From Desulfosoma sp. (GTDB lineage: Bacteria > Desulfobacterota > Syntrophobacteria > Syntrophobacterales > DSM-9756), in the NCBI GenBank assembly GCA_037481875.1, contig JBBFKY010000004.1:62001-126000 (forward strand): a DNA stretch of 64,000 bases, read 5' to 3'. Numbering within the stretch: the first letter of the stretch is position 1; the number at the start of each line of letters is the position of its first letter. Shown here one piece after another: positions 1-64,000 of this stretch. The position numbers were made by a program, and so were the translations under genes. The notes beneath the pieces were generated by a model that searched no databases, was not told the DNA's origin, and worked only from the letters and a program-made list of their open reading frames with translations.

Positions 1-1095
1 AAAGTGCAGGAGTTCCCGGCGTGTTTCCAGTAAGGCGATGAAAGCTTCAAGCCCGTGGTTTGTGAGGTAGTCGTCGGGGTCCATCCCTGAGGGTAAGGTG
101 AGGCAGCTGGCGGCCAGTCCTTGCCGAAGAAAGAGCGGCAAAGCTCGAAGCATGGCTTTTTGGCCGGAAGCATCTCCATCGTAGACTAAAACCACTTCGT
201 CGGCCAACCTCTGCAAAAGCCTCACTTGATGTGGCGTAAGGGCGGTGCCCAAGGTGGCGACAACCCTGCGAAAACCTCGCTCGTGAAACGCCAAAAGGTC
301 CATGTACCCTTCCACCAAAAGGACTTGACGCTTGGTCCGACACGCTTCCAACGCGGCAGGGTACTGATAGAGGGTGCGACCCTTGTGATAAAGTTCTGTT
401 TCGGGACTGTTGAGATATTTAGGTTCTGATCCGTCCAGGCTGCGGCCTCCAAAGGCCACAAGGGTTCCATCCGAAGAAGTGATGGGAAAAATCAGGCGGT
501 GGCGAAATCGATCGTAGAAACCGCCCTTGTCTGAACGGATCACGAGGCCGGAGCGCACCGCCGTTTCCGCGTCAATGCCCTTGGATTGCAGATGGCGCAA
601 CAGATGATCCCATCCGGCGGGGGCGTACCCGAGCCGCCGCTCCTGAACCAGTTTCGGCGAAAGCCCTCTCTTTTCAATGTATTCTCTGGCGATGCGTCCC
701 TGCTCTGGATGTTGCAAACGACTGACGAAGAACTCACAGGCGATCTCCAGGGCTCGTGAAATGGCCGATAAAACCTCGGGTTTTCTTTTGGAGGATCCCA
801 AAAACCCTTCGGGCAGGATCACATGATAGCGATCGGCCAGAGTCTGGACGGCTTCGGAAAAAGTGAGGTTCCAGTGGCGCATGGCAAAGGTGATGGCATC
901 CCCGCCGGCTCCACAGCCGAAACAGTAAAAGAGTCCGTGGGAGACATCGACCTGAAAGGAAGGCGTTTTTTCTTGATGAAAAGGACACAAACCCACGTAT
1001 CGGGTGCCGATGCGCTTCAAAGGGACCACGCTCCCGATGAGGTCCAAGATGTCCACAGCCTGCTTAATTCGAGTTGCCGCATCCGTTGTGGTCAC
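1..1095 (-). CDS. dnaG: DNA primase DnaG (3' part missing at window edge)
   Basis: Primase that makes RNA primers for Okazaki fragments and leading-strand start at the replication fork. The visible N-terminal ~365 residues begin with the zinc-binding domain (CPFHQEKTPSF, then YCFGCG), followed by the catalytic core with YAPAGW, FPI, AFGGRSLDG, and the Toprim part with LVEGYMDLLA and VYDGDASG. The helicase-binding C-terminus lies beyond base 1. I chose a GTG start at 1095 because the reading frame after it matches the family N-terminus (IKQAVDILDLIGSVV). The frame stays open upstream, so the start is uncertain. It lies 142 bases downstream of yqeY on the same strand, a common pairing. Identity is clear. 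Confidence 0.95.
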   Translation of the reverse strand, partial: MTTTDAATRIKQAVDILDLIGSVVPLKRIGTRYVGLCPFHQEKTPSFQVDVSHGLFYCFGCGAGGDAITFAMRHWNLTFSEAVQTLADRYHVILPEGFLGSSKRKPEVLSAISRALEIACEFFVSRLQHPEQGRIAREYIEKRGLSPKLVQERRLGYAPAGWDHLLRHLQSKGIDAETAVRSGLVIRSDKGGFYDRFRHRLIFPITSSDGTLVAFGGRSLDGSEPKYLNSPETELYHKGRTLYQYPAALEACRTKRQVLLVEGYMDLLAFHERGFRRVVATLGTALTPHQVRLLQRLADEVVLVYDGDASGQKAMLRALPLFLRQGLAASCLTLPSGMDPDDYLTNHGLEAFIALLETRRELLHF

Positions 1096-1237
1096 CGGCC
1101 CTCGCCACCCCGCACAAAGGCTTGCTGTTTGCTGGGATTTAACCCAACCGGAAACCTTTGATCTTTATCCTATCCTGAAGGCAAAATCAATAAGAAAAAG
1201 AACTTCTTCAAGTCCAGACCGCGCCCTGTTCAATCGA

Positions 1238-1687
1238 TCAGGACCCGCTCAGATGGGCTCGCACCATTTCCTGCACTGTTTTTCCGTCGGCACGACCTGT
1301 CACGCGGGGCATGAGCACTTTCATCACTTTGCCCATGTCTTTGGGCGAGCTCGCACCCGTTTCACGAATGACTTCCAGAATCATTGTCTTGAGGGCTTCC
1401 ACATCAAGGGGTTTCGGCAGAAAAGATTCAAGGATTTTCATTTCCTTTTCTTCTTTTTCGGCCAGATCGTGTCTTCCGCCTTTCAGGAACTGTTCGATGG
1501 ATTCTTTTCTTTGTTTGATAGCACTGGCAATCAGTTGATGCACTTCAGGTTCCGACGGTTGACGTCGAAGCTCTTTTTCTTTGTTCTTGACGGCCGTAAG
1601 CAGCATGCGAAGGGCGTTACGCCGGTCTTCATCCTTGCTTTTGATGGATTCCTTCAAAGCCTGTTCAATCTTTTCAAGCAGTTCCAC
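1238..1687 (-). CDS. yqeY: GatB/YqeY domain protein
   Basis: Small helical protein (149 aa) of the YqeY family, related to the tail domain of the GatB amidotransferase subunit that contacts tRNA. Its exact role is not established. The full-length family pattern is present: an N-terminal helix with RNALRMLLTAVKNKE, a central IEQFLKGGRHDLAEKEEKE stretch, FLPKPL, and the C-terminal MGKVMKVLMPRVTGRADGK segment. It starts with GTG behind a good ribosome-binding site (GGAGGTGG). It sits directly upstream of dnaG, as in many proteobacteria and Gram-positives, and may be cotranscribed with it. Confidence 0.93.
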   Translation of the reverse strand: MELLEKIEQALKESIKSKDEDRRNALRMLLTAVKNKEKELRRQPSEPEVHQLIASAIKQRKESIEQFLKGGRHDLAEKEEKEMKILESFLPKPLDVEALKTMILEVIRETGASSPKDMGKVMKVLMPRVTGRADGKTVQEMVRAHLSGS

Positions 1688-1763
1688 CGATCCACCTCCT
1701 GTCGTCTTCCCATGGTATTTTTAGGCTTCTGCCATGGCCTTTTGAACGGGGGTTCCTTTTCCA

Positions 1764-1800
1764 ATGAAAAAAGCCCGGCGGCCTATTGGATAAGGCTTGG
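1764..1800 (-). terminator. possible weak terminator between hisA and yqeY
   Basis: Read on the minus strand, an AAGCC/GGCTT stem with an interrupted GC-rich middle is followed by a run of six T. It lies in the 118-base gap between hisA and yqeY. The stem is short and imperfect, so it may only attenuate. Low confidence. Confidence 0.35.
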
Positions 1801-1805
1801 CGATG

Positions 1806-2546
1806 CTATGAAGGAATCTGTAGAGACTGAAGTCGATCCAAGGCTTCTCGAAGATTCAAAGCCCCGGCGTAGAGTGCCTTGCCGGTGATGACGCCGTTGA
1901 GGCCCAAGGGAACCAAAGGCAGCAAGTCCTCGATGTCCTTCCAAGAAGCCACACCGCCGGAAGCGATCACGGGAGTGGACAGGGCTTGGCAGAGCCTTCG
2001 TATGGCTTCCACATTGACGCCGGACTGCATGCCGTCCCTTTGAATATCGGTGTAGATGACGGCGCTCAAACCCAGGTGATCAAAACGCTTCGCAAAGGTG
2101 ACGGCTTCTAAAGCTGTTGTTTCCGTCCAGCCTTCCACGGCCACGTATCCGTTTCGAGCATCGATCCCCACGGCGATGGAGCCTGGGAATCGTCGGCAGG
2201 CTGTTTCCACCACTTTGGGGTCTCGAAGCGCCCAGGTACCCAAAATGAGGCGACGGGCTCCAAGGTCGATATACGCTTCAAGGGTTTCCATGCTTCTTAA
2301 GCCTCCCCCAAGCTGCACAGGAATGGAGACCGCCCTGATAATGGCACCGATGATTTCCCTGTTTTTGGGTGTTTTGGCGAAAGCCCCGTCCAAATCCACC
2401 ACATGAAGCCATTGAGCTCCCTGGGCTTCCCAATGGAGAGCCACGGCCACAGGATCCGTTCCATAGACGGTGGCTTGGGCCATGTCTCCTTGTTTCAGCC
2501 GAACACATTGCCCCTCTTTGAGGTCGATGGCAGGGTAGATGATCAT
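1806..2546 (-). CDS. hisA: ProFAR isomerase HisA
   Basis: 1-(5-phosphoribosyl)-5-[(5-phosphoribosylamino)methylideneamino]imidazole-4-carboxamide isomerase of histidine synthesis, a cytosolic TIM barrel (246 aa, normal length). Visible family segments are IIYPAIDLKEGQCVRL near the N-terminus, the substrate loops LQLGGGLR-like (PVQLGGGLR) and VIASGGVAS, and YTDIQRDGM carrying the catalytic Asp. The ATG at 2546 follows GGAAGGATACC and gives the usual N-terminus. A longer frame reaching 2603 would overlap the upstream thioesterase. It is separated from other his genes, which are not in this window, and follows the thioesterase by 13 bases. Confidence 0.96.
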   Translation of the reverse strand: MIIYPAIDLKEGQCVRLKQGDMAQATVYGTDPVAVALHWEAQGAQWLHVVDLDGAFAKTPKNREIIGAIIRAVSIPVQLGGGLRSMETLEAYIDLGARRLILGTWALRDPKVVETACRRFPGSIAVGIDARNGYVAVEGWTETTALEAVTFAKRFDHLGLSAVIYTDIQRDGMQSGVNVEAIRRLCQALSTPVIASGGVASWKDIEDLLPLVPLGLNGVITGKALYAGALNLREALDRLQSLQIPS

Positions 2547-2559
2547 GGTATCCTTCCGG

Positions 2560-3003
2560 TTAAGCTTCCCTGGGGTGCACCGTGTTGGAAGAGAGCAAGT
2601 CACGAAGCCATGCCGGGGGTTTTAGAGGTTTTCTTTCACCATTCACGCACACATGGACCGTGTAGCCTTGGGCCAGAAGTTCGGGCGGATTCTGTCGATG
2701 CACGGCATAATCGAACCGAAGCCTGGCCGGGCGCGGAAAATGAAAGGAAGTTTCCACTTCCAAAACATCGTCGTAAAAGGCAGGCTTCAAATATCGACAG
2801 TGGGCTTCAATGACAGGCAGAAAAATCCCCTGTTCTTCCAGGCGACGGTACGTCGTGCCGAGGCACCGAAACCATTCGGCACGACCCGCTTCAAACCAAC
2901 GCATGTACTGGCCGTAATAGGCTTGTCCCATGGCGTCTGTATCGCCGTAGAGGACTCGTACCACGGCCCGTGTCAATGTCCCTGTTGTGCGTTGTGAAAC
3001 CAC
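2560..3003 (-). CDS. YbgC-type acyl-CoA thioesterase (hotdog fold)
   Basis: Hotdog-fold thioesterase of the YbgC/4-hydroxybenzoyl-CoA type, expected to hydrolyse an acyl-CoA in the cytosol. The substrate is unknown. The catalytic-site helix is clear: VLYGDTDAMGQAYYGQYMRWFE, carrying the Asp-Thr-Asp-Ala-Met pattern in which the first Asp is the usual nucleophile or base. The length of 147 aa is normal. The GTG start at 3003 follows CCGGAGAAAACC. It lies between apgM (18 bases) and hisA (13 bases) on the same strand, so it is probably cotranscribed with them. Confidence 0.88.
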   Translation of the reverse strand: MVSQRTTGTLTRAVVRVLYGDTDAMGQAYYGQYMRWFEAGRAEWFRCLGTTYRRLEEQGIFLPVIEAHCRYLKPAFYDDVLEVETSFHFPRPARLRFDYAVHRQNPPELLAQGYTVHVCVNGERKPLKPPAWLRDLLSSNTVHPREA

Positions 3004-3021
3004 GGTTTTCTCCGGGTGTTT

Positions 3022-4251
3022 TCAGGAGTCCATGGGCTTTTTCATGAAACGATGGAAAAGAGCGGCCCCGCTTTCCATGTGCAGTCCGGATTCTCGAGCC
3101 GCCGCTTCGCAAAAGACGATCTTGTCATTCTTGACGACCCCTTTGGCCAGATGGCCTTGAAACAGGGTGAAAAGAGACGGTTCCGCCACATGGGTTCGAA
3201 CACTCAAAGGTGTCAGGTGATCGGCGGCTACAAGCACATGGCAGGATTCATAATCCATCAGACCTTTCAATACAGGCCCCACAACTTTGGCGTCAAAATC
3301 TTCGATGGCTTGGACCTTTTTAGCCAGGCTTCCTTCATGGCCAGCTTCGTCCGGAGCTTCCACGTGCACAAAGGCCAGGTCCACTTCCCGAAGAGCTTTC
3401 AAGGCTGCTTCAACTTTGCCGGCGTAATTGGTGTCCAGATACCCTGTGGCTCCCGGCACATGGATCGGCTCCAAACCTGCATAAATGCCTAGGCCTTTGA
3501 GAAGATCCACTGCGGAAATCATCACGCCGCGAACCCCGAAGCGATCCTGGAGCGTAGGCATGGACGGCGCCTTTCCTTGTCCCCAGAGCCATACAGCGTT
3601 GGCTTCTTTGAGCCCGGCTTGCCGCCTTCTTTGATTGACGGGGTTTTCGGCAAGAATGTCTCGGCATCGTTGCGTGAAGACTCTGAGAACATCCGTTGTT
3701 TCATAAACTTTCTTATAGGTCGCCGTGGGTTCTCCGAGAATGTCGTGAGGAGGTGTGGTGTCGAGCGCCGTCAAGCCTCCTTCCCAAACCAGAAGATGAC
3801 GGTAACTGACACCGGGGTAGAGCTTCACAGGAAGTCCTTCGCACGCCTTTTGTAAACCGCGAATGATTTCATGAGATTCAGCCGAAGAGATGTGTCCGGC
3901 CGAATAGTCTTCCATGCGCTCCGTTCCCGCATCGTCGTGGCTCAGGGTTACCAAGTTGCAGCGAAACGCCACGTCTGTTGGGCCGAGAACCACCCCCAGG
4001 CTGGCTGCTTCCAGGGGAGCTCGGCCCGTGTGGTATTGCACAGGATCGTAGCCCAAGAGGGCCATGTTGGCGATATCGCTTCCCGGTTCCATGCCGAAAG
4101 GGATGGTTTGCACGGTGCCGATTTCGCCCATTTGAGCGAGGCGTGTCATGGACGGCGTGTGGGACACTTCCAAAGGGGTACGACCTCCCAAGGAAGCCAC
4201 GGGATAATCCCCCATGCCGTCACCTACCAGAATCACGTACTTGGTTTTCAT
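3022..4251 (-). CDS. apgM: cofactor-independent phosphoglycerate mutase (archaeal type)
   Basis: 2,3-bisphosphoglycerate-independent phosphoglycerate mutase of the ApgM class (409 aa), interconverting 3- and 2-phosphoglycerate in glycolysis and gluconeogenesis. It belongs to the alkaline-phosphatase superfamily. The metal-binding start ILVGDGMGDYP, the segment GMEPGSDIANMALLGYDP with the phospho-accepting Ser, and the C-terminal HVLVAADHLTPLSVRTH are all visible. HVEAPDEAGHEG is also typical. It lies 12 bases after hom. The aminotransferase-hom-apgM order is common in deltaproteobacterial genomes and suggests some homologues may act in the serine/threonine branch, but that is not shown here. 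Confidence 0.95.
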   Translation of the reverse strand: MKTKYVILVGDGMGDYPVASLGGRTPLEVSHTPSMTRLAQMGEIGTVQTIPFGMEPGSDIANMALLGYDPVQYHTGRAPLEAASLGVVLGPTDVAFRCNLVTLSHDDAGTERMEDYSAGHISSAESHEIIRGLQKACEGLPVKLYPGVSYRHLLVWEGGLTALDTTPPHDILGEPTATYKKVYETTDVLRVFTQRCRDILAENPVNQRRRQAGLKEANAVWLWGQGKAPSMPTLQDRFGVRGVMISAVDLLKGLGIYAGLEPIHVPGATGYLDTNYAGKVEAALKALREVDLAFVHVEAPDEAGHEGSLAKKVQAIEDFDAKVVGPVLKGLMDYESCHVLVAADHLTPLSVRTHVAEPSLFTLFQGHLAKGVVKNDKIVFCEAAARESGLHMESGAALFHRFMKKPMDS

Positions 4252-4263
4252 GAGGCTTCGGCC

Positions 4264-5592
4264 TTATGCGTTGGATACGGCGTTATCGGTTCGATCTTCG
4301 ATGCGAATCAATTTTGTCGGGCCGCGCACAATGTCCAAGCGGTCAATGGCTTCCAAGGATCGGCGGACATCCTTTTCCACCGCCTCGTGGGTCAGCATGA
4401 CGATGGGAACGGCCCCTTCCACTTCCCGTCCTTTCTGAATCACGGCCGCGATGCTGATCTGATTGGTGCCGAGAATGCCAGAGATTTTCGATAGGACTCC
4501 GGGACGATCCACGGCGGAAAAACGGAAATAATACCGTGTGACCACGTCGTCCATGGATTTGACGGGAATCTCTGTAGTGTGTTCCGGAAGAAAACCCAAA
4601 GGAGGCACCCGATGGACGACGCCCATGGCCATGTCCCGAGCCAGATCGATGAGATCGGCGACCACGGCACTGCCCGTGGGCATCATGCCGGCACCAAGTC
4701 CGTAAAGCATGATGTTCCCGACGGCGTTTCCGTGAATATGGACAGCGTTGTAGGCACCCCGCACACTGGCCAGCACATGACGTTCCGGAATCAGTGTGGG
4801 ATGCACACGAAGCTCCAGTTGCCCGTCCGCATGCCTGGCAATGGCCAGAAGTTTGAGGCGGTAACCGAATTCGGCGGCGAACTGCACATCCAACAAATCG
4901 ATATGGCGGATTCCTTCCACATACACCTTGTCAAAACAAATGGATGTTCCGAAACTCATGGCTCCGGCAATGGCCAGCTTATGAGCCGTATCGATGCCAT
5001 CCACATCCAAGGAAGGATCCGCTTCGGCGTAACCTTGGCGTTGGGCTTCCGCCAAAGCCTTGGCAAAAGGTAAACCCTCTTCGGTCATGCGCGTGAGAAT
5101 GTAATTGGCCGTGCCGTTAAGAATACCGAAGAGGGTGTCCAATCGGTTGGCGCTGAGACCTTCTCGTAAGGCCTTAAGAAGGGGAATCCCGCCGGCCACG
5201 GACGCTTCAAATCCCACGGACCGACCACACCGGGCGGCGAAAGAAAAGATCTCATTGCCATGGTGCGCCAAGAGGGCCTTGTTGGCGGTTACCACATGTT
5301 TTCCGTTCTCTAACGCTCTCAAGATGAAACTTCGAGCAGGTTCCAGACCTCCGATCAGCTCCACCACAATGTGAATGGAGGGATCGTCCAAAATGTCCTG
5401 GGCTGAACGGGTCAGAATCCCGGGATCCACAGCCACCGGCCTGGGAGTTTCCAGATCCAGATCGGCCACGCGAACCACATGCAAGGGAACACCTACGCGT
5501 GCGTGGATTTCCTTGGCGTTTTCCTTCAGGGTGCGTAGCATGCCGCATCCGACGGTCCCCCAGCCGATGAGTCCGATGCGTATGGAGTCCAT
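4264..5592 (-). CDS. hom: homoserine dehydrogenase
   Basis: Reduces aspartate semialdehyde to homoserine for threonine and methionine synthesis. The 442-aa protein has the full three-domain layout: NAD(P)-binding Rossmann domain (IGLIGWGTVGCGML), catalytic domain with the family signature (GILNGTANYILTRM, then QGYAEADPSLDVDGIDTAHKLAIA), and a C-terminal ACT domain (about residues 350-430, beginning YYFRFSAVDRPGVLSKISGIL) expected to mediate threonine feedback. ATG at 5592 follows GGAGATT. It is closely packed between an aminotransferase (34 bases) and apgM (12 bases). Confidence 0.97.
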   Translation of the reverse strand: MDSIRIGLIGWGTVGCGMLRTLKENAKEIHARVGVPLHVVRVADLDLETPRPVAVDPGILTRSAQDILDDPSIHIVVELIGGLEPARSFILRALENGKHVVTANKALLAHHGNEIFSFAARCGRSVGFEASVAGGIPLLKALREGLSANRLDTLFGILNGTANYILTRMTEEGLPFAKALAEAQRQGYAEADPSLDVDGIDTAHKLAIAGAMSFGTSICFDKVYVEGIRHIDLLDVQFAAEFGYRLKLLAIARHADGQLELRVHPTLIPERHVLASVRGAYNAVHIHGNAVGNIMLYGLGAGMMPTGSAVVADLIDLARDMAMGVVHRVPPLGFLPEHTTEIPVKSMDDVVTRYYFRFSAVDRPGVLSKISGILGTNQISIAAVIQKGREVEGAVPIVMLTHEAVEKDVRRSLEAIDRLDIVRGPTKLIRIEDRTDNAVSNA

Positions 5593-5626
5593 AATCTCCG
5601 AGTGCTCCTTCCAGATTCAGGGTGCT

Positions 5627-6814
5627 TCATGCCTCTTGAAAGGCTTTGCGAATTCCGCGAATGGCCTGCTTGATGCGCATCTCGTTTTCCACCAATGCGA
5701 ACCGGACGTGATCGTCTCCGTATTCCCCAAAGCCCAGCCCGGGAGAGACAGCGACCTTAGCTTTTTCAATAAGGAATTTAGAAAATTCCACGGACCCCAT
5801 GGATCGAAACCGTTCTGGAATAGGAGCCCACACAAACATGGTGCCTTTGGGTTTGGGCATACGCCACCCGATACGCCGCAATCCATCCACCAGCACGTCT
5901 CGGCGGGATCGATAGACATCGACGATTTCCTGAACACAGCTTTGGTCGCCGTTAAGGGCGATAATGGCGGCGATCTGAATCGGCTGAAAGATGCCGTAGT
6001 CCAGATAGCTTTTGAGTCGGGTTAACGCGCCCACCATTTCCCGGTTCCCGACACAAAAACCGACTCGCCATCCGGCCATGCTGTAGCTTTTGGACATGGA
6101 GAAAAACTCCACGGCCACATCTTTGGCGTCCGGCACCTGCAAAATGCTCGGAGCCTTATAGCCGTCAAAGACAAGATCCGCGTAGGCGAGATCGTGAATG
6201 ACCATGAGGTGATGGTCCTTGGCAAAGGCCACAACCTTTTCAAAAAACGGCAGATCCACCACGGCCGTGGTGGGATTGTGGGGAAACGAGATAATGAGCA
6301 TCTTCGGACGCGGCCACGTTTGTTTGGCGGCGATCTGAAGGTCTTCAAAAAAGTCTCTATCAGGAGCGATGGGAATGGAGCGGAGATCGCCTCCGGCGAT
6401 CACCACCGAGTACGGGTGGATGGGATAGGTCGGGTTTGGTGAAAAGACCACATCCCCGGGATTGACCAGGGCCAGGACCAGATGGGAAAGGCCTTCCTTG
6501 GCGCCGATGGTGACCACCGCCTCCGTTTCGGGATCCAGATCCACATCGTAGCGGCGCTTATACCAATCCACAATGGCATGACGCAGCTTGGTGATGCCTC
6601 GAGATGCCGAGTAACGATGGTTATGGGGTTTTTGGGCTGCTTCCACCAATTTGTCCACAATGTGCTGAGGCGTGGGAAGATCGGGATTTCCCATGCCGAG
6701 ATCGATAATGTCTTCACCGGCTCGCCGCCTTTCCATCTTCAAGGCGTTCACTTGGGCGAAGACGTAAGGCGGAAGGCGGCGCATGCGGGTAAATTGTTCG
6801 ATGTTGAAATTCAT
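5627..6814 (-). CDS. alanine-type aminotransferase (class I/II)
   Basis: PLP-dependent fold-type I aminotransferase (395 aa) close to the AlaA/AlaC group, probably making alanine or glutamate-linked amino acids. It shows [12 protein letters not shown] near residue 38, PHNPT near 178 (with the substrate-facing Asn), and the PLP lysine K242 in [15 protein letters not shown]. The ATG at 6814 lies the right distance behind GAGAGGTGAT. A GTG nine bases earlier would fall in that ribosome-binding site. It is the first gene of the apgM-hom cluster. Threonine-branch roles have been suggested for such neighbours, so the amino donor and acceptor are left open. Confidence 0.9.
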
Positions 6815-6871
6815 GGGGATCACCTCTCTCTTTTTTGAAAGCTTTCAAGCTAAAATAGACCCATGCAGATG

Positions 6872-7897
6872 TCAAAAAAAAGATGACATCAACTCTTGAA
6901 ACCGACGCAAGGACTCCCGATGGGCGGCCTGAAGATCCCCATGACGTCGAATGACGTCATGGAGGGCTCGGGCGAAAATTTCCGCGCTTTGTTCATCCTG
7001 GCAAACCAGCAATCCATCCACCGTAGCCAAAAGGCTCCGCCGTACCACGGTTTCAGGCTCATATCGATCGCCGATGGCCTTCATGTTCATATCATCGGAA
7101 AGAAGCACACCCTTAAAGTTCCATGCCTCCCTTAAAAGACCTCTGTTGATTTTCCAGGAAAGGGAGCCTGGCCACTCGGAATCCCAAAAGGTATAGACGG
7201 CATGCGAAGTCATGACAGCTCGAACCCCGCATCGCACGGCTTCGCGAAAAGGAAGCAGATCCTCTCGAGCCTTCGCTGCCTTCTCGGCCTTCACTACGGG
7301 AAGCTGCTCATGAGGGTCCAGCTCTGCTGTGCCAAGTCCCGGAAAATGCTTGGCGGTGGCGGCGACTCCGTTTTCTTGAAGACATCGAATCCAGAGGGAC
7401 CCAAGGTGCGCCGTCTTTTGAGGACAGTCTCCAAGGGATCGGGATCCCAGGAAATGTTCCTGAGGATTCCTCACCACATCCAACACGGGGGCCAAGTTGA
7501 TATGAATCCCCAGACGACGCAGTCCTTGGGCCGTTTTCGACACTTGATCACAAAGGGTCGTGGCACATTGTGCCGACCCCGCCGCGTCGGCTGCCTTGGC
7601 CAGTTCCAGAGCCGAAGGGCAAGGGCCCAAGACTTTGGCCAGCCGTTGCACCGAACCCCCTTCTTCGTCCACGGCCCACAGAAGAGGGCGCCCCAGTTCA
7701 GAGCGAGCCCAGGCGTTGGCTTCCTGAATCAGGGCCTTCACCTGAGAAGCCTCCACGATGTTACGACGAAAAAGGACCAAACCTCCAGGGCGCAAGGCAC
7801 GTAACCAGGAACGCAAGGTGTCCTTCCATTCGGTTCCTTGAAATCCCAGAAACAAATGCCGACCGGTGGTGTCTTCGGATGATGTTGAAGGAATCAT
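6872..7897 (-). CDS. nagZ: beta-N-acetylhexosaminidase NagZ
   Basis: Family 3 glycoside hydrolase that removes N-acetylglucosamine from anhydro-muropeptides during cell-wall recycling, normally in the cytosol. From the ATG at 7897 it is 341 aa, the usual single-domain length. It has KHFPGLG (183-189), the catalytic Asp-His dyad in DPH (195-197), and the nucleophile region LLSDDMNMKA (about 266-275). The frame stays open to 8215, but that would overlap the divergent gene at 8133 and adds no family-like sequence. There is no strong ribosome-binding site before 7897. It is divergent from the MurU-AmgK pair, which belongs to the same recycling route. Confidence 0.93.
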   Translation of the reverse strand: MIPSTSSEDTTGRHLFLGFQGTEWKDTLRSWLRALRPGGLVLFRRNIVEASQVKALIQEANAWARSELGRPLLWAVDEEGGSVQRLAKVLGPCPSALELAKAADAAGSAQCATTLCDQVSKTAQGLRRLGIHINLAPVLDVVRNPQEHFLGSRSLGDCPQKTAHLGSLWIRCLQENGVAATAKHFPGLGTAELDPHEQLPVVKAEKAAKAREDLLPFREAVRCGVRAVMTSHAVYTFWDSEWPGSLSWKINRGLLREAWNFKGVLLSDDMNMKAIGDRYEPETVVRRSLLATVDGLLVCQDEQSAEIFARALHDVIRRHGDLQAAHRESLRRFQELMSSFF

Positions 7898-8132
7898 GAA
7901 TTTTGTTCGAAGGATCGTTTTCGTATCCTTGCCATGCCAAAAGGCGGCCGACTGTACCGGATTCCGCGTCTTCAGTGACGAGAGTGTACTTTCGACCAAG
8001 AACGGAGCGCTGTCAAGATAGTGTCGAAAAGAAATCGAAGATTTGTCAGATGGATTTCCACGTTCTATAAAGAAAACTTTCAATCCTCTTGAAAGCGTCT
8101 GGAGCTGGATTTGAATACGAAAGGGGTATTGA

Positions 8133-9191
8133 GTGCATCTGATGATCCTTGCGGCCGGGTATGGAACACGCCTTCGCCCGTTGACCCACGTGAGGCCCAA
8201 AGCCTTGTGTCCCATATGGGGACGACCGCTGCTGGATCGTTGGATTCAGCAAGCAGCCCAGGAAGGTTTTCGGCAGGTTTTGGTCAACGCGCACCACATG
8301 CCTGAAATGATGTTAGACCATCTTCAATCGCAAACATGGCCGATTTCTGTGCGTGTTCTTGTGGAAAAAGAAATATTAGGCACAGGAGGCGGGATTCGTA
8401 ACGCGTTAACCTTTGTGGAAAACGAGCCTTTGGTGGTTGTCAACGCCGATGTGGCATCGAGAGTGTCCTTACAAAGCCTTGTGGAACGCCATCGGGCGCA
8501 GGGGGCTTCGGTCACCATGCTTTTGTGCCGAACACACAGGTTCGATACGGTGCATGTCAGCGCCGATGGCACTCGAGTGACGGGCTTTGGTCACCAGCTG
8601 GACTCCATCCCCCCAAAGACTCTTTTCAAGGAAGGCTCAAAGCGCGCAGGTCTTTGGACCTTTTCGGGCATTCAGGTTCTTGACCCTTTTGCGTTTCGGT
8701 CCATTGAGCCCGGAAAGCCTTTTCACATCATCGATCTTTACCGCGATTGGATCGCCGAAGGAAGCCCTCCGGCGGCCGTTTGCCGTGAAGATCTGTGGTG
8801 GCTGGATGTGGGATCGCTGGAAATTTACTGGAAGCTGCACACAGAGTACTCATCCTTTGACGGGCACGATGGAGGTTTCTTGGATATACCGGCAGGTGGT
8901 GTGAGGATTCATCCATCGGCGAGTGTGTCTCCTTCTGCAAGGCTGGACTCGGCCGTTGTGGTGGGAGCTTTTAGTGTCGTCAAAGAATACTGCATGCTAC
9001 GAAACACGATCCTCTGGAATGAATGTTGCGTGGAACCGGGATCGACCCTTGAAAATTGTGTGGTCACCGACGGAGTCGTTGTGCGAGGAACCCACCGAAA
9101 CAAGATCTTATTACCTTTCTCGAACCCGATCGACATGGGCTGTCTTTTAAATGGATTGACGCCGCTTTCGAGCGGATCGAGGGGAAAGTGA
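8133..9191 (+). CDS. MurU-like sugar-1-phosphate nucleotidyltransferase
   Basis: Nucleotidyltransferase (352 aa) that couples a sugar 1-phosphate to an NTP. The N-terminal GT-A domain has the activation motif LAAGYGTRLRPLT, the lysine-containing RPKALCPIWGRP, EILGTGGGIRNAL and VVNADV. Residues about 255-335 form hexapeptide-like turns typical of a left-handed beta-helix (IHPSASVSPSARLDSAVVV). Pseudomonas MurU lacks this C-terminal part, so GDP-mannose-type chemistry is also possible. The GTG start follows AAGGGG. Its stop overlaps the start of the AmgK-like kinase, and nagZ is divergent, so MurNAc-1-P uridylylation is the best inference. Confidence 0.8.
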   Translation: MHLMILAAGYGTRLRPLTHVRPKALCPIWGRPLLDRWIQQAAQEGFRQVLVNAHHMPEMMLDHLQSQTWPISVRVLVEKEILGTGGGIRNALTFVENEPLVVVNADVASRVSLQSLVERHRAQGASVTMLLCRTHRFDTVHVSADGTRVTGFGHQLDSIPPKTLFKEGSKRAGLWTFSGIQVLDPFAFRSIEPGKPFHIIDLYRDWIAEGSPPAAVCREDLWWLDVGSLEIYWKLHTEYSSFDGHDGGFLDIPAGGVRIHPSASVSPSARLDSAVVVGAFSVVKEYCMLRNTILWNECCVEPGSTLENCVVTDGVVVRGTHRNKILLPFSNPIDMGCLLNGLTPLSSGSRGK

Positions 9192-10348
9192 AGGAAAGCC
9201 GCGTGACACGCGTCACAGCGCCGCTGGTTGCGGAAGGCAAAAAGATTTTTGAGGAGCGCACAGAGATTTTCAAAAACCGAGACGACCGCATGGCCTTAAT
9301 CAAAAGGCGCCTCCTTGCGTGGGGCTTCGATGTTTCCGAGGACTGTCTGTCGCCTCTTGCCGGAGATGGATCGGATCGACGGTTTTACCGGCTTTTTCAA
9401 CCCCATGGACGTTATGTCGTTCTGGTCAGTGCTCGAAAAAAGGAACCCGTCGACGAAAACGATGCGGTCTATCAGATCGCAAGGCACCTTCATGGAGTGG
9501 GCGTGCCGGTGCCCGCCTTGCTGCACGGGGATGTTCATGAAGGCGTGTTCGTTTTTCAAGACCTGGGATCCCTTCATCTTTACGATCTTGTTCATAAAGG
9601 CCCGTCCCGAAAACGTCTGAGAGCTTTGTATCATGAAGCCGTAAGGCTTTTGGTGCGGTGTCAACGCCGGGCATGGCAAGGTTTTTCCGCGTCTTGGTGC
9701 CATGACGGCAGCCGCTACGACCCGGATTTCGTTTACGAAAGGGAACTGCTGTATTTTCAAAAGGCTTTCCTGGAAGGACTGATGGCTCTCGATCCTCCGC
9801 CGTCGGTTGTGGACGACGATTTCCAAAGGCTTGCTTTTAAGGCGGGCGAAGACCGTTTTCATCTCGTTTTTCACAGGGATTATCAAAGTCGAAACCTCAT
9901 GGTGAGCCAAGGGTCCCTTTGGATCATCGATTTTCAAGGCATGCGTTTCGGCCCGCCGGAATATGACCTGGCGGCGTTGCTCCTGGATCCCTACGTGATG
10001 CTGCCTTCTTGGCTCATGGAAGAGCTCGTAAAGGTCTATTGGCGTCTTATGAAGGATTTGTTGGGCGGATCCTATGATGTGTTTCGCGAGCGTTATACCA
10101 CAGTGGCCCTATGCCGGAGTCTCCAGTTTCTTGCAGCTTTTGCTTTTTTAGGTATGGTGAAAAACAAGCGCCAATTTCTAAGGCACATTCCAGCTGGATG
10201 GCGGCGTCTCGTGGAGCTTCTTCAGGGAAAGGCGGGCACCTTATATCCGGGACTGCGAGACTATATACAAACTCTGGCTGCTTCGAAAAGTATTCAGCAA
10301 AAGATTCAAGCGGCAGGAAAAAACGTGCTCTTTCGCACGTTTGGCTGA
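9188..10348 (+). CDS. AmgK-like aminoglycoside-phosphotransferase-fold sugar kinase
   Basis: Kinase of the APH/choline-kinase fold, close to AmgK, the anomeric kinase that makes MurNAc 1-phosphate. Visible motifs are LAGDGSDRRFYRL (nucleotide-binding loop, near residue 60), the catalytic HRDYQSRNL, and IDFQGMRFGPPEYDLA with the metal-binding Asp. The GTG at 9188 overlaps the upstream TGA (GTGA) behind GAGGGGAAA, which suggests coupled translation. The ATG at 9290 would drop 34 residues that precede the conserved part. Pairing with a MurU-like enzyme and nagZ supports MurNAc/GlcNAc recycling; substrate specificity is inference. Confidence 0.82.
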   Translation: MKESRVTRVTAPLVAEGKKIFEERTEIFKNRDDRMALIKRRLLAWGFDVSEDCLSPLAGDGSDRRFYRLFQPHGRYVVLVSARKKEPVDENDAVYQIARHLHGVGVPVPALLHGDVHEGVFVFQDLGSLHLYDLVHKGPSRKRLRALYHEAVRLLVRCQRRAWQGFSASWCHDGSRYDPDFVYERELLYFQKAFLEGLMALDPPPSVVDDDFQRLAFKAGEDRFHLVFHRDYQSRNLMVSQGSLWIIDFQGMRFGPPEYDLAALLLDPYVMLPSWLMEELVKVYWRLMKDLLGGSYDVFRERYTTVALCRSLQFLAAFAFLGMVKNKRQFLRHIPAGWRRLVELLQGKAGTLYPGLRDYIQTLAASKSIQQKIQAAGKNVLFRTFG

Positions 10349-10365
10349 ATGAAAGACCGGGTGAA

Positions 10366-10545
10366 TAGCCCGGTTTCCCGTTTGCAGGGGCGAAGCGTCG
10401 CCAGACCCCCACCTTGAAACAGAACTAGCCCACCGACAAATTTGTAGGGGCTAGGTATCGCCTTGCTCCTACCCTGAAGAACAAATAGCCCACTTTCAAA
10501 CTTGCAGGGGCGAAGCGTCCCCTCGTCCCTACTTTCCCCAAGAAT
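10366..10545. repeat. three 60-bp tandem repeats between convergent genes
   Basis: Three imperfect units begin with TAGCCC at 10366, 10426 and 10486, an exact 60-base period. Each contains a dyad of the form GTAGGGGC...GCTCCTAC (clearest in unit 2). The array fills the gap between the stop of the AmgK-like gene (10348) and the stop of the convergent gene at 10581. The dyads belong to the same family as the single palindromes elsewhere in this window. They may serve as bidirectional transcription barriers, but no T-run terminator is seen. Confidence 0.85.
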
Positions 10546-10580
10546 CGGTTGGGTCCGGCCGATTTGTGTGTCCCAGGTGT

Positions 10581-11297
10581 TCAATCTTCAACCATATCGA
10601 CAAACGATTTGTTCTGCGCCTGAATCATATCCATAAGAGGCACGAAATTCTGTAGTTCTTCCGGCCGAACCCCTTCGGTGGCTTCAAAGAGATCTTTACG
10701 AAACCTCTTTCTCAGTCCGATGAAGACTAAAAGCTCGTCACTGTATCTTTCCAGGATGGCATTGATAACCATGGCGGTAAAGCGGTTGCGAAGAGGAATA
10801 GCCCGATCTATGACGGCATCGGAAGCTTCCACTTGGTAGGCATGGATGAGTTCGTATTCAAAATCATGGCCGGGATATCGAGGAATCCGCTGTTTGATGA
10901 GTTCCATGGGGGTTTGCATCATATCCGTTTCGACGGCAAAGTCCAGATCCCCCACATACGGATACGAACCGATCAGTTCTCCGGAAGAAGACAAAATGTC
11001 CCCTGAAACCCCGTCCGCGAAATGGACCGGCACATTTCCACGGCGGAAAGCATAAAGCAATCCGGCCAGCACTCCGACGTCCCCTTGACGTAAAAGGATT
11101 TGCTTTTTTTGATCCGAAATAAATGTTTCATTATTGAGTTCGGGAGCGGTGCGCATGTGGACCAGGGTACTGAAGGTAATAGGGTTTTCATCCAAAGCCA
11201 GCCGACTGGGAGAAGTTTTTTCCAAAAAGGCAAGCAGCTTTTCAAAGAGGTCCACGCCTCGTTCGGTTCCTACGGCCACAAAAGAGGTGATAGGCAT
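10581..11297 (-). CDS. hypothetical protein
   Basis: I do not recognise this 238-aa protein (253 aa if the ATG at 11342 is used). It has no signal peptide and no clear membrane segment. It starts MPITSFVAVGTERGVDLFE, has a mixed alpha/beta composition, and contains GDVGVLAGLLYAFRRGNVPVHF and an acidic C-terminus ending FVDMVED. ATG 11297 lies behind AAGGAATGG; ATG 11342 also has a possible AAGG site. Codon use and length indicate a real gene. It is divergent from the apbE gene, but no functional link is visible. Confidence 0.7.
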   Translation of the reverse strand: MPITSFVAVGTERGVDLFEKLLAFLEKTSPSRLALDENPITFSTLVHMRTAPELNNETFISDQKKQILLRQGDVGVLAGLLYAFRRGNVPVHFADGVSGDILSSSGELIGSYPYVGDLDFAVETDMMQTPMELIKQRIPRYPGHDFEYELIHAYQVEASDAVIDRAIPLRNRFTAMVINAILERYSDELLVFIGLRKRFRKDLFEATEGVRPEELQNFVPLMDMIQAQNKSFVDMVED

Positions 11298-11584
11298 TGG
11301 GGTTCCATTCCTTGTTGTGTAGGATAGATCCTTTGGCTTCATTCATGGTGCCTTGGCCAAAATCGGCTCGTCAGATCCAAATGGACGCATCGTCGAGCCA
11401 TAATGACTGTGAGGTAAACGTACAAAATTTCCTCCTGTCATCCAAGAGAAAAGAGCCTACGAGTAGGCGCCGCTTATCCTTGTATAAAGAAAGAAATTCT
11501 TGTCTCATGAAACGTGGAAAGGTTGTGGAAAAGCTCATGGGCACAAAAGCATGCATCGAAGACGGCGGCCAGTTGGAAACAGTT

Positions 11585-12673
11585 ATGGAATCAAGTTGTT
11601 TCTCTAAGCCTAAAAGAATCCGAGGAATGTGCATCGCTATACTGGTCGGTTTTTTCTGGGTCTGTCTCGGTGCATGCGGGCAAGGCCCTGAAGTTTTTCA
11701 GACAACCAAGCCCTTGATGGGCACAGTGGTGACCATCAGTGTGGTTTCCCAGGATGCACGGCGTGCTTATGAGGCCCTGGAGACCGCCTTTGACGAGATA
11801 GCCCGCCTGGAAGCCATGATGAGTGTCTTTCGTGAGGAGAGTGAAGTGAGCCGTGTGAATAGGGAAGCCTCGCAACATCCCGTGCCGGTTTCCGAGGAGC
11901 TTTTTCAAGTGATAGAAATGTCTCTCAGCCTTTCTGAGATCACCCATGGAGCCTTTGATATCACGGTTGGACCTCTCATGACCCTTTGGCCTTTTTACAA
12001 GAAAGATAAGATTCTTCCTTCCCCACACGCTCTTCAGGAAGCCCTTTCCAATGTGGGGTATCGCCGTTTGGTGGTGTCTCCAAGAGAGCGAAGTGTTTTT
12101 TTCTCCACTGCCGGAATGGCTTTGGATTTGGGAGGCATCGCCAAAGGTTTCGCCATCGATCGAGCTGTGGCGGTATTGAAAGACCATGGCATGGCGGCGG
12201 CTTTGGTCAACGCCGGTGGAGACATCTTTGCCTACGGTACAAAACCCGATGGTCAACCATGGCGTATCGGCCTACAACATCCCAGGGATCCTCAAACCTT
12301 GCTGGCCGTGCTATCGCTTACGGACAGGGCTGTGGTAACTTCGGGAGACTACCAACGTTATTTCCTGAAGGATGGAAAACGTTACAGCCACATTGTGGAT
12401 CCTCGAAACGGCTTTACAGCCCAAGAAACGGCTAGTGTGACGGTGATTGCAGATAGGGCCGCCTATGCGGACGCTTTGGCTACCGGGATTCTCGTGCTAG
12501 GCGTCAAAGAGGGTATGGCCCTGGTGGAATCTCTTCCCGGAGTGCATGCTCTGATTGTCAAGGAAGGAGAGAACAGAGGCTTGGATCTCTATGTTTCTCG
12601 AGGGTTTCCTCAGACTTTGGACGAGGCTTTCCTGGCCTCTCAAGGTGTCAAACTGATCCCTGTGGATCGGTGA
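11585..12673 (+). CDS. apbE: FAD:protein FMN transferase ApbE, lipoprotein
   Basis: Transfers FMN from FAD to threonine residues of target proteins on the periplasmic side of the membrane; in NQR and RNF systems the targets are the NqrB/RnfD and NqrC/RnfG subunits. The 362-aa protein starts with a charged n-region (SKPKRIRG), a hydrophobic stretch and a lipobox LGAC (Cys31). Family motifs follow: MGTVVTIS, GGIAKGFAIDRA, VNAGGDIFAYG and HIVDPRNGF. Upstream in-frame starts exist but do not fit a lipoprotein signal. The nqr operon starting 4.7 kb away and ending at 13377 is the likely client. Confidence 0.93.
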   Translation: MESSCFSKPKRIRGMCIAILVGFFWVCLGACGQGPEVFQTTKPLMGTVVTISVVSQDARRAYEALETAFDEIARLEAMMSVFREESEVSRVNREASQHPVPVSEELFQVIEMSLSLSEITHGAFDITVGPLMTLWPFYKKDKILPSPHALQEALSNVGYRRLVVSPRERSVFFSTAGMALDLGGIAKGFAIDRAVAVLKDHGMAAALVNAGGDIFAYGTKPDGQPWRIGLQHPRDPQTLLAVLSLTDRAVVTSGDYQRYFLKDGKRYSHIVDPRNGFTAQETASVTVIADRAAYADALATGILVLGVKEGMALVESLPGVHALIVKEGENRGLDLYVSRGFPQTLDEAFLASQGVKLIPVDR

Positions 12674-12682
12674 AAGCTTTTT

Positions 12683-13177
12683 TCATGGATTTTCTTCGGG
12701 TTCTACAGCGCAGACGGAAGCTACCTTCCGCGGATCCAATCGGTATGGACTTCCGGTCCCCTGGTAAAAACCATGGGCTTCAATAAGGTGAAGGGAAAGA
12801 TCGGTCCATTGAAGGCTTTCCCCTGTATCTAAGCGTTCCAGATGAATGTGTGTCTTGGGGTAAAGGCCTGGATGACCCCAAGGGCAAGGCAGACGCCCAC
12901 GAAAATCGTGCAGTTCCACACGCCATATTCCATCCACGACCACAGGACCGCCATATGCCTTTTTGGCGGCTTCCGTCAGAGCCCGCAAGCGATTGGCAAT
13001 GGCCTGATGGGTGAGGCCCAGAGCCTTTACGGTGCGTTCATCTTCCGAGAGAATGGTCACCAGCGGACGTGGGTCATTGGCCAAAAAGCCATAGAAAGCT
13101 TCACCACCCCGCAGACGTGCTTCCACCGCATCCAGTTCCGGGCTTTGATAAACGGGATATTTTCCCATGGAATGCAC
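12683..13177 (-). CDS. hypothetical protein
   Basis: A 164-aa cytosolic protein that I cannot place. The sequence is rich in charged residues. It has LGLTHQAIANRLRALTEAAKKAYGG followed by a beta-rich half with VELHDFRGRLPCPWGHPG, KTHIHLERL and LHLIEAHGFYQGTG. Several histidines (HIHLE, HLIEAHGF) could bind metal but form no known motif. It is convergent with apbE (9 bases between stops) and lies on the same strand as, and downstream of, the nqr operon with about 200 bases between. Confidence 0.68.
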   Translation of the reverse strand: MHSMGKYPVYQSPELDAVEARLRGGEAFYGFLANDPRPLVTILSEDERTVKALGLTHQAIANRLRALTEAAKKAYGGPVVVDGIWRVELHDFRGRLPCPWGHPGLYPKTHIHLERLDTGESLQWTDLSLHLIEAHGFYQGTGSPYRLDPRKVASVCAVEPEENP

Positions 13178-13301
13178 TCTCCTGGATCATGTCTCTCAAG
13201 GGAAACATACGATCCTTTTCCTGGAAGAGTGGGACTTATCCCTGATCATGATACAGGCGAAATTCCAGGCTTCCAGGCAACAGTCGGGTTTCAGGCTTGA
13301 A

Positions 13302-13319
13302 GGGGCGTGGCGTTGCCCC
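13302..13319. repeat. single GGGGC/GCCCC palindrome
   Basis: A short dyad with arms GGGGC (13302-13306) and GCCCC (13315-13319), preceded by GGCTTGAA. It matches the family-A palindrome found at 10366, 19562, 45632 and 51941. It lies in the 199-base gap downstream of nqrF. Confidence 0.6.
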
Positions 13320-13376
13320 GTCCGTTGTTTGAATCGGCATTCGATACCACGCTCTTTGTCTTTTTTGGACCGCTTC

Positions 13377-14480
13377 CTAACCGAACTTGTCAAAAAAGAT
13401 ACGATCTTCGGTGACTCCCTTAGCCGTGAGCAATTTCACGGCGGCGTTGATCATCAAGGGGTTTCCGCACAGATAGGCTTCCATTTGGGATCCGTCGGTG
13501 ACATCTCGAGCCACTGCATCTGTGACATACCCGGTTTCTCCATCCCAATGATCTTCAGGAAGGGGATCCGATAACACCGGAACATAGCGCAGCCGAGGCA
13601 ATTTTTGCAGGAGCTCCTGAATCTCGTCTTGATAAAAGAGATCCTTACGACTTTTTACTCCGAAATAAAGCGTGCACGGACGGTCAATGTGTTCGTCAGC
13701 CATTTGGTACAGGATGGACATGAGAGGAGCCAGGCCGGAACCTGTGCCGATCATGATCATATATCGATCAGAATGCCGCAGATAAAAATCCCCGTAAGGG
13801 CCGTTGATGAGAACCTCGTCTCCTTCCTTAAGAAAATTGTGAACGTAGGTGGTAGCGATTCCTCGTTCCACTCGAGTGATCACCAATTTGATTTCGGTTT
13901 TAAGCCGTGCCGGGGACGCAATGGAATAAGCGCGATAAACGGGTTCCGAGGATCCTGGATACTCTGGAACCTGGAATTGAATGAATTGGCCGGGCTTAAA
14001 GACGATTTCGGAGGGTTCAAGAAGTTTGAGATGGACTTCTTTGATGAAGGGGGTAAGCGGCTTTAAGCTGATGACCTGAGTCCGGTATTCCTTGATCAGG
14101 AAAAAGGCTTCGGGAATTTCAATGCGAATGTTCCTTCGAATACGAACCTGGCAGGACAACCGGATTCCGTTTCTTAATTCTTCCTCGCTCATGTAGGGCG
14201 TTTCCGTGGGCAAGATAGGGCCGGCGCCTTCAAGGACCTTCACCTTGCATAGTCCGCAACTTCCTCGGCCACCGCAGGCAGACGGGATGAAAAGCCCATG
14301 GTCCATGAGGGTGCTCAAAAGACGGCCACCGCCTTTGACCGTGAATTCCTTGGCTCCTTCATTGATAGAAACCTGGCATGGGCCGTAATCGGCAAAGACG
14401 GTGTTGGCTGCTTCCAAAAGCAAAGCCAGCAGGGCACATAGACCGCTGAGGGCAAGAAGTCCGAGCAGAAGGGTCATCAT
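13377..14480 (-). CDS. nqrF: NADH:quinone reductase subunit F (NqrF)
   Basis: Electron-input subunit of the sodium-pumping NADH:quinone oxidoreductase. It oxidises NADH with FAD and passes electrons to a 2Fe-2S centre. The 367-aa protein has one N-terminal membrane helix (about 3-26) and a ferredoxin domain with cysteines 69, 75, 78 and 110 in the NqrF spacing. The FAD domain has RAYSIAS and GPYGDFYLR, the NADH domain has GTGSGLAPLMS and YFGVKSRKDLFY, and the protein ends FFDKFG. It is the last gene of nqrBCDEF and has no similarity to RnfB or RnfC. Confidence 0.95.
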   Translation of the reverse strand: MMTLLLGLLALSGLCALLALLLEAANTVFADYGPCQVSINEGAKEFTVKGGGRLLSTLMDHGLFIPSACGGRGSCGLCKVKVLEGAGPILPTETPYMSEEELRNGIRLSCQVRIRRNIRIEIPEAFFLIKEYRTQVISLKPLTPFIKEVHLKLLEPSEIVFKPGQFIQFQVPEYPGSSEPVYRAYSIASPARLKTEIKLVITRVERGIATTYVHNFLKEGDEVLINGPYGDFYLRHSDRYMIMIGTGSGLAPLMSILYQMADEHIDRPCTLYFGVKSRKDLFYQDEIQELLQKLPRLRYVPVLSDPLPEDHWDGETGYVTDAVARDVTDGSQMEAYLCGNPLMINAAVKLLTAKGVTEDRIFFDKFG

Positions 14481-14489
14481 GAGGGCGCC

Positions 14490-15083
14490 TCATCCCATTT
14501 GAATCATGCCGCTAAAAGCCATAAAGGAGAGGGCCATGAGTCCGGCGACGATAAGGCTGATGCCGGGTCCTTCCAAGGCCTTAGGTATAGGGGCTTTCTT
14601 GAGCTTTTCTCGAATTCCTGCCAGAGCAGCGATGGCAAGCATCCAGCCGAGTCCCCCTCCGAACCCATAAGCGACCGACTGCACAAAGTTGTATTTCCGA
14701 ATGACCATGAACAAACAGACCCCAAGAATGGCACAGTTGACCGTAATCAGGGGCAAAAAGACTCCCAGAACCACATAAAGGCGCGGTGAATATCGGTCGA
14801 TGACCATTTCCACAAGCTGTACAAAGGCGGCGATGACGATAATAAAGGCGATAAACCGAAAATGGACCAGATGAAAAGGGACCAAAAGGTAATGATACAC
14901 GAGGTAATTCAACGCTGTGGTGCAGGTCATGACAAAGGTGACGGCGAGTCCGAGGCCGACGGCCGAAGGAAGCTCTCTGGAAATGGCCAAAAAGGAACAC
15001 ATACCCAAAAAATTGGCTAAAAGAATGTTGTTGGTAAAGATAGAAGCAAAGAAAATGATCGGAGCGCTCAATGAACTTTCCAT
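14490..15083 (-). CDS. nqrE: NQR subunit E (NqrE/RnfA family)
   Basis: Integral membrane subunit (197 aa, about six helices) that together with NqrD holds the intramembrane iron centre. The sequence favours NqrE over RnfA: NFLGMCSFLAIS near the N-terminus, then GVFLPLITVNCAILG, VAYGFGGGLGWMLAIAALAGIREKL and GLMALSFMAFSG. The cysteines in LGMCSF and VNCAIL are the conserved iron-ligand positions of the family. It lies 9 bases before nqrF and 19 bases after nqrD. Confidence 0.94.
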   Translation of the reverse strand: MESSLSAPIIFFASIFTNNILLANFLGMCSFLAISRELPSAVGLGLAVTFVMTCTTALNYLVYHYLLVPFHLVHFRFIAFIIVIAAFVQLVEMVIDRYSPRLYVVLGVFLPLITVNCAILGVCLFMVIRKYNFVQSVAYGFGGGLGWMLAIAALAGIREKLKKAPIPKALEGPGISLIVAGLMALSFMAFSGMIQMG

Positions 15084-15102
15084 AACATCTTCCTACAAGA
15101 TT

Positions 15103-15717
15103 CTAAGGCTTACCTTGAGTTTTCTTATGTTCCAGAGTATAGGCAATCCAGATGAAAACGGCGAGCATGAAAAAACCGGCCGGGGCCATAATCATGATTG
15201 TCCAGGGAACCCATGTCGAGGGCATCAGGGGCTTGCCGAAGAGGGTCCCAAAGCCCAAAAGCTCTCTGACGGTGGCGATAATGAGAAGTACAAGGGCGTA
15301 TCCGACACCTGAAGCAATACCGTCGAGAAAAGCGGGCCAGACGGGATTGTTCCTGGCAAAACCTTCACATCGTCCCATGATGATACAGTTGGTGATGATC
15401 AGGCCCACATAAGGCCCAAGCGCTTCACTGATGTCGGGCAGATAGGCCTTGAGGAAGATGTCTACCATCATCACGTAGGAAGCGATAATCAACACCTGGA
15501 CCATCATGCGAATGCGTTCAGGGGTGATCTTACGCAGTGCCGAGACCGTAGCGCTGGACATGGCGGTCACAAAAATAAGGCCCAGCCCCATAATCAAGGT
15601 ATTGGTCATGAGGTTGGTGACGGCCAGGGCGGAACAGATTCCAAGAATTTGGCGAAAGACAGGATTTTCTTCCCATACGCCTTTACGAAATAGAGTCCGT
15701 ACCTGGGTCTTGGCCAT
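15103..15717 (-). CDS. nqrD: NQR subunit D (NqrD/RnfE family)
   Basis: Membrane subunit (204 aa, about six helices) homologous and inverted relative to NqrE. Conserved parts are NPVFRQILGICSALAVT with the iron-ligand Cys, VGLIITNCIIMGRCEGFA with the second Cys, and a C-terminal VRELLGFGTLFG segment. Together with NqrE it forms the ion-path core. It lies between nqrC (25 bases) and nqrE. Confidence 0.94.
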   Translation of the reverse strand: MAKTQVRTLFRKGVWEENPVFRQILGICSALAVTNLMTNTLIMGLGLIFVTAMSSATVSALRKITPERIRMMVQVLIIASYVMMVDIFLKAYLPDISEALGPYVGLIITNCIIMGRCEGFARNNPVWPAFLDGIASGVGYALVLLIIATVRELLGFGTLFGKPLMPSTWVPWTIMIMAPAGFFMLAVFIWIAYTLEHKKTQGKP

Positions 15718-15742
15718 GACTTGTCCTCTTTTTTCGGTTCCG

Positions 15743-16384
15743 TTACACGCGCTGCATCTTTTTTTGTTCCAAAAGAAGCGGGATGGTTTGCTTCAGCTCA
15801 TCATCGAGAAATTTTTCAAGACGCTTTGAAGTTTCGGTGGCTCCCGTGATGGCATCCAGTTCCGTTGGACCCGAAGCTGTTCCCGGTGTTTTGAGGTAAA
15901 AAAATCGAAGACCTGTCGAAGGCACCTGCAACGGGCGGCCTTGAAACTGCTTTTGAAACCAATCTTCCGTGATACGTCCTCCAAGCCCCGGTGTTTCACT
16001 ATGTCGATAAAATGCAATTCCCAAGATACGTTCCACTTTGGGATCAACAGCCACCATGGCTTCGATGGCTCCCCAAAACCCGGGTCCTGAGACAGGAAAA
16101 GCATACCCGATAACGGTGGATGCATCTTTATCGAGACCCACGTAAAGTGGGCGGTCTCCCAGAGACGCCAGACGGATTCTCCGGGAAAAAGTGGTGGATA
16201 CCTCTTGGTCCGTGGCCTGAGGTTCAAGATGAATGTTCAGCACATGCAGCACCAGCGCTTGCATTTTCCTGTCTTCATTAAGCTTGATGCGGTCTTGATG
16301 AAGCAGATTCAGCCCGCTGACCGCGGCCGTAAACACCAAAGACAAGAGGAACATGTAAAGGGTTGAGAAAAGGCGCCCTTTCAT
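15743..16384 (-). CDS. nqrC: NQR subunit C (NqrC/RnfG family), covalent FMN protein
   Basis: Single-pass membrane protein with a periplasmic FMN domain (213 aa). The N-terminal helix is about residues 8-28. The flavinylation motif is complete: ITGATETS at 179-186, with Thr183 as the expected FMN attachment site used by ApbE. HSETPGLGGRI near 128-138 is the family hallmark. The start overlaps the end of nqrB by 4 bases (ATGA type), indicating coupled translation. Confidence 0.94.
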   Translation of the reverse strand: MKGRLFSTLYMFLLSLVFTAAVSGLNLLHQDRIKLNEDRKMQALVLHVLNIHLEPQATDQEVSTTFSRRIRLASLGDRPLYVGLDKDASTVIGYAFPVSGPGFWGAIEAMVAVDPKVERILGIAFYRHSETPGLGGRITEDWFQKQFQGRPLQVPSTGLRFFYLKTPGTASGPTELDAITGATETSKRLEKFLDDELKQTIPLLLEQKKMQRV

Positions 16385-17358
16385 GAGGAAATCCCTTTTT
16401 CAGACCTTCTTTTTTGGACGTCTTGCACGGCTCGGTCCAAAAGTGGGACAAAAGTGTTCATAAACAACACGGAAAACATGATCCCTTCCGGAAAATTGGA
16501 CCAGCGTCGCAGCACGATGGTGAGAGCTCCAATGGCCATGCCGTAAATCCACTGCGCAGGTTTGGTCTTGGGACCGCTGATGGGTTCCGTGACCACGAAG
16601 AAGGCTCCGAAAAGAAGGGATCCTGCCATCATGAAGGTGACGGGATCGGGGATCCCTGGAATTTTAAGGACATAAAAAATGGAGGCTGCCAGAAAGGCTC
16701 CAAGTAGGCATGAAAAAGCCAATCGCCATTGGGCCGCCTTTTTGTACAAAATGTAAGCTCCTCCCAAAGCGATAAGCACGGCGCTGGTTTCCCCCATGGA
16801 ACCGGAGACATTGCCCCAGATGAGGGGTTTTAATGGCACTGTTTCACCTGCCTGGATCAGTTTTAAGGGAGTGGCTGCCGTGACGGCGTCCACCGAAGGA
16901 AGCCAGGAACTGAAACCTTGCCACAAGGAAGGGAAGGGGGAAACCCAGCCGGCGGTCAATGCCAAAGGAAAGCTGATGTAAACAAAACAACGTCCCACCA
17001 TGGCGGGGTTGTAAATATTGTAGCCGAAACCTCCAAAAGCCATCTTTCCGAAAATAACACCGAAAACGATGCCGACCGCTGCAATCCATAGGGGAACGGT
17101 GGGGGGAAGGCTGAGCGCATAGATAAGGCAAGAGACGAAAACCGCGGAGGTCACCGGTTTGCCCTGACGCCATGTAAAGGCGGCCTCGGCGGCTATTCCG
17201 GCCGCCAGCACAACACCTGTGACCCAAAGAGCTCTTAGTCCGAAAAAGGCGACGGCGCCTAAAAGACACGGGATCAATCCGACAACAACCCGCATCATCA
17301 CAGGCTGCATAAGAAAACGTTTCTTGGCGGAACCCGTGGTCGTTTGTGTTGAAAACAT
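16381..17358 (-). CDS. nqrB: NQR subunit B (NqrB/RnfD family)
   Basis: Large membrane subunit (325 aa, about nine or ten helices) carrying covalent FMN and riboflavin. Family segments are FGYNIYNPAMVGR, the flavinylation site DAVTAATPL (Thr163 as the likely FMN anchor, second motif residue Ala instead of Gly), GSMGETS, EPISGP and RRWSNFPEGIMFSVLFMNTFVPLLD. It is shorter than typical NqrB (about 410 aa) and nearer RnfD in length. It is the first gene of the operon; nqrA, which normally precedes it, is absent, and the next upstream gene is a VOC protein. Confidence 0.93.
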   Translation of the reverse strand: MFSTQTTTGSAKKRFLMQPVMMRVVVGLIPCLLGAVAFFGLRALWVTGVVLAAGIAAEAAFTWRQGKPVTSAVFVSCLIYALSLPPTVPLWIAAVGIVFGVIFGKMAFGGFGYNIYNPAMVGRCFVYISFPLALTAGWVSPFPSLWQGFSSWLPSVDAVTAATPLKLIQAGETVPLKPLIWGNVSGSMGETSAVLIALGGAYILYKKAAQWRLAFSCLLGAFLAASIFYVLKIPGIPDPVTFMMAGSLLFGAFFVVTEPISGPKTKPAQWIYGMAIGALTIVLRRWSNFPEGIMFSVLFMNTFVPLLDRAVQDVQKRRSEKGISS

Positions 17359-17521
17359 TCCTTGATCCCTTCGGTGTAACCGACTTCAGCCCTCGTATCT
17401 GCTTACAAGACGGAAAGGTCGCCGCCACACCCAAGCATTGCTAACGCATCCTCGGCGTGTTTTCAAGCCGTCAATACTCGTGTCGCAAGACTTTTCGCGG
17501 AATCAAGTGCAGTGTCAAAAG

Positions 17522-18121
17522 TTACGCTTTTTTCCAGATGCTTTTTGAATCCCGCAGTTTTTCACCTTCTCCCGGATAGATCTGTCTTTCTTCTTCTGGA
17601 ATCGTTTCATAGGAAGGCCATACACCGGGTCTGGGATAAGGTCCTTCCAGGGTCACGGCGGATGGTGCCGGATCCACAAGGCGAGGTTCTTTCCTGACGT
17701 CCACCTCCTCTACGGCGTAGCTGAATTCAATGGCGATACCGTTGGGATCAAAGGAATAAAGGGAAAGAACGAAGCCGTGATCGATGATTTCCGAAGCCCA
17801 AAAACCAGCGGCTTCCAGACGGGCTTTAAGATCCCAAAGGCATGAACGTTCGGCGACTCCAAAGGACACATGGTCAAAGGAAATGGGTCCCTTCACGGGA
17901 ACCCCGTGATCCTTTTCGGGCACCGGCTCCGACTGAGGCCATTCGAAAAAGGCGACCATGTCATTCTCAGAAAGCGCAAAAAAGTAATGTCGATATCCCG
18001 GACGCCCCATGGCTACCACAAGGGGCAATCCCAAAAGATCTCTCCAAAAGCGAATGGTTTGATCCATGTTCCGGGTCACCAAAGCCAGGTGATGAATCCC
18101 CGTGAATTTCACTTTTTTCAT
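17522..18121 (-). CDS. VOC-family (glyoxalase/dioxygenase-like) protein
   Basis: Cytosolic metal-dependent protein of the vicinal oxygen chelate superfamily (199 aa). Two beta-alpha-beta-beta-beta modules are seen: the first begins GIHHLALVTRNMDQTIRFWRD, the second at about residue 78 begins ISFDHVSFGV and ends with PNGIAIEFSY. The metal-binding positions (His in GIHHLAL, His in FDHVSFG, Glu in AIEFSY) are present. The ~60-residue proline-rich C-terminal tail is extra and unexplained. ATG 18121 follows AAGGAG. The reaction cannot be named. Confidence 0.85.
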   Translation of the reverse strand: MKKVKFTGIHHLALVTRNMDQTIRFWRDLLGLPLVVAMGRPGYRHYFFALSENDMVAFFEWPQSEPVPEKDHGVPVKGPISFDHVSFGVAERSCLWDLKARLEAAGFWASEIIDHGFVLSLYSFDPNGIAIEFSYAVEEVDVRKEPRLVDPAPSAVTLEGPYPRPGVWPSYETIPEEERQIYPGEGEKLRDSKSIWKKA

Positions 18122-18231
18122 GGAAAACTCCTTGTTGAAATCTTCTGTCGAAGGGCTCCTTTGAGGACGACTTCAAGGCCGGCTGCCAGAATCCACAGCA
18201 AGCCGCAAGACAAAAATCACGAATTCCCTGC

Positions 18232-18260
18232 TTGACTTCACCCGGAAGGGTCACTAGGGT
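18232..18260 (+). promoter_or_regulatory. candidate sigma-70 promoter for slyD-like gene
   Basis: TTGACT at 18232-18237 and TAGGGT at 18255-18260 with a 17-base spacer, about 50 bases before the start codon at 18309. The -35 box is a good match; the -10 box is only fair. Confidence 0.45.
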
Positions 18261-18308
18261 GGAACAAAAGAATGCATTGGATAGAATGAAAATTTCAAGG
18301 AGAGACGA

Positions 18309-18779
18309 ATGAAGCGAGTGGAAAAGGGTGATTTTGTCAAGGTGCACTACACCGGGCGATTGGACGACGGTCAGGTTTTCGATTCCAGCGAGGGCAGCCA
18401 GCCGCTCCATTTCCAGGTGGGTTCCGGCCATGTAATTCCTGGATTTGAAAACGCCGTTTTGGGCATGGCCGTGCATGAAAAGAAATCGTTCCGCATTCCC
18501 GCCGAAGAAGCTTACGGCGAAAGGGACGAACGATTGACCAAGGTGTTTGAACGATCGGAGCTGCCCCCGGACTTTAATCCGCCCGTGGGTCAAGTGCTTT
18601 CGTTGACTACCAGTGACAATCAAACCGTGTATGCCACCGTGACGGATGTGACGGATCACACCGTGACGCTTGATCTCAATCATTTTCTTGCCGGAAAAGC
18701 GCTCAATTTCGACGTGGAGCTTGTGGAAATCTCTGATGCTCCGTGCCCATCCGACTGCAGCTGTGGGTGTTCCTGCTAG
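18309..18779 (+). CDS. SlyD-like FKBP peptidyl-prolyl isomerase with Cys-rich tail
   Basis: FKBP-type prolyl isomerase and chaperone (156 aa). The FKBP domain starts VKVHYTGRLDDGQVFDSS, has a long insert-in-flap domain (about 70-130) as in SlyD, and returns with HFLAGKALNFDVELVEI. The last 13 residues carry five cysteines (PCPSDCSCGCSC), a probable metal-binding tail comparable in role to the His-rich tail of E. coli SlyD. Strong ribosome-binding site AAGGAGAG. A terminator follows about 30 bases after the stop. Confidence 0.92.
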   Translation: MKRVEKGDFVKVHYTGRLDDGQVFDSSEGSQPLHFQVGSGHVIPGFENAVLGMAVHEKKSFRIPAEEAYGERDERLTKVFERSELPPDFNPPVGQVLSLTTSDNQTVYATVTDVTDHTVTLDLNHFLAGKALNFDVELVEISDAPCPSDCSCGCSC

Positions 18780-18801
18780 GCTTTCAAGGTCTGGATAAAC
18801 C

Positions 18802-18848
18802 AAAAAAGTTCCCCCGTGAAGAGCCCGGCCTTCGCGGGGGATTTTTTT
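18802..18848. terminator. bidirectional rho-independent terminator
   Basis: Stem TCCCCCGTGAAG / CTTCGCGGGGGA with one G-U pair and a short loop, followed by seven T on the plus strand and preceded by six A (a T-run for the minus strand). It sits between the convergent SlyD-like gene and the small zinc protein at 18870, and could serve both. Confidence 0.9.
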
Positions 18849-18869
18849 GTCAGGTTGTTGCACCGAAAC

Positions 18870-19064
18870 CTATCCCGTTCTGTATCGGGGTTCCTCGTCG
18901 ATGCGGCCCACCAGGAAAAGAACACCCCCGCACTGTGGGCAAAAGAGGTTGGTGATCAGGCGCTTTCCCGTAAAGCCTGGAGCATCTTCATAGCTGAGGT
19001 CCAGAGCGGAAAAGTAGGACGAAATACCGCATTCCTGACACATGCATTCCATTTCGTCGCTCAT
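18870..19064 (-). CDS. small zinc-ribbon protein
   Basis: A 64-aa acidic protein with two Cys pairs, CMCQEC near the N-terminus and CPQCGG near residue 42, spaced like a zinc ribbon. It has no recognisable partner domain. The position, closed by the shared terminator at 18802-18848, supports a real transcribed gene. Function unknown; nucleic-acid or protein binding would be typical for such ribbons. Confidence 0.72.
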   Translation of the reverse strand: MSDEMECMCQECGISSYFSALDLSYEDAPGFTGKRLITNLFCPQCGGVLFLVGRIDEEPRYRTG

Positions 19065-19693
19065 GGTCTTTCCCTCCGTAACATCTGCGAACTTCAGACA
19101 AGGCCACGGCGGCTTTTCACATTCCCAAGCCCGGATCCCAATTTTTTTCCGGAAAAGCTCTCGAGACTTGTCCGGAAAGAGACAGACGCAGACTTTTGCG
19201 GTGACACAACGTTATCCTCAACGACCCTTCACGGGGCGGGCCGACGGCTTCACCCCTTAATCACAGCGAAGGTGAAAACGCCCAGTATGTCCATGCTCTT
19301 TTGGCGCTAACCCATGTGTCCGCTCCAGACCCCATGAGGAATTGGGCGAACCCATGAGTCCGCACCCATTCCTGTGTGGTAGGCTGGGGTGCCGTCCATT
19401 TCATTTCTGTATGGGTTTCGGCCTTGGTTTGGGCCTCATGAGGACGGCCTGCGGATCCTATGGGTTGAATGACTCGTCCGCAGTGCCATAAAAGCGCGTT
19501 TTCAGACAACCATCTCATAGGCTGTTCGAAAACGGCGAAAACCGTTGGGTCGTCTAAAAGGAGGGGCGAGGCGCCGCCCTGCCCCTAAAAGCCCGAAATT
19601 GGGTCAACTCCTGGAAGAGCGAGTCCCTCGCCCGCCATTTGTGCGGAAAGGACGCCCGTTCTTCCAGGGAGATTGCCTTTGTCGAACAACCTT
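19065..19693. other. 629-base gap with degenerate repeats
   Basis: I see no convincing gene. Two partial family-B words (ACCCATGTGTCCGCTCC and GAACCCATGAGTCCGC) lie at about 19311-19365, and a family-A dyad at 19562-19586. A short minus-strand frame at 19261-19518 runs through these repeats and has an unnatural composition, so I do not call it. Confidence 0.6.
19562..19586. repeat. family-A palindrome
   Basis: Arms AGGGGC and GCCCCT flank GAGGCGCCGCCCT. Same family as the copies at 45632 and 51941. It is preceded by GCTGTTCGAAAAC, which resembles the GTGTCCGAGAAC head found upstream of other copies. Confidence 0.7.
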
Positions 19694-20698
19694 CTAGAGG
19701 TCATCCACGTTGGCGCGAGTGATTTTGGCGTCTTTCTTGGCCTGGGTCAAGAATTCCTCAACCTTTTGCTGAGTCTTTTGCTTTTGCAGATGTTCGGCGA
19801 TGTTCGGTTGCACCTGCTCGTAGGGCACGGTCTCCTGAGGCTTCTTTTCAATGACCTGGATCAGGTGATAGCCGAAATCCGTTTCCACAACGTCGCTCAC
19901 AGCCCCTGGATTGAGGGCAAAGGCGGCCTCTTCAAAAGGCTTCACCATCTGGCCGCGGGCAAAAAAGCCGAGATCCCCGCCACGTTCTTTGCTGGGACAA
20001 TCGGATTGGGATTGAGCCAATGTGGCAAAGTCCTCGCCCTTGTTGAGGCGGGCCTTAAGGTCATCGATCTTTTTGCGGGCAGCCTTTTTATCCTCCGCCG
20101 AAGCGTCCGGCTTGACGCTTACCAAAATGTGTCGCGCATGCACCCGTTCCGGCTTTTCAAAGAGCTCATGTCTTTCTTTGTAAAAAGCCTTGGATTCCTC
20201 GTCGGAAACCGTAATACCCTTGCTGAACCGGTCCTGGACCAGTTGATCGATGGCGCTGTTTTTGAGCAACTCTTCGCGGATCGCATTTTCCGTTAGGTTC
20301 ATGCTTTTCAAGGCCTGCTCATAGGCTTCCTGAGTTTCAAAACGCTGCTTGAACTGGACTATCTGATTGTCTACGGCCTTGGCGTCTCCTTTAAAGCCGC
20401 GTTTCTGGCTTTCCTGGTACAACAGCTCTCGATCGATGAGACTTTCCAAGACTCGGCTTTTTACATCCCGAAGTTCCACGTCACTCAAAAGATGTCCCGA
20501 CTGCAACAGTCTTTGGCGCACCCCGTTCATTTGCCGATCAAATTGGGCCTTGGAAATGGCCTTACCGTTGACGGTAGCCGCCGGTTTCTTATCCGTATCC
20601 TTGGCACTTTCCGCGCCCAAGGCAATGCCAAAGCCTAGCAGGGCGATCAGGACGCTTGCCGTGACAACGATTCGCATGGTGCTTGATTTGTGTCTCAT
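19694..20698 (-). CDS. SurA/PpiC-like periplasmic peptidyl-prolyl isomerase
   Basis: Exported folding chaperone of the SurA/PrsA type (334 aa). It has a signal peptide (about residues 1-29, MRHKSSTMRIVV...ALG-AES), a SurA N-terminal domain (about 40-160, ATVNGKAISKAQFD...LLESLIDRELL-like), and a parvulin domain from about 183 with VHARHILV, GEDFATLAQSQSDCPSKERGGDLGFF and FGYHLIQV. ATG 20698 follows AAAGGAGATTT. An upstream in-frame ATG at 20734 lacks a ribosome-binding site. Parvulin catalytic His residues (HARHIL, YHLI) are present. Confidence 0.93.
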   Translation of the reverse strand: MRHKSSTMRIVVTASVLIALLGFGIALGAESAKDTDKKPAATVNGKAISKAQFDRQMNGVRQRLLQSGHLLSDVELRDVKSRVLESLIDRELLYQESQKRGFKGDAKAVDNQIVQFKQRFETQEAYEQALKSMNLTENAIREELLKNSAIDQLVQDRFSKGITVSDEESKAFYKERHELFEKPERVHARHILVSVKPDASAEDKKAARKKIDDLKARLNKGEDFATLAQSQSDCPSKERGGDLGFFARGQMVKPFEEAAFALNPGAVSDVVETDFGYHLIQVIEKKPQETVPYEQVQPNIAEHLQKQKTQQKVEEFLTQAKKDAKITRANVDDL

Positions 20699-20712
20699 AA
20701 ATCTCCTTTCAA

Positions 20713-20747
20713 TAAAAAAAGCACCCCAGGGCATTCCCTTGGGGTGC
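20713..20747 (-). terminator. rho-independent terminator after csp gene
   Basis: Read on the minus strand, GCACCCCAAGGG and CCCTGGGGTGC form a strong hairpin followed by a T-run (seven T). It lies 28 bases after the csp stop and just upstream of the isomerase gene start. Confidence 0.92.
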
Positions 20748-20774
20748 GCCTCTAAGGCTCGTTCTTAGAGATCC

Positions 20775-20972
20775 TTAAATTCTTCGAACATTGATCGCCT
20801 GGGGCCCCTTGGGCGTTTCGGTGATGTCAAAACTCACGGCTTCTCCATCGGTCAGGGTACGAAACCCTTCCCCCTGAATCCCCGTGTAGTGGACGAAGAC
20901 ATCCCCCTGATTTTCGGTCTCGATGAAACCATAACCCTTCTTCTCGTTGAACCACTTGACTCGGCCTTCCAT
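20775..20972 (-). CDS. cold-shock protein (CspA family)
   Basis: Single cold-shock domain (65 aa), an RNA chaperone. RNP1 (KGYGFIE) and RNP2 (DVFVHYT) are intact, and the ends [12 protein letters not shown] and [10 protein letters not shown] are canonical. It is a single-gene transcript bounded by a strong terminator. The 445-base gap upstream leaves room for the long structured 5' leader often found on cold-shock mRNAs. Confidence 0.96.
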
Positions 20973-21417
20973 CTTTCCAAAACTCCTCTCTGCTCTGGTA
21001 CGCCTCGTCGGGTCTCGTTCGGCGGCTCCCTGGAGGTGGTCCTATCCGAAAAGGGAAGACCGAACGTCCGTGGGCCCCGGAAACCGACCTCAACTGCACG
21101 TACGCACAACCATAAAACGCGGGAGAACACCTTGCATCCCGCAAACCACAAAATCCTTCTAGCCGAGACCGTGCTAAGACACAAGAAAATTATCGTCTTC
21201 TTCAGGAGAAAATCGATATAGACTTTGAAGTTGGTCCCATTTCTTTTGCCATGTTCCAAAGGAAGGCTCTGAAAACCTTGTTCGAGACACAACAAAGACG
21301 TTGATTTTTCTAGTAGTGCAGCCCTTCAGGCGAAAATGGATGCCCACAAGAATCCTTCGCTTCAGAAAAAGGACGACTTTCAAAAACACCCTTCAAGAAC
21401 TTCCCGGAGGTTGAGCC
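20973..21417. other. 445-base divergent gap, possible long csp leader
   Basis: No gene is supported. Read on the minus strand towards csp, the sequence is GC-rich and has several local dyads, for example GGTCTTCC/GGATAGGACC near 21020-21060. This suits a structured leader. A small RNA such as 6S was considered but the fit is too weak to call. Confidence 0.4.
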
Positions 21418-22158
21418 GTGACTTCAGAAGACACCGAAAAATCAGCGCTCGCGCAGGAACACATGACGACTGTATTTGAAGCACTTGCAAAGGCATATGG
21501 TATGAATCCATGGAACTGGCACACCGACGGCGACCCTTTTCGTGTGCTGGTGGGAACCCTGCTTTCTCACCGCACGCGAGATGCCAAAACCGACGAAGCG
21601 GCCCGTGCGCTGTTGGAACAGTACCCGACTCCGAAGGATTTAGCTGAAGCCCCGCTGGAGAAAATTACATCACTGGTGCGTCCCGTAAATTTTTACAAAA
21701 CGAAAGCACGGCGTCTTAAGGAAGTGGCCCGACACTTGGTGTCTCAATATGGAGGGAGGATTCCAGACAACACCTCTGATTTGATGACTCTTCCAGGGGT
21801 CGGCCCCAAGACGGCCGCATGCGTTTTGGTCTACGGATTTCACAAACCGGCCGTTCCCGTGGATGTGCATGTGCACCGCATCAGCAACAGGCTTGGAATG
21901 GTCACAACGCGAAAGCCCGAAGAAACGCAGGAAGTGCTTGAACGCCTTGTTCCTAAAGAATGGCTTTTGAAGGTTAATGAACTTCTGGTCAAGCATGGCC
22001 AAACCACGTGTCTTCCGAGGCATCCCAAGTGTGATCGCTGTGCGGTGCGCCCCTGGTGTGCAACGGGCCGGAACATCGCGTACGATGCAGGAAATTCGGG
22101 TTCTATTGGCCGTCAAATCAAGCCCGAAAAGAAATCGAGCCGAGGAAGCGTCTCATGA
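21418..22158 (+). CDS. nth: endonuclease III
   Basis: Base-excision repair DNA glycosylase and AP lyase that removes oxidised pyrimidines. The 246-aa protein has the helix-hairpin-helix LPGVGPKTAACVLV with the catalytic Lys, the catalytic Asp in VPVDVHVHRISNR, and the C-terminal 4Fe-4S loop CLPRHPKCDRCAVRPWC with Cys spacing 7-2-5 close to the usual 6-2-5. A 30-residue tail follows the cluster. Its TGA overlaps the ATG of the next gene. Confidence 0.95.
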   Translation: MTSEDTEKSALAQEHMTTVFEALAKAYGMNPWNWHTDGDPFRVLVGTLLSHRTRDAKTDEAARALLEQYPTPKDLAEAPLEKITSLVRPVNFYKTKARRLKEVARHLVSQYGGRIPDNTSDLMTLPGVGPKTAACVLVYGFHKPAVPVDVHVHRISNRLGMVTTRKPEETQEVLERLVPKEWLLKVNELLVKHGQTTCLPRHPKCDRCAVRPWCATGRNIAYDAGNSGSIGRQIKPEKKSSRGSVS

Positions 22159-22796
22159 AACTGGATGTCAAGAATCTTCCTCCTCTTTGCGTAAGCCCGC
22201 TATGGCCTTGGGAACGCAAGAGCGGATGGCTGGTCGTGCGCACAGAGCATGCTTTTCATCCTTTTCATGTCACAACGCGTTTGTGTCTGGAAATTTTCGG
22301 AGCATGGAAAAGCCGGCTGTTTTCCCATGAAACCAGATTTTTGGACGTGGGATGCGGCACAGGGATTTTGGCCTTGACGGCGGCGAAACTCGGGGCCCGA
22401 TGGTGTGTGGGAGTGGACATCGCCTGGAACGCCGTGGAGTGTTCTCGACAAAATGCCAGGGCCAATGGGCTGTCGAAGCGGGTGAACTGGGTTCATGGCT
22501 CCATCGAGGCTATCGGCGGAACCTTTCACACCGTAGCGGCCAATGTGCCCTGGTCATGCTGGGAAAGACTGTTTCGTCCTATCTTAGATCGAGTGGCCGA
22601 AAATGGTGCGCTGGTTGCCTCCGGCTTTCAGGACATTCACATGCCCACTTTTGAAACATGCCTTCAAGAAACAGGTTTTATTGTGATGGAACGTCGACAA
22701 GGAGATTTAACCTTTTTCGGGATTCCGCCGTCTGGAAGTTTCACCTGGGGCGCCCTGCTCGCCATCCGGGACTCTGCGGAAAGCTTTGCCCTTTAA
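22155..22796 (+). CDS. PrmA-like SAM-dependent methyltransferase
   Basis: A class I methyltransferase of 213 aa with motif I FLDVGCGTGILAL near residue 60, VGVDIAWNAVECSRQNA (motif II region) and an ANVPW segment where PrmA has its ANILA motif. The N-terminal substrate domain is short, so it need not act on ribosomal protein L11. The ATG at 22155 overlaps the nth stop (ATGA), giving coupled translation. A longer frame from 22056 would run inside nth and has no family-like sequence. Confidence 0.82.
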   Translation: MKLDVKNLPPLCVSPLWPWERKSGWLVVRTEHAFHPFHVTTRLCLEIFGAWKSRLFSHETRFLDVGCGTGILALTAAKLGARWCVGVDIAWNAVECSRQNARANGLSKRVNWVHGSIEAIGGTFHTVAANVPWSCWERLFRPILDRVAENGALVASGFQDIHMPTFETCLQETGFIVMERRQGDLTFFGIPPSGSFTWGALLAIRDSAESFAL

Positions 22797-22856
22797 TTAA
22801 AAGGTAAGAGCAGGGCGTCAAAGGATCATCGCCATGTTCATGGAGGGAGGCCATTC

Positions 22857-24065
22857 ATGGAGATCGGCTTAAAGGAGATTCAGCAAGCCGCTAAAATGTT
22901 GCACGGCCGGATTCTTAGGACTCCGTTGGTTTATTCTCCCACCTTCAGTCGCCTGTTTGGCGCCGAGGTGTATCTTAAGCTGGAAAATCTTCAAAAAACC
23001 GGATCCTTTAAAATCCGCGGCGCAAGCTACAAGATTTCTCTTCGCCGAGATTCTCTGGGTCCTCAAGGCGTGGTGGCCGCTTCGGCTGGAAACCATGCCC
23101 AAGGTGTCGCTCTGGCGGCACGCCATGCAGGGGTACCGGCGCTCATCGTCATGCCGGAATGGGCGTCTTTGACAAAACAGGAAGCCACGAGATCCTACGG
23201 CGGCCAGATCCTTCTTCACGGTCGAACCCTGGGAGAAAGCCTGGAAAAAGCCAAAGAACTCAGTGACCAGGGCTACACCTTCATTCACCCTTACGATGAT
23301 GCCGACATCATTACAGGCCAAGGTACCATGGGCTTGGAAATCCTTGAAGATTGTCCCGATGTTCAGGCCGTGCTTGTGCCTATCGGTGGCGGAGGCCTCA
23401 TTTCAGGCATCGCCTCGGCCGTCAAGGCTCTGCGGCCCGATACGGAAATCATAGGGGTTCAGGCGGCGGTGTGCCCTTCGGCATGGCAAGCGCTTCACCA
23501 AAACCGAGTGGTGCGTGTCGAAGGAAGCCAATCCATCGCGGACGGCATTACGGTGAAAGAATTAGGAAATCTGTGCTTTGAAATTCTCAGAAAGACTGTT
23601 TCTCAAGTGGTTTTGGTGGATGAGGAGCACATTGCTGAGGCCTTGTTGCTGCTTCTGGAAAGAAAAAAGGTGCTGGCTGAAGGAGCGGGAGCCGTCCCTT
23701 TGGCAGCCTTGCTCATGAGTGGTTTTCGATGGCCTTCCAAGGCAAAGGTCGTCCTTGTGGTGAGTGGAGGCAACGTGGATAGCCCGCTGCTGGGACGTAT
23801 CTTGACAAAAGGTCTCGTCAAGGGAGGCCGATTGACTCGCCTCACCGTGGAATTGCCGGATGTTCCAGGATCCCTCGCCGGGCTTCTTAACGTGGTGGCG
23901 TCCCAAGGTGCCAACGTGCTGCATATTTCCCATAATCGCCATGTGCCCCATTTGCCCATTCACGTGACGGAAGTGACTTTGGAAGTGGAAACCAGAGGTT
24001 TTCCGCACGCGCAATCCCTTCTTAGAGCTGTGCATGCATCGGGACACAAGCTTGTCTCTTCCTAG
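22857..24065 (+). CDS. ilvA: threonine ammonia-lyase with ACT-like tail
   Basis: PLP enzyme converting threonine to 2-oxobutanoate, the entry to isoleucine synthesis (402 aa, the short TdcB/IlvA-like form). PLP lysine K52 lies in KTGSFKIRGA. The phosphate-binding loop PIGGGGLISG is near residue 176, and SGGNVDSPLL follows at about 305. The C-terminal ~75 residues (LTVELPDVPGSLAGLLNVV) form an ACT domain, which implies amino-acid regulation. Strong ribosome-binding site GGAGGGAGG. Confidence 0.92.
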   Translation: MEIGLKEIQQAAKMLHGRILRTPLVYSPTFSRLFGAEVYLKLENLQKTGSFKIRGASYKISLRRDSLGPQGVVAASAGNHAQGVALAARHAGVPALIVMPEWASLTKQEATRSYGGQILLHGRTLGESLEKAKELSDQGYTFIHPYDDADIITGQGTMGLEILEDCPDVQAVLVPIGGGGLISGIASAVKALRPDTEIIGVQAAVCPSAWQALHQNRVVRVEGSQSIADGITVKELGNLCFEILRKTVSQVVLVDEEHIAEALLLLLERKKVLAEGAGAVPLAALLMSGFRWPSKAKVVLVVSGGNVDSPLLGRILTKGLVKGGRLTRLTVELPDVPGSLAGLLNVVASQGANVLHISHNRHVPHLPIHVTEVTLEVETRGFPHAQSLLRAVHASGHKLVSS

Positions 24066-24126
24066 GTTGGGTCGTAGGGGAAGGGAATCGTAGTCAAAGG
24101 TCGGAAGGTAGCAGGTAAAGCATTCA

Positions 24127-24336
24127 GGGTATGGGGTAGGAGCAGACCCATAGGTCCGCCCCTCCAGAGTTATGGGAATAAGTAAGGACGTTGGTGTGGC
24201 CGCAAAGATTGATGGGTAGGGGTAGACAGATCGGTCGGCCTGTATCAGGTCAATGGGTAAGGGGCAGACCCATAGGTCCACCCCTACAGAGTGATGGGAA
24301 TGGGTGAAGACATTGGTGCGGCCGCAAAGATTGATG
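24127..24336. repeat. 122-bp imperfect tandem duplication with family-B palindromes
   Basis: Two units, about 24127-24214 and 24249-24336, share CAGACCCATAGGTCC, a GCCCCT or ACCCCT arm, GATGGGAA or TATGGGAA, and the block GGCCGCAAAGATTGATGG. The offset is 122 bases. Between and after them are more degenerate pieces (GGGGTAGACAGATCGGTC). The region fills the 395-base gap between ilvA and the next gene; no gene is seen in it. Confidence 0.8.
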
Positions 24337-24460
24337 GAAATGGGTGAAGAGATCGGTTTGATGTGGCTGCTCCTTGTCCTGCAAGCTTTTAGGGATCTGG
24401 ATATGGAATGGGGAGATCCATCTGTTCCCGCGACGACTTGAAGGTGTTCCTCAAACGGCT

Positions 24461-26857
24461 ATGGGCCAAATCACGAGAGCGCAAACATCGCGAGAAAGAC
24501 GCTTTGTGCTGGCGTCCGTAGCGGCTGGAGGCTGTGCCGCTACGGCGAACCAAGTGATTGTGGTGCGGGAATGCCTGGCGTTGTTTTATGGAAGTGAATT
24601 GACCATCGGTCTGGTGTTGTTTTTTTGGCTGGTCTGGACTGGGCTTGGAAGCCTTGTGGGTGGGCGTGTATCAAGCCGACTTGACAAGCGTGGTACCGTA
24701 AGCCGCCGTTTCTTATGCGCGCTGATTTCCTTGTACGGGGTGTTCGTGCCGGTGTCCGTCCTTTGGGTTCGAGCTTCCCGCCTCCTTTACGGTCTAAAAC
24801 CTGGCGAATTGGTGCCCTTTGAACGCATGGTCCTGGTGACAGGGCTTGTTACAGCTCCCGTCTGTCTTCTTTTCGGAGTCTTTTTCGCAACAGCCTGGTC
24901 CCTCGATGTTTCTATCCAGCGGACTCCACACGGGAAGTCGTCTTTTCGTCTGTACGCTTTTGAATGCCTTGGAGCCACCATTGGAGGAGTCTGGCTGTAT
25001 GCTTTCTTGCTGTTTGGAGGTCCCCTTCTGCTTGGTGCCGTCCTTTTGGGGGCTCTGGTCACAGCCTTAGGGGTCTGGGGTGTGGTTGATGATGCTTTAC
25101 ATGGTCACAAAGCATGGCGGTTTCTTTTGGTGGGGGCAGCCGCTTGCGTCGTGTGTGGTTTAGGACTTTTTGAAAATTCCAGCCGCCGATGGCAGTGGGG
25201 TCCACATCTGGTCAACGTTCAGGATACTCTTTACCGAAACGTAGCTCTTCTGCAAGATGCGTTTCAAGAATCGATCATGGCCGACGGATCCTGGCTTTTT
25301 TCTTATCCTGATCCTCAGAGCGCTGAAGAAGCCGTTCATTTGACCATGCTTCAGCATGAACGGCCGCATCTTGTTTTAGTCCTGGGAGCTGTAAGCCCTG
25401 AAAATCTTGAACACATGTGCCGCTATGATTCCGTGCGGCGCATCGATGTGGTGGATCCGGACATGACCGTCCACCTTTTCACCAGGCTAAGACAAAATCG
25501 TGTCCAAGAAGGGCCGGGAGCGAAGGAGGAGCGGTTTTCGGCGGATCTTTGGGGGGCCGGTGAAGGAAGGTCGAGTTGCTTTTCGGTTGGGAAGCCTGTT
25601 CGTGTGGCCTTTCTTTCGGCTGATGGACGTCGGTATGTGGAAACCACAGATTCTCGTTACGACGTGGTGTTTCTTCAGGTCGGGGATCCTTTGTGGTTGG
25701 GGGCGAACCGATTTTTCACTCACGAATTCTTTCGTTCTTTGACCCGAGTGTTGCGTCCCGGGGGTATGGTCAGTCTCCATTTCTCGGGGTCCGAAGACAT
25801 GCTTGGAAAAGCTCAGGCCACCTATTTTCGCGTGATGCTTCAGACGTTTCATTCCGTTTTTCCGCACTTGGTTTTCTATCCGGGAGACCGCATCCATCTA
25901 GTGGGTTCCATGGATGGTCGTGCTCTGACGGAGGACCCCGGCCTCTTGAGCCAACGTGCCGAGGAACGCCGGCTGACGCTGGCGTATGTACGGCCGGACC
26001 GGTTGGAAAATCTTTTAGATCCCCTGCGTTTAGCCTACTTTCGGTCTCTAGCGACTCAAGAAAAAAGCCCACGCTGGAATCAGGATTTGGACCCTGTAGG
26101 TTTCTTTGCCGCATCTTCCATGTGGGTGACCCAGTTTCATCCCGGCGTGACCGCTTTTGTGGAGCCTTTGTTGCGCTCGACGCTCTCCTTGAAGGCAGGA
26201 TTTTTTGGCCTATGTGGCATGGTGAGTCTTTTTGGCGTGGTGCTACTTTGGTGCCGTTCCCTTCTGACATGGAGCGTCGCTTTGACCGTGGGGAGTATGG
26301 GAGCCACCCAGATGGCTTTTCAGGTCCTGCTGCTTTTCCTTTATCAGATTGTGGCCGGAGCCCTTTACGCGCATGTGACTGTACTCATCACCACGTGTAT
26401 GGCCGGGCTTGCTGCGGGGACTTTAGCGGTGGATCGAGTAGGAGCGGCCCGCATCCCTCCACTCTGGGCGGTTCGAGTTTTTCTTGGCGTTCAGGTACTG
26501 AGCGCCCTTTTTATGGGGGCCGTCTGCCCTTGGATGCTGGATGGCTTCCCGGGTTTCGTGACTCTCTGGCCCGTGTGGAGTGTTTTGCCCGTCTTTGCCG
26601 GTGTAGGATTTTTTTTCGGGGCTGCGGGAGGAGCTCATTTTGCTTTGGGTTGCCTGGTCATTGAAAAAACCGTCGCTGAAAAGGGTGCCGTGGGAGGGCT
26701 GCTCTATGGAGCCGACATGATCGGAGCCGCCGGTGCCGCCATGCTCACCCCGCTTGTTCTGGTGCCGGTATTTGGGGTTCGGAGTGTCTTTCAGCTTTAC
26801 GGAATCTTGCTGATTCTTGTGCTTGGCATCAGCTGGATGAGCCTTCGCCGGGTTTAA
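24461..26857 (+). CDS. membrane-embedded spermidine-synthase-like protein
   Basis: A 798-aa protein with about seven N-terminal membrane helices (residues 15-235), a soluble Rossmann domain like spermidine synthase (about 240-560), and about seven C-terminal helices (585-795). In the soluble domain the usual GGGEG loop reads VLGAVSPENL, and the aminopropyltransferase signature reads VFLQVGDPLWLGANRFFT, so the classical decarboxy-SAM and polyamine residues are largely missing. RVLRPGGMVSLHFSG is still typical. ATG 24461 was chosen because the family-like helix follows. It converges with the radical SAM gene, overlapping it by 29 bases. Confidence 0.82.
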   Translation: MGQITRAQTSRERRFVLASVAAGGCAATANQVIVVRECLALFYGSELTIGLVLFFWLVWTGLGSLVGGRVSSRLDKRGTVSRRFLCALISLYGVFVPVSVLWVRASRLLYGLKPGELVPFERMVLVTGLVTAPVCLLFGVFFATAWSLDVSIQRTPHGKSSFRLYAFECLGATIGGVWLYAFLLFGGPLLLGAVLLGALVTALGVWGVVDDALHGHKAWRFLLVGAAACVVCGLGLFENSSRRWQWGPHLVNVQDTLYRNVALLQDAFQESIMADGSWLFSYPDPQSAEEAVHLTMLQHERPHLVLVLGAVSPENLEHMCRYDSVRRIDVVDPDMTVHLFTRLRQNRVQEGPGAKEERFSADLWGAGEGRSSCFSVGKPVRVAFLSADGRRYVETTDSRYDVVFLQVGDPLWLGANRFFTHEFFRSLTRVLRPGGMVSLHFSGSEDMLGKAQATYFRVMLQTFHSVFPHLVFYPGDRIHLVGSMDGRALTEDPGLLSQRAEERRLTLAYVRPDRLENLLDPLRLAYFRSLATQEKSPRWNQDLDPVGFFAASSMWVTQFHPGVTAFVEPLLRSTLSLKAGFFGLCGMVSLFGVVLLWCRSLLTWSVALTVGSMGATQMAFQVLLLFLYQIVAGALYAHVTVLITTCMAGLAAGTLAVDRVGAARIPPLWAVRVFLGVQVLSALFMGAVCPWMLDGFPGFVTLWPVWSVLPVFAGVGFFFGAAGGAHFALGCLVIEKTVAEKGAVGGLLYGADMIGAAGAAMLTPLVLVPVFGVRSVFQLYGILLILVLGISWMSLRRV

Positions 26858-27998
26858 GAGGATTCACCCAAATGCCTGGAATCGGCGTGCCGCAACGGCT
26901 GCAGTGTCCTGCATCAAAGGCCTTAAGGCGCACCGTGTAACCGGTCCTTTCGATAATCATAGAGCCACACTTGGAACAATAGGTATGCTCACCGGGATGA
27001 CCGGCAACATTGCCCACATAGACGTAACGCAGCCCTTCCTGCATGGCGATGTTTCTTGCCTTCTCCAAGGTTTCCACAGGCGTGGGCGGAAGGCTTTGCA
27101 GCTTGTAGCGCGGGTAAAACCGACTGAAATGCAAAGGAGTCTCTTCCCCCAAAGCACTAAGCACCCAGCGACTGAGGTCTCGAATATCTTTTTCCGAATC
27201 GTTACGAGTTGGCACAAGAAGGGTCACCAGTTCCGTGTGAACCCTATGGTTTTTGAGTGCTTTCAATGTGTTTAAAACCGGCTCCAAGGAACCTTCCGTC
27301 ATGTCCCGGTAGTAATCGTCTCGAATGGATTTAAGGTCGATGCAGGCGGCGTGCAGATAAGGGATCAAGTCGTTTAAGGGACCGTGATTGATGAAGCCGT
27401 TGGAATGCATGACATTAAGGATGCCGGCTTTGGAGGCTTCCATGCCGATATCTTTCATGTATTCGAAGAAAATGGTGGGTTCGACGTAAGTGGAAGCGAT
27501 GGAGGCACACCCGTATTGGGAAGCCAGAGTCACAACGTTTTGAGGTGAAAGGGCAACGTTCAGGGTGTTTTCGGGGCGCGCCTGTGAAATTTCCCAGTTT
27601 TGACAAAACTTGCAATCGAAATTGCACCCGGCGGTAGCCAAAGAAAAGGATCGGCTTCCAGGCAGCACATGGAAGAAGGGCTTCTTTTCCACGGGATCCA
27701 CATGGACGGCGCACGGGTTTGCGTAGACCAACGTGTAATAGACGCCATCGCGGTTTTCCCTCACTTCGCAATAGCCCCTTTCTCCTGGCTCCACTTCGCA
27801 TTCTCTGGGGCATAACGTGCAGCGAATCCTTTTGTTTTCCAAGGCCGTGTAATAGGGAGACACCTTGGGTTGCATGAAACCTTTTTGAAAGGAAAGGGCC
27901 GAAGCTTTAGACGGCTTCCAAAGGCAGTCGACTCCCCATAAAAAGCTCGCCACGGTGCAGCCTCGAAGCATCGTGAGGCAAAAAGTTCGCCGATCCAT
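26829..27998 (-). CDS. AmmeMemoRadiSam system radical SAM enzyme, probable Tat substrate
   Basis: Radical SAM protein (389 aa) of the AmmeMemoRadiSam family, whose reaction is unknown. The SAM cluster motif is CNFDCKFC (Cys125, 129, 132). Before it are Cys60, 63, 67 and 77 (CTLCPREC...YC), and near the C-terminus two CxxC pairs (Cys341/344 and 366/369), suggesting more metal sites. The N-terminus MDRRTFCLTML, with Arg3-Arg4 and a short hydrophobic stretch, looks like a Tat signal, so the folded enzyme may work outside the cytosol. Ribosome-binding site GAAGGGG. Same strand as the exported Memo-AMMECR1 gene 305 bases upstream. Confidence 0.92.
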   Translation of the reverse strand: MDRRTFCLTMLRGCTVASFLWGVDCLWKPSKASALSFQKGFMQPKVSPYYTALENKRIRCTLCPRECEVEPGERGYCEVRENRDGVYYTLVYANPCAVHVDPVEKKPFFHVLPGSRSFSLATAGCNFDCKFCQNWEISQARPENTLNVALSPQNVVTLASQYGCASIASTYVEPTIFFEYMKDIGMEASKAGILNVMHSNGFINHGPLNDLIPYLHAACIDLKSIRDDYYRDMTEGSLEPVLNTLKALKNHRVHTELVTLLVPTRNDSEKDIRDLSRWVLSALGEETPLHFSRFYPRYKLQSLPPTPVETLEKARNIAMQEGLRYVYVGNVAGHPGEHTYCSKCGSMIIERTGYTVRLKAFDAGHCSRCGTPIPGIWVNPLKPGEGSSS

Positions 27999-28078
27999 GA
28001 TCAGCCCCTTCGAGAAAAAGTCTTAATTTATCGTTTCAGGTTGGCCAACGACTGCCGCCTTGACGGTCGTCTAAATCG

Positions 28079-28104
28079 ACCCGGACACATCGGTCCGTCT
28101 CTAC
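28079..28104. repeat. family-B palindrome copy
   Basis: Reads CCCGGACACATCGGTCCG then TCTCTAC, a degenerate copy of the GGACCCATAGGTCC core with a CTAC end. Closely resembles the copy at 45408-45432. Confidence 0.6.
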
Positions 28105-28111
28105 TTAAGAG

Positions 28112-28190
28112 CTTGTCCGGGAACTCGCAAGACCAAGGTCTCTTGCCATTTCAAGGTAGAGGTGAAACGGCGCCGCGCTTCTCCCCTCGC
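28112..28190. repeat. composite ~80-bp repeat element
   Basis: Begins CTTGTCCGGGAACTCG, passes GGTCTCTTGCCATTTC and ends in a family-A dyad (AAGGTAGAGGTGAAACGG...). The same order of blocks is found at 51895-51969 and, more diverged, at 45589-45664. Confidence 0.7.
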
Positions 28191-28303
28191 ACGGTATTCC
28201 GCACGCTGGTCATTGTGCGTTTTCGGGCGAGTTTTTAGGACCTGCGCCGGCGGGTTTCCTTAAGACCATTGAGCTGAGACATTGGTCCACCTCAGAATGG
28301 CGG

Positions 28304-29830
28304 TCAGAAGACTTCCGCTGTAAAAACAAAGATTTCTGTTTCCGGTTCTTTCCACGCCTCAGGGTTCAGGCCTGCTTTGAGGCATGTTTGCCGAAGAAAG
28401 GTTTCCTGGTTCCAGCCTTGTTCTACGGGTACCTGGGGAAGGAGAAGCCCGGCTTGGGATCCTCGGCGCATGTAAAGCCCATGAATCCCGACCTGCACCT
28501 GGGACGGATCTTTGAGTTTCACCAAGGGGGATAACACGGAAATTTCCAATTCTAGGTCGTTCCATTCTTTTGAGGAGAGCGGGGGAAAGCGCGGGTCATG
28601 AAAAGCTGCAGCCAGCACCATACGGGAGACGGTTTGGGCCAGCGGCCATCGAGCTTCGATGTGGCCGATGCATCCCCTGAGTTGTCCGTGACGTTTGAGT
28701 GTCACAAAAGCTCCGCGAGGTTCTTGCAATGCCTTTGGAAGTGTTGAAAGGTCAAGGTCCGGAACGGTCTTGCCGAAAAGAGCGGCTTCAAGGGTGTCCC
28801 GTGCCAGGGTCTTCAGCCGCGCTTTATGTTCATCACTTAGCGTCGGGGCCGAAGGACTCAGAGGGCCCTGCACCATAGAACTTCTTTTCTGGGAATCATC
28901 GTGGAACACGGCGGCGGCCGCATAGCCTACGACACGGCTTTTTTCGCCTGTCACATCGGCGGAAGTGGCGTAGTGCAAAACGCTCATGTTTTTAGCGCCC
29001 CTTTTTTGGGCGTAAAGGAGCAAGGTGACTAAAGGACCCGCTCCGCAGGCTTCACAAGCGCCTGAACTCAAGTCCTGCCAGAGCTCGCGGGATTCCAGAC
29101 GCTTCAACCTATCCAGGACTCGAGCGTCCATGACGCGAGCCTCCACGTCCGCATGATAATGAGAAAGATCCGTGCTGGCCACCACAAGGAATCGAAAGGA
29201 TGAGGAGAGAGCACTGAGTGCTTGGGCCACCCTTTCGCAGGTATCCCAGGAGACATTCCCGAAGACAAGGGGAACCAAGCGAAAGGAGGGAAGCACTGTC
29301 TGAAGGAAAGGAAGCTGAATCTCGACGGCGTGTTCCCTAGCGTGCGCCGGAGGATAATCCCGAACGTCCGGGCAACTCTTGAGAAGCGCCTCGATGAGAT
29401 CCGCCTGTAAGGGGACCTGACCTAGAGGTGTGGCAAACGGGCCCTCCCGAAAAACGGAAACACCCGGAAAAGACACGCGATGGCTTGGAGCCAGGATCAC
29501 CACAGCCTCCGCGGGGTGATCCTGAACCAGCCTGTAAGCATAGGCCGCGACGGGACCGCTGTAGACGATTCCTGCATGAGGGGCCACAATGCCCAGAAAA
29601 TGTCCATCTCGAGGTAGATCTTTGGGAAGATCGGCCCGCTGCAAATACTTGTCAATGGTGGCACGTAGTTCCCCGGCATCCGCAGGATACCATGAACCAG
29701 CGAGGATAGGGGATCGAACCTTATCTTGTGTCCAAGCCGGCTCGGCGCTCCAGCCCTGAAAAAGGAAGGCCACCAGAAAGGTCAGCACCGGTCCAATGAA
29801 CAATCGGTTTTGCCCGGGGAATAGGTTCAT
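28304..29830 (-). CDS. exported Memo-AMMECR1 fusion (AmmeMemoRadiSam proteins B and A)
   Basis: A 508-aa fusion of a Memo-like domain (about 38-310) and an AMMECR1 domain (about 335-508). Residues 1-30 form a Sec-type signal (hydrophobic FIGPVLTFLVAFLFQG, then WSAEPAW), so the mature protein should be periplasmic or anchored. Memo metal-site residues are kept: His85 (APHAG), His117 (APSHR), His167 (REHAVEIQLPF), Asp221/His224 (STDLSHYH) and Cys262 (EACGAGPL). AMMECR1 has LRGCIG at 384-389. ATG 29830 overlaps the TGA of the kinase-like gene. Function of the family is unknown. Confidence 0.92.
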   Translation of the reverse strand: MNLFPGQNRLFIGPVLTFLVAFLFQGWSAEPAWTQDKVRSPILAGSWYPADAGELRATIDKYLQRADLPKDLPRDGHFLGIVAPHAGIVYSGPVAAYAYRLVQDHPAEAVVILAPSHRVSFPGVSVFREGPFATPLGQVPLQADLIEALLKSCPDVRDYPPAHAREHAVEIQLPFLQTVLPSFRLVPLVFGNVSWDTCERVAQALSALSSSFRFLVVASTDLSHYHADVEARVMDARVLDRLKRLESRELWQDLSSGACEACGAGPLVTLLLYAQKRGAKNMSVLHYATSADVTGEKSRVVGYAAAAVFHDDSQKRSSMVQGPLSPSAPTLSDEHKARLKTLARDTLEAALFGKTVPDLDLSTLPKALQEPRGAFVTLKRHGQLRGCIGHIEARWPLAQTVSRMVLAAAFHDPRFPPLSSKEWNDLELEISVLSPLVKLKDPSQVQVGIHGLYMRRGSQAGLLLPQVPVEQGWNQETFLRQTCLKAGLNPEAWKEPETEIFVFTAEVF

Positions 29831-30447
29831 GAAGCGGCATTCTTTTCGATCCATTTGGCGATCAGCTCCACGGCATCGTCTAAAGGAATGCGGCTAAGGT
29901 TCAAAACCGCATGGTACAAATGGGCATCGTCCCACGCGCGGTTGAAGTAGTGTTCCACATACTCGGCGGATTCTTTTTCTTCACGCTCAATGAGGTCCCG
30001 AGCCGAGCGCTCGTCCATGTCCAGGTTTTCGCGAAGCCATAGAATACGGTCTTCCAGTGTTTTAACAATGCGAAGATGGACGGCTTTAGGGTGATCGGCC
30101 AGGATGCACTGGGCTCCCCACCCTAGAATAATCACATTGTCTTCGGCGGCCACTTTTTGAACGAGTTTCACGGTGACTTCATGATAGGTCTTATCATCCA
30201 AGCGGCCGTAAGAACGGTCCACCACTTTTTGCACCACACTGGAGGTGTATCGGTCGATGAGGCGAAGAAGCCTGGACTCCCGTTCCTTGTGAAAGCTTTG
30301 AGCTTCGCTGGGGGAAATGCGCAGTTCCTTGGCCGCTTCGGCCACGATCTGTCGGTCGAGAATGCTGTAGCCTAAGCGCTCTGCCAATCTTTTTGCAAAT
30401 TCCTCACTTTGGGATGCATATTCCTTACTGATGGTAATCACCGCCAT
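29827..30447 (-). CDS. cytidylate-kinase-like family protein (AAA_26)
   Basis: A 206-aa P-loop-kinase-related protein of the cytidylate-kinase-like family. It begins VITISKEYASQSEEFAKRLAERLGY, where the usual GSGG loop is replaced, then ILDRQIV, the central NVIILGWGAQCILADHP and RIVKTLEDRILWLREN. The degenerate P-loop makes true CMP kinase activity unlikely; a regulatory or other phosphotransfer role is possible. ATG 30447 follows CAGGAGG. Its stop overlaps the start of the exported Memo-AMMECR1 gene, so the two are coupled. Confidence 0.85.
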   Translation of the reverse strand: MAVITISKEYASQSEEFAKRLAERLGYSILDRQIVAEAAKELRISPSEAQSFHKERESRLLRLIDRYTSSVVQKVVDRSYGRLDDKTYHEVTVKLVQKVAAEDNVIILGWGAQCILADHPKAVHLRIVKTLEDRILWLRENLDMDERSARDLIEREEKESAEYVEHYFNRAWDDAHLYHAVLNLSRIPLDDAVELIAKWIEKNAAS

Positions 30448-30595
30448 GACCGACCTCCTGTCACATGAGTCCGAACCCAAGCGCTTTCCATGCTTTAAGG
30501 AACAAACGAAATCCCACTGGGGGCGTTGGTTTGAGTCTCCCTTTTGTCCGCAAGGGGGCTCCGACGACCCTTAAATCTCCTAGATTTCTCGTTTC

Positions 30596-30624
30596 TTGAC
30601 ACGAACGTGCTCAAAATATAGCAT
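30596..30624 (+). promoter_or_regulatory. candidate sigma-70 promoter for the ffh operon
   Basis: Perfect -35 TTGACA at 30596-30601 and -10 TAGCAT at 30619-30624 with a 17-base spacer. It lies about 60 bases upstream of the ffh start and is well placed to drive the ffh-rpsP-khpA-rimM-trmD run. Confidence 0.65.
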
Positions 30625-30686
30625 GCTCAAGCGTCGAAAAAAAAGCGGAGAAATCCCGAGATCAATCCCCAGAAACGGAAGGGATT

Positions 30687-32036
30687 ATGTTTGACAGCCT
30701 GAGCGCCAAATTACAAAAGGTTTTCCGCCACCTGAAGGGTTATGGAAAACTCACGGAACAAAACATTCAGGACGCCTTACGTGAGGTACGCCTTGCCCTT
30801 TTGGAAGCGGATGTGCACTACAAGGTGGCCAAGGATTTTATCGCCAAGGTGTCTGAAAGGGCCGTGGGCCAAGAGGTCATGCGCAGCCTCACCCCAGGTC
30901 AACAGGTCATCAAAATCGTCCATGAATCTTTGACCGAGCTCATGGGGGGCTCAGCGGTGCCTTTGGATTTGTCCGGCAAGCCTCCTCACGGGATTCTGCT
31001 TGTGGGGCTTCAAGGTTCCGGCAAGACCACAACTGCGGCAAAATTGGCGAGACACCTGGCTAAGACTGGACGAAAGCCCTGCCTTGTTCCCGCCGATGTC
31101 TACCGCCCTGCCGCCATCGATCAGCTGATCACTTTGGGACGGCAACTGAATCTTCCTGTCTACGCCGCCTCTTCTCGGGACAAACCCGAAGAGATCGTTT
31201 CTGCGGCTGTTCCCTTCGCCAAGGACAACCAATGTGACGTGATCCTTGTGGATACGGCGGGGCGCCTGCACATCGACACGGAACTGATGGATGAACTAAG
31301 GCGCCTGAAAGGAATTCTGAACCCGAAAGAAATCCTTTTGGTAGCCGATGCCATGACCGGCCAGGATGCCGTGCAAGTGGCCGGTTCCTTTCATGAAGCC
31401 TTGCAATTGACCGGAGTGATCCTCACAAAGCTGGACGGCGATGCTCGAGGGGGTGCGGCTCTTTCCATTAAAGCCGTCACGGAGTGCCCCATCAAGTTCG
31501 TCGGGGTTGGCGAAAAGCTGGACGCGCTGGAAGTCTTTCATCCGGATCGCATGAGTTCGCGTATCTTGGGGATGGGCGATGTTTTGAGCATCATTGAAAA
31601 GGCCCAGGAAGCCTTTGATGAGCAGGAAGCCCTGGACCTGGCGCGAAAGTTTCAGGACGATTCCTTTAGCCTGGAAGATTTTCGAAGGCAACTTCGCCAG
31701 ATCAAAAAGCTGGGGTCCTTGGAGTCCATCCTCAAGATGCTTCCCGGCATGGGCATGCTCAAAGAACTCAAAAAGATGCAGATCGATGAAAAAGCCTTGG
31801 TGCGCACTGAAGCCATCATCAATTCCATGACCAAAGAAGAACGCCGTGATGTTTCCATCATCAACGCCAGCCGCAAACGCCGTATTGCCATGGGCAGCGG
31901 CACCAGTGTGCAGGAAGTGAACCAGCTACTGCGCAGCTACGAGGACGCTCGGCGCATGATGAAGCAGGTTATGGGGGGCGGCAAAGGAAGCAAGAAGCCG
32001 AAGAAAAAGAAAGTGAAGGCATTTTTCTCTTTTTAA
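30687..32036 (+). CDS. ffh: signal recognition particle protein Ffh
   Basis: SRP GTPase that binds 4.5S RNA and signal sequences of nascent membrane proteins. The 449-aa protein has the N domain, the G domain with GLQGSGKTTTAAKLA (G1), DVYRPAAIDQL, VDTAGR (G3) and TKLDGDARGG (G4), and the methionine-rich M domain (KMLPGMGMLKELKKMQ, SRKRRIAMGSG) with a lysine-rich end. It leads a run of translation genes through rsmI at 37069. Confidence 0.98.
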   Translation: MFDSLSAKLQKVFRHLKGYGKLTEQNIQDALREVRLALLEADVHYKVAKDFIAKVSERAVGQEVMRSLTPGQQVIKIVHESLTELMGGSAVPLDLSGKPPHGILLVGLQGSGKTTTAAKLARHLAKTGRKPCLVPADVYRPAAIDQLITLGRQLNLPVYAASSRDKPEEIVSAAVPFAKDNQCDVILVDTAGRLHIDTELMDELRRLKGILNPKEILLVADAMTGQDAVQVAGSFHEALQLTGVILTKLDGDARGGAALSIKAVTECPIKFVGVGEKLDALEVFHPDRMSSRILGMGDVLSIIEKAQEAFDEQEALDLARKFQDDSFSLEDFRRQLRQIKKLGSLESILKMLPGMGMLKELKKMQIDEKALVRTEAIINSMTKEERRDVSIINASRKRRIAMGSGTSVQEVNQLLRSYEDARRMMKQVMGGGKGSKKPKKKKVKAFFSF

Positions 32037-32127
32037 GACGGCTCTTCTGGTGTATAGGGCAAGAATTTGTTTTGAGCCCGTGTGGGCTGTGAGGTAAAGT
32101 GACAAAAACAGGAGGTAGAATAAGATC

Positions 32128-32388
32128 ATGCCGGTTCGTATCCGTTTGGCTCGTCGGGGCAGCAAGAAAAGACCCTTTTATTCCATCGTGGTGGCCCATT
32201 CGGAAGCCCCTCGTGACGGTCGGTTCATTGAACGCGTCGGCACCTACAATCCTTTGACCCAGCCGGAAACGGTCACCTTTAACACGGAGCGCCTGCAGTA
32301 CTGGCTCGAACAGGGTGTGCAACCGACGAAGACGGTCATGAGCCTTATTCGCAAGCATGCGAATTTGGGTGTACCAAAGGCTTCCTGA
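32128..32388 (+). CDS. rpsP: 30S ribosomal protein S16
   Basis: Small-subunit assembly protein (86 aa). [22 protein letters not shown], the [13 protein letters not shown] segment and the [12 protein letters not shown] end are diagnostic. Ribosome-binding site ACAGGAGG. The order rpsP-khpA-rimM-trmD-rplS is conserved across bacteria. Confidence 0.98.
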
Positions 32389-32432
32389 GGGACCTGAGGG
32401 CAGGCGGCGCTGAGAAAACGGAGGGGTGAACC

Positions 32433-32666
32433 ATGCTGAAGGAACTCATTGAGTACATGGCGCGGGCGTTGGTGGACAAGCCGGAACATGTGCGTGTTTC
32501 GGAAATTGAAGGGGAACAAACCTCCGTCATTGAATTGCGAGTGGCCAAAGAGGATTTGGGCAAAGTCATCGGCAAGCAAGGTCGCACAGCCCGCGCCATG
32601 CGGACGATCCTCAGTGCCGCATCCACCAAAATTCGAAAACGGGCGGTTCTGGAAATCATCGAATAG
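32433..32666 (+). CDS. khpA: KH-domain RNA-binding protein KhpA
   Basis: A single KH domain (77 aa) that binds RNA. The GxxG loop is GKQG inside [17 protein letters not shown], and the N-terminal [12 protein letters not shown] is typical. It lies between rpsP and rimM, its standard place. Ribosome-binding site CGGAGGGG. Confidence 0.95.
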
Positions 32667-32669
32667 GTC

Positions 32670-33191
32670 ATGAGCGGTCCGCGCTGGGTTGCCGTGGGAA
32701 AAATCATAAGGACTCATGGTATTCGCGGCGCCCTTCTTATCGCTCCCTATGGAGAAACCTTAAGTCGGCGTGAAAGCGGGCAGTGGCTTTTCGTGCAAGG
32801 GCTCACAGGCGGAATGCCTCGAGCTTTGCGCATTGCGGAAAAACGGCCTTTGGGCGCCGAATGGGTCGTCGGTTTTGAAGGTGTCAAAGACATTGAAGCC
32901 GCCCAACGTCTTGTGGGCCTGGAGGTAGGTGTTCCCGAAGAAGAACTGGCTCCGTTGGCGGAAGGCGAATATTACCATCACCAACTGGTGGGTTTGCAAG
33001 CGGTGACGGAAAACGGTGCCGTTTTGGGGCGTGTGGTCGGGGTGATGGAAACGCGAGCCCACGACATCTATGTGGTGAAAACGGATGCCGGGCGAGAAAT
33101 CTTGCTTCCCGCCGTTGATGAGATCATCAAGGCGATCGATGTTCCCCGCGGGGTCATGGTGGTGGATCCCCCGGAAGGTTTGATCGAATGA
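32670..33191 (+). CDS. rimM: ribosome maturation factor RimM
   Basis: Assists maturation of the 30S head by binding S19 (173 aa). The N-terminal RimM barrel begins [18 protein letters not shown] and the PRC-barrel half has [23 protein letters not shown] and [16 protein letters not shown]. It starts 3 bases after khpA and its TGA overlaps the trmD ATG. Confidence 0.97.
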
Positions 33192-33922
33192 TCTTTGACA
33201 TCCTGACCATTTTCCCGAACATGTTTCAGGGCGGGCCGCTTTGCGAAAGTATTCCGGGCAAAGCTCAAGCCAAAGGCCTGGTGACCATTCGCGTTCATAA
33301 CTTGCGGGATTTCACCACGGATCGGCACCAGATGACCGACGACAGACCTTTCGGAGGCGGCGAAGGGATGGTCATGAAGCCGGAACCCATTGTGCGGGCT
33401 CTGGAAACCTTGGCCCCTTTAGGGCCGCCGGCGCATGTGGTGCTTTTAAGTCCCCAAGGTGTTTTGTTCGACCAGGACCTCGCTCGTCGTTACAGTCGTT
33501 TGGAACGGCTGGTGCTCGTGTGCGGCCGCTACGAAGGTGTTGATGAAAGGGTGGCCCGGTTTTTTGTGGATGAAGAGGTTTCTATCGGGGATTTTATTCT
33601 CTCCGGAGGCGAACTGGCCGCCATGGTGGTGATGGATGCGGTCATTCGATTGCTTCCCGGAGTGTTGGGAAACGAGGCCTCTGCGAGGGCCGAGTCGTTT
33701 CAAGAGCCCATTTTGGAATATCCTCACTACACCAGACCTCAAGAGTTTCGAGGGCTCAAGGTGCCCGAGGTGCTGCTTTCCGGGGATCATCAGCGGATCG
33801 CTCGATGGCGCCGCAAGCAGGCCCTCTTGCGAACCCGAGAGAGACGTCCGGATCTTTTTGCTCGATTGACCCTTTCCCAAGAGGACCTATCGTTGCTTAG
33901 GGAGGGGGATGAAGCTCCATGA
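33188..33922 (+). CDS. trmD: tRNA (guanine-N1)-methyltransferase TrmD
   Basis: Makes m1G37 in tRNAs, needed for reading-frame maintenance. SPOUT fold, 244 aa. [11 protein letters not shown] at the start, the knot segment [30 protein letters not shown] and the C-terminal helices are all standard. Its stop overlaps the start of a second SPOUT-type gene. Confidence 0.98.
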
Positions 33923-34518
33923 GCGACACGGGCATGGTAAAGGAACCGATCCTTTACCTGGCGTTGGTCCATGCTCCGGTGCGGAACCGACGTGGGGAAG
34001 AAATCGCAGCTGCCGTGACCAATTTGGATTTGCACGACATGGCCCGGCTCGCCTGCACTTATGAACTTCCTGCATGCTACGTGGTGACCCCGCTTAAGGA
34101 TCAGCAGGACCTGGTTCATCGTTTAATCCATCACTGGCTTTATGGGGTTGGAAGCCAATTACATCCCGATCGGGAACGGGCTCTACGGCGCCTTCGTGTA
34201 GTATCCACTTTGGAAGAAGCTATCGCTCACGTGGAAAAGGAACACGGTCGCCCGCCTTTTTTATGGGCCACTTCAGCACGAGCCAGTGGGACCGATGTGG
34301 AGCCGGCGGAGGCACGAATGATTCTTGAAACCACAGGTCGACCCGGCATGCTGGTGTTCGGTACCGGTTGGGGGTTGGCGGAAAAGGTCTGGAGGCTTTG
34401 CCACGGGACATTACGGCCGGTGGAGGGGCGAGGGGATTATAATCACCTTTCTGTTCGATGTGCGGCTGCCATTTTGGTGGACCGATTCTTCAGGGAAAAG
34501 GTCACTTCTCCATTTTGA
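33919..34518 (+). CDS. TrmD-adjacent RNA methyltransferase (Methyltrn_RNA_4 family)
   Basis: A 199-aa predicted RNA methyltransferase of the family found next to trmD in Thermotoga and deltaproteobacteria. Conserved pieces are [41 protein letters not shown] and [12 protein letters not shown], followed by [16 protein letters not shown], which is the SPOUT-like C-terminal knot region. The RNA target is unknown. Overlap of 4 bases with trmD points to coupled translation. Confidence 0.85.
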
Positions 34519-34647
34519 TATTTGCGCTAGGCTTTGTTTTGGAGTATGTAAGCGATCCGCGTTTCGCAACATGACCAGGAAACAGGGCGCTCGAGCGCCG
34601 GCTGCACGATCTGGATCGAGCTTAGGGAAGAAGACTGGAGGAGACTT

Positions 34648-34995
34648 ATGGGCTTCAATGTGATTCAGAGTCTTGAACGCGACCTGATGCGCGTGGATAT
34701 TCCGCAGTTTCGCGTTGGGGACACGGTGAAGGTGCATGTCAAGATTCGTGAAGGCGACAAGGAACGCATCCAGGTTTTTGAGGGTGTGGTGATTCGCCGG
34801 CATCGAGGGGGCGTGGGAGCCACCTTCACGGTGCGAAAGGTTTCTTATGGCATCGGCGTGGAGAGGATCTTTCCCCTTCATTCTCCGCAGATCGACAAAA
34901 TCGAGGTGGTCCGTAAAGGTCGCGTGCGTCGTGCTCGCCTGTACTACCTGAGGGATCGCCTTGGCAAGGCGGCTCGAATCAAAGAACGACGATAG
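34648..34995 (+). CDS. rplS: 50S ribosomal protein L19
   Basis: Large-subunit protein at the subunit interface (115 aa). [32 protein letters not shown] and [12 protein letters not shown]-like text ([13 protein letters not shown]), then the [20 protein letters not shown] end, identify it. Good ribosome-binding site GGAGGAG. Confidence 0.98.
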
Positions 34996-35158
34996 CCCTT
35001 TTAAAAGCGCACAATCCTTCGAAACGTGGAGTGTGTGACGACGGTGAAGCATGCTTGTTTCTCCTTAGAGGGCCTCGTTTTATGAGGCGTTGGGAACGGG
35101 GCGCGGCCCGTGGGTTCCCTCCCGACACTTTACGAAGATCCTAAAGGACCTTTCGTTC

Positions 35159-35830
35159 ATGCAGAGGACTTTGTTTGAAACCCTCCCGGTGGATGGCTTC
35201 TGTTTTGATCAGGCGATCCGCCGGCGGGGTTTTCGTCTTTTGGCCGGTGTGGATGAAGCGGGTCGAGGTCCTTTGGCCGGCCCGGTGGTGGCGGCGGCCG
35301 TCATTCTTCCTGAAGGAATGAATCTTTCCGGCGTGACGGATTCCAAGAAAGTTTCACCGACCCGCCGTGAAGAATTGGTTGAAAAGATACATCAGGTGGC
35401 GGTGTCCGTCGGCGTAGGCTGGGTGGAAGCCCAAGAAATAGACCGAATCAACATTCTGCAGGCCTCTTTGACGGCCATGGTTCGAGCCATTCAACAACTG
35501 AAGGTTCCTCCCGACCTGGTGCTCATCGACGGTCCCTACAGTCTACCTCTCTCCATCCCGCAACGCAGTGTGGTTAAAGGAGACGTGCGAAGCCTCTCCA
35601 TTGCAGCGGCTTCCATTGTGGCCAAAGTCCACCGCGACCACCTCATGCGTACCTACCATGAGCTCTACCCCCTTTATGGATTTGCCCGCCACAAAGGTTA
35701 TCCCACTCAGGAACATCTCCAGGCGCTGCGGCGTTTCGGCCCTTGTCCTATTCATCGGCGATCATTTCACGGGGTCTGTTCCGTAAAGGATACGGCCTAT
35801 GATGCAACATCGGGTGCAAACCGGCCGTGA
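35159..35830 (+). CDS. rnhB: ribonuclease HII
   Basis: Removes ribonucleotides from DNA and RNA-DNA hybrids (223 aa). The catalytic carboxylates are in GVDEAGRGPLAGPV and the later LVLIDGPY, with SIVAKVHRDHLM completing the site. The ATG at 35159 gives the normal N-terminus behind AAAGGA; a frame from 35090 is open but not family-like. It overlaps yraN by 32 bases. Confidence 0.96.
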   Translation: MQRTLFETLPVDGFCFDQAIRRRGFRLLAGVDEAGRGPLAGPVVAAAVILPEGMNLSGVTDSKKVSPTRREELVEKIHQVAVSVGVGWVEAQEIDRINILQASLTAMVRAIQQLKVPPDLVLIDGPYSLPLSIPQRSVVKGDVRSLSIAAASIVAKVHRDHLMRTYHELYPLYGFARHKGYPTQEHLQALRRFGPCPIHRRSFHGVCSVKDTAYDATSGANRP

Positions 35831-36173
35831 CAGTGAAACCCTGGCCTTGGAATACCTTCAAGATCAAGGCTTGAAAATACTTGAAAGAAACATGCGCTGT
35901 CCCTTGGGCGAAGTGGATCTGGTAGCTCTGGATGGAAAAACGTATGTGTTTGTAGAAATTCGATCCCTCCGAAGCACCCGATGGGGGTCGGCGGAAGAAT
36001 CCATCAGTCGAACCAAGAAGCTGCGTGTGGTGCGGGTCGCTCTCTGGTATCTAAAAAGCCGCGGCCTGGCAGGTGTGCCTGTGCGTTTTGATGTGGTGGC
36101 CGTCCAGTGGCGTGGTGAAGATCTGCGGATTCGTTGGATTCCCGGAGCGTTTGATGCCCAAGGGTTGGGGTGA
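35799..36173 (+). CDS. yraN: YraN family (UPF0102) nuclease-like protein
   Basis: A 124-aa protein with a restriction-endonuclease-like core: RDSETLALEYLQDQGLKILERN, then GEVDLVALDGKTYVFVEIR. The last part matches the PD-(D/E)xK-like pattern, with Arg where some relatives have Lys; E. coli YraN has the same change. Its biological role is unclear. It sits between rnhB and rsmI as in many genomes. Confidence 0.93.
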   Translation: MMQHRVQTGRDSETLALEYLQDQGLKILERNMRCPLGEVDLVALDGKTYVFVEIRSLRSTRWGSAEESISRTKKLRVVRVALWYLKSRGLAGVPVRFDVVAVQWRGEDLRIRWIPGAFDAQGLG

Positions 36174-37069
36174 TTGCTGTGAGGGAGAAAAGGAAGGGGA
36201 AAGGGGATACAGCAGAAAGTCATGATGTCGGAACCCTCTACGTGGTGGCGACTCCCATCGGAAATTTGGCGGATATCACCTTAAGAGCCTTGGATGTTTT
36301 GCGTTCCGTAGCCTATGTTGTGGCGGAAGATACTCGGCATACACGAAAACTTTTAAGCGCCCACCAGATTCGGGTGCCGATGCTCAGTTGTCATGCCCAC
36401 ACGTCCCCTGAAGGACTGACTAAAATCGTCGATATTTTAAGAAAGGGAGTGAATGTGGCCTTGGTGACGGATGCCGGCACTCCCGGTATTTCGGATCCCG
36501 GGGTGGCTCTCATTCAAGAGGCCCTGAAAGGCGGCCACAAAGTGGTACCTGTTCCGGGCCCCAGCGCCGTCATTACAGCCCTTAGTGTTTCGGGGCTTTC
36601 ACCGCAGCCTTTCGTCTTTCTGGGATTTCCACCGCCGAAAGGCGCGGCTCGCACCAGGTTCTTTCATCAGTATGCAACCCTTTCCATGACAAGGGTTCTT
36701 TATGAATCACCACGGCGATTGCTGCGCACGCTTCAAGACATCTTGAACCATTGGGGAAATCTTCGTGTTGCGGTTGCTCGAGAACTTACCAAGGTACACG
36801 AAGAAGTGTTTCGAGGAACCATCTCGGAAGCCATGCATTTTTACAGCGAGGGCACTCGAGGTGAATTGACCCTGGTGGTGGAAGGGGCGCCTAAAGAGGC
36901 CGCTTTCGAGTCTTTAGAAGCCGCCTCGTGGCAAGACATTCTCAAAAACTACTTGGACCAGGGGAATTCCGTAAAGGATGCCGTGGAAAAGGTTCTCAAA
37001 ACTTACAAAATCAGGCGGCGGGAAGTGTATCGGGCGGCTCTGAATCTTGGTCTACACAAAAATGAGTGA
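36170..37069 (+). CDS. rsmI: 16S rRNA 2'-O-methyltransferase RsmI
   Basis: Methylates the ribose of C1402 in 16S rRNA (299 aa, tetrapyrrole-methylase fold). GTLYVVATPIGNLADIT, VVAEDTRHTRKLL, VTDAGTPGISDPG and PGPSAVITAL are all present. The GTG start overlaps the yraN stop (GTGA). Last gene of the translation run before the GH57 gene. Confidence 0.97.
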   Translation: MIAVREKRKGKGDTAESHDVGTLYVVATPIGNLADITLRALDVLRSVAYVVAEDTRHTRKLLSAHQIRVPMLSCHAHTSPEGLTKIVDILRKGVNVALVTDAGTPGISDPGVALIQEALKGGHKVVPVPGPSAVITALSVSGLSPQPFVFLGFPPPKGAARTRFFHQYATLSMTRVLYESPRRLLRTLQDILNHWGNLRVAVARELTKVHEEVFRGTISEAMHFYSEGTRGELTLVVEGAPKEAAFESLEAASWQDILKNYLDQGNSVKDAVEKVLKTYKIRRREVYRAALNLGLHKNE

Positions 37070-37089
37070 CCTAGCGCGGGAGGATTTCC

Positions 37090-39636
37090 ATGACGGCGAA
37101 GCCTCAAGGGGCCATGCGATGTGTGTGCTTACACGGGCATTTCTATCAGCCGCCTCGGGAAAACCCATGGCTTGACGTTGTGCCGCGGGAACCCAGTGCT
37201 GATCCCGACCACGACTGGAACCAGCGTATCACCAACGAATGCTATCGACCCAACACGGCCGCCCGCATCGTGGACCACGAAAATCGTATTCTGGCTTTGC
37301 GCAACAATTATGAATGGTTGAGCTTTGACTTCGGCCCCACTTTGACTGCCTGGTTGGAAAAACATGTTCCCTGGGTCATCCATCGATTGGTGGAAGCCGA
37401 TCGGCGAAGTGCTCAGCGCTTGGCCGGCCGGGGTAACGCGGTGGCTCAGGCTTATCACCACATCATTTTACCTTTGGCCAATCGCCGAGATAAGGAGACT
37501 CAAATCGCCTGGGGGATTGCCGAGTTTCGTTATCGATACGGCCGAAATCCAGACGGACTTTGGCTTCCGGAAACCGCCGTGGACCATGAAACCTTGGCTC
37601 TCCTGGCGGATGCCGGCATTCGCTTCACGGTTCTAGCTCCGCACCAAGCGGCCAGGTGGCGTTTTCTTGAGGGGGAATCCACGATCTGGCGGGATGTTCG
37701 AGATGGATCTATTCCCTATGGACGTGCGTATCGATGTCGGTGCCTTAACGGAAAGTGGATACATCTTTTCTTTTATAATGCCGAGATTGCGCGAGGTATC
37801 GCCTTTGAAAGGCTTTTGGAACACAGTTCCCGGCTTCTGGGAGCTTTTCAAGAAGGTTTTGCGGACCCTGAGGTGCGCGCCGACGAACCCTGGCTTGTCC
37901 ATGCGGCCACAGACGGGGAATCCTACGGGCACCATTTCAAGTTTGGGGATATGGCTTTGGCTGCGGCCTTTCAGGCTGTGGAAAAGGATTCCACCATCGA
38001 AGTGGTGAACTATGCCGCCTTTTTGGACCGATTTCCCGTACGGGCCGAAGTCGAAATCGTGCCCGAGACGGCCTGGAGTTGCGCTCATGGCGTGGGACGA
38101 TGGCGCACTGACTGCGGCTGTCACAGTGGAGCTCACCCGGAATGGCATCAGAAATGGCGCGAACCCCTTAGGGAGGCTTTGGACACGGTTCGAGACGCTT
38201 TAGGACTCCATTTTGAAAAGGAAGGGTCCAAAAGGCTCCGTGATCCCTGGGCTGCTCGTAACGACTATATTCACGTGCTTCTCAAAGGTGCCGAAGAAAA
38301 AGAGGCTTTTTTTCAAAGACATCAGCGCAAACCTTTAGGGCCCGAAGACAGGCGATGTGTTCTCGAGTTGATGGAAATGCAAAAGGAAACCATGGCCATG
38401 TACACATCGTGCGGATGGTTTTTTGACGATGTGAGTGGCTTGGAAACCCAGATCATTCTCGCTCACGCCTGTCGAGCCATGGAGCTGGCTCTCAAGACCG
38501 GCGCAGCATCCGTCGAAGAATCGTTCTTGAAGATTTTGGAAAAGGCGCCAAGCAACCTTTCGGAAATGGGCAACGGGGCCCTCGTGTATCGGCGCTTGGT
38601 ACTGCCGAAACGGGTGACGGCCCAAAGAGTCTGCGCCGGGGCCGCCATGGAGGCCCTGGCATTGAGAGTTCCACCCAGGGAGCGTATCCATATCTTTGCC
38701 GTGCGTGCCCTGCAGGAACGTTTTCTCTGTGAATACCCGGTGCCCTGCCAGATGGGAATCATGGAGGTGGAAGATCTTCGAACGGAAAGGTCAGAGCGCT
38801 TTGGGTATGCGGCCATTCACTTCGGAGGATTGGATTTACGTGTTTCGGTGAAACCTATGGAGAATCTCGCCTCTTTTGAGCCCTTGGTTCGAAACCTTCA
38901 GACCTGCGCCGTGGAAGGGACCGCTTCCATGCTGCGCTGTTTGGATGAATTGCCTGAGGCTGAAGCCTACTCTTTGAAGGATGTTCCCGAAGATGTGCGT
39001 ATGGGAATTGCATCCAAGCTGGCGCAGGATCATCTCCGTTTCTATACGGAATTTCAAAAACGCTTCTTTAATGCTCACCAAGGGCTTTTATGGTCCTTGC
39101 GCGAATGGGGCATTACCCTGCCCTCAGACATTAAGGATTCGGTGCGGCGCGTTCTGGAGCGTCAGATCCTCGATGTTCTTGAACCGCTATTGCAAGAAGG
39201 AAACATGGAAGAAGGTCGTTTTCGCGAAAACGGAGGGGAGGGAACTTTTCGACGCCAAACCCTCTTGGCTCGCCTTGAATCTCTGCGCCTTTCTCTGGCC
39301 TCATGGGGTGTGTCTCAAGAGCTTCCTGAAGTGCACCGCGCTTTAACCCAAGCCGTGCGCAAGGAATTGCGTCGTCTTTTGGACTCCCAAACTCTTTACT
39401 TGGAAAGATTGTGTCTTCTCGTGGACGTCGCCCAAACACTTCAGGTGGCATTTCGCGATTGGTGGATTCCGACCCTGTGGTGGGAGCTGAGCAAGCATCT
39501 GCAAAGCGGCGACCTGAAGGGGGCTTACCGTTCCTGTTTACGCACTCTCGATGCACTGAGTGCCTGCACTTTTTCCCCGGATTCCTCCCCAGCCACGCCT
39601 AGGGCGGATTCCCATGGCCCTGACCAGTTGTCCTGA
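37090..39636 (+). CDS. glycoside hydrolase family 57 protein with DUF3536
   Basis: An 848-aa enzyme with a GH57 catalytic barrel (about 1-330) and a DUF3536 region (about 400-700). It starts VCLHGHFYQPPRENPWLD, has GLWLPETAVDHETL with the likely nucleophile Glu, and HAATDGESYGHH where the acid Asp is expected. Substrate would be an alpha-glucan such as glycogen; branching, debranching or amylase activity cannot be told apart. No signal peptide, so cytosolic. Ribosome-binding site GGGAGG, and a terminator immediately follows. Confidence 0.9.
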   Translation: MTAKPQGAMRCVCLHGHFYQPPRENPWLDVVPREPSADPDHDWNQRITNECYRPNTAARIVDHENRILALRNNYEWLSFDFGPTLTAWLEKHVPWVIHRLVEADRRSAQRLAGRGNAVAQAYHHIILPLANRRDKETQIAWGIAEFRYRYGRNPDGLWLPETAVDHETLALLADAGIRFTVLAPHQAARWRFLEGESTIWRDVRDGSIPYGRAYRCRCLNGKWIHLFFYNAEIARGIAFERLLEHSSRLLGAFQEGFADPEVRADEPWLVHAATDGESYGHHFKFGDMALAAAFQAVEKDSTIEVVNYAAFLDRFPVRAEVEIVPETAWSCAHGVGRWRTDCGCHSGAHPEWHQKWREPLREALDTVRDALGLHFEKEGSKRLRDPWAARNDYIHVLLKGAEEKEAFFQRHQRKPLGPEDRRCVLELMEMQKETMAMYTSCGWFFDDVSGLETQIILAHACRAMELALKTGAASVEESFLKILEKAPSNLSEMGNGALVYRRLVLPKRVTAQRVCAGAAMEALALRVPPRERIHIFAVRALQERFLCEYPVPCQMGIMEVEDLRTERSERFGYAAIHFGGLDLRVSVKPMENLASFEPLVRNLQTCAVEGTASMLRCLDELPEAEAYSLKDVPEDVRMGIASKLAQDHLRFYTEFQKRFFNAHQGLLWSLREWGITLPSDIKDSVRRVLERQILDVLEPLLQEGNMEEGRFRENGGEGTFRRQTLLARLESLRLSLASWGVSQELPEVHRALTQAVRKELRRLLDSQTLYLERLCLLVDVAQTLQVAFRDWWIPTLWWELSKHLQSGDLKGAYRSCLRTLDALSACTFSPDSSPATPRADSHGPDQLS

Positions 39637-39668
39637 AAAGGGTTCCTCCGTTGCGCAAGAACCCTTTT
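39636..39668 (+). terminator. terminator after GH57 gene
   Basis: Hairpin with 10-base perfect arms AAAAGGGTTC and GAACCCTTTT separated by 13 bases, starting at the stop codon. The T-run is part of the stem, so strength is uncertain, but placement is right. Confidence 0.7.
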
Positions 39669-39760
39669 CCCATATTTCAAAGCACACCACAGTCCCGATC
39701 ATCTTTCCATGGGCCAAGAAACTTTAAAAGCAGAGGGGTTGTAAGGAGGTCGTCCCCTCA

Positions 39761-39789
39761 GTGGGCGGACACATAGGTCCGTCCCTAAC
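39761..39789. repeat. family-B palindrome copy
   Basis: GTGGGCGGACACATAGGTCC then GTCCCTAAC. Lies in the 364-base gap upstream of the binding-protein gene; the rest of that gap shows no gene. Confidence 0.7.
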
Positions 39790-40000
39790 GTTCTTTGGTC
39801 GTGGAAGGTTTCAGAGAATCCTGAAAGGACCCAAGTCTATGGAGTTTTGAGTAATCCGAGGGAAAAGGTCGACAAAAAAGTTTAAAGCTTTGGAAAGGAT
39901 GTGCCGATAGCCGAAACAACACTGGAGAGAAACTGTTGGCAGCTCTGCAAAAAGACGGAGCTTTTCAGGGTCGAAGGCCTCTGGAAAGGAAAGGCGGTGC

Positions 40001-41140
40001 ATGGAATTGGTAAAAAGACTGGGACTCCTTTTGAGTTTCCTGGTTTTGGGCTTTTCCATGCAGGGCTGTTCTTTTCGGGATCCTATTCACATCGGTTTTG
40101 TTGGTCCCATGACGGGGCGTTTTTCGGATCTGGGGGTACACGGACGCAACGGAGCCGTGCTTGCCGTGGAAGCCGTCAATGCTTCAGGAGGCGTGAACGG
40201 ACACCCTTTTGAACTTCTCATAGAAGACGATGAAAGCACGGTTCCTGGGGCTTTAGCCGCCGTGGAACGACTGCTGTCTCAGGGCGTTCGTCTTGTTCTC
40301 GGTCCCATGACAACCACGCAAGTCTCGGCGGTGCTTCCCGCCGTGGATCAGGCCGACGGCGTGTGTCTTAGCCCGACGGCTTCTTCCCAAACCTTGGATG
40401 CTCGAAAAGATGCGCTGTTTCGCATGGCGCCTTCCGACCGTTTTCAAGTGGAACTGCTGGCAAAACGCATGTTGTTGGACCGACGGCTGCGCACTTTGGT
40501 CATCGTATGGGATGCCGACAATGAGGCTTATACCCGATCCTACGCTGAAGCCTCGGCGCAAGCCTATGTTCGCCGAGGAGGCATTGTTTTGGCACAGCAT
40601 GCGTTTCGATCCTCCGTGCCGGGCTCGTGGAAACATCTGGCCATGCCCATTTTTCACGCCGGCTCCGATGCAGTGCTTGTGGTCGCTTCGGCCAAAGACA
40701 CCGCTTACTTTTGTCAATGGCTTGCCAAGCAGGGGGTGACGGCCGCTTTGTTTACCTCCTTTTGGGCACGATCCCCGGAACTGCTTCTCTACGGGGGGCG
40801 CACGGTGGAAGGTCTGGAGCTGGTAAGCGCCGTGGATTTTGAGGACACCTCTTTGACCATGAAAGCCTTTGTGGACAAGTATCGACAGAGGTTTGGGAAA
40901 GCCCCAAACCAGGCCGCTGTCTTTAGTTTCGAAGCGGTGCGGCTCCTTGAACGTGCCATGGCACAATCCCTTTCCACGCATCTTCCTTTGCGAGAAACTC
41001 TTTTGGAAGATCATCATCTCGTCGGACTCACCGGACCTCTTCGCCTGAATTCCAGTGGAGACCGCCTTCTTCCATCCATCGTCGAAGCCTTGGTTCAGGG
41101 ACGCTTTCAGGTAGTTTATCGCGCGGGAGAAACAGGATGA
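40001..41140 (+). CDS. periplasmic branched-chain-amino-acid-type binding lipoprotein
   Basis: A 379-aa type I periplasmic binding protein (LivJ/Peripla_BP_6 fold) with a lipoprotein signal: charged start, hydrophobic core and Cys23 in MQGCS. The mature part begins [38 protein letters not shown], typical of amino-acid or amide sensors. No permease or ATPase gene is nearby. Instead its TGA overlaps the start of a hybrid histidine kinase (ATGA), so it is probably a ligand-binding sensor part rather than a transporter component. Ribosome-binding site GGAAAGGCGG. Confidence 0.88.
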
Positions 41141-44100
41141 AAAGCGCACCCTTAGCTTCGGTGGTTCGAGCCCACATGGCACCTAAGATCTTTACCCTGG
41201 GCCTGGTTGTCGTGGCTTTGGGAACTCTGCTTGTGGGATACCACCAGTTCCAGGCAGTCCGAAACCATCATTTGCAGATCATGCGGCCTCTTAAGGCATC
41301 CCTTGAGGGTTATCTCGATCACGCGGCGTCGGTGCTAAAAATCTTAATGTACGCGGACCCGCGCGGAATCGCTGAAGGTTCCTCCATGTTGGCGGCTGCC
41401 CATCAGGCCCTTCCCTATTTTCATCGCCTGATTATCACCGATCCTGCGGGTGTCGTTGTCGCTGCGTACCCTGACGGTGGGGAAGGCTTGGACTTTTCCG
41501 GTTTTCTTGCCTCGATGCTTAGGGATCCTTCCCTTCTCGAAACAGTGTCCGATCCCTATGTGTCCCAAGAGACAGGAAAAGTGACGGTGTCTTTGACACT
41601 GAGGCTCGCCTCGCAGGGTTTTGTGATGGGCGAGCTGGATTTGTCTCACATTCAAGACTACGTGGAATCTTTGGTGGATGCCGAGGGAGCCGGGCATGTC
41701 GTTTTTGTCGTGGATGGATACGGAAACCTTTTGGCCCACCCGAATCGGCATCTGGTGGCTCAGCAGACCAACATGGGACATCTTCAGATGCTCCGTCATG
41801 TCATTTTTGACAAAAAAAGCCGGGTATCCTTGGTAAGGCTGGAATCCAAAAGGTATTTGGCCACGGCGGCGTTCATGGCAGAGCGCGGCTGGATTCTTTG
41901 TGTGGCGACACCTTTGTGGCGTCTTATGAGCCCGGTGATGCAGGCTTCCGGTCTTGCCGTGACTTTGCTGTGTCTTTCCACAGCGATCATCATGGCGGCG
42001 GCTAAAAGGCAGGTGGAAAGGGTTGTGGGAAGACCTCTGGAACGTTTTTCTCGAGCCTTGGAATATGTGGCGTGCGGCCATGCCGATGCCGTAGACCGGT
42101 TGGAGCCTTGTGGTGTCCTCGAGTTGGACCGCGTGGTGGGAGCCATGAAACAAATGGCGGGGACTGTGGCGTCTCGGGAACAGGAAGTGCGTCTCACACT
42201 GGAGGCTTTAGAAAAGAGCAACGAGCAACTCGAAGAAGCCATCGCTCGTGCCAACCGTCTTGCCGTGGAAGCCGAAATGGCCAACCAGGCCAAAAGCCTT
42301 TTTTTGGCTAACATGAGCCATGAAATTCGGACTCCCATGAACGGCATTCTTGGCATGAATCGTCTGCTTCAAGATACGCCTCTGGATTCCGTGCAAAGGG
42401 AATACGTTGACATTATTCATAAAAGTGGCGAAGCCTTGCTTGCCCTGCTTAATGACATTTTGGATTTTTCTAAAATTGAAGCGGGCAAGATGGAACTGGA
42501 GCATGTGGATTTCGATCTAAGAGCCACCGTGGAAGGGGTGGCTGAAACCCTGGCGGTCAAGGCCCATGAAAAAGGGTTGGAGCTGGCATGCTCCGTGGAT
42601 GGGACTTTGCCTCGATACCTTCGAGGAGACCCGGCGAGGCTACGTCAGATTTTACTCAACCTAGTGGGGAACGCTTTGAAATTTACCGAAAAAGGTGAGG
42701 TGGTTCTCAGAGTGACTCCCACAGAGACTCAACCTGGGGTTGGAAAGGTTGGGCTGCGGTTTACCGTAAGAGACACCGGAATAGGTATCCCCAAGGATCG
42801 GCTGGATTCAATTTTTCAGTCCTTTTCCCAGGTCGATTCGTCCATCACGAGAAAATACGGCGGCACGGGCCTCGGTCTGACGATCTCAAAAAGGCTGGCG
42901 GAAATGATGGGCGGTACTATGGGTGTGGAAAGTGAAGTCGGGCAGGGTTCCACGTTCTGGTTCACGGCGATCCTGGAAGTAGGTGAGCAAAAAGCTGAGG
43001 AGAAACCCTATCTGATAGATGAATCGGTTTTGGAACAAATCCGAAGGACGCGTGTCCTGGTTGTGGACGACAATAGCACCAACCGGTTCGTGGTTACCGA
43101 AATGCTTCGTGTTTGGGGCTACACTTACGAAGAGGTGAAGGACGGCCCGACAGCTCTGAAGAAACTTCGAGAAGCTCAGAAAATGGGAACCCCTTTTGGT
43201 GTGGTGATTCTAGATATGCAGATGCCGGAAATGGACGGAGAAGCCGTTGCGCGCCGGATGCGAGACGATCCTGAACTTTGTCACACGCCCTGTGTGCTTC
43301 TCACCTCTGTCGTCTCTGCGCGAATGGTGCAAAGGCTGACGCAGGAAGGCCTGTTTCGGGCTGTTTTGACCAAACCTGTAGGCTATTCCAAGCTTTACAA
43401 CGCACTTTTGGCCTGCCTTGATATCGCGCCGATTCCTCAGCTTGATGATTCGGCTTCCTCATCTTCCGATGCCCGTGCAAAGCCTCCAAAACTTAAGGTG
43501 CTTTTGGCGGAGGACAATCCTATAAACCAGAAAGTCGCCGTGGGATGCCTCGGCAAGTTGGGTTGTCAAGTGGATGTGGTCGGCAACGGCCAGGAAGCCC
43601 TGGAAGCGCTTCGAGATCACAGCTACGATCTGGTTTTCATGGATGTGCAGATGCCTGTTCTGGACGGTTTGGAAGCCACCCGCATGATCCGAAAAGGGCT
43701 TGTTCAGGTACGGAATCCTCAGGTGCCGATCGTTGCCATGACCGCTCACGCCCTTCAAGGAGACCGGGAGATGTGTCTAAAGGCAGGAATGGACGACTAT
43801 GTGTCAAAGCCTATTCGCATAGAGGACCTTCAGGCGGTGATTGATCGGCAGAGGGAGCGGCGATCTCGTGGCGGCACCATGACCGAAAAGGAGACGGCAC
43901 CTGTGGTAGCGGGTTTGGTTGGATCCTCTCAGAACGATCCGGACGTGTTCAATTGGGATGAATTGGTGGACCGCCTTGGAGGGGACATGGATCTTTCGTG
44001 GGAAGTTCTTTTGGACTTCGTGGCGGAGCTTCCCCAACGTCTCGAAGAAATCGAGAAGGCTGTAGATGACGGGGACATGGCCGTCACCAAACGACTGGCT

Positions 44101-44295
44101 CATAGCCTCAAAGGGGCTGCTGCCAATATCTCGGCCCATCGCCTCCGTGAAGCGGCGCTGGTGCTGGAACAGGCGGCAGCCCGAGAAAACCCCGGGGATC
44201 TCAAACCTCTGGTAGCCGTGCTCAAAGAACAGGCGGATCGATTGACCGTGGCGGTGCATGACGTGGGCGGTCCACCGGAGGCTGTAAGCTTTTAA
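41137..44295 (+). CDS. hybrid sensor histidine kinase with two receivers and HPt
   Basis: A 1052-aa inner-membrane kinase. Helix 1 (about 17-37) and helix 2 (about 270-293) flank a periplasmic Cache-like sensor. A HAMP-like linker and coiled coil (to about 385) lead to HisKA with His395 ([13 protein letters not shown]), then HATPase ([35 protein letters not shown]). REC1 has Asp693 in [10 protein letters not shown] and REC2 has Asp836 in [10 protein letters not shown]. The HPt domain has His989 in [12 protein letters not shown] full phosphorelay is thus encoded in one chain, coupled to the binding lipoprotein upstream and the REC-GGDEF gene downstream. Confidence 0.95.
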
Positions 44296-44313
44296 ATGGG
44301 GAAAGGGAAGGTC

Positions 44314-45249
44314 ATGAGGATTTTGGTGGCTGACGACGATTCCACGACACGCAAAATGGTCGCCGCTATGTTGACCAAATGGGGCTATCATGTGGTGGCG
44401 GTCAACTCCGGAGATGCCGCATGGGATGTTCTTAAGAACGAGGATGCTCCTAGGCTGGCTGTTTTGGATTGGGTCATGCCCGGCATGGATGGAGTGGATA
44501 TTTGCCGCAAAGTGCGTGAAACGGTGCCCAAGGACCGCTACCTCTACCTGATCCTTTTGACGGCCAAAACAAGCCGCCAGGAAATCATTTCCGGACTGGA
44601 AGCCGGCGCCGACGACTACATGATCAAGCCTTTTGATCCCAGTGAACTTCAAGTGCGTGTGGGTATCGGGCGACGCATCATTTCGCTCCAGGAAGAACTG
44701 GTTGCTGCTCGAGAGGCTTTACGCTTTCAAGCCACACGTGATCCCTTGACGGGAATTTACAACCGGCGAGCGGCCTATCAAAGACTGTTGGAAGAGCTGG
44801 AAAGAGCGGGTCGCGACAACAAACCCGTCAGTGTGCTCATGGTGGATCTGGACCACTTCAAAAAAATTAACGACACTTATGGACATCTTGTGGGAGATCA
44901 GGTCCTCAAGGAAACGGTGGCTCGAATTCAGAGTGTGATCCGGTCCTATGACGTGGTGGGAAGATTTGGAGGGGAAGAATTTATGGTGGTTCTTCCCAAT
45001 GCCGATACGGACATTGCTGTGAGGGTGGGCGAAAGGATTCGCGCAGCGGTTTCTTCTCGACCCATCGTTGCAAACGATCAGATTTCCATCTCGGTGACCC
45101 TTAGCGCGGGGGTGGCTTCCCTTGGTGTTTCCGGTGCTTCCGCCGATGCCCTTATTCAATCCGCTGACGAAGCTCTCTACCTTGCCAAACGCACGGGACG
45201 AAACCGCGTCTGTAGCGCCGGCGACCCGTTCGCGGCCGTGTGTGCTTAG
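44314..45249 (+). CDS. response regulator with diguanylate cyclase (REC-GGDEF)
   Basis: A 311-aa PleD-like output protein. The receiver (1-120) has ADDDSTTRKM, phospho-Asp in VLDWVMPGMDG and KPFDPSEL. The GGDEF domain (about 150-305) has DPLTGIYNRRA, MVDLDHFKKINDTYGH and an active-site GGEEF. It should make cyclic di-GMP when phosphorylated. I chose ATG 44314 behind GGGAAGG; the ATG at 44296 directly follows the kinase stop without a ribosome-binding site. Last gene of the three-gene signalling operon. Confidence 0.94.
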   Translation: MRILVADDDSTTRKMVAAMLTKWGYHVVAVNSGDAAWDVLKNEDAPRLAVLDWVMPGMDGVDICRKVRETVPKDRYLYLILLTAKTSRQEIISGLEAGADDYMIKPFDPSELQVRVGIGRRIISLQEELVAAREALRFQATRDPLTGIYNRRAAYQRLLEELERAGRDNKPVSVLMVDLDHFKKINDTYGHLVGDQVLKETVARIQSVIRSYDVVGRFGGEEFMVVLPNADTDIAVRVGERIRAAVSSRPIVANDQISISVTLSAGVASLGVSGASADALIQSADEALYLAKRTGRNRVCSAGDPFAAVCA

Positions 45250-45407
45250 AGGCATGTCCTAGTCCGTGTTTTTATCCGGAAGGACAGGTGTCCCGCCCGC
45301 ACTACGACCCGAGCGGAACAGAGAGCCCTGCCGCCGGGGGGACAATCGCCTTTCCTTGATTTGCCCCTATTTTAGGGGGTGTGTGCGTTGTTTACGAAAA
45401 ATTGTGC

Positions 45408-45432
45408 AGCGGACACATCGGTGCGCCCCTAC
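45408..45432. repeat. family-B palindrome copy
   Basis: Reads AGCGGACACATCGGTGCG followed by CCCCTAC, near identical to the copy at 28079. Confidence 0.65.
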
Positions 45433-45588
45433 ACTAATAGGCTGCATCGGTTCGCCCCCATGAGAGCCGGTGTCGGTAAGCCATGACTATAGGCCGTAAG
45501 ACTTCGCCCCGTGGATCGGTAAGGGGATGTCGAGCGGCCCGTAAGGTTTGGTGAGATGCGTCGATACGCCCTTTTAAGGGGGTAAGGG

Positions 45589-45664
45589 AGCGTGTCCGAA
45601 AACAAGAAAGACTGCTGCATCCAGTGCCGTATTGTAGGAGCGAGACACCGCTTCGCCCCTACAA
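45589..45664. repeat. composite repeat element with family-A palindrome
   Basis: Head AGCGTGTCCGAAAAC at 45589, then a 33-base dyad 45632-45664 with arms TTGTAGGAGCGA and TTCGCCCCTACAA. Same block order as 51895-51969. Confidence 0.75.
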
Positions 45665-45914
45665 ACCTGAGAATACCTCTTTTGCTGGGGGCCAACCTCC
45701 GAACCGGCCTTTATGAGGGCGGCCTCCGGCGCTCCTAGAAAAGGGCGCGCTGCGCCGTGACCCTACTCGGCATGGAATGGCTCCTATTTGACTGTCGGAG
45801 AAGCTTCGAGGATGGCGGCCATGGGGAAAGGGAGCCGGAAGTTCGTGACCCCTTTCCTTGCCGAGCGTCCTTCTACGAGATTGGGGGGCCATGGAAAGGC
45901 TGGCTTTTGAAGGC

Positions 45915-46418
45915 TCAATGACCCTGAAGTTTTTGGGACTGTCCTGTAACGACGGCCATCCATTTTTCCAGAGCTTCCACGCGAGCGTCGTAGCCTTGAA
46001 CGCCTAAAAGCTTGGCTCCCTGCAAGTTGGGAAGCACTGCTTTGTACAGGGCGGCTAATTCCTTTTCCTGCGCAGCTACGGCTGCGACACCTTCACGAGC
46101 GGCCTTTTCCAAAATTGGCCGCAAAGTGTTCAAGGCTTCTTCCGGATTGGCGAAAGGTTTGCCGACCAAAGCTCGTGCTGCTTCGGCAGTGACGGGAATG
46201 AAGCCGTAGCCGGGAACAGCGGAACCTATCAGACCCCATAATCGTCCCTGACAAAGACCAAGGCCGCCTCGCTCCGCACGAAAATAATAATGAGATGGTG
46301 TAGCCAACAGGACGAGTGATCCCACGACGAGAATCACGGCAAGAATGGCGGATCCTTTGAAAAGGAGACTGCGGTTGATAGCGGATACCACGATGTGTTT
46401 GTCGCTTGAGCCCTGCAT
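45915..46418 (-). CDS. hypothetical single-pass membrane protein
   Basis: A 167-aa protein with one N-terminal membrane helix (about 21-40, GSAILAVILVVGSLVLLA) and an external helical region rich in alanine and glutamate, ending in LEKWMAVVTGQSQKLQGH. The ATG at 46418 follows CGGAGGA. The helix could be a signal anchor. I do not recognise the family. It lies 65 bases downstream of the TrmJ-like gene on the same strand. Confidence 0.75.
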   Translation of the reverse strand: MQGSSDKHIVVSAINRSLLFKGSAILAVILVVGSLVLLATPSHYYFRAERGGLGLCQGRLWGLIGSAVPGYGFIPVTAEAARALVGKPFANPEEALNTLRPILEKAAREGVAAVAAQEKELAALYKAVLPNLQGAKLLGVQGYDARVEALEKWMAVVTGQSQKLQGH

Positions 46419-46483
46419 GGCCGTCCTCCGTGTTCTGAGTCTTACCACCGTGGAGAAAAGAAAAGCCGTAAACGGCAGCCAAT

Positions 46484-47284
46484 CTAGTCAAGGGCGGGGG
46501 TCGAGTCAATCCCTTTGTCCCCCTGAAGGGCTCGGCGCACCGCCTCGGAGGCCATCTTTTCGCCATACCAGTCGATCTGCCGGCAGATACCTCGAATAAT
46601 TTTCACTTCACGGGCCTGCAATCCAATACGGCTGAAAAATTGCCGAAGGCTTCGCATCCAGTAATCCGGGTTTTCCGGGTTCACGAAATGAATTTTGGCA
46701 AGGGTGTCTCGAAGGTGCGCATACATGGCTTCCAGCTCAAAACTTGTGGCTAACTTCGGCGTGAAGGTTTCCGGCGGATCTTCAGCCGCTCGAAAGATTT
46801 CATAGACCATGATCATGACGGCTTGAGCCAGATTTAAAGAAGCAAATTCCTTGGACGTGGGAATGGTCACCAAAGCGTGGCAGTATTTCAATTCCCGGTT
46901 GGCCAAGCCTCGGTTTTCCGGCCCGAAGAGCAAGGCTGTTTGATTCGTGCGACAGATGTCCACCACACGTCGGGCCATTTCCCGAGGATCCATGACGGTC
47001 CGCCTGTGGGAACCTGTTCTTGCCGTGGTGCCGATGATATATTGAAACGATGCTAAAGCTTCACCCAGATCGTCGTAGACTTCCATGTCGGCTACCACGT
47101 CTTCGGCGGCATGGGTGGCCATTTTAAGAATGCGTGAGAGGTCGCAATCGAGAGGATCGACGACGATCAAGCGGCGCAGTCCCATGTTTTTCGCCGCACG
47201 AGCCGCGGCTCCGATGTTTTCCGGAAAGTGAGGGCGATGAAGCACCACGGCGATGTTGTCTAAGGGAGTGCGGCTGGGCTTCAT
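46484..47284 (-). CDS. TrmJ-type tRNA/rRNA 2'-O-methyltransferase
   Basis: SPOUT (SpoU class) RNA ribose methyltransferase of 266 aa. Motifs are VVLHRPHFPENIGAAARAAKNMG (motif 1), LLFGPENRGLAN (motif 2) and the knot segment PTSKEFASLNLAQAVMIMVYE (motif 3). The C-terminal ~90 residues form a helical extension as in TrmJ, which modifies position 32 of tRNA; the target is not certain here. ATG 47284 chosen, with GGAG upstream. Divergent from the second Memo-AMMECR1 gene (128 bases). Confidence 0.92.
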   Translation of the reverse strand: MKPSRTPLDNIAVVLHRPHFPENIGAAARAAKNMGLRRLIVVDPLDCDLSRILKMATHAAEDVVADMEVYDDLGEALASFQYIIGTTARTGSHRRTVMDPREMARRVVDICRTNQTALLFGPENRGLANRELKYCHALVTIPTSKEFASLNLAQAVMIMVYEIFRAAEDPPETFTPKLATSFELEAMYAHLRDTLAKIHFVNPENPDYWMRSLRQFFSRIGLQAREVKIIRGICRQIDWYGEKMASEAVRRALQGDKGIDSTPALD

Positions 47285-47412
47285 GGACGTGAAGCTGAGC
47301 TCCTTCAATAGGGTTTAAGGATCGAAAAAGGGTTTCATCAAACAGGGCGTCATTATAAGGTGTCGCGTCGAGGATGCAAGACAGTGTAGCTTGATCCAGC
47401 AGGGGGAAGCTC

Positions 47413-48834
47413 ATGGGATCGGAAAAGGTTCGTGAATCCGTTATTGCGGGCACATGGTATCCCGGAAATCCGGAAAAGCTTCGCAAAAACATTGTGGAAT
47501 ATTTGTCGAAGGCATCGACGGCAAACATTTCCGGTCGACTGGTCGGGGTGGTGGCTCCGCACGCCGGTTATATGTATTCGGGGCCTGTGGCGGCTTACGC
47601 CTACAAACTCCTTGAAGGAAAACCGATCAAACGGGTTCTCATCATGGCGCCGAGCCATCGGGCCTACTTCAGCGGGGCCAGTGTGGACGATGCAGCGGGT
47701 TATCGCACCCCATTAGGCGTGGTCCCAGTGGATCGAGCCCTAGCCCAAAAGCTTACGGCCCATAAGGATCTCTTCTCCCATGTGCCGCAGGCTCACGCCC
47801 AGGAACATTCCCTGGAAATTCAACTACCTTTTTTACAAGTGGTCCTGCAAGACTTTCGCATGACCCCGGTTTTGATTGGTGACGTGACCCTGGAAGCATG
47901 CCGACGCTTGGCCCACGTTGTGGCCGAGGCGGTCGCCGACGATGATGTATTGTTGGTGGCGAGCACTGATCTCTCCCATTACTATCCGTACCAGGAAGCC
48001 AAGAAGCTGGATGCACGTGTCATCGAAAAAGTCGATCGCTTTGATCCGGAAGGGCTCTTTGAAGCGTTGCAAAAAAGGGAGTGTGAAGCCTGCGGGGGGG
48101 GGCCTCTGGTGACAACACTTCTTGCCGCTCGAGAACTAGGGGCCAACAAGGCACGCGTCCTCTACTATGCCAATTCCGGCGATGTGACGGGAGATGTTCG
48201 AGGGGTGGTGGGGTATATGGCAGCCGCCCTTTTCGATAACCCAGGAAAAGCGTTCAAGGAATTCCCTTCCGCTGATGCCTCTGAGAATGTCGACCAAGAG
48301 ACGTTTTCCGAAGAAGAAAGAACTATTCTACGTCGTTTGGCATGGCAGGCGATAAATTGGAAACTGGGCCGGGATTCGGAACCTGTCTATAAAGGAACGG
48401 GCTCAAAGCTTTTAGAAAAACGAGGTGCTTTTGTCACTCTGCACAAGCACGGGACCCTTCGAGGATGTATCGGCTATGTGGAAGCTCATAAGCCATTGTG
48501 GCAAACGGTCAAAGAAGCGGCGGTGCAGGCGGCCTTTGCTGATCCTCGGTTTCCACCGGTGCGTGCCGATGAGCTGGAGGGTCTGGAATTGGAAATTTCT
48601 GCCCTAAGTCCCCTGGAACGCATCAAGGACCCTCTTGATTTTTCCGTGGGACGCCATGGTCTGGTGATTCGTAAAGGCTACCACAGCGGACTGCTGTTGC
48701 CTCAGGTTGCGGTGGAGCATGGCTGGACGAAAGAGCAGTTTCTGGACTGGACATGCAAAAAGGCCGGGCTTTCTCCAGGATGCTGGAAACATGGGGAGGC
48801 TGAGGTCTACCGGTTTTCGGCGGAAGTGTTTTAG
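47413..48834 (+). CDS. cytosolic Memo-AMMECR1 fusion (second copy)
   Basis: A 473-aa fusion of Memo-like (about 7-275) and AMMECR1 (about 300-473) domains without any signal peptide, starting directly at the Memo fold (VRESVIAGTWYPGN). Metal-site residues match the exported paralogue: His50 (APHAG), His82 (APSHR), His132 (QEHSLEIQLPF), Asp186/His189 (STDLSHYY) and Cys227 (EACGGGPL). LRGCIG lies at 349-354. No radical SAM gene is adjacent. Ribosome-binding site GGGGGAAG. Biochemical function unknown. Confidence 0.92.
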   Translation: MGSEKVRESVIAGTWYPGNPEKLRKNIVEYLSKASTANISGRLVGVVAPHAGYMYSGPVAAYAYKLLEGKPIKRVLIMAPSHRAYFSGASVDDAAGYRTPLGVVPVDRALAQKLTAHKDLFSHVPQAHAQEHSLEIQLPFLQVVLQDFRMTPVLIGDVTLEACRRLAHVVAEAVADDDVLLVASTDLSHYYPYQEAKKLDARVIEKVDRFDPEGLFEALQKRECEACGGGPLVTTLLAARELGANKARVLYYANSGDVTGDVRGVVGYMAAALFDNPGKAFKEFPSADASENVDQETFSEEERTILRRLAWQAINWKLGRDSEPVYKGTGSKLLEKRGAFVTLHKHGTLRGCIGYVEAHKPLWQTVKEAAVQAAFADPRFPPVRADELEGLELEISALSPLERIKDPLDFSVGRHGLVIRKGYHSGLLLPQVAVEHGWTKEQFLDWTCKKAGLSPGCWKHGEAEVYRFSAEVF

Positions 48835-48983
48835 AAAGGATTGAGCTCTCGCAGATGAGCTGTTGCAGTACGCCCGGATTGAACGGAGAGGGTAAGGCCT
48901 GAAAACAAGCCACCGTGACGAACACCACATGGTCGAAGAAACTTCGCGGGATCTAAGGATGGTGTCCTCAAAAGGAGTCGGGC

Positions 48984-49520
48984 GTGGGAGAAGTCATCGC
49001 TTTGGATGAAAAGCGCCGTCGCATGCGGGCTCGCCGCGCCTTTCATCTTTGGGAAAGGCGCTTTAACGCCGTCTTTCATGAAAGAACGTCGGTTCGGGAT
49101 CTTTCCGATGCCGTCCTATCTGTTTTGATTCAGCCGGGTGAACAGGGTACCCGTTTGTTGCAGTCGGTCGTGGTGAGTCTTCTTACGGGCGAGGAGAATA
49201 CGGATCTGGAGAGACTGACTCCTGCGCAGAAAATTTCGGTCATTGACCTGACTTTGTTCCTGGTGGATCAGATCCGGTTTGAATGCATGCGAAGGCTCGG
49301 GTGGGTGGAACCGGATCCTCGCTTGGAGATGCCTATTGTGGACCTGTTGGACCAGGTTGCCAAAGGGGATATATCCGGAACTCCGTCCACTCCCCCCATC
49401 TTGCCCTCCCACCCTCTTTATGCCGAATACCAAAAGACTTTCGCGGGGGACCAAGGTGCTTTCGTTCGAAAACTTATCCCTCGAGCCATTGAAGAATTCA
49501 TTCGCCGCAGCCGGACCTAA
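48984..49520 (+). CDS. hypothetical protein
   Basis: A 178-aa mostly helical cytosolic protein with a strongly basic start (DEKRRRMRARRAFHLWERRF), a middle rich in leucine (LSDAVLSVLIQPGEQGTRLLQSVVVSLL) and a proline/serine linker before the final helix (LIPRAIEEFIRRSRT). I do not recognise it. GTG start behind AAAGGAG. It converges with, and overlaps by 4 bases, the transporter gene. Confidence 0.75.
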   Translation: MGEVIALDEKRRRMRARRAFHLWERRFNAVFHERTSVRDLSDAVLSVLIQPGEQGTRLLQSVVVSLLTGEENTDLERLTPAQKISVIDLTLFLVDQIRFECMRRLGWVEPDPRLEMPIVDLLDQVAKGDISGTPSTPPILPSHPLYAEYQKTFAGDQGAFVRKLIPRAIEEFIRRSRT

Positions 49521-50794
49521 TCGTCCCATCGAACAGTTGTCAAAACGGCGGCGCCGACGACGAAAAACAGCAGAAGGGCAAGAATCGCGGGACGGGGAGT
49601 GCCGAAAAGATCCCGCAAAACCCCAAAAACAAAGGGCCCGAGGATCGCGGAAAATTTTCCTCCGATGGCAAAAAAACCAAAAAATTCAGCACTTTTTTCC
49701 TTTGGAATCAGGCGGCTGAAAAGGGAGCGGCTCAGCGATTGGCTGCCTCCCAAAATAAAGCCGACGACGGCGGCAAGAACCCAAAAATGCATGGCTGAGC
49801 GCATGCTGTAAGCGAAAAGCACAACGCCGCACCAGACGGTCAAACTGATGAGCAGTACTCGACGTGTGCCGAACTTTTCCGCAGCGCTCGCCAGCAAGGT
49901 GGCTCCTGGAAAAGCAATCCACTGCGTCATGAGGAAGGCTCCGGTCAGAGATGCCGTCGAAAGGCCTAGTTCCGTGGCTCCGTACACGGAGGCCATGGTG
50001 ATGACGGTTTGGATTCCGTTGTTGTAGAAGAAATAGGCGATCACCATCGCCGCCGCGGGTCGGCGAGTCCACAAGTCTTTCCAGAGGGCTACCGCAGTGG
50101 AGATATTCGGCAGCAACATGGTCTCGGAAGACCCAGCCCCTTGCGCAGGGAGCCAGAAGGAACAGGGGAGGGTGAAAGCAGCCCACCATAGCCCCACGGT
50201 GACAAAGGCGAATCGGACGACTTGGTCGGTGTTTTCCAGCCCGATCCATCCAGGATGATAAAGCCATACCAAATGCACGGCCAACAAGAGGCCGCCGCCC
50301 ACATAGCCGAAAGCGTACCCTAGACCGGAAAGCCAATCTTGTTGGGATGGAGTGGCGATATGGGGTAAGAAAGCATTGTAAAAGATTTCGCTAGCGGAAA
50401 AACAGGCGTAGGCGCCTATGAAAAAAAAGAGAGCCCGCCAGACGGTTCCCGGTCCTGTGGAAGCGAGAAACATTGTGGTTGCAGCTCCACAAAAAGCCAG
50501 TCCCAAGAAGAGCGTCTTACGCTTTCCGCGTATGTCCGCCCATCGGCCGATCCAAGGTGCTGCGACGGCGACACAGAAAAGTGACGTGGAGAGCGTGTAG
50601 CCCCACAGGGAGGAAGCCTGTGTGTGCCAATGAAAAAAACCTAGGTTGAGGGTCATGCCGTCGGAAGGCATGATCACTTTGGCAAAATAGACCGGAAAAA
50701 GAACGGCGAGAATGCTTGTGGCAAAGGTAGAATTGGCCCAATCGTAAAAACACCAAGCCCATTGCGCCTTGGTCTTGGGAAGCAGTCGCTCCAT
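49517..50794 (-). CDS. UMF1-family MFS transporter
   Basis: Major-facilitator-type membrane protein (425 aa, about 12 helices) of the UMF1/Atg22-like family. The N-terminal signature WAWCFYDWANSTFATSI, then IGRWADIRGKRK (the MFS A-motif), GYAFGYVGGGLLLA and GGSQSLSRSLFSRLIPKEKSAEFFGFF identify it. Substrate unknown; Atg22 homologues export amino acids. ATG 50794 gives the family start; a TTG 12 bases earlier is also open. The divergent gene starts only 23 bases away. Confidence 0.92.
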   Translation of the reverse strand: MERLLPKTKAQWAWCFYDWANSTFATSILAVLFPVYFAKVIMPSDGMTLNLGFFHWHTQASSLWGYTLSTSLFCVAVAAPWIGRWADIRGKRKTLFLGLAFCGAATTMFLASTGPGTVWRALFFFIGAYACFSASEIFYNAFLPHIATPSQQDWLSGLGYAFGYVGGGLLLAVHLVWLYHPGWIGLENTDQVVRFAFVTVGLWWAAFTLPCSFWLPAQGAGSSETMLLPNISTAVALWKDLWTRRPAAAMVIAYFFYNNGIQTVITMASVYGATELGLSTASLTGAFLMTQWIAFPGATLLASAAEKFGTRRVLLISLTVWCGVVLFAYSMRSAMHFWVLAAVVGFILGGSQSLSRSLFSRLIPKEKSAEFFGFFAIGGKFSAILGPFVFGVLRDLFGTPRPAILALLLFFVVGAAVLTTVRWDD

Positions 50795-50817
50795 CGCCGT
50801 TTTCAAGGAAGCCCCCT

Positions 50818-51651
50818 ATGCCCAAAGAGCGTTTCCATATGCTTTTGGCTTTAGAAGCCGCAAAAGTCCTGAGTCAGGGCAGGCGCCCACATTGGGACGA
50901 AGACTCCTATCTCCTGGGATCCATCATGCCGGACACCTTGTTCTATGATGTGCCCCATATGCGTCTTTCTCGATTGGGGCGGCGGCTTCATCGCATGCAA
51001 GGCGAAGCCGGCGCGCATGCCTGCCTTGAACAATTGTCTCGGGTCCCTTTCAACGACAGCGCTGCACGCTGGTGGCTTTTGGGCATGATGACCCATTTTC
51101 TTGCCGATGCCTTTTGGCACGGGTTGGTCAATCACTATAGCATGCCGCCCTTTTGGCCTTGCCGATACTACCGGCTCAAAGCCAGCTCTTGCCACTTTTG
51201 GCTGGAAAGCCAATTGGAAGCTCATTGGATTCCCCTTCTGGGGCCTCAGGACGGTTTCCGAAAAACCCTTCACCGTCTTCGTTTGTCTCTCTGGCGTCGG
51301 CATCCTGCGGCATCCTATTTCAGAGACTTTCTGAAAACCCTTTATGGGACCGCACCCTCTGAACAAGCCCTGAGGAAATGCCTTTTCTGGCAGGCGACCC
51401 TGCTGAGCCTTTTTTCAAATCCTCCGGGAGACGGTGTCCATGAGCGGCTTTTGCACAGCCGCTGGGGACGTCCTTTGGGAGCTCTGTTGGTGCCGAGAGC
51501 TTCTCGTCTTTCAGAACTCATGGAGATGGCCCCGGACCTTCCGGAATTCCATCTGGGATTGCATCCGTTTGATGGAAGGCTGCTCGCCAGATCAGTGGTG
51601 AGCATAACGGGGTTCCTTTGGGTCGTGCAGTCGTCGATCGTGAAGTCGTGA
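50818..51651 (+). CDS. zinc-dependent phospholipase C-like protein
   Basis: A 277-aa protein resembling the zinc-dependent phospholipase C family. His/Asp positions fit: H7 near the start, GSIMPDTLFYD, and the helix LLGMMTHFLADAFWHGLVNH, carrying H-x3-D-x3-H typical of the trinuclear zinc site. No signal peptide is seen, so an intracellular hydrolase or a non-enzymatic relative is possible. Ribosome-binding site AAGGAAG. The last ~20 residues look weakly conserved and run into repetitive DNA. Confidence 0.72.
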   Translation: MPKERFHMLLALEAAKVLSQGRRPHWDEDSYLLGSIMPDTLFYDVPHMRLSRLGRRLHRMQGEAGAHACLEQLSRVPFNDSAARWWLLGMMTHFLADAFWHGLVNHYSMPPFWPCRYYRLKASSCHFWLESQLEAHWIPLLGPQDGFRKTLHRLRLSLWRRHPAASYFRDFLKTLYGTAPSEQALRKCLFWQATLLSLFSNPPGDGVHERLLHSRWGRPLGALLVPRASRLSELMEMAPDLPEFHLGLHPFDGRLLARSVVSITGFLWVVQSSIVKS

Positions 51652-52169
51652 GGACCTAAGTTGTGAATCGGGAAGACGGGAAGTCGGCAATCGGGTAGGG
51701 GTGAGTGATGGAATGGGTAATCCAGAGGTTGAGCGGGGTTGGCTTGCCAAGTTGTGAAAAGGGGAAGGATCATGGGGTTTGGCCCCGCGTCTTGCAGGTT
51801 TGGAATGCTCAGTTTCATGAAGAATGAGTGTTGAAGGGACCACGTCCTCGCTATTCCCAAGGAGCGTGTCCGAGAACGAAATTTATTCTGAGCCCTTGTC
51901 CGAGAACTCGAACGAGCAGGGTCTTGAATGGCATTTCCAGGTAGGGGCGAGGCGCCGCCTCACCCCTACAAGCCTGAAACTCCGTTTTTTCTTTGAGGCG
52001 CGGGCCAAAGGCCCGAGCTTCCAGGAACCCATTGTCTGCCCTTGTTGCTGGATAGCCTTCTCGTCCCTGGGCTTCGGCTGCCTGACACCGTAGGACCCTA
52101 GGCATACAGCGTTTGAGTGGACTTGCAAGAAACGAGGCCTTTCATGAGATGAAAAAGTCAAGGCCTCCC
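51652..52169. other. 518-base gap with composite repeat
   Basis: No gene is supported. It holds runs of related words (GTCGTGAGG, GTTGTGAATCGGGAAG) at 51630-51700, one GTGTCCGAGAAC head at 51864, and the element at 51895-51969. Beyond that, nothing is recognised. Confidence 0.6.
51895..51969. repeat. composite ~75-bp repeat with family-A palindrome
   Basis: CTTGTCCGAGAACTCG, then GGTCTTGAATGGCATTTCC, then a dyad with arms GTAGGGG (51941-51947) and CCCCTAC (51963-51969). Clear relative of 28112-28190. Confidence 0.8.
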
Positions 52170-53054
52170 TCAGTGTACGGCGTGGCTTTGCGCTCCAACG
52201 GCCTCCATAGGCGGAAAGCGCTCCGTCAAGCGATCCACCATGTCTTCAACGGCCTTAATGAACGGCGAAGTGGCATCGGGATCTTCCATAACGGGTTTTC
52301 CTTGGTCGCCCCCCGTGACTACCGCTGGATCAAAAGGCAGGGATCCCAAAAAAGTGACACCCATCAATTCCGCGGTCTTCTTTCCTCCACCCGTGCTGAA
52401 AATGGGAATGAACTGTTGGCAATGAGGGCAGTACAGCCCGGACATGTTTTCAACCAAACCGGCGATGTCCAGCTGAACTTTCTTGCAGAAGTTGATGGAC
52501 TTTCGGACATCCGCCAATGCCACTTCCTGGGGAGTGGTGACAATGACCGCTTTGGCGTCGGGTAGAAGGCGCGCTATGCTTAAAGGCTCGTCCCCGGTAC
52601 CCGGAGGGCAGTCCACCACGAGGAAATCCAAATCGTTCCAGGTGCAATCGCTGATGAATTGTTGAATGACACCATGTTTGAGCGGGCCGCGCCAAATAAC
52701 GGCCGAATCCGTATCTTCCAGCATGGATTCGATGGAGACCACTTTGAGGTTGGGGCTGTATTCATGAGGAAGGATTTCCTGATCCTGGGACACTCGAAGC
52801 AGCCCGTGGAGTCCAAGCATTTTGGGAATGCTGGGTCCATGCAGGTCGATGTCCATCAAGCCCACTTGATACCCTTTTTTGGACAGAGCCAGTGCGATAT
52901 AGACGGCGACACTGCTTTTGCCCACACCCCCCTTGCCGCTCATCACAATGATTTTGTTTTTAATTCGTGCCAGCTTACACGCCAGAATCTCGTCTTTGGA
53001 ATGTTTCTTTCGACTTTCGCAGGTCGAACAAGATTTGCCTTCGCAGGTTCCCAT
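52170..53054 (-). CDS. Mrp/NBP35-family ATP-binding iron-sulfur carrier
   Basis: P-loop ATPase of the Mrp/NBP35 type (294 aa) that binds and transfers Fe-S clusters. It begins with an N-terminal Cys set (Cys4, Cys9, Cys12), then deviant Walker A SGKGGVGKSS (about 39-48), MDIDLHGPSIPKMLG, LVVDCPPGTGDEPL (Walker B region) and the cluster-binding LYCPHC pair near residue 210. Ribosome-binding site AAGGAGAAG. Divergent from the CMD gene. Confidence 0.95.
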   Translation of the reverse strand: MGTCEGKSCSTCESRKKHSKDEILACKLARIKNKIIVMSGKGGVGKSSVAVYIALALSKKGYQVGLMDIDLHGPSIPKMLGLHGLLRVSQDQEILPHEYSPNLKVVSIESMLEDTDSAVIWRGPLKHGVIQQFISDCTWNDLDFLVVDCPPGTGDEPLSIARLLPDAKAVIVTTPQEVALADVRKSINFCKKVQLDIAGLVENMSGLYCPHCQQFIPIFSTGGGKKTAELMGVTFLGSLPFDPAVVTGGDQGKPVMEDPDATSPFIKAVEDMVDRLTERFPPMEAVGAQSHAVH

Positions 53055-53176
53055 CTCGTCTTCTCCTTGTATGCCGGATTCGGTAAAATCGGCGCTAAAG
53101 TAAAGGCAGGTTATGAAATTGTCAACGCACAGGTCGGATTCCTTGAAAACTAAAATGACAAGAAGGAGGTCGTGAC

Positions 53177-53587
53177 ATGTTGGAAAAAACCTTGGTGGAA
53201 CAAACCAAACAAACGGCTGCCAAGCTGTTTTCTGGGCCGGTACGTCTCAAAGTTCCTTATGAACTCTGGAAGGAATTCGACCCTGGGCTGGCTCGAGATC
53301 TGTCTCTTTTCATCACCGGGAACATGTATTCTCGAACGGTTTTGAGCCTGCCGGAACGCCAAATGGTGGCGGTTGCGGCGCTGGCCGCCTTGCAAAAGCC
53401 GGACGAGCTGCGTCTTCATGTGCATGGAGCTTTGAACGTGGGCGTCAAGGCCCGGCATCTTGCCGAAACCATCTTTCAGGTCGGCGTTTATGCCGGGTTT
53501 CCGGCAGTGAACGCCGCCTTGGCCGTCCTGAAGGAAGTGCTTTTGGAGCGGGGGCAGTGGCCGCCTGAAAGGGAAGAACAGGCATAG
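53177..53587 (+). CDS. carboxymuconolactone decarboxylase family protein
   Basis: A 136-aa all-helical CMD/AhpD-like protein. LSLFITGNMYSRTVLSLPERQMVAVAALAAL and HVHGALNVGVKARHLAETIFQVGVYAGFPAVNAAL give the family pattern. It lacks the AhpD CxxC pair, so peroxidase activity is unlikely and a decarboxylase-like role is possible. Strong ribosome-binding site GAAGGAGG. Confidence 0.9.
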   Translation: MLEKTLVEQTKQTAAKLFSGPVRLKVPYELWKEFDPGLARDLSLFITGNMYSRTVLSLPERQMVAVAALAALQKPDELRLHVHGALNVGVKARHLAETIFQVGVYAGFPAVNAALAVLKEVLLERGQWPPEREEQA

Positions 53588-53741
53588 AAAAGGATCCGCG
53601 ACGAAACCCTTTTGAGGACTTTTACGGGCATAAGATCCGGGGCCATGTCAAGGTTGCATTTCTCGCGGGGATGACTAGTTTACAGCCCGTCGCTTGAATG
53701 TTTCGAACGCGCTGCATCACGTTTCGTTGGAGGAAGGCATC

Positions 53742-53939
53742 ATGCCCATTTATGAATATCGATGTGAAAAGTGTGGGAACGAGTTTGAAAGTTTTATCTG
53801 GTCGGCTCAGGATCAAGAGGCTTTAGCATGTCCTCGGTGCGGATCCCGGGAAATCAAGAAACTACTCTCTTCCTTTGCCAGCAAGGGATCTCTTTCCAGC
53901 GTTTTGAGCAGCGGGTGCGGCACGGGCGGATTCAGTTGA
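53742..53939 (+). CDS. FmdB-family zinc ribbon protein
   Basis: A 65-aa FmdB-type regulatory zinc ribbon: MPIYEYRCEKCGNEFE, then LACPRCGSREIKKLLSSFA. Two CxxC pairs bind zinc. Role unknown; the name comes from a regulator-like neighbour of formamidase and amidase genes. ATG 53742 lies behind GGAGGAAGG; the longer frame from 53694 is not family-like. A second, longer FmdB protein is at 59153. Confidence 0.93.
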   Translation: MPIYEYRCEKCGNEFESFIWSAQDQEALACPRCGSREIKKLLSSFASKGSLSSVLSSGCGTGGFS

Positions 53940-54021
53940 GCAGGCTAGGGAGGGCCGATAGGGTATCGGTCGAGACAAAAAAAGGCTCCACATGGGCGAA
54001 CCTCTTTAGGGAGGCAGGATT

Positions 54022-54114
54022 ATGGAAAGAGATCTTTTATGGTTGGGTGGCGCAATTGTCCTTTGGGTCGTGCTTAATCGATGGATTTTACCCAAGCTGG
54101 GCATAAGTACATGA
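54022..54114 (+). CDS. 30-residue single-helix membrane peptide
   Basis: A short frame, MERDLLWLGGAIVLWVVLN then RWILPKLGIST, preceded at proper distance by a strong ribosome-binding site (AGGGAGG). It has one predicted membrane helix (about 6-20) and a conserved-looking end, RWILPKLGIST. Very short peptides of this make-up occur in relatives by my recollection, but I cannot check. It lies 82 bases after the FmdB gene. Function unknown. Confidence 0.6.
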   Translation: MERDLLWLGGAIVLWVVLNRWILPKLGIST

Positions 54115-54241
54115 ATGTCAAATTCCTGCGAGATCGGGTCGTCTCGCGCATCGAAGAACAAAAAAACCCATCCATAAAGCTTCAGGAGCGAAGTGGCATT
54201 CGATCTTTTTGATGCGGGCCGTCGCATGACCAGTCCCTCGA

Positions 54242-54306
54242 GGGCGAACCTGGATGTCCGCCCCCAAGTGATCCATGTGGAGGGGTGGATCCATGGGTCC
54301 GCCCCA
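54242..54306. repeat. two family-B palindromes in tandem
   Basis: Dyads GGGCGAACCTGGATGTCCGC (54242-54261) and AGGGGTGGATCCATGGGTCC then GCCCC (54281-54305), between the small membrane peptide and the end of the carboxypeptidase gene. Confidence 0.7.
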
Positions 54307-54323
54307 GACGAGCCCAATTCACG

Positions 54324-55619
54324 TTAGTCGAAGGAACGTTTTTTGCGGCTCAGTTTTTTCAATCGCATGATCAGCGCCAGGGCGGCGAGGCACGCAACGA
54401 TACCTCCTAACGTATAAATCAGGGGTCTCCAAAGGCGCTGCCAGGGGTAATCTCCGAGCAGCAGAATGGAATGCCAGAGACGAATGAAGATATTGGCCGG
54501 AGCTATATCTGTGTTGCTCGCCAAATCCAGCGTGGCCAGGGTGGTTTCGCCGGCTTTCAAATAGGCGCGTCCCAAGGATTGTCCCTTTTGAATGGGAGCA
54601 ACCACCGCCGAGGGGAGATCCATAACCCACTGGACGTTTTGAGCTTTTTCTTTTCGCACCACAACCGGGTTTGTTTCTTTGAAAAAGAGGGAGACTTGAG
54701 GGGCGACCCCCTTCCAGACCTTGATGACCGCTGCCGGCTGATTAGGATTAGGCGGCGCAATGAAGGCGTAGAGACGATATCCGTAATTCAAAAGAGCCGA
54801 GGCTTCCTTTTCGCGAACGGCCGGACTGGGAGCTCCCATGACCACCGCCAATAATCGAAGTCCACCACGTTGCGCTGTGGCCATGAGATGGTAACCGGCA
54901 TCGGCCACAAAGCCTGTCTTCAGCCCGTCGACGGAACTGTCCTTGCGCAACAAATGGTTTCGGTTGGGTTGTGTGATGTCATGGTAAGAGTATTCCGTCA
55001 TGGAATGGAACCGCAGGCTCTGAGGAAATCGGCGCAGATAAGAGAGGGCCAATGTGGCCATATCCCGTGCCGTGGTCACCTGACCCGGAGCGGGCAGGCC
55101 ATGAGGGTTGAGAAAGCGGCTGTGCTGCATTCCCAGTTCCTTGGCCTTTTGATTCATAGCGCCGACAAAAGCCTCCACGGACCCATAGAGGTGTTCCGCG
55201 ACGGCCACGCATGCATCGTTTCCGGACACTACCGCAATACCCTTAAGCAGTTCCTCCAAGGGAATCTTGTTACCCAACTCCACAAACATCTTGGACCCGC
55301 CCGTCTGCCATGCCGTTTTGCTGATGTGGACCGGATCATTCAGTTTCACATCGCCTCTTTCCAAGGCTTCAAACACCAAATAAAGGGTGAGGACCTTCGT
55401 AAAGGAAGCCGGCGCAATGGGAGCATCCGGATTTTGTTCGAAGAGGGTTTCCCCATGCGTGACGTCCACAAGCATGGCCGACGTGGCATTGACGGCCAAA
55501 GGGATTTCTCCCGTACTCCACGCCGCTCCTGCGCCTAGGTTCAAAAAGAGCAAGCCCAAGACCCCAATGAAAAGCCCCTTTTGCAGGGGCTGACACCATC
55601 CGCCGCCTTTTTGCCTCAT
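54324..55619 (-). CDS. dacA: D-alanyl-D-alanine carboxypeptidase (PBP5/6 type)
   Basis: Trims the terminal D-Ala from peptidoglycan stem peptides in the periplasm. 431 aa with a signal peptide (to about residue 35). The serine-peptidase motifs are SFTK (nucleophile Ser about 72), SGN and KTG (in VDGLKTGFVADAGYH). A beta-rich C-terminal domain is followed by a membrane helix (about 403-422) and a basic end, in place of the amphipathic anchor of E. coli DacA. Confidence 0.95.
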   Translation of the reverse strand: MRQKGGGWCQPLQKGLFIGVLGLLFLNLGAGAAWSTGEIPLAVNATSAMLVDVTHGETLFEQNPDAPIAPASFTKVLTLYLVFEALERGDVKLNDPVHISKTAWQTGGSKMFVELGNKIPLEELLKGIAVVSGNDACVAVAEHLYGSVEAFVGAMNQKAKELGMQHSRFLNPHGLPAPGQVTTARDMATLALSYLRRFPQSLRFHSMTEYSYHDITQPNRNHLLRKDSSVDGLKTGFVADAGYHLMATAQRGGLRLLAVVMGAPSPAVREKEASALLNYGYRLYAFIAPPNPNQPAAVIKVWKGVAPQVSLFFKETNPVVVRKEKAQNVQWVMDLPSAVVAPIQKGQSLGRAYLKAGETTLATLDLASNTDIAPANIFIRLWHSILLLGDYPWQRLWRPLIYTLGGIVACLAALALIMRLKKLSRKKRSFD

Positions 55620-55895
55620 GAGCCTTGTGTCCTCCTAAAAAGTGAACCAACGATGCCCCTCAGGACACCGTCGCTTTTGGCCCACACCGTTTTCGAGTCC
55701 CGACACTCTTAGCAGCCCGTAACGTCAAATTCAAGGGTAAGGCCGCAAGATTTCTTTTCGAAAGTCTTGAACACTTTTTGAATTTACGGTGCCCAAAGGG
55801 CGGCATACCATAAAGACGACCCACGCAAACAAGATGTTCACGTGGGCCGAAACGGGATGCATCAAAGGTGAAAAATGCCGCGCCGGGGCGATGGC

Positions 55896-57458
55896 TTACA
55901 GGCGAGGTTGCCAGCTTTCTATTTCGGTATATTCCGATACCGAGGGCTCTTTGGATTTTTGTTCCAGCTTGTTGAGGGCATTGATGAAGGCCTTGGCGCT
56001 GGCCATGACTATGTCTGTGGCGAGGCCACGACCCTGCACGGCTTGGCCGTCTTCTTCCAAATGCACATGGACCTCGCCCAAGGCATCGGTTCCCGAGGTG
56101 ACGGCACGGACTTCGTAACGAACGAGTTTTGGAAATCGGTGCGTCATTTTGCAGATGGTCTTAAAGGCGGCATCCACGGGTCCTTGACCGAATCCTGCGT
56201 CTTGTAACACTTGGCCGTCGATTTCCAATTGCACGGTGGCATTGGGAACGGAGATGGATCCAGCGGAAACATTGAGGTAAAGCAGCTTATACCTTTGAGG
56301 TGGAGCCAGAATGGTTTCATCCAAAAGGTTTTCCAAATCGGAGGCAAAGAAGTGTTCCTTGCGTTCGGCCAATTGCCGATAAGCCTCGTAACATTGCCGA
56401 AGGGCCTCGTCATCGACGGAAACAGCCATGCGCTGAAGCTGGGCTCGAAAAGCCTCAAAAGCCATGTCTTTGGAAAGAGGTTGGGCTTCGAGGTCCAGTC
56501 CGAACTGATGAGGATCCATGATCTGATACGGGGGTTGCGTGGATGCGTCACCCAATTGAGGCACAGTGGCTTCGTACACGAAGGCGTTGGATCCCACCAC
56601 CGGTTTGTGGACCTGAAGACTGATGCCCGTCAAGCGTTTGACAAGGCGGCATGTGGCCCCGATCTGGGTCGTGTCCAAAGAAAGGTCCGAATCAAAAAGA
56701 TCGTGGCGTGTCTTGAGAGCGGCTACCAACTCCTCCAAGGCCGTATTCCCGGCACGCTCTCCGATGCCGTTCACAGTCACATGAACTTGGGCGGCTCCCG
56801 CAGCGATAGCCGCCAGAGAATTGGCTACGGCCAGACCCAAATCGTTGTGGCAGTGAACACTCAAGGTCACACCAGGGGCCTCTTTCAAGGCCGCTTTGAG
56901 AGCTCGAAAGAGATTGTCGATTTCAAAGGGGGTGGCATATCCCACGGTGTCGGCAACATTGATCACCGTCGCTCCCGCTTCAGCCACCGCCCGAGCCATG
57001 GCGATCACATCCTCTTTGGAAGCTCGAAAGGCGTCCACCAGAGAAAATTCCACATCCTCACATCGCTCTTTGGCTAGACGCACGGCTTTTTGTGCCAGAT
57101 TCAATGTTTCGGGAAAATCCTTTTTAAGGAAATGCTTTCGATAGAAAGGGGAGACCGGCACAAAGGTATGCAAGCGAGGTCGTGCACAGGGCGCCAAGGC
57201 ACGCATGGCCACATCAAAATCCGTGGGGTTGGTGGCTCGAGCCAACGCGGCAATGATTGGGCCGGTAACCGTTTGTGCCACCTTGTGCACCGCTTCAAAC
57301 TGAGCCTCTGAAGCCGCAGGAAAGCCGGCTTCAATGACATCCACGCCCAATCGTGCCAATTGAAGGGCCAGACGAAGCTTTTCAGGAACGGTGAGCATGG
57401 TGCCGGGCGATTTTTCTCCATCGCGCAAGGTGGTGTCAAACAGGCGAATGGCGGGCAT
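55896..57458 (-). CDS. LeuA-family synthase (2-isopropylmalate synthase-like) with altered active site
   Basis: Condenses acetyl-CoA with a 2-oxo acid; best fit is 2-isopropylmalate synthase of leucine synthesis, though citramalate or a related product is possible. 520 aa: TIM barrel (1-290) with DTTLRDGEKSPG, RPRLHTFV, SVHCHNDLGLAVANS (metal His202, His204) and NGIGERAGNTALEEL, then a LeuA dimerisation/allosteric domain (about 390-515). The usual HESGIHQDG segment reads YEATVPQLG (295-303), losing both His. ATG 57458 lies behind GGAGGAACC. Confidence 0.85.
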   Translation of the reverse strand: MPAIRLFDTTLRDGEKSPGTMLTVPEKLRLALQLARLGVDVIEAGFPAASEAQFEAVHKVAQTVTGPIIAALARATNPTDFDVAMRALAPCARPRLHTFVPVSPFYRKHFLKKDFPETLNLAQKAVRLAKERCEDVEFSLVDAFRASKEDVIAMARAVAEAGATVINVADTVGYATPFEIDNLFRALKAALKEAPGVTLSVHCHNDLGLAVANSLAAIAAGAAQVHVTVNGIGERAGNTALEELVAALKTRHDLFDSDLSLDTTQIGATCRLVKRLTGISLQVHKPVVGSNAFVYEATVPQLGDASTQPPYQIMDPHQFGLDLEAQPLSKDMAFEAFRAQLQRMAVSVDDEALRQCYEAYRQLAERKEHFFASDLENLLDETILAPPQRYKLLYLNVSAGSISVPNATVQLEIDGQVLQDAGFGQGPVDAAFKTICKMTHRFPKLVRYEVRAVTSGTDALGEVHVHLEEDGQAVQGRGLATDIVMASAKAFINALNKLEQKSKEPSVSEYTEIESWQPRL

Positions 57459-57574
57459 GGGGTTCCTCCTCATGACATGGTGGGTGTCATCCTCGAGCGG
57501 GTCCTTCGTTTTTAAGCATCAAGCGATACTGACAGCCCCATCACCTTTTTGTCAACATGTTTACGAGATTTCGG

Positions 57575-57602
57575 TTGCATTTGAAAATTTTGTGTGTATA
57601 GT
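57575..57602 (+). promoter_or_regulatory. candidate sigma-70 promoter for speDE
   Basis: TTGCAT at 57575-57580 and TATAGT at 57597-57602 with a 16-base spacer. It predicts a leader of about 140 nt before speD. Confidence 0.6.
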
Positions 57603-57751
57603 GTGCCCGTTTAACGCGCCTCCGTTTATGGCGTTTGGCTGGAAGCATGCGGTTAAGAGCCGAGTGCGGTTCCCCCCCATGAATTGGAGGTTTTTTGTTT
57701 TGTTAACCCTCAAAAAAGGTATACCCATGACGTGAGGAAGCGAAAAAGAAA

Positions 57752-58132
57752 ATGAAATCACTAGGAAAACACCTCATCGTGGAGCTCTATGACTGCGACT
57801 TTGACCTCATCAACGATGTCTCCCAGGTGGAGAAGATCTTGGTGGAGGCGGTCGCCATTTCCAAAGCCACCATTGTCCAACCTGTTTTTCATCAGTTTTC
57901 GCCGCACGGCGTGAGCGGCGTCGTGGTCATCGCCGAATCGCATTTTACCATTCACACATGGCCCGAATACGGCTACTGTGCCCTGGACATCTTTACGTGC
58001 GGCGAACTGATCGACTCGGACGCTTCCTTAGCCTATTTGCAAGAGGCTTTCAAGGCGGGCAGCTTCTCCGTCATGGAGATCAAACGAGGGGTGTTGAATC
58101 TGCCGGCGGACCGATTGAGACATAAGCCGTGA
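57752..58132 (+). CDS. speD: S-adenosylmethionine decarboxylase proenzyme
   Basis: Pyruvoyl enzyme that makes decarboxylated SAM, the aminopropyl donor. 126 aa of the short prokaryotic type. Self-cleavage is expected between Glu62 and Ser63 in AESHFTIHTWPE, converting Ser63 to the pyruvoyl group. Cys82 in YCALDIFTCG region is also typical. Ribosome-binding site GAGGAAG. Its TGA overlaps the GTG start of speE. Confidence 0.96.
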   Translation: MKSLGKHLIVELYDCDFDLINDVSQVEKILVEAVAISKATIVQPVFHQFSPHGVSGVVVIAESHFTIHTWPEYGYCALDIFTCGELIDSDASLAYLQEAFKAGSFSVMEIKRGVLNLPADRLRHKP

Positions 58133-59049
58133 CGGAAAAACTTCAGGCCCGTCTGTGGTACCGCGAGCTGGCAAGCAGTGGAGAGGAGACCTCCTACGCA
58201 TGCCGAGGAGTGCTTTATCACGGGCGGTCCCTTTATCAGCAGATCGATATTGTTGAGACGGAGATGCACGGCACCGTGCTTTTCCTTGACGGCGTGGTGC
58301 AGTCGGCGCAAAAGGACGAGTTTATCTATCACGAGGTGCTCGTGCATCCAGCCATGTGGAGTCATCCTGCGCCTCAAAGTGTGCTTATTATCGGGGGCGG
58401 CGAAGGCGCCACTTTGCGGGAAGTGTGCCGACACTCGTATGTGCGGCGCATTGTTATGGTCGAGATCGATGGGGAGTTGGTGGAGATAAGCAGGCGCCTG
58501 CTGCCTCAATGGCATCAAGGCGCCTTTGACGATCCAAGGGTCGAGCTGATCATCGGAGATGGAAGGACCTTTGTGGAAAATACCGATGAAAAGTTCGATG
58601 TTGCAGTGTTGGATCTCAGCGACCCAATGGACGAAAGCCCGGCGGCCTTATTGTTTACTCAGGAATTCTATCGAAAGGTGGCGGATTGCTTGACGCCTTT
58701 GGGATGTGTGTCTGTTCAAGGGGAATGCATCAGCCCTCAAAAGGTTGTGGCGCACGCGCGTATTTTCAATACTCTTAAACACGTGTTTCCCATTGTGAAA
58801 ACGTGCCCCTACAGCTTGCACAGCTTTCATCGACCCGACGCCCATATTCTAGCCAGTAAGAACCCCGATTGGTCCACGGCTGATGTGGTCGAGCGGGCTC
58901 GATCGACGCATCTGCCGCTCCGGTACCTGAGTGCGGCTATGGTGGAAAAGCTTTTTGCTGTTCCTCCCTATCTTGAAGAAGCCTATGCAGTCCATTGCGA
59001 GCCGCTGACGGATGCCGCCCACCACTTGACCTCTGAAGATCTCTTGTAA
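58129..59049 (+). CDS. speE: polyamine aminopropyltransferase (spermidine synthase)
   Basis: Transfers the aminopropyl group from decarboxylated SAM to putrescine or a similar amine. 306 aa with GGGEGATLREV (SAM-like site), VEIDGELVEISR, the Asp in VLDLSDPMDESPAALLFTQEFY, and SVQGECIS. GTG start overlaps the speD stop. Unlike the membrane protein at 24461, all catalytic motifs look intact. Confidence 0.96.
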   Translation: MTEKLQARLWYRELASSGEETSYACRGVLYHGRSLYQQIDIVETEMHGTVLFLDGVVQSAQKDEFIYHEVLVHPAMWSHPAPQSVLIIGGGEGATLREVCRHSYVRRIVMVEIDGELVEISRRLLPQWHQGAFDDPRVELIIGDGRTFVENTDEKFDVAVLDLSDPMDESPAALLFTQEFYRKVADCLTPLGCVSVQGECISPQKVVAHARIFNTLKHVFPIVKTCPYSLHSFHRPDAHILASKNPDWSTADVVERARSTHLPLRYLSAAMVEKLFAVPPYLEEAYAVHCEPLTDAAHHLTSEDLL

Positions 59050-59152
59050 ACAAAAAAGCATCCTGGGCTCACGGGGCCTCGGCTTTACTAGACACCTTTC
59101 ATGGATTTCTTACGGCACGCATGGTTTAAGGAAAGATCGGAGGAGGATGCCC

Positions 59153-59533
59153 ATGCCTATTTATGAGTATCTTTGCCTTCGGTGCGGCAAGAAAAGCGAA
59201 GTCATCACCTTTCGTGTTTCCGAGCAGGTCCAACCCCAGTGTCGGCACTGTGATTCCGTAGAGCTTCAGCGGATCCCTTCGCGAGTGCGGGTGCGACTGT
59301 CGGAAGAAACGCGACTGGAACGTCTTGCAGATCCTTCCAAGTTCGGGGCTCTGGACGAAAACGACCCCAAAAGCATGGCTAAATTCATGAAAGCCATGAC
59401 TCAGGAAATGGGTGACGATTTCGACGAGGATGTGGACGCCCTCATGGAAGAGGCCATGGAAGAAGAGGCAAGCTCCAAGGGGCAATCCAAGGAAGCATCC
59501 CTGAACGACGATTCCGATGAAGAAAGTGTGTGA
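59153..59533 (+). CDS. FmdB-family zinc ribbon protein with acidic tail
   Basis: A 126-aa protein: MPIYEYLCLRCGKKSEV and PQCRHCDSVELQRI form the zinc ribbon, then about 70 residues rich in Asp and Glu (DFDEDVDALMEEAMEEEA). ATG 59153 is preferred over the ATG at 59147, which lies too close to GGAGGAGG. Overlaps the pseudouridine synthase start by 17 bases. Role unknown. Confidence 0.9.
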   Translation: MPIYEYLCLRCGKKSEVITFRVSEQVQPQCRHCDSVELQRIPSRVRVRLSEETRLERLADPSKFGALDENDPKSMAKFMKAMTQEMGDDFDEDVDALMEEAMEEEASSKGQSKEASLNDDSDEESV

Positions 59534-60458
59534 TGTTTTCATGGATGCTGTGGGCGGGGCGAATTTTTGGAAAACGATCGTTCGTCCTGATCAGGACGGC
59601 TGGAGCCTCTGGGAACTGATCCAGCGAGAGTGTTTTGTGGATGAAAAGGAAGCGCGTGAAGTAGTGGCTTTCGGCGCCGTCCACGTGTCGGGTAAAGTGG
59701 CGCGGGAAGCCGATCGAGCGCTCAGAACGGGTCAGGAAGTTCGTATTTATTGGCCTTGGACGGGCGTTCGCCGGTTTTACGAACTGAATCCCGATCGCAT
59801 CCTGTATCAGGATGCCTGGATTCTCGCTTACAACAAGGAAGCCGGCATTCCTACGCAGCCGACACCCTTTGATGGCTACAACAACGTCTTTGAAGCCGCC
59901 AAGCGCTTCCTTGCTAACCAAAAAGTCAATGATCCCTACGTGGGACTTCATCACCGGTTGGATCGAGAAACCAGCGGTGTGTTGGTGATGACCGTTTCTC
60001 GAAAAGCCAACAAAGCCTTCGGTCGTGCTTTTGCCGAACATCTCGTGGAAAAAATTTATCTTGCCTGGGTCTTGGGAGTTCCAGACTGGGATACCAAAGT
60101 GGTTCGTGTCGACATTGCAAGAGGTGACGGACAGTATCAGGCCTGCTCGCATCGGCCGGGAAAGCCTGCCGAAACCCTTTTCAGGGTCAGGGTGCGAGGC
60201 TCAGGGCAAAGCCTCCTGCAAGCCGTGCCCACCACGGGACGTACCCATCAGATTCGGCTGCATCTTGCCCATGAAGGTTTTCCCATCCTAGGGGATCGTC
60301 GCTACGGCGGACCGAAGGCGGCTGCGGCGGCTTCTCGTCTTCTTTTGCATGCCCGGCAGTTAAAGTTCCATCATCCCATGACAGGCCGAAAGCTCAGCCT
60401 GACAGCTCCGCTTCCTGAAGACTGGCCTGACGATCCTGGTCCAGCCATTCCAAGCTGA
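59517..60458 (+). CDS. RluA-family pseudouridine synthase
   Basis: Isomerises uridine in rRNA or tRNA. 313 aa with an N-terminal S4-like domain (about 28-85, ELIQRECFVDEKEAREVVAFGAVHV) and a catalytic domain carrying HRLDRETSGVLV with the catalytic Asp, KIYLAWVLG, and TTGRTHQIRLHLAHEGFPILGD. The target uridine is not known. It converges with the dynamin-like gene, overlapping 65 bases. Confidence 0.93.
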   Translation: MKKVCDVFMDAVGGANFWKTIVRPDQDGWSLWELIQRECFVDEKEAREVVAFGAVHVSGKVAREADRALRTGQEVRIYWPWTGVRRFYELNPDRILYQDAWILAYNKEAGIPTQPTPFDGYNNVFEAAKRFLANQKVNDPYVGLHHRLDRETSGVLVMTVSRKANKAFGRAFAEHLVEKIYLAWVLGVPDWDTKVVRVDIARGDGQYQACSHRPGKPAETLFRVRVRGSGQSLLQAVPTTGRTHQIRLHLAHEGFPILGDRRYGGPKAAAAASRLLLHARQLKFHHPMTGRKLSLTAPLPEDWPDDPGPAIPS

Positions 60459-62682
60459 CCGCCCTTCGTAACTCCTCTATTTCCAGCAACTGGTCCTCTA
60501 CCAAAGCGGCGGTGCTTTCCAAAAGCTTCAAGGCCTGGCTGCGCTTATCCTCTTCCATACGGCCCTGTTGCAAGAGCTGACGAAAATCCATATGAACCAT
60601 GCGTGCTCGGGCATGAAAGGCTTCCAGCATTTGCGCCAAAGCCGCATCCAAAAGCTTGTGCAGGTACTGGTAGCGAAAATTTTGACGGTAATCCCGAAAA
60701 GCATAAATGAGTTCGGCACGGGTTTCGGCTTTGACTACTTCTACGGCTTCAAGGAAGGTGTCACTGACATCTTTCGCATTCTCGGAAAAAGCTTTTCTGC
60801 CCAAACGGTTTTTCAATGAGGAGAGAAACCGATTTAGGCGACCCAAGCCGAACTTCATGAGCAGCACACCTCGCCCCAGTGCATTGTCTTCCACAAAGCC
60901 GGTGAATGGGGGAGGCGTGATGCTCTTCCACTGAGACCATTCCTGATCGGCATGAAGACTCAAAGAATGCAGCGGAACTCCTAGAGACTGCAGGGCGCGC
61001 TGGTAATCTTCCAGGGCGTTCAGAAAGAGGGACCAGAAAGCCTGAGCGGCTTCGTGAAGGCGCCTTTTGAGATGGTCTTCCTGCTCCTTGGCAAATCGAA
61101 CCGTTTCCACATGGACTCGATCCACTAAAAAAACCGAAAGGGATTGCCGAAATTCCATATAAAAGCTGTGAAGCTGTCGAACAATTTTGCGAGCATCACG
61201 CAAATCCTTGGCTCGGGCCGGATCGACGGGATACTGATTCACCAGACACAGCGTTTCCTGAACCAGGGATCCGGAATTGATATCGAAAAAAGTCGCGACG
61301 GCCTTGTCCAGCTCACTTTTGACCCTTTCGCGTAAGCCTTCGATAGCGTTTTCAAGGGTGCTTAAGGTCCCGATAAGTTCTTCCTGCCGTCGGTGAAGAT
61401 GACTGGCGGCTCTTTCCAGGTTTTGAAGATCTTTTCCCAGCAATTGGGCTCTGGTGCGACAGGTTTCCGAAAGGGTTTGGGCCACGAGTGCCAGTCGGCC
61501 CAGTCCAGTGCTGAACAGCACACGGCGTCGCTGGGCGCCTACGCGTTCGGCCAATTCCTGTTTCAAGTCCTCAAATCCTGAAACAAAAGAAGAGATCGTT
61601 TCAGCGTCTTCACGCCAAAGCTGCAGTCGAAGGGTCTCCCGAGAAATGTCTTGAAGCGGTTGAGAATCCAGAAGGTGGTAAAGACCTGAAAAGGCAAAGA
61701 CCTGAGGGCTTGGAATCGTCCAGCTGAGTTCTTTTCGAAAGCGTTCCACGGACGCTTGAATATCCATGGGACCCTGATGCGTGTCCAAGTCCAGATTAAG
61801 GACGAAAAGGGTCTGAGGGGTCATGCGAAGGGTTTTGATGAAATCCAGAAGCTTGTGGTCCGCTTCTCGAAGCCCGGTACGGCTGCTCACCACGTAGACG
61901 ATAAGGTGGCTTTTCAAAAGGTATTGTTGCAGCAAAGCGAAGTGAAGAGGGTTCGGGGAATCGCTTCCCTGACAGTCGGCGATTTCCACAAGGTTTCCGA
62001 TCCATGAGGCTGGATAATGAATTTCCACATCCTTCAAATAAACGGCGCGAGATTCTTCGCCGACGAAATCCTGATGCCGTACCACGGAATCCCGGTCAAA
62101 AGTGAGTCGTCGCGGCTGGTCCTGGAGCAAGTCTTTGATCTTGGGATAGCCTTCCAGGTAGGCGTGAAGCAGAATAAAGGCGGCACTAGGAGCCCCTCGT
62201 TGGGACTGGAGTTCTCTCTGGACCGCAGCCAATTTCTTCAAAAGGTTTTCTCGGTGACCGCTTTTTCTAAGATCCCAGGTTTTTTTTGAAAGAGCTTCGT
62301 CTTCGCTCAGGGGCAGCATGGCCACCGCCCCGTTAATTTCCTGATGGATCTCTTCCCAGCTTTTGAATTCAATCCATCCTCCGGGAATGTCCGTGGAACG
62401 GATTCGAGTGATAAACGAAGTGATAATGCCGGCACCCCTTTTCAGCAGGTCTCCACCAAGAAGGGCGTTGATCAAAGTGCTTTTACCCGATTTGACGGAT
62501 CCGGCGACGGCGATGCGTACCAAGGCTTCCTGCAAGGCGGTGCGGACCAGATTCAGGTGATCCAGCCACAAACTTTCCTGCTGGGCGTCAACCAGCTTTT
62601 CCCGGGCAAGCCTCTCCACAGCCTGACGCAGGGTATGCTCTCGAAGTTCAATGCTTTTTTTGAAGGCCAGGTAATCGTTCAT
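60394..62682 (-). CDS. dynamin-like GTPase
   Basis: Large GTPase (762 aa) of the bacterial dynamin group. G1 is AGSVKSGKSTLINAL (about 60-74), a Thr-rich G2 (ITSFITRI), G3 is ADCQGSD and G4 is the unusual NLDLD. The rest is long helical stalk (about 360-750) with no clear membrane segment; a hydrophobic patch near GRGVLLMKFGLGRLNRFL could touch lipid. Such proteins can remodel membranes. It is a single gene, while many bacterial dynamins occur in adjacent pairs. Confidence 0.85.
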   Translation of the reverse strand: MNDYLAFKKSIELREHTLRQAVERLAREKLVDAQQESLWLDHLNLVRTALQEALVRIAVAGSVKSGKSTLINALLGGDLLKRGAGIITSFITRIRSTDIPGGWIEFKSWEEIHQEINGAVAMLPLSEDEALSKKTWDLRKSGHRENLLKKLAAVQRELQSQRGAPSAAFILLHAYLEGYPKIKDLLQDQPRRLTFDRDSVVRHQDFVGEESRAVYLKDVEIHYPASWIGNLVEIADCQGSDSPNPLHFALLQQYLLKSHLIVYVVSSRTGLREADHKLLDFIKTLRMTPQTLFVLNLDLDTHQGPMDIQASVERFRKELSWTIPSPQVFAFSGLYHLLDSQPLQDISRETLRLQLWREDAETISSFVSGFEDLKQELAERVGAQRRRVLFSTGLGRLALVAQTLSETCRTRAQLLGKDLQNLERAASHLHRRQEELIGTLSTLENAIEGLRERVKSELDKAVATFFDINSGSLVQETLCLVNQYPVDPARAKDLRDARKIVRQLHSFYMEFRQSLSVFLVDRVHVETVRFAKEQEDHLKRRLHEAAQAFWSLFLNALEDYQRALQSLGVPLHSLSLHADQEWSQWKSITPPPFTGFVEDNALGRGVLLMKFGLGRLNRFLSSLKNRLGRKAFSENAKDVSDTFLEAVEVVKAETRAELIYAFRDYRQNFRYQYLHKLLDAALAQMLEAFHARARMVHMDFRQLLQQGRMEEDKRSQALKLLESTAALVEDQLLEIEELRRAVSLEWLDQDRQASLQEAELSG

Positions 62683-62758
62683 GTGTCCCCACGAATCGGT
62701 CTGGAAAAATCTCGCTCGAGCCCCTGGCTCAAAACCGCGGTATGCTAGCCCATTTCGC

Positions 62759-63724
62759 TCACCCCGTAAACCTGCATTCGAGTCGTTTCAGTGCTGAAAG
62801 AACGGTATCCACAATTTCCCTCCGGGATTCGGCATGAAACCATTGAAATTCCTGATCTCCTTTGAACCACGTGATCTGTCTTTTGGCATAACGGTGCGTG
62901 TCCCTTTGCATGGTTCGAACGGCTTCCTCAAGGGTCATGGTTCCGGCAAGGTAGCGGCATATGTGTCGATACCCCAAGGATTGCATGGGCTTGAGCGTAC
63001 AGGGGTAGCCTCTGCGTAAAAGGCTTTCAACTTCGCCCACAAGGCCTTGGTCAATCATATGAAGCACACGTCGGTCGATGCGGTCATAGAGATCATGACG
63101 GTCTCGAAACAGCGCCACCTTGATGGTTGGATACAAAGCCCGCCGAAAGCCGTGGGCTTTCTGCCAGTGCGAAAGGGGAACCCCGGTGCTGCGAAACACT
63201 TCCAGAGCGCGAAGAATGCGTTGACGGTCATTGGGATGAATCCGTGCCGCACTGGATGGATCCACACGATGCAGTTCGGAATGGAGCCAAGAAAGACCGT
63301 GCCGTTTCAGGTCTTCCAAAAGCCGTTGTCGTATTTCCAGGTTTGCGGAAGGACCAGGGCAAAGGCCTCGTGTAAGCGCCTTCATGTAGAGCCCTGTGCC
63401 TCCCACCACCAAAGGAATTTTGCCTTGAACGTGCAAAGCTTCAATGACCGAACGAGCATCCTGAGCAAAGGCGGCGGCATCATAGGGCTGATCGGGGTTG
63501 ACAATGTCGAGGAGATGATGACGGATGCGAGCACGTTCTTTCGCGGTCGGTTTTGCTGTTCCGATGTCCATGTACCGATAAACCTGCATGGAATCGGCGT
63601 TGACGATTTCCGTTCCCAGCTCTTCGGCAAGCTCCAAGGAAAGATCTGTTTTTCCGACGGCAGTGGGGCCGGCGATGAGAATGATGGGAAGAGTGATGTG
63701 GGATTCCGGGGAACACGTCATCAT
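62759..63724 (-). CDS. miaA: tRNA dimethylallyltransferase MiaA
   Basis: Adds the dimethylallyl group to A37 of tRNAs reading UNN codons. 321 aa with P-loop IAGPTAVGKTDLS, VNADSMQVYRYMDIGTAKPT, HHLLDIVNPDQPYDAAAF, VVGGTGLYMKAL and the C-terminal RYAKRQITWF. ATG 63724 overlaps the mutL stop (ATGA). The longer frame to 63790 lies inside mutL. Confidence 0.97.
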   Translation of the reverse strand: MMTCSPESHITLPIILIAGPTAVGKTDLSLELAEELGTEIVNADSMQVYRYMDIGTAKPTAKERARIRHHLLDIVNPDQPYDAAAFAQDARSVIEALHVQGKIPLVVGGTGLYMKALTRGLCPGPSANLEIRQRLLEDLKRHGLSWLHSELHRVDPSSAARIHPNDRQRILRALEVFRSTGVPLSHWQKAHGFRRALYPTIKVALFRDRHDLYDRIDRRVLHMIDQGLVGEVESLLRRGYPCTLKPMQSLGYRHICRYLAGTMTLEEAVRTMQRDTHRYAKRQITWFKGDQEFQWFHAESRREIVDTVLSALKRLECRFTG

Positions 63725-64000
63725 CGGTGAAAGAATCGCTGAATTTGATCCAACGTGATTTTCCACCAAAGAGGTCTTCCATGAGGGCATGTGGCGGAAA
63801 GGTGCAAGGCGTCCAGTTCGGTGACAAGACAGCGCATTTCTTCCAGGGTCAACCGTTGTCCTGCGCGCACGGAAGAATGACAGGCGGCGGTATGAGCCAA
63901 GCGCTGGAGAAGATCGAGCTTAGGAGAAGGATCGTCTGCCGGAGTCCTTTCCACAAGACGTCGAAGAAGAAGGCCGGGATCCACCTGCTTAAGCACGGCA
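63721..64000 (-). CDS. mutL: DNA mismatch repair protein MutL (C-terminal end, 5' part beyond window)
   Basis: Last ~92 residues of MutL, the mismatch-repair ATPase. The C-terminal dimerisation domain is recognised by ACHSSVRAGQRLTLEEM and CPHGRPLWWKITLDQIQRFF; the ACHSAxRAG and CPHGRP motifs are typical and form part of the metal-binding endonuclease site in non-E. coli MutL. The remainder is beyond base 64000. The stop overlaps the miaA start, the usual mutL-miaA order. Confidence 0.95.
   Translation of the reverse strand, partial: AVLKQVDPGLLLRRLVERTPADDPSPKLDLLQRLAHTAACHSSVRAGQRLTLEEMRCLVTELDALHLSATCPHGRPLWWKITLDQIQRFFHR

Follow-up and report, generated by a model that had tools for sequence, protein, structure and literature searches.

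We identified two complete AmmeMemoRadiSam sets, each comprising a Memo-AMMECR1 fusion and a radical SAM enzyme, in the genome of the Desulfosoma species that contains the window (the whole 64,000-nucleotide stretch of DNA analysed here). The two sets are anciently separated, and one of them probably acts outside the cytoplasm. Two clades, matched signals, co-occurrence and conserved active residues are all strongly supported by the sequence comparisons. The putative cytosolic set would consist of the fusion at 47413-48834 and an unlinked, signal-less radical SAM enzyme encoded elsewhere in the genome. The putative exported set would consist of a fusion with a Sec signal and a radical SAM enzyme with a Tat-like signal, encoded beside an MFS-like membrane protein with a degenerate spermidine-synthase domain. 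The features are as follows.

47413..48834, + strand: cytosolic Memo-AMMECR1 fusion, 473 aa, TIGR04336 and TIGR04335, no signal, cytosolic clade
28304..29830, - strand: exported Memo-AMMECR1 fusion, 508 aa from the ATG at 29830 (516 aa from 29854), exported clade
29735..29830, - strand: Sec-type signal peptide of the exported fusion; extent approximate, read directly from the sequence; hydrophobicity 2.4
26829..27998, - strand: AmmeMemoRadiSam radical SAM enzyme of the exported set, 389 aa, CX3CX2C at C125/C129/C132, TIGR04337 364 bits
27897..27998, - strand: Tat-like N-terminal signal of the radical SAM enzyme, MDRRTFCLTMLRGCTVASFLWG, extent approximate; R-R/K-x-F kept in the exported clade
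24374..26857, + strand: 12-TM MFS-like membrane protein with an inserted spermidine-synthase-like domain, 827 aa (PF01564, linkage, AlphaFold2)
G000:C2:426965-427963, on another contig: signal-less AmmeMemoRadiSam radical SAM enzyme, TIGR04337 358 bits

The single open frame at 47413-48834 (+) carries a Memo domain (PF01875, 225.6 bits, residues 10-271) and an AMMECR1 domain (PF01871, 193.7 bits, residues 308-473), and inspection of its N-terminus revealed no hydrophobic segment. The same two domains occur in the exported fusion, listed as 28304-29854 (-). The first-pass annotation was thus correct that this architecture is present twice, once with a signal peptide and once without, both Pfam domains being found in each copy. 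The two fusions score 291.6 and 267.3 bits with TIGR04336 (cut-off 26 bits) and 186.2 and 185.8 bits with TIGR04335 (cut-off 99 bits). The start of the exported fusion is better placed at 29830 than at 29854, because the ATG there overlaps the stop of the upstream kinase-like gene (ATGA). In the N-terminus of the 508-aa protein, MNLFPGQNRLFIGPVLTFLVAFLFQG, a Sec-type signal can be read directly. Plasmid spread was considered and rejected: the fusion has no DNA relatives among plasmids, and the relatives of the radical SAM gene found there are distant only.

The radical SAM gene of the exported set lies downstream of the exported fusion, the two genes being side by side, whereas the cytosolic radical SAM gene is on a different contig from its fusion. 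The earlier reading had overlooked an export signal on the radical SAM enzyme itself, whose N-terminus (MDRRTFCLTM...) resembles those of Tat substrates in having a twin-arginine motif and, after it, a stretch of moderate hydrophobicity. With the curated Tat model TIGR01409 (cut-off 16.7), the related enzymes of loci L157 and L164 score 14.7 and 14.9 bits and that of L170 scores 19.2; no match was reported for the window enzyme. A genome search showed that TatC is encoded in the window's own genome.

The same genome was found to hold two radical SAM genes above the TIGR04337 cut-off of 220 bits (364 and 358 bits), and therefore two complete sets. The second has the N-terminus MKEAAMHEARFYTQEEKNAVRC, with no signal. 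The observation that only the exported copy has a radical SAM gene nearby is true within the window and fails genome-wide, given the second TIGR04337 gene on another contig. A third, divergent Memo without AMMECR1 is also encoded on that contig (G000:C2:282831-283697, - strand, locus L003, about 417 aa with an N-terminal extension), and no signal was seen on it. Memo-like proteins of this type occur in nearly every relative.

A Memo tree of 79 proteins required two changes of the signal/no-signal label, against a mean of 25 for shuffled labels, and 31 of its 32 cytosolic rows grouped together with moderate branch support (85/88). In the radical SAM tree, a branch with full support (SH-aLRT 100) had 37 cytosolic rows to one side; two further rows scored as cytosolic, with short or atypical N-termini, fell on the other side. 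Because an exported-type query was used to retrieve the distant loci, both trees under-represent distant cytosolic forms. The phylogeny proposed with the first-pass annotation thus yielded separate clades for the exported and cytosolic forms and a radical SAM clade for each, and the split is far older than the strain. The alternative that one radical SAM enzyme serves both fusions, or that the fusions are recent duplicates in one strain, could be drawn from the window, where there is a single radical SAM gene near either fusion. It is most improbable: the genome carries one radical SAM enzyme of each type, in separate clades, for which reason we reject the shared partner suggested earlier, and strain-specific duplication is countered by the separate clades of the fusions and by the presence of all four genes in 15 of 41 relatives.

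The iron-binding residues of human MEMO1 are H49, H81 and C244 (PMC11081632), which correspond to H50, H82 and C227 of the 473-aa fusion. As had been claimed, these residues, D186 and H189, and the LRGCIG motif (349-354) are kept in both copies. When 49 exported fusions were aligned with 22 cytosolic ones, each of these positions proved at least 93% conserved in either group. This alignment rules out loss of active residues in the cytosolic relatives. The CX3CX2C motif of the radical SAM enzymes is intact in 146 of 146. The proposal of a two-compartment pair is supported by the old split into separate clades, by active residues in both forms, and by a radical SAM clade for each.

Among 59 relatives, nearly every genome had Memo genes and one or both radical SAM types, which form two classes, one with R-R-x-F-L type signals and the other with MKEAMLYEKLE-type starts. 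The exported radical SAM enzyme and the exported fusion occurred together in 25 of 41 relatives, with three having only the radical SAM enzyme, none only the fusion, and 13 neither (Fisher p=3e-8). The corresponding tie between cytosolic radical SAM and cytosolic Memo was not significant (p=0.25), since the cytosolic radical SAM enzyme is near-ubiquitous and cytosolic Memo was not found in seven class-level relatives that keep it (L155-L168; genomes G036, G040, G041, G042, G044, G046 and G048). Pairing in the cytosolic set is loose, and the cytosolic radical SAM enzyme of those seven relatives may serve another partner. A divergent subgroup of exported-type radical SAM enzymes has R-K in place of R-R (L116, L137 and L152), and no exported fusion was found in the L116 and L137 genomes. 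One relative (G030) has a third radical SAM copy with an in-frame stop (L144:3631-4644), probably a pseudogene or an assembly error.

Genome contigs scanned with the exported radical SAM alignment contained at least 577 relatives and yielded 80 loci, from Desulfobacterota, Omnitrophota, Acidobacteriota, Aminicenantes, Zixibacteria, KSB1, Planctomycetota, Calditrichota, Latescibacterota, WOR-3 and others. Scored by a simple rule of hydrophobicity and motif rather than by SignalP, 102 of 109 exported-type radical SAM loci were signal-like and 93 had an RR/KR/RK-x-hydrophobic motif, against none of 37 cytosolic-type loci in either case; the 109 include duplicates, as L172/L098 and L173/L135 are apparently the same contigs in two collections. 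Where fusion and radical SAM genes were linked, both products had a signal in 42 of 43 pairs; in the remaining pair (L237) it is apparent on visual inspection. The Omnitrophota and a few others have, in place of the Tat motif, a hydrophobic segment of Sec-like character that begins with positive charge. TatC was present in all 23 of the distant genomes with a Tat-type radical SAM enzyme and was not detected in 7 of the 14 with a Sec-type enzyme (37 genomes in total, p=3e-4). Many of these genomes are draft assemblies, so single absences of TatC are weak and the association is the evidence. Our comparison strongly supports the view that the export signals of the exported set are under selection. 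By a hand count, 24 of the 37 genomes had a short stand-alone and a long fused Memo, and five had two long ones.

We consider it quite probable that the exported set functions extracytoplasmically. In this case the radical SAM enzyme would fold and receive its [4Fe-4S] cluster prior to export by Tat, and the fusion would cross via Sec. Alternatively, the signals could only anchor the proteins at the membrane or bring them to it. The radical SAM enzyme would then work on the cytoplasmic side, or on the fusion while this is still nascent and not yet exported, and there would be no radical chemistry outside the cytoplasm. Both SAM and low-potential reductants are cytoplasmic, and translation from an internal ATG (M42), which immediately precedes the domain in the window enzyme, could yield a signal-less form. 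This ATG is not conserved outside the genus, however, and the Tat and Sec N-termini predict an N-in/C-out topology; in the Sec-type radical SAM N-termini the n-region is the more positive in 13 of 14, with one tie. Moreover, all seven genomes without detected TatC carry a Sec-type signal in place of a Tat-type one, rather than none, and the fusion crosses Sec unfolded, so that a folded substrate would exist outside only. Tethering is therefore fairly unlikely. The radical SAM enzyme might take hydrogen from AMMECR1 at its invariant LRGCIG loop, or activate this loop in another way, after which the fusion might apply its Memo iron site to an envelope substrate; we regard this scheme as doubtful.

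We compared the neighbouring genes by operon walking. The gene for the 827-aa protein is convergent with the radical SAM gene and overlaps its end by 29 bp. An MFS/spermidine-synthase-like gene is the neighbour at 19 of the 29 exported loci from relatives and at 34 of the 80 from distant genomes, against none of 39 cytosolic radical SAM and none of 33 cytosolic fusion loci. It occurs downstream on either strand, suggesting that the adjacency survives inversions. The AlphaFold2 model of the 827-aa protein is confident (pLDDT 85, pTM 0.87). Its middle part matches spermidine synthases, with the aminopropyltransferase fold (Z up to 27), and its 12 helices match MFS transporters, including SV2A (Z 25.9) and GLUT3 (Z 18.4).

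A role for the exported set in a polyamine pathway, with this protein making or moving polyamines for the exported enzymes, would be in keeping with the Spermine_synth domain and its fold and with human SLC45A4 (Z 17.7) among the fold matches. However, nearly all aligned members have other residues in place of the catalytic Asp of the TDSSDP (DSSDP) motif and of the Asp in GGGDGG, and the scores are far below the NCBIfam cut-offs for true aminopropyltransferases; a polyamine role is thus improbable. The nucleoside pocket has largely retained its acidic positions; the roles assigned to these Asp and acidic positions are those known for spermidine synthases. Tentatively, the membrane protein may bind an adenosyl ligand at its cytoplasmic side and move SAM out or spent products back. 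It is possible, with rather less than even likelihood, that the whole is a widespread extracytoplasmic radical SAM system, in which a Tat- or Sec-exported radical SAM enzyme would act on exported Memo-AMMECR1 while a dedicated MFS transporter would supply SAM or remove products through a degenerate spermidine-synthase module for SAM recognition.

The closest known family is AmmeMemoRadiSam itself (TIGR04335, TIGR04336 and TIGR04337, the radical SAM enzyme being annotated amrS). Both fusions and both radical SAM enzymes are far above the cut-offs, and the active-site motifs are the same in both sets. The sets described here differ in that Memo and AMMECR1 are fused, in that one set has Sec and Tat-like signals and a membrane partner, and in that the cytosolic set is unlinked from its radical SAM gene. 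We found no description of an exported AmmeMemoRadiSam system in the open-access literature, nor do we know of one.

The best sequence and fold matches of the radical SAM enzyme are glycyl-radical enzyme activases, led by the PFL-activating enzyme (PDB 3c8f, 3cb8; Foldseek E 5e-13, with the next family at 3e-7). The CX3CX2C motif is shared, and a protein substrate is plausible. Unlike the activases, the enzyme is below every activase cut-off (PFLA 54.4 vs 231.75 bits, YjjW 55.8 vs 250.2) and carries additional Cys motifs, namely a CxLCxxxC...C cluster near the N-terminus and CxxC pairs in the C-terminal part; no glycyl radical enzyme was seen in its locus.

The Memo domain belongs to the same fold family as human MEMO1 (PDB 7KQ8, phmmer E 6.5e-24), of which we know no radical SAM partner and which is cytosolic and has no AMMECR1 fusion. 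The third iron ligand, C227, is a Cys as in MEMO1, whereas extradiol dioxygenases (LigB) have a site of two His and one Glu; the His, His, Cys ligands of MEMO1 are conserved here (PMC11081632). The membrane protein resembles the fused MFS/spermidine synthase family NF037959 in its 12-TM MFS-like architecture with the spermidine-synthase-like domain between the halves. That model's cut-off of 40 bits is passed by the relatives L201 (44.9) and L206 (47.7), the window protein having been scanned with Pfam only. The 827-aa family departs from polyamine aminopropyltransferases in having lost the catalytic Asp while mostly keeping nucleoside-binding acidic positions, and from these and NF037959 in its genetic tie to an exported radical SAM enzyme.

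Memo and AMMECR1 are conserved up to humans. An exported counterpart that shares their active residues limits the functions that they could have, since the chemistry must then make sense outside the cytoplasm. Burroughs et al. (2019, a paper cited in PMC7694686 and PMC7159879) are said to have tied Memo to modification of nucleotide bases and isoprenoids, and the window genes sit among RNA methyltransferase genes. Memo-AMMECR1 and its radical SAM enzyme could accordingly modify RNA or nucleotide bases, the exported copy being a secondary offshoot with another job. Both forms have the same active residues, however, and so probably catalyse the same chemistry. RNA would be an improbable substrate outside the cytoplasm, and we consider this explanation unlikely. 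It is difficult to square an RNA-only role with an exported set whose active residues are unchanged; an isoprenoid role is possible. The conservation of an export signal on a radical SAM enzyme across many phyla is unexpected, given the view that this chemistry depends on materials available only within the cell. We know of no radical SAM enzyme that has been shown to act outside the cytoplasm, and the exported enzyme raises a question for radical SAM biochemistry. The analysis also names a candidate membrane partner, with movement of SAM or nucleosides as its candidate function. AMMECR1 is among the top marker domains for anaerobes (PMC13386939), and the system is therefore ecologically broad.

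A second, separate spermidine-synthase-like frame occurs in the window at 58126-59049 (+); it matches the 827-aa protein weakly, at 87 bits. The gene directly upstream of the exported radical SAM gene in other phyla (L192, L198, L201, L211, L246 and others) encodes DUF362 and is on the same strand in 34 of 34 matches. About half of the DUF362 copies have a Tat-like N-terminus, and a sequence search found no relative among solved structures. In the Omnitrophota (L205, L212, L234 and others), a membrane gene of the cytochrome c biogenesis type (DsbD_2) lies downstream of the exported radical SAM gene, and its product is a possible electron route across the membrane.
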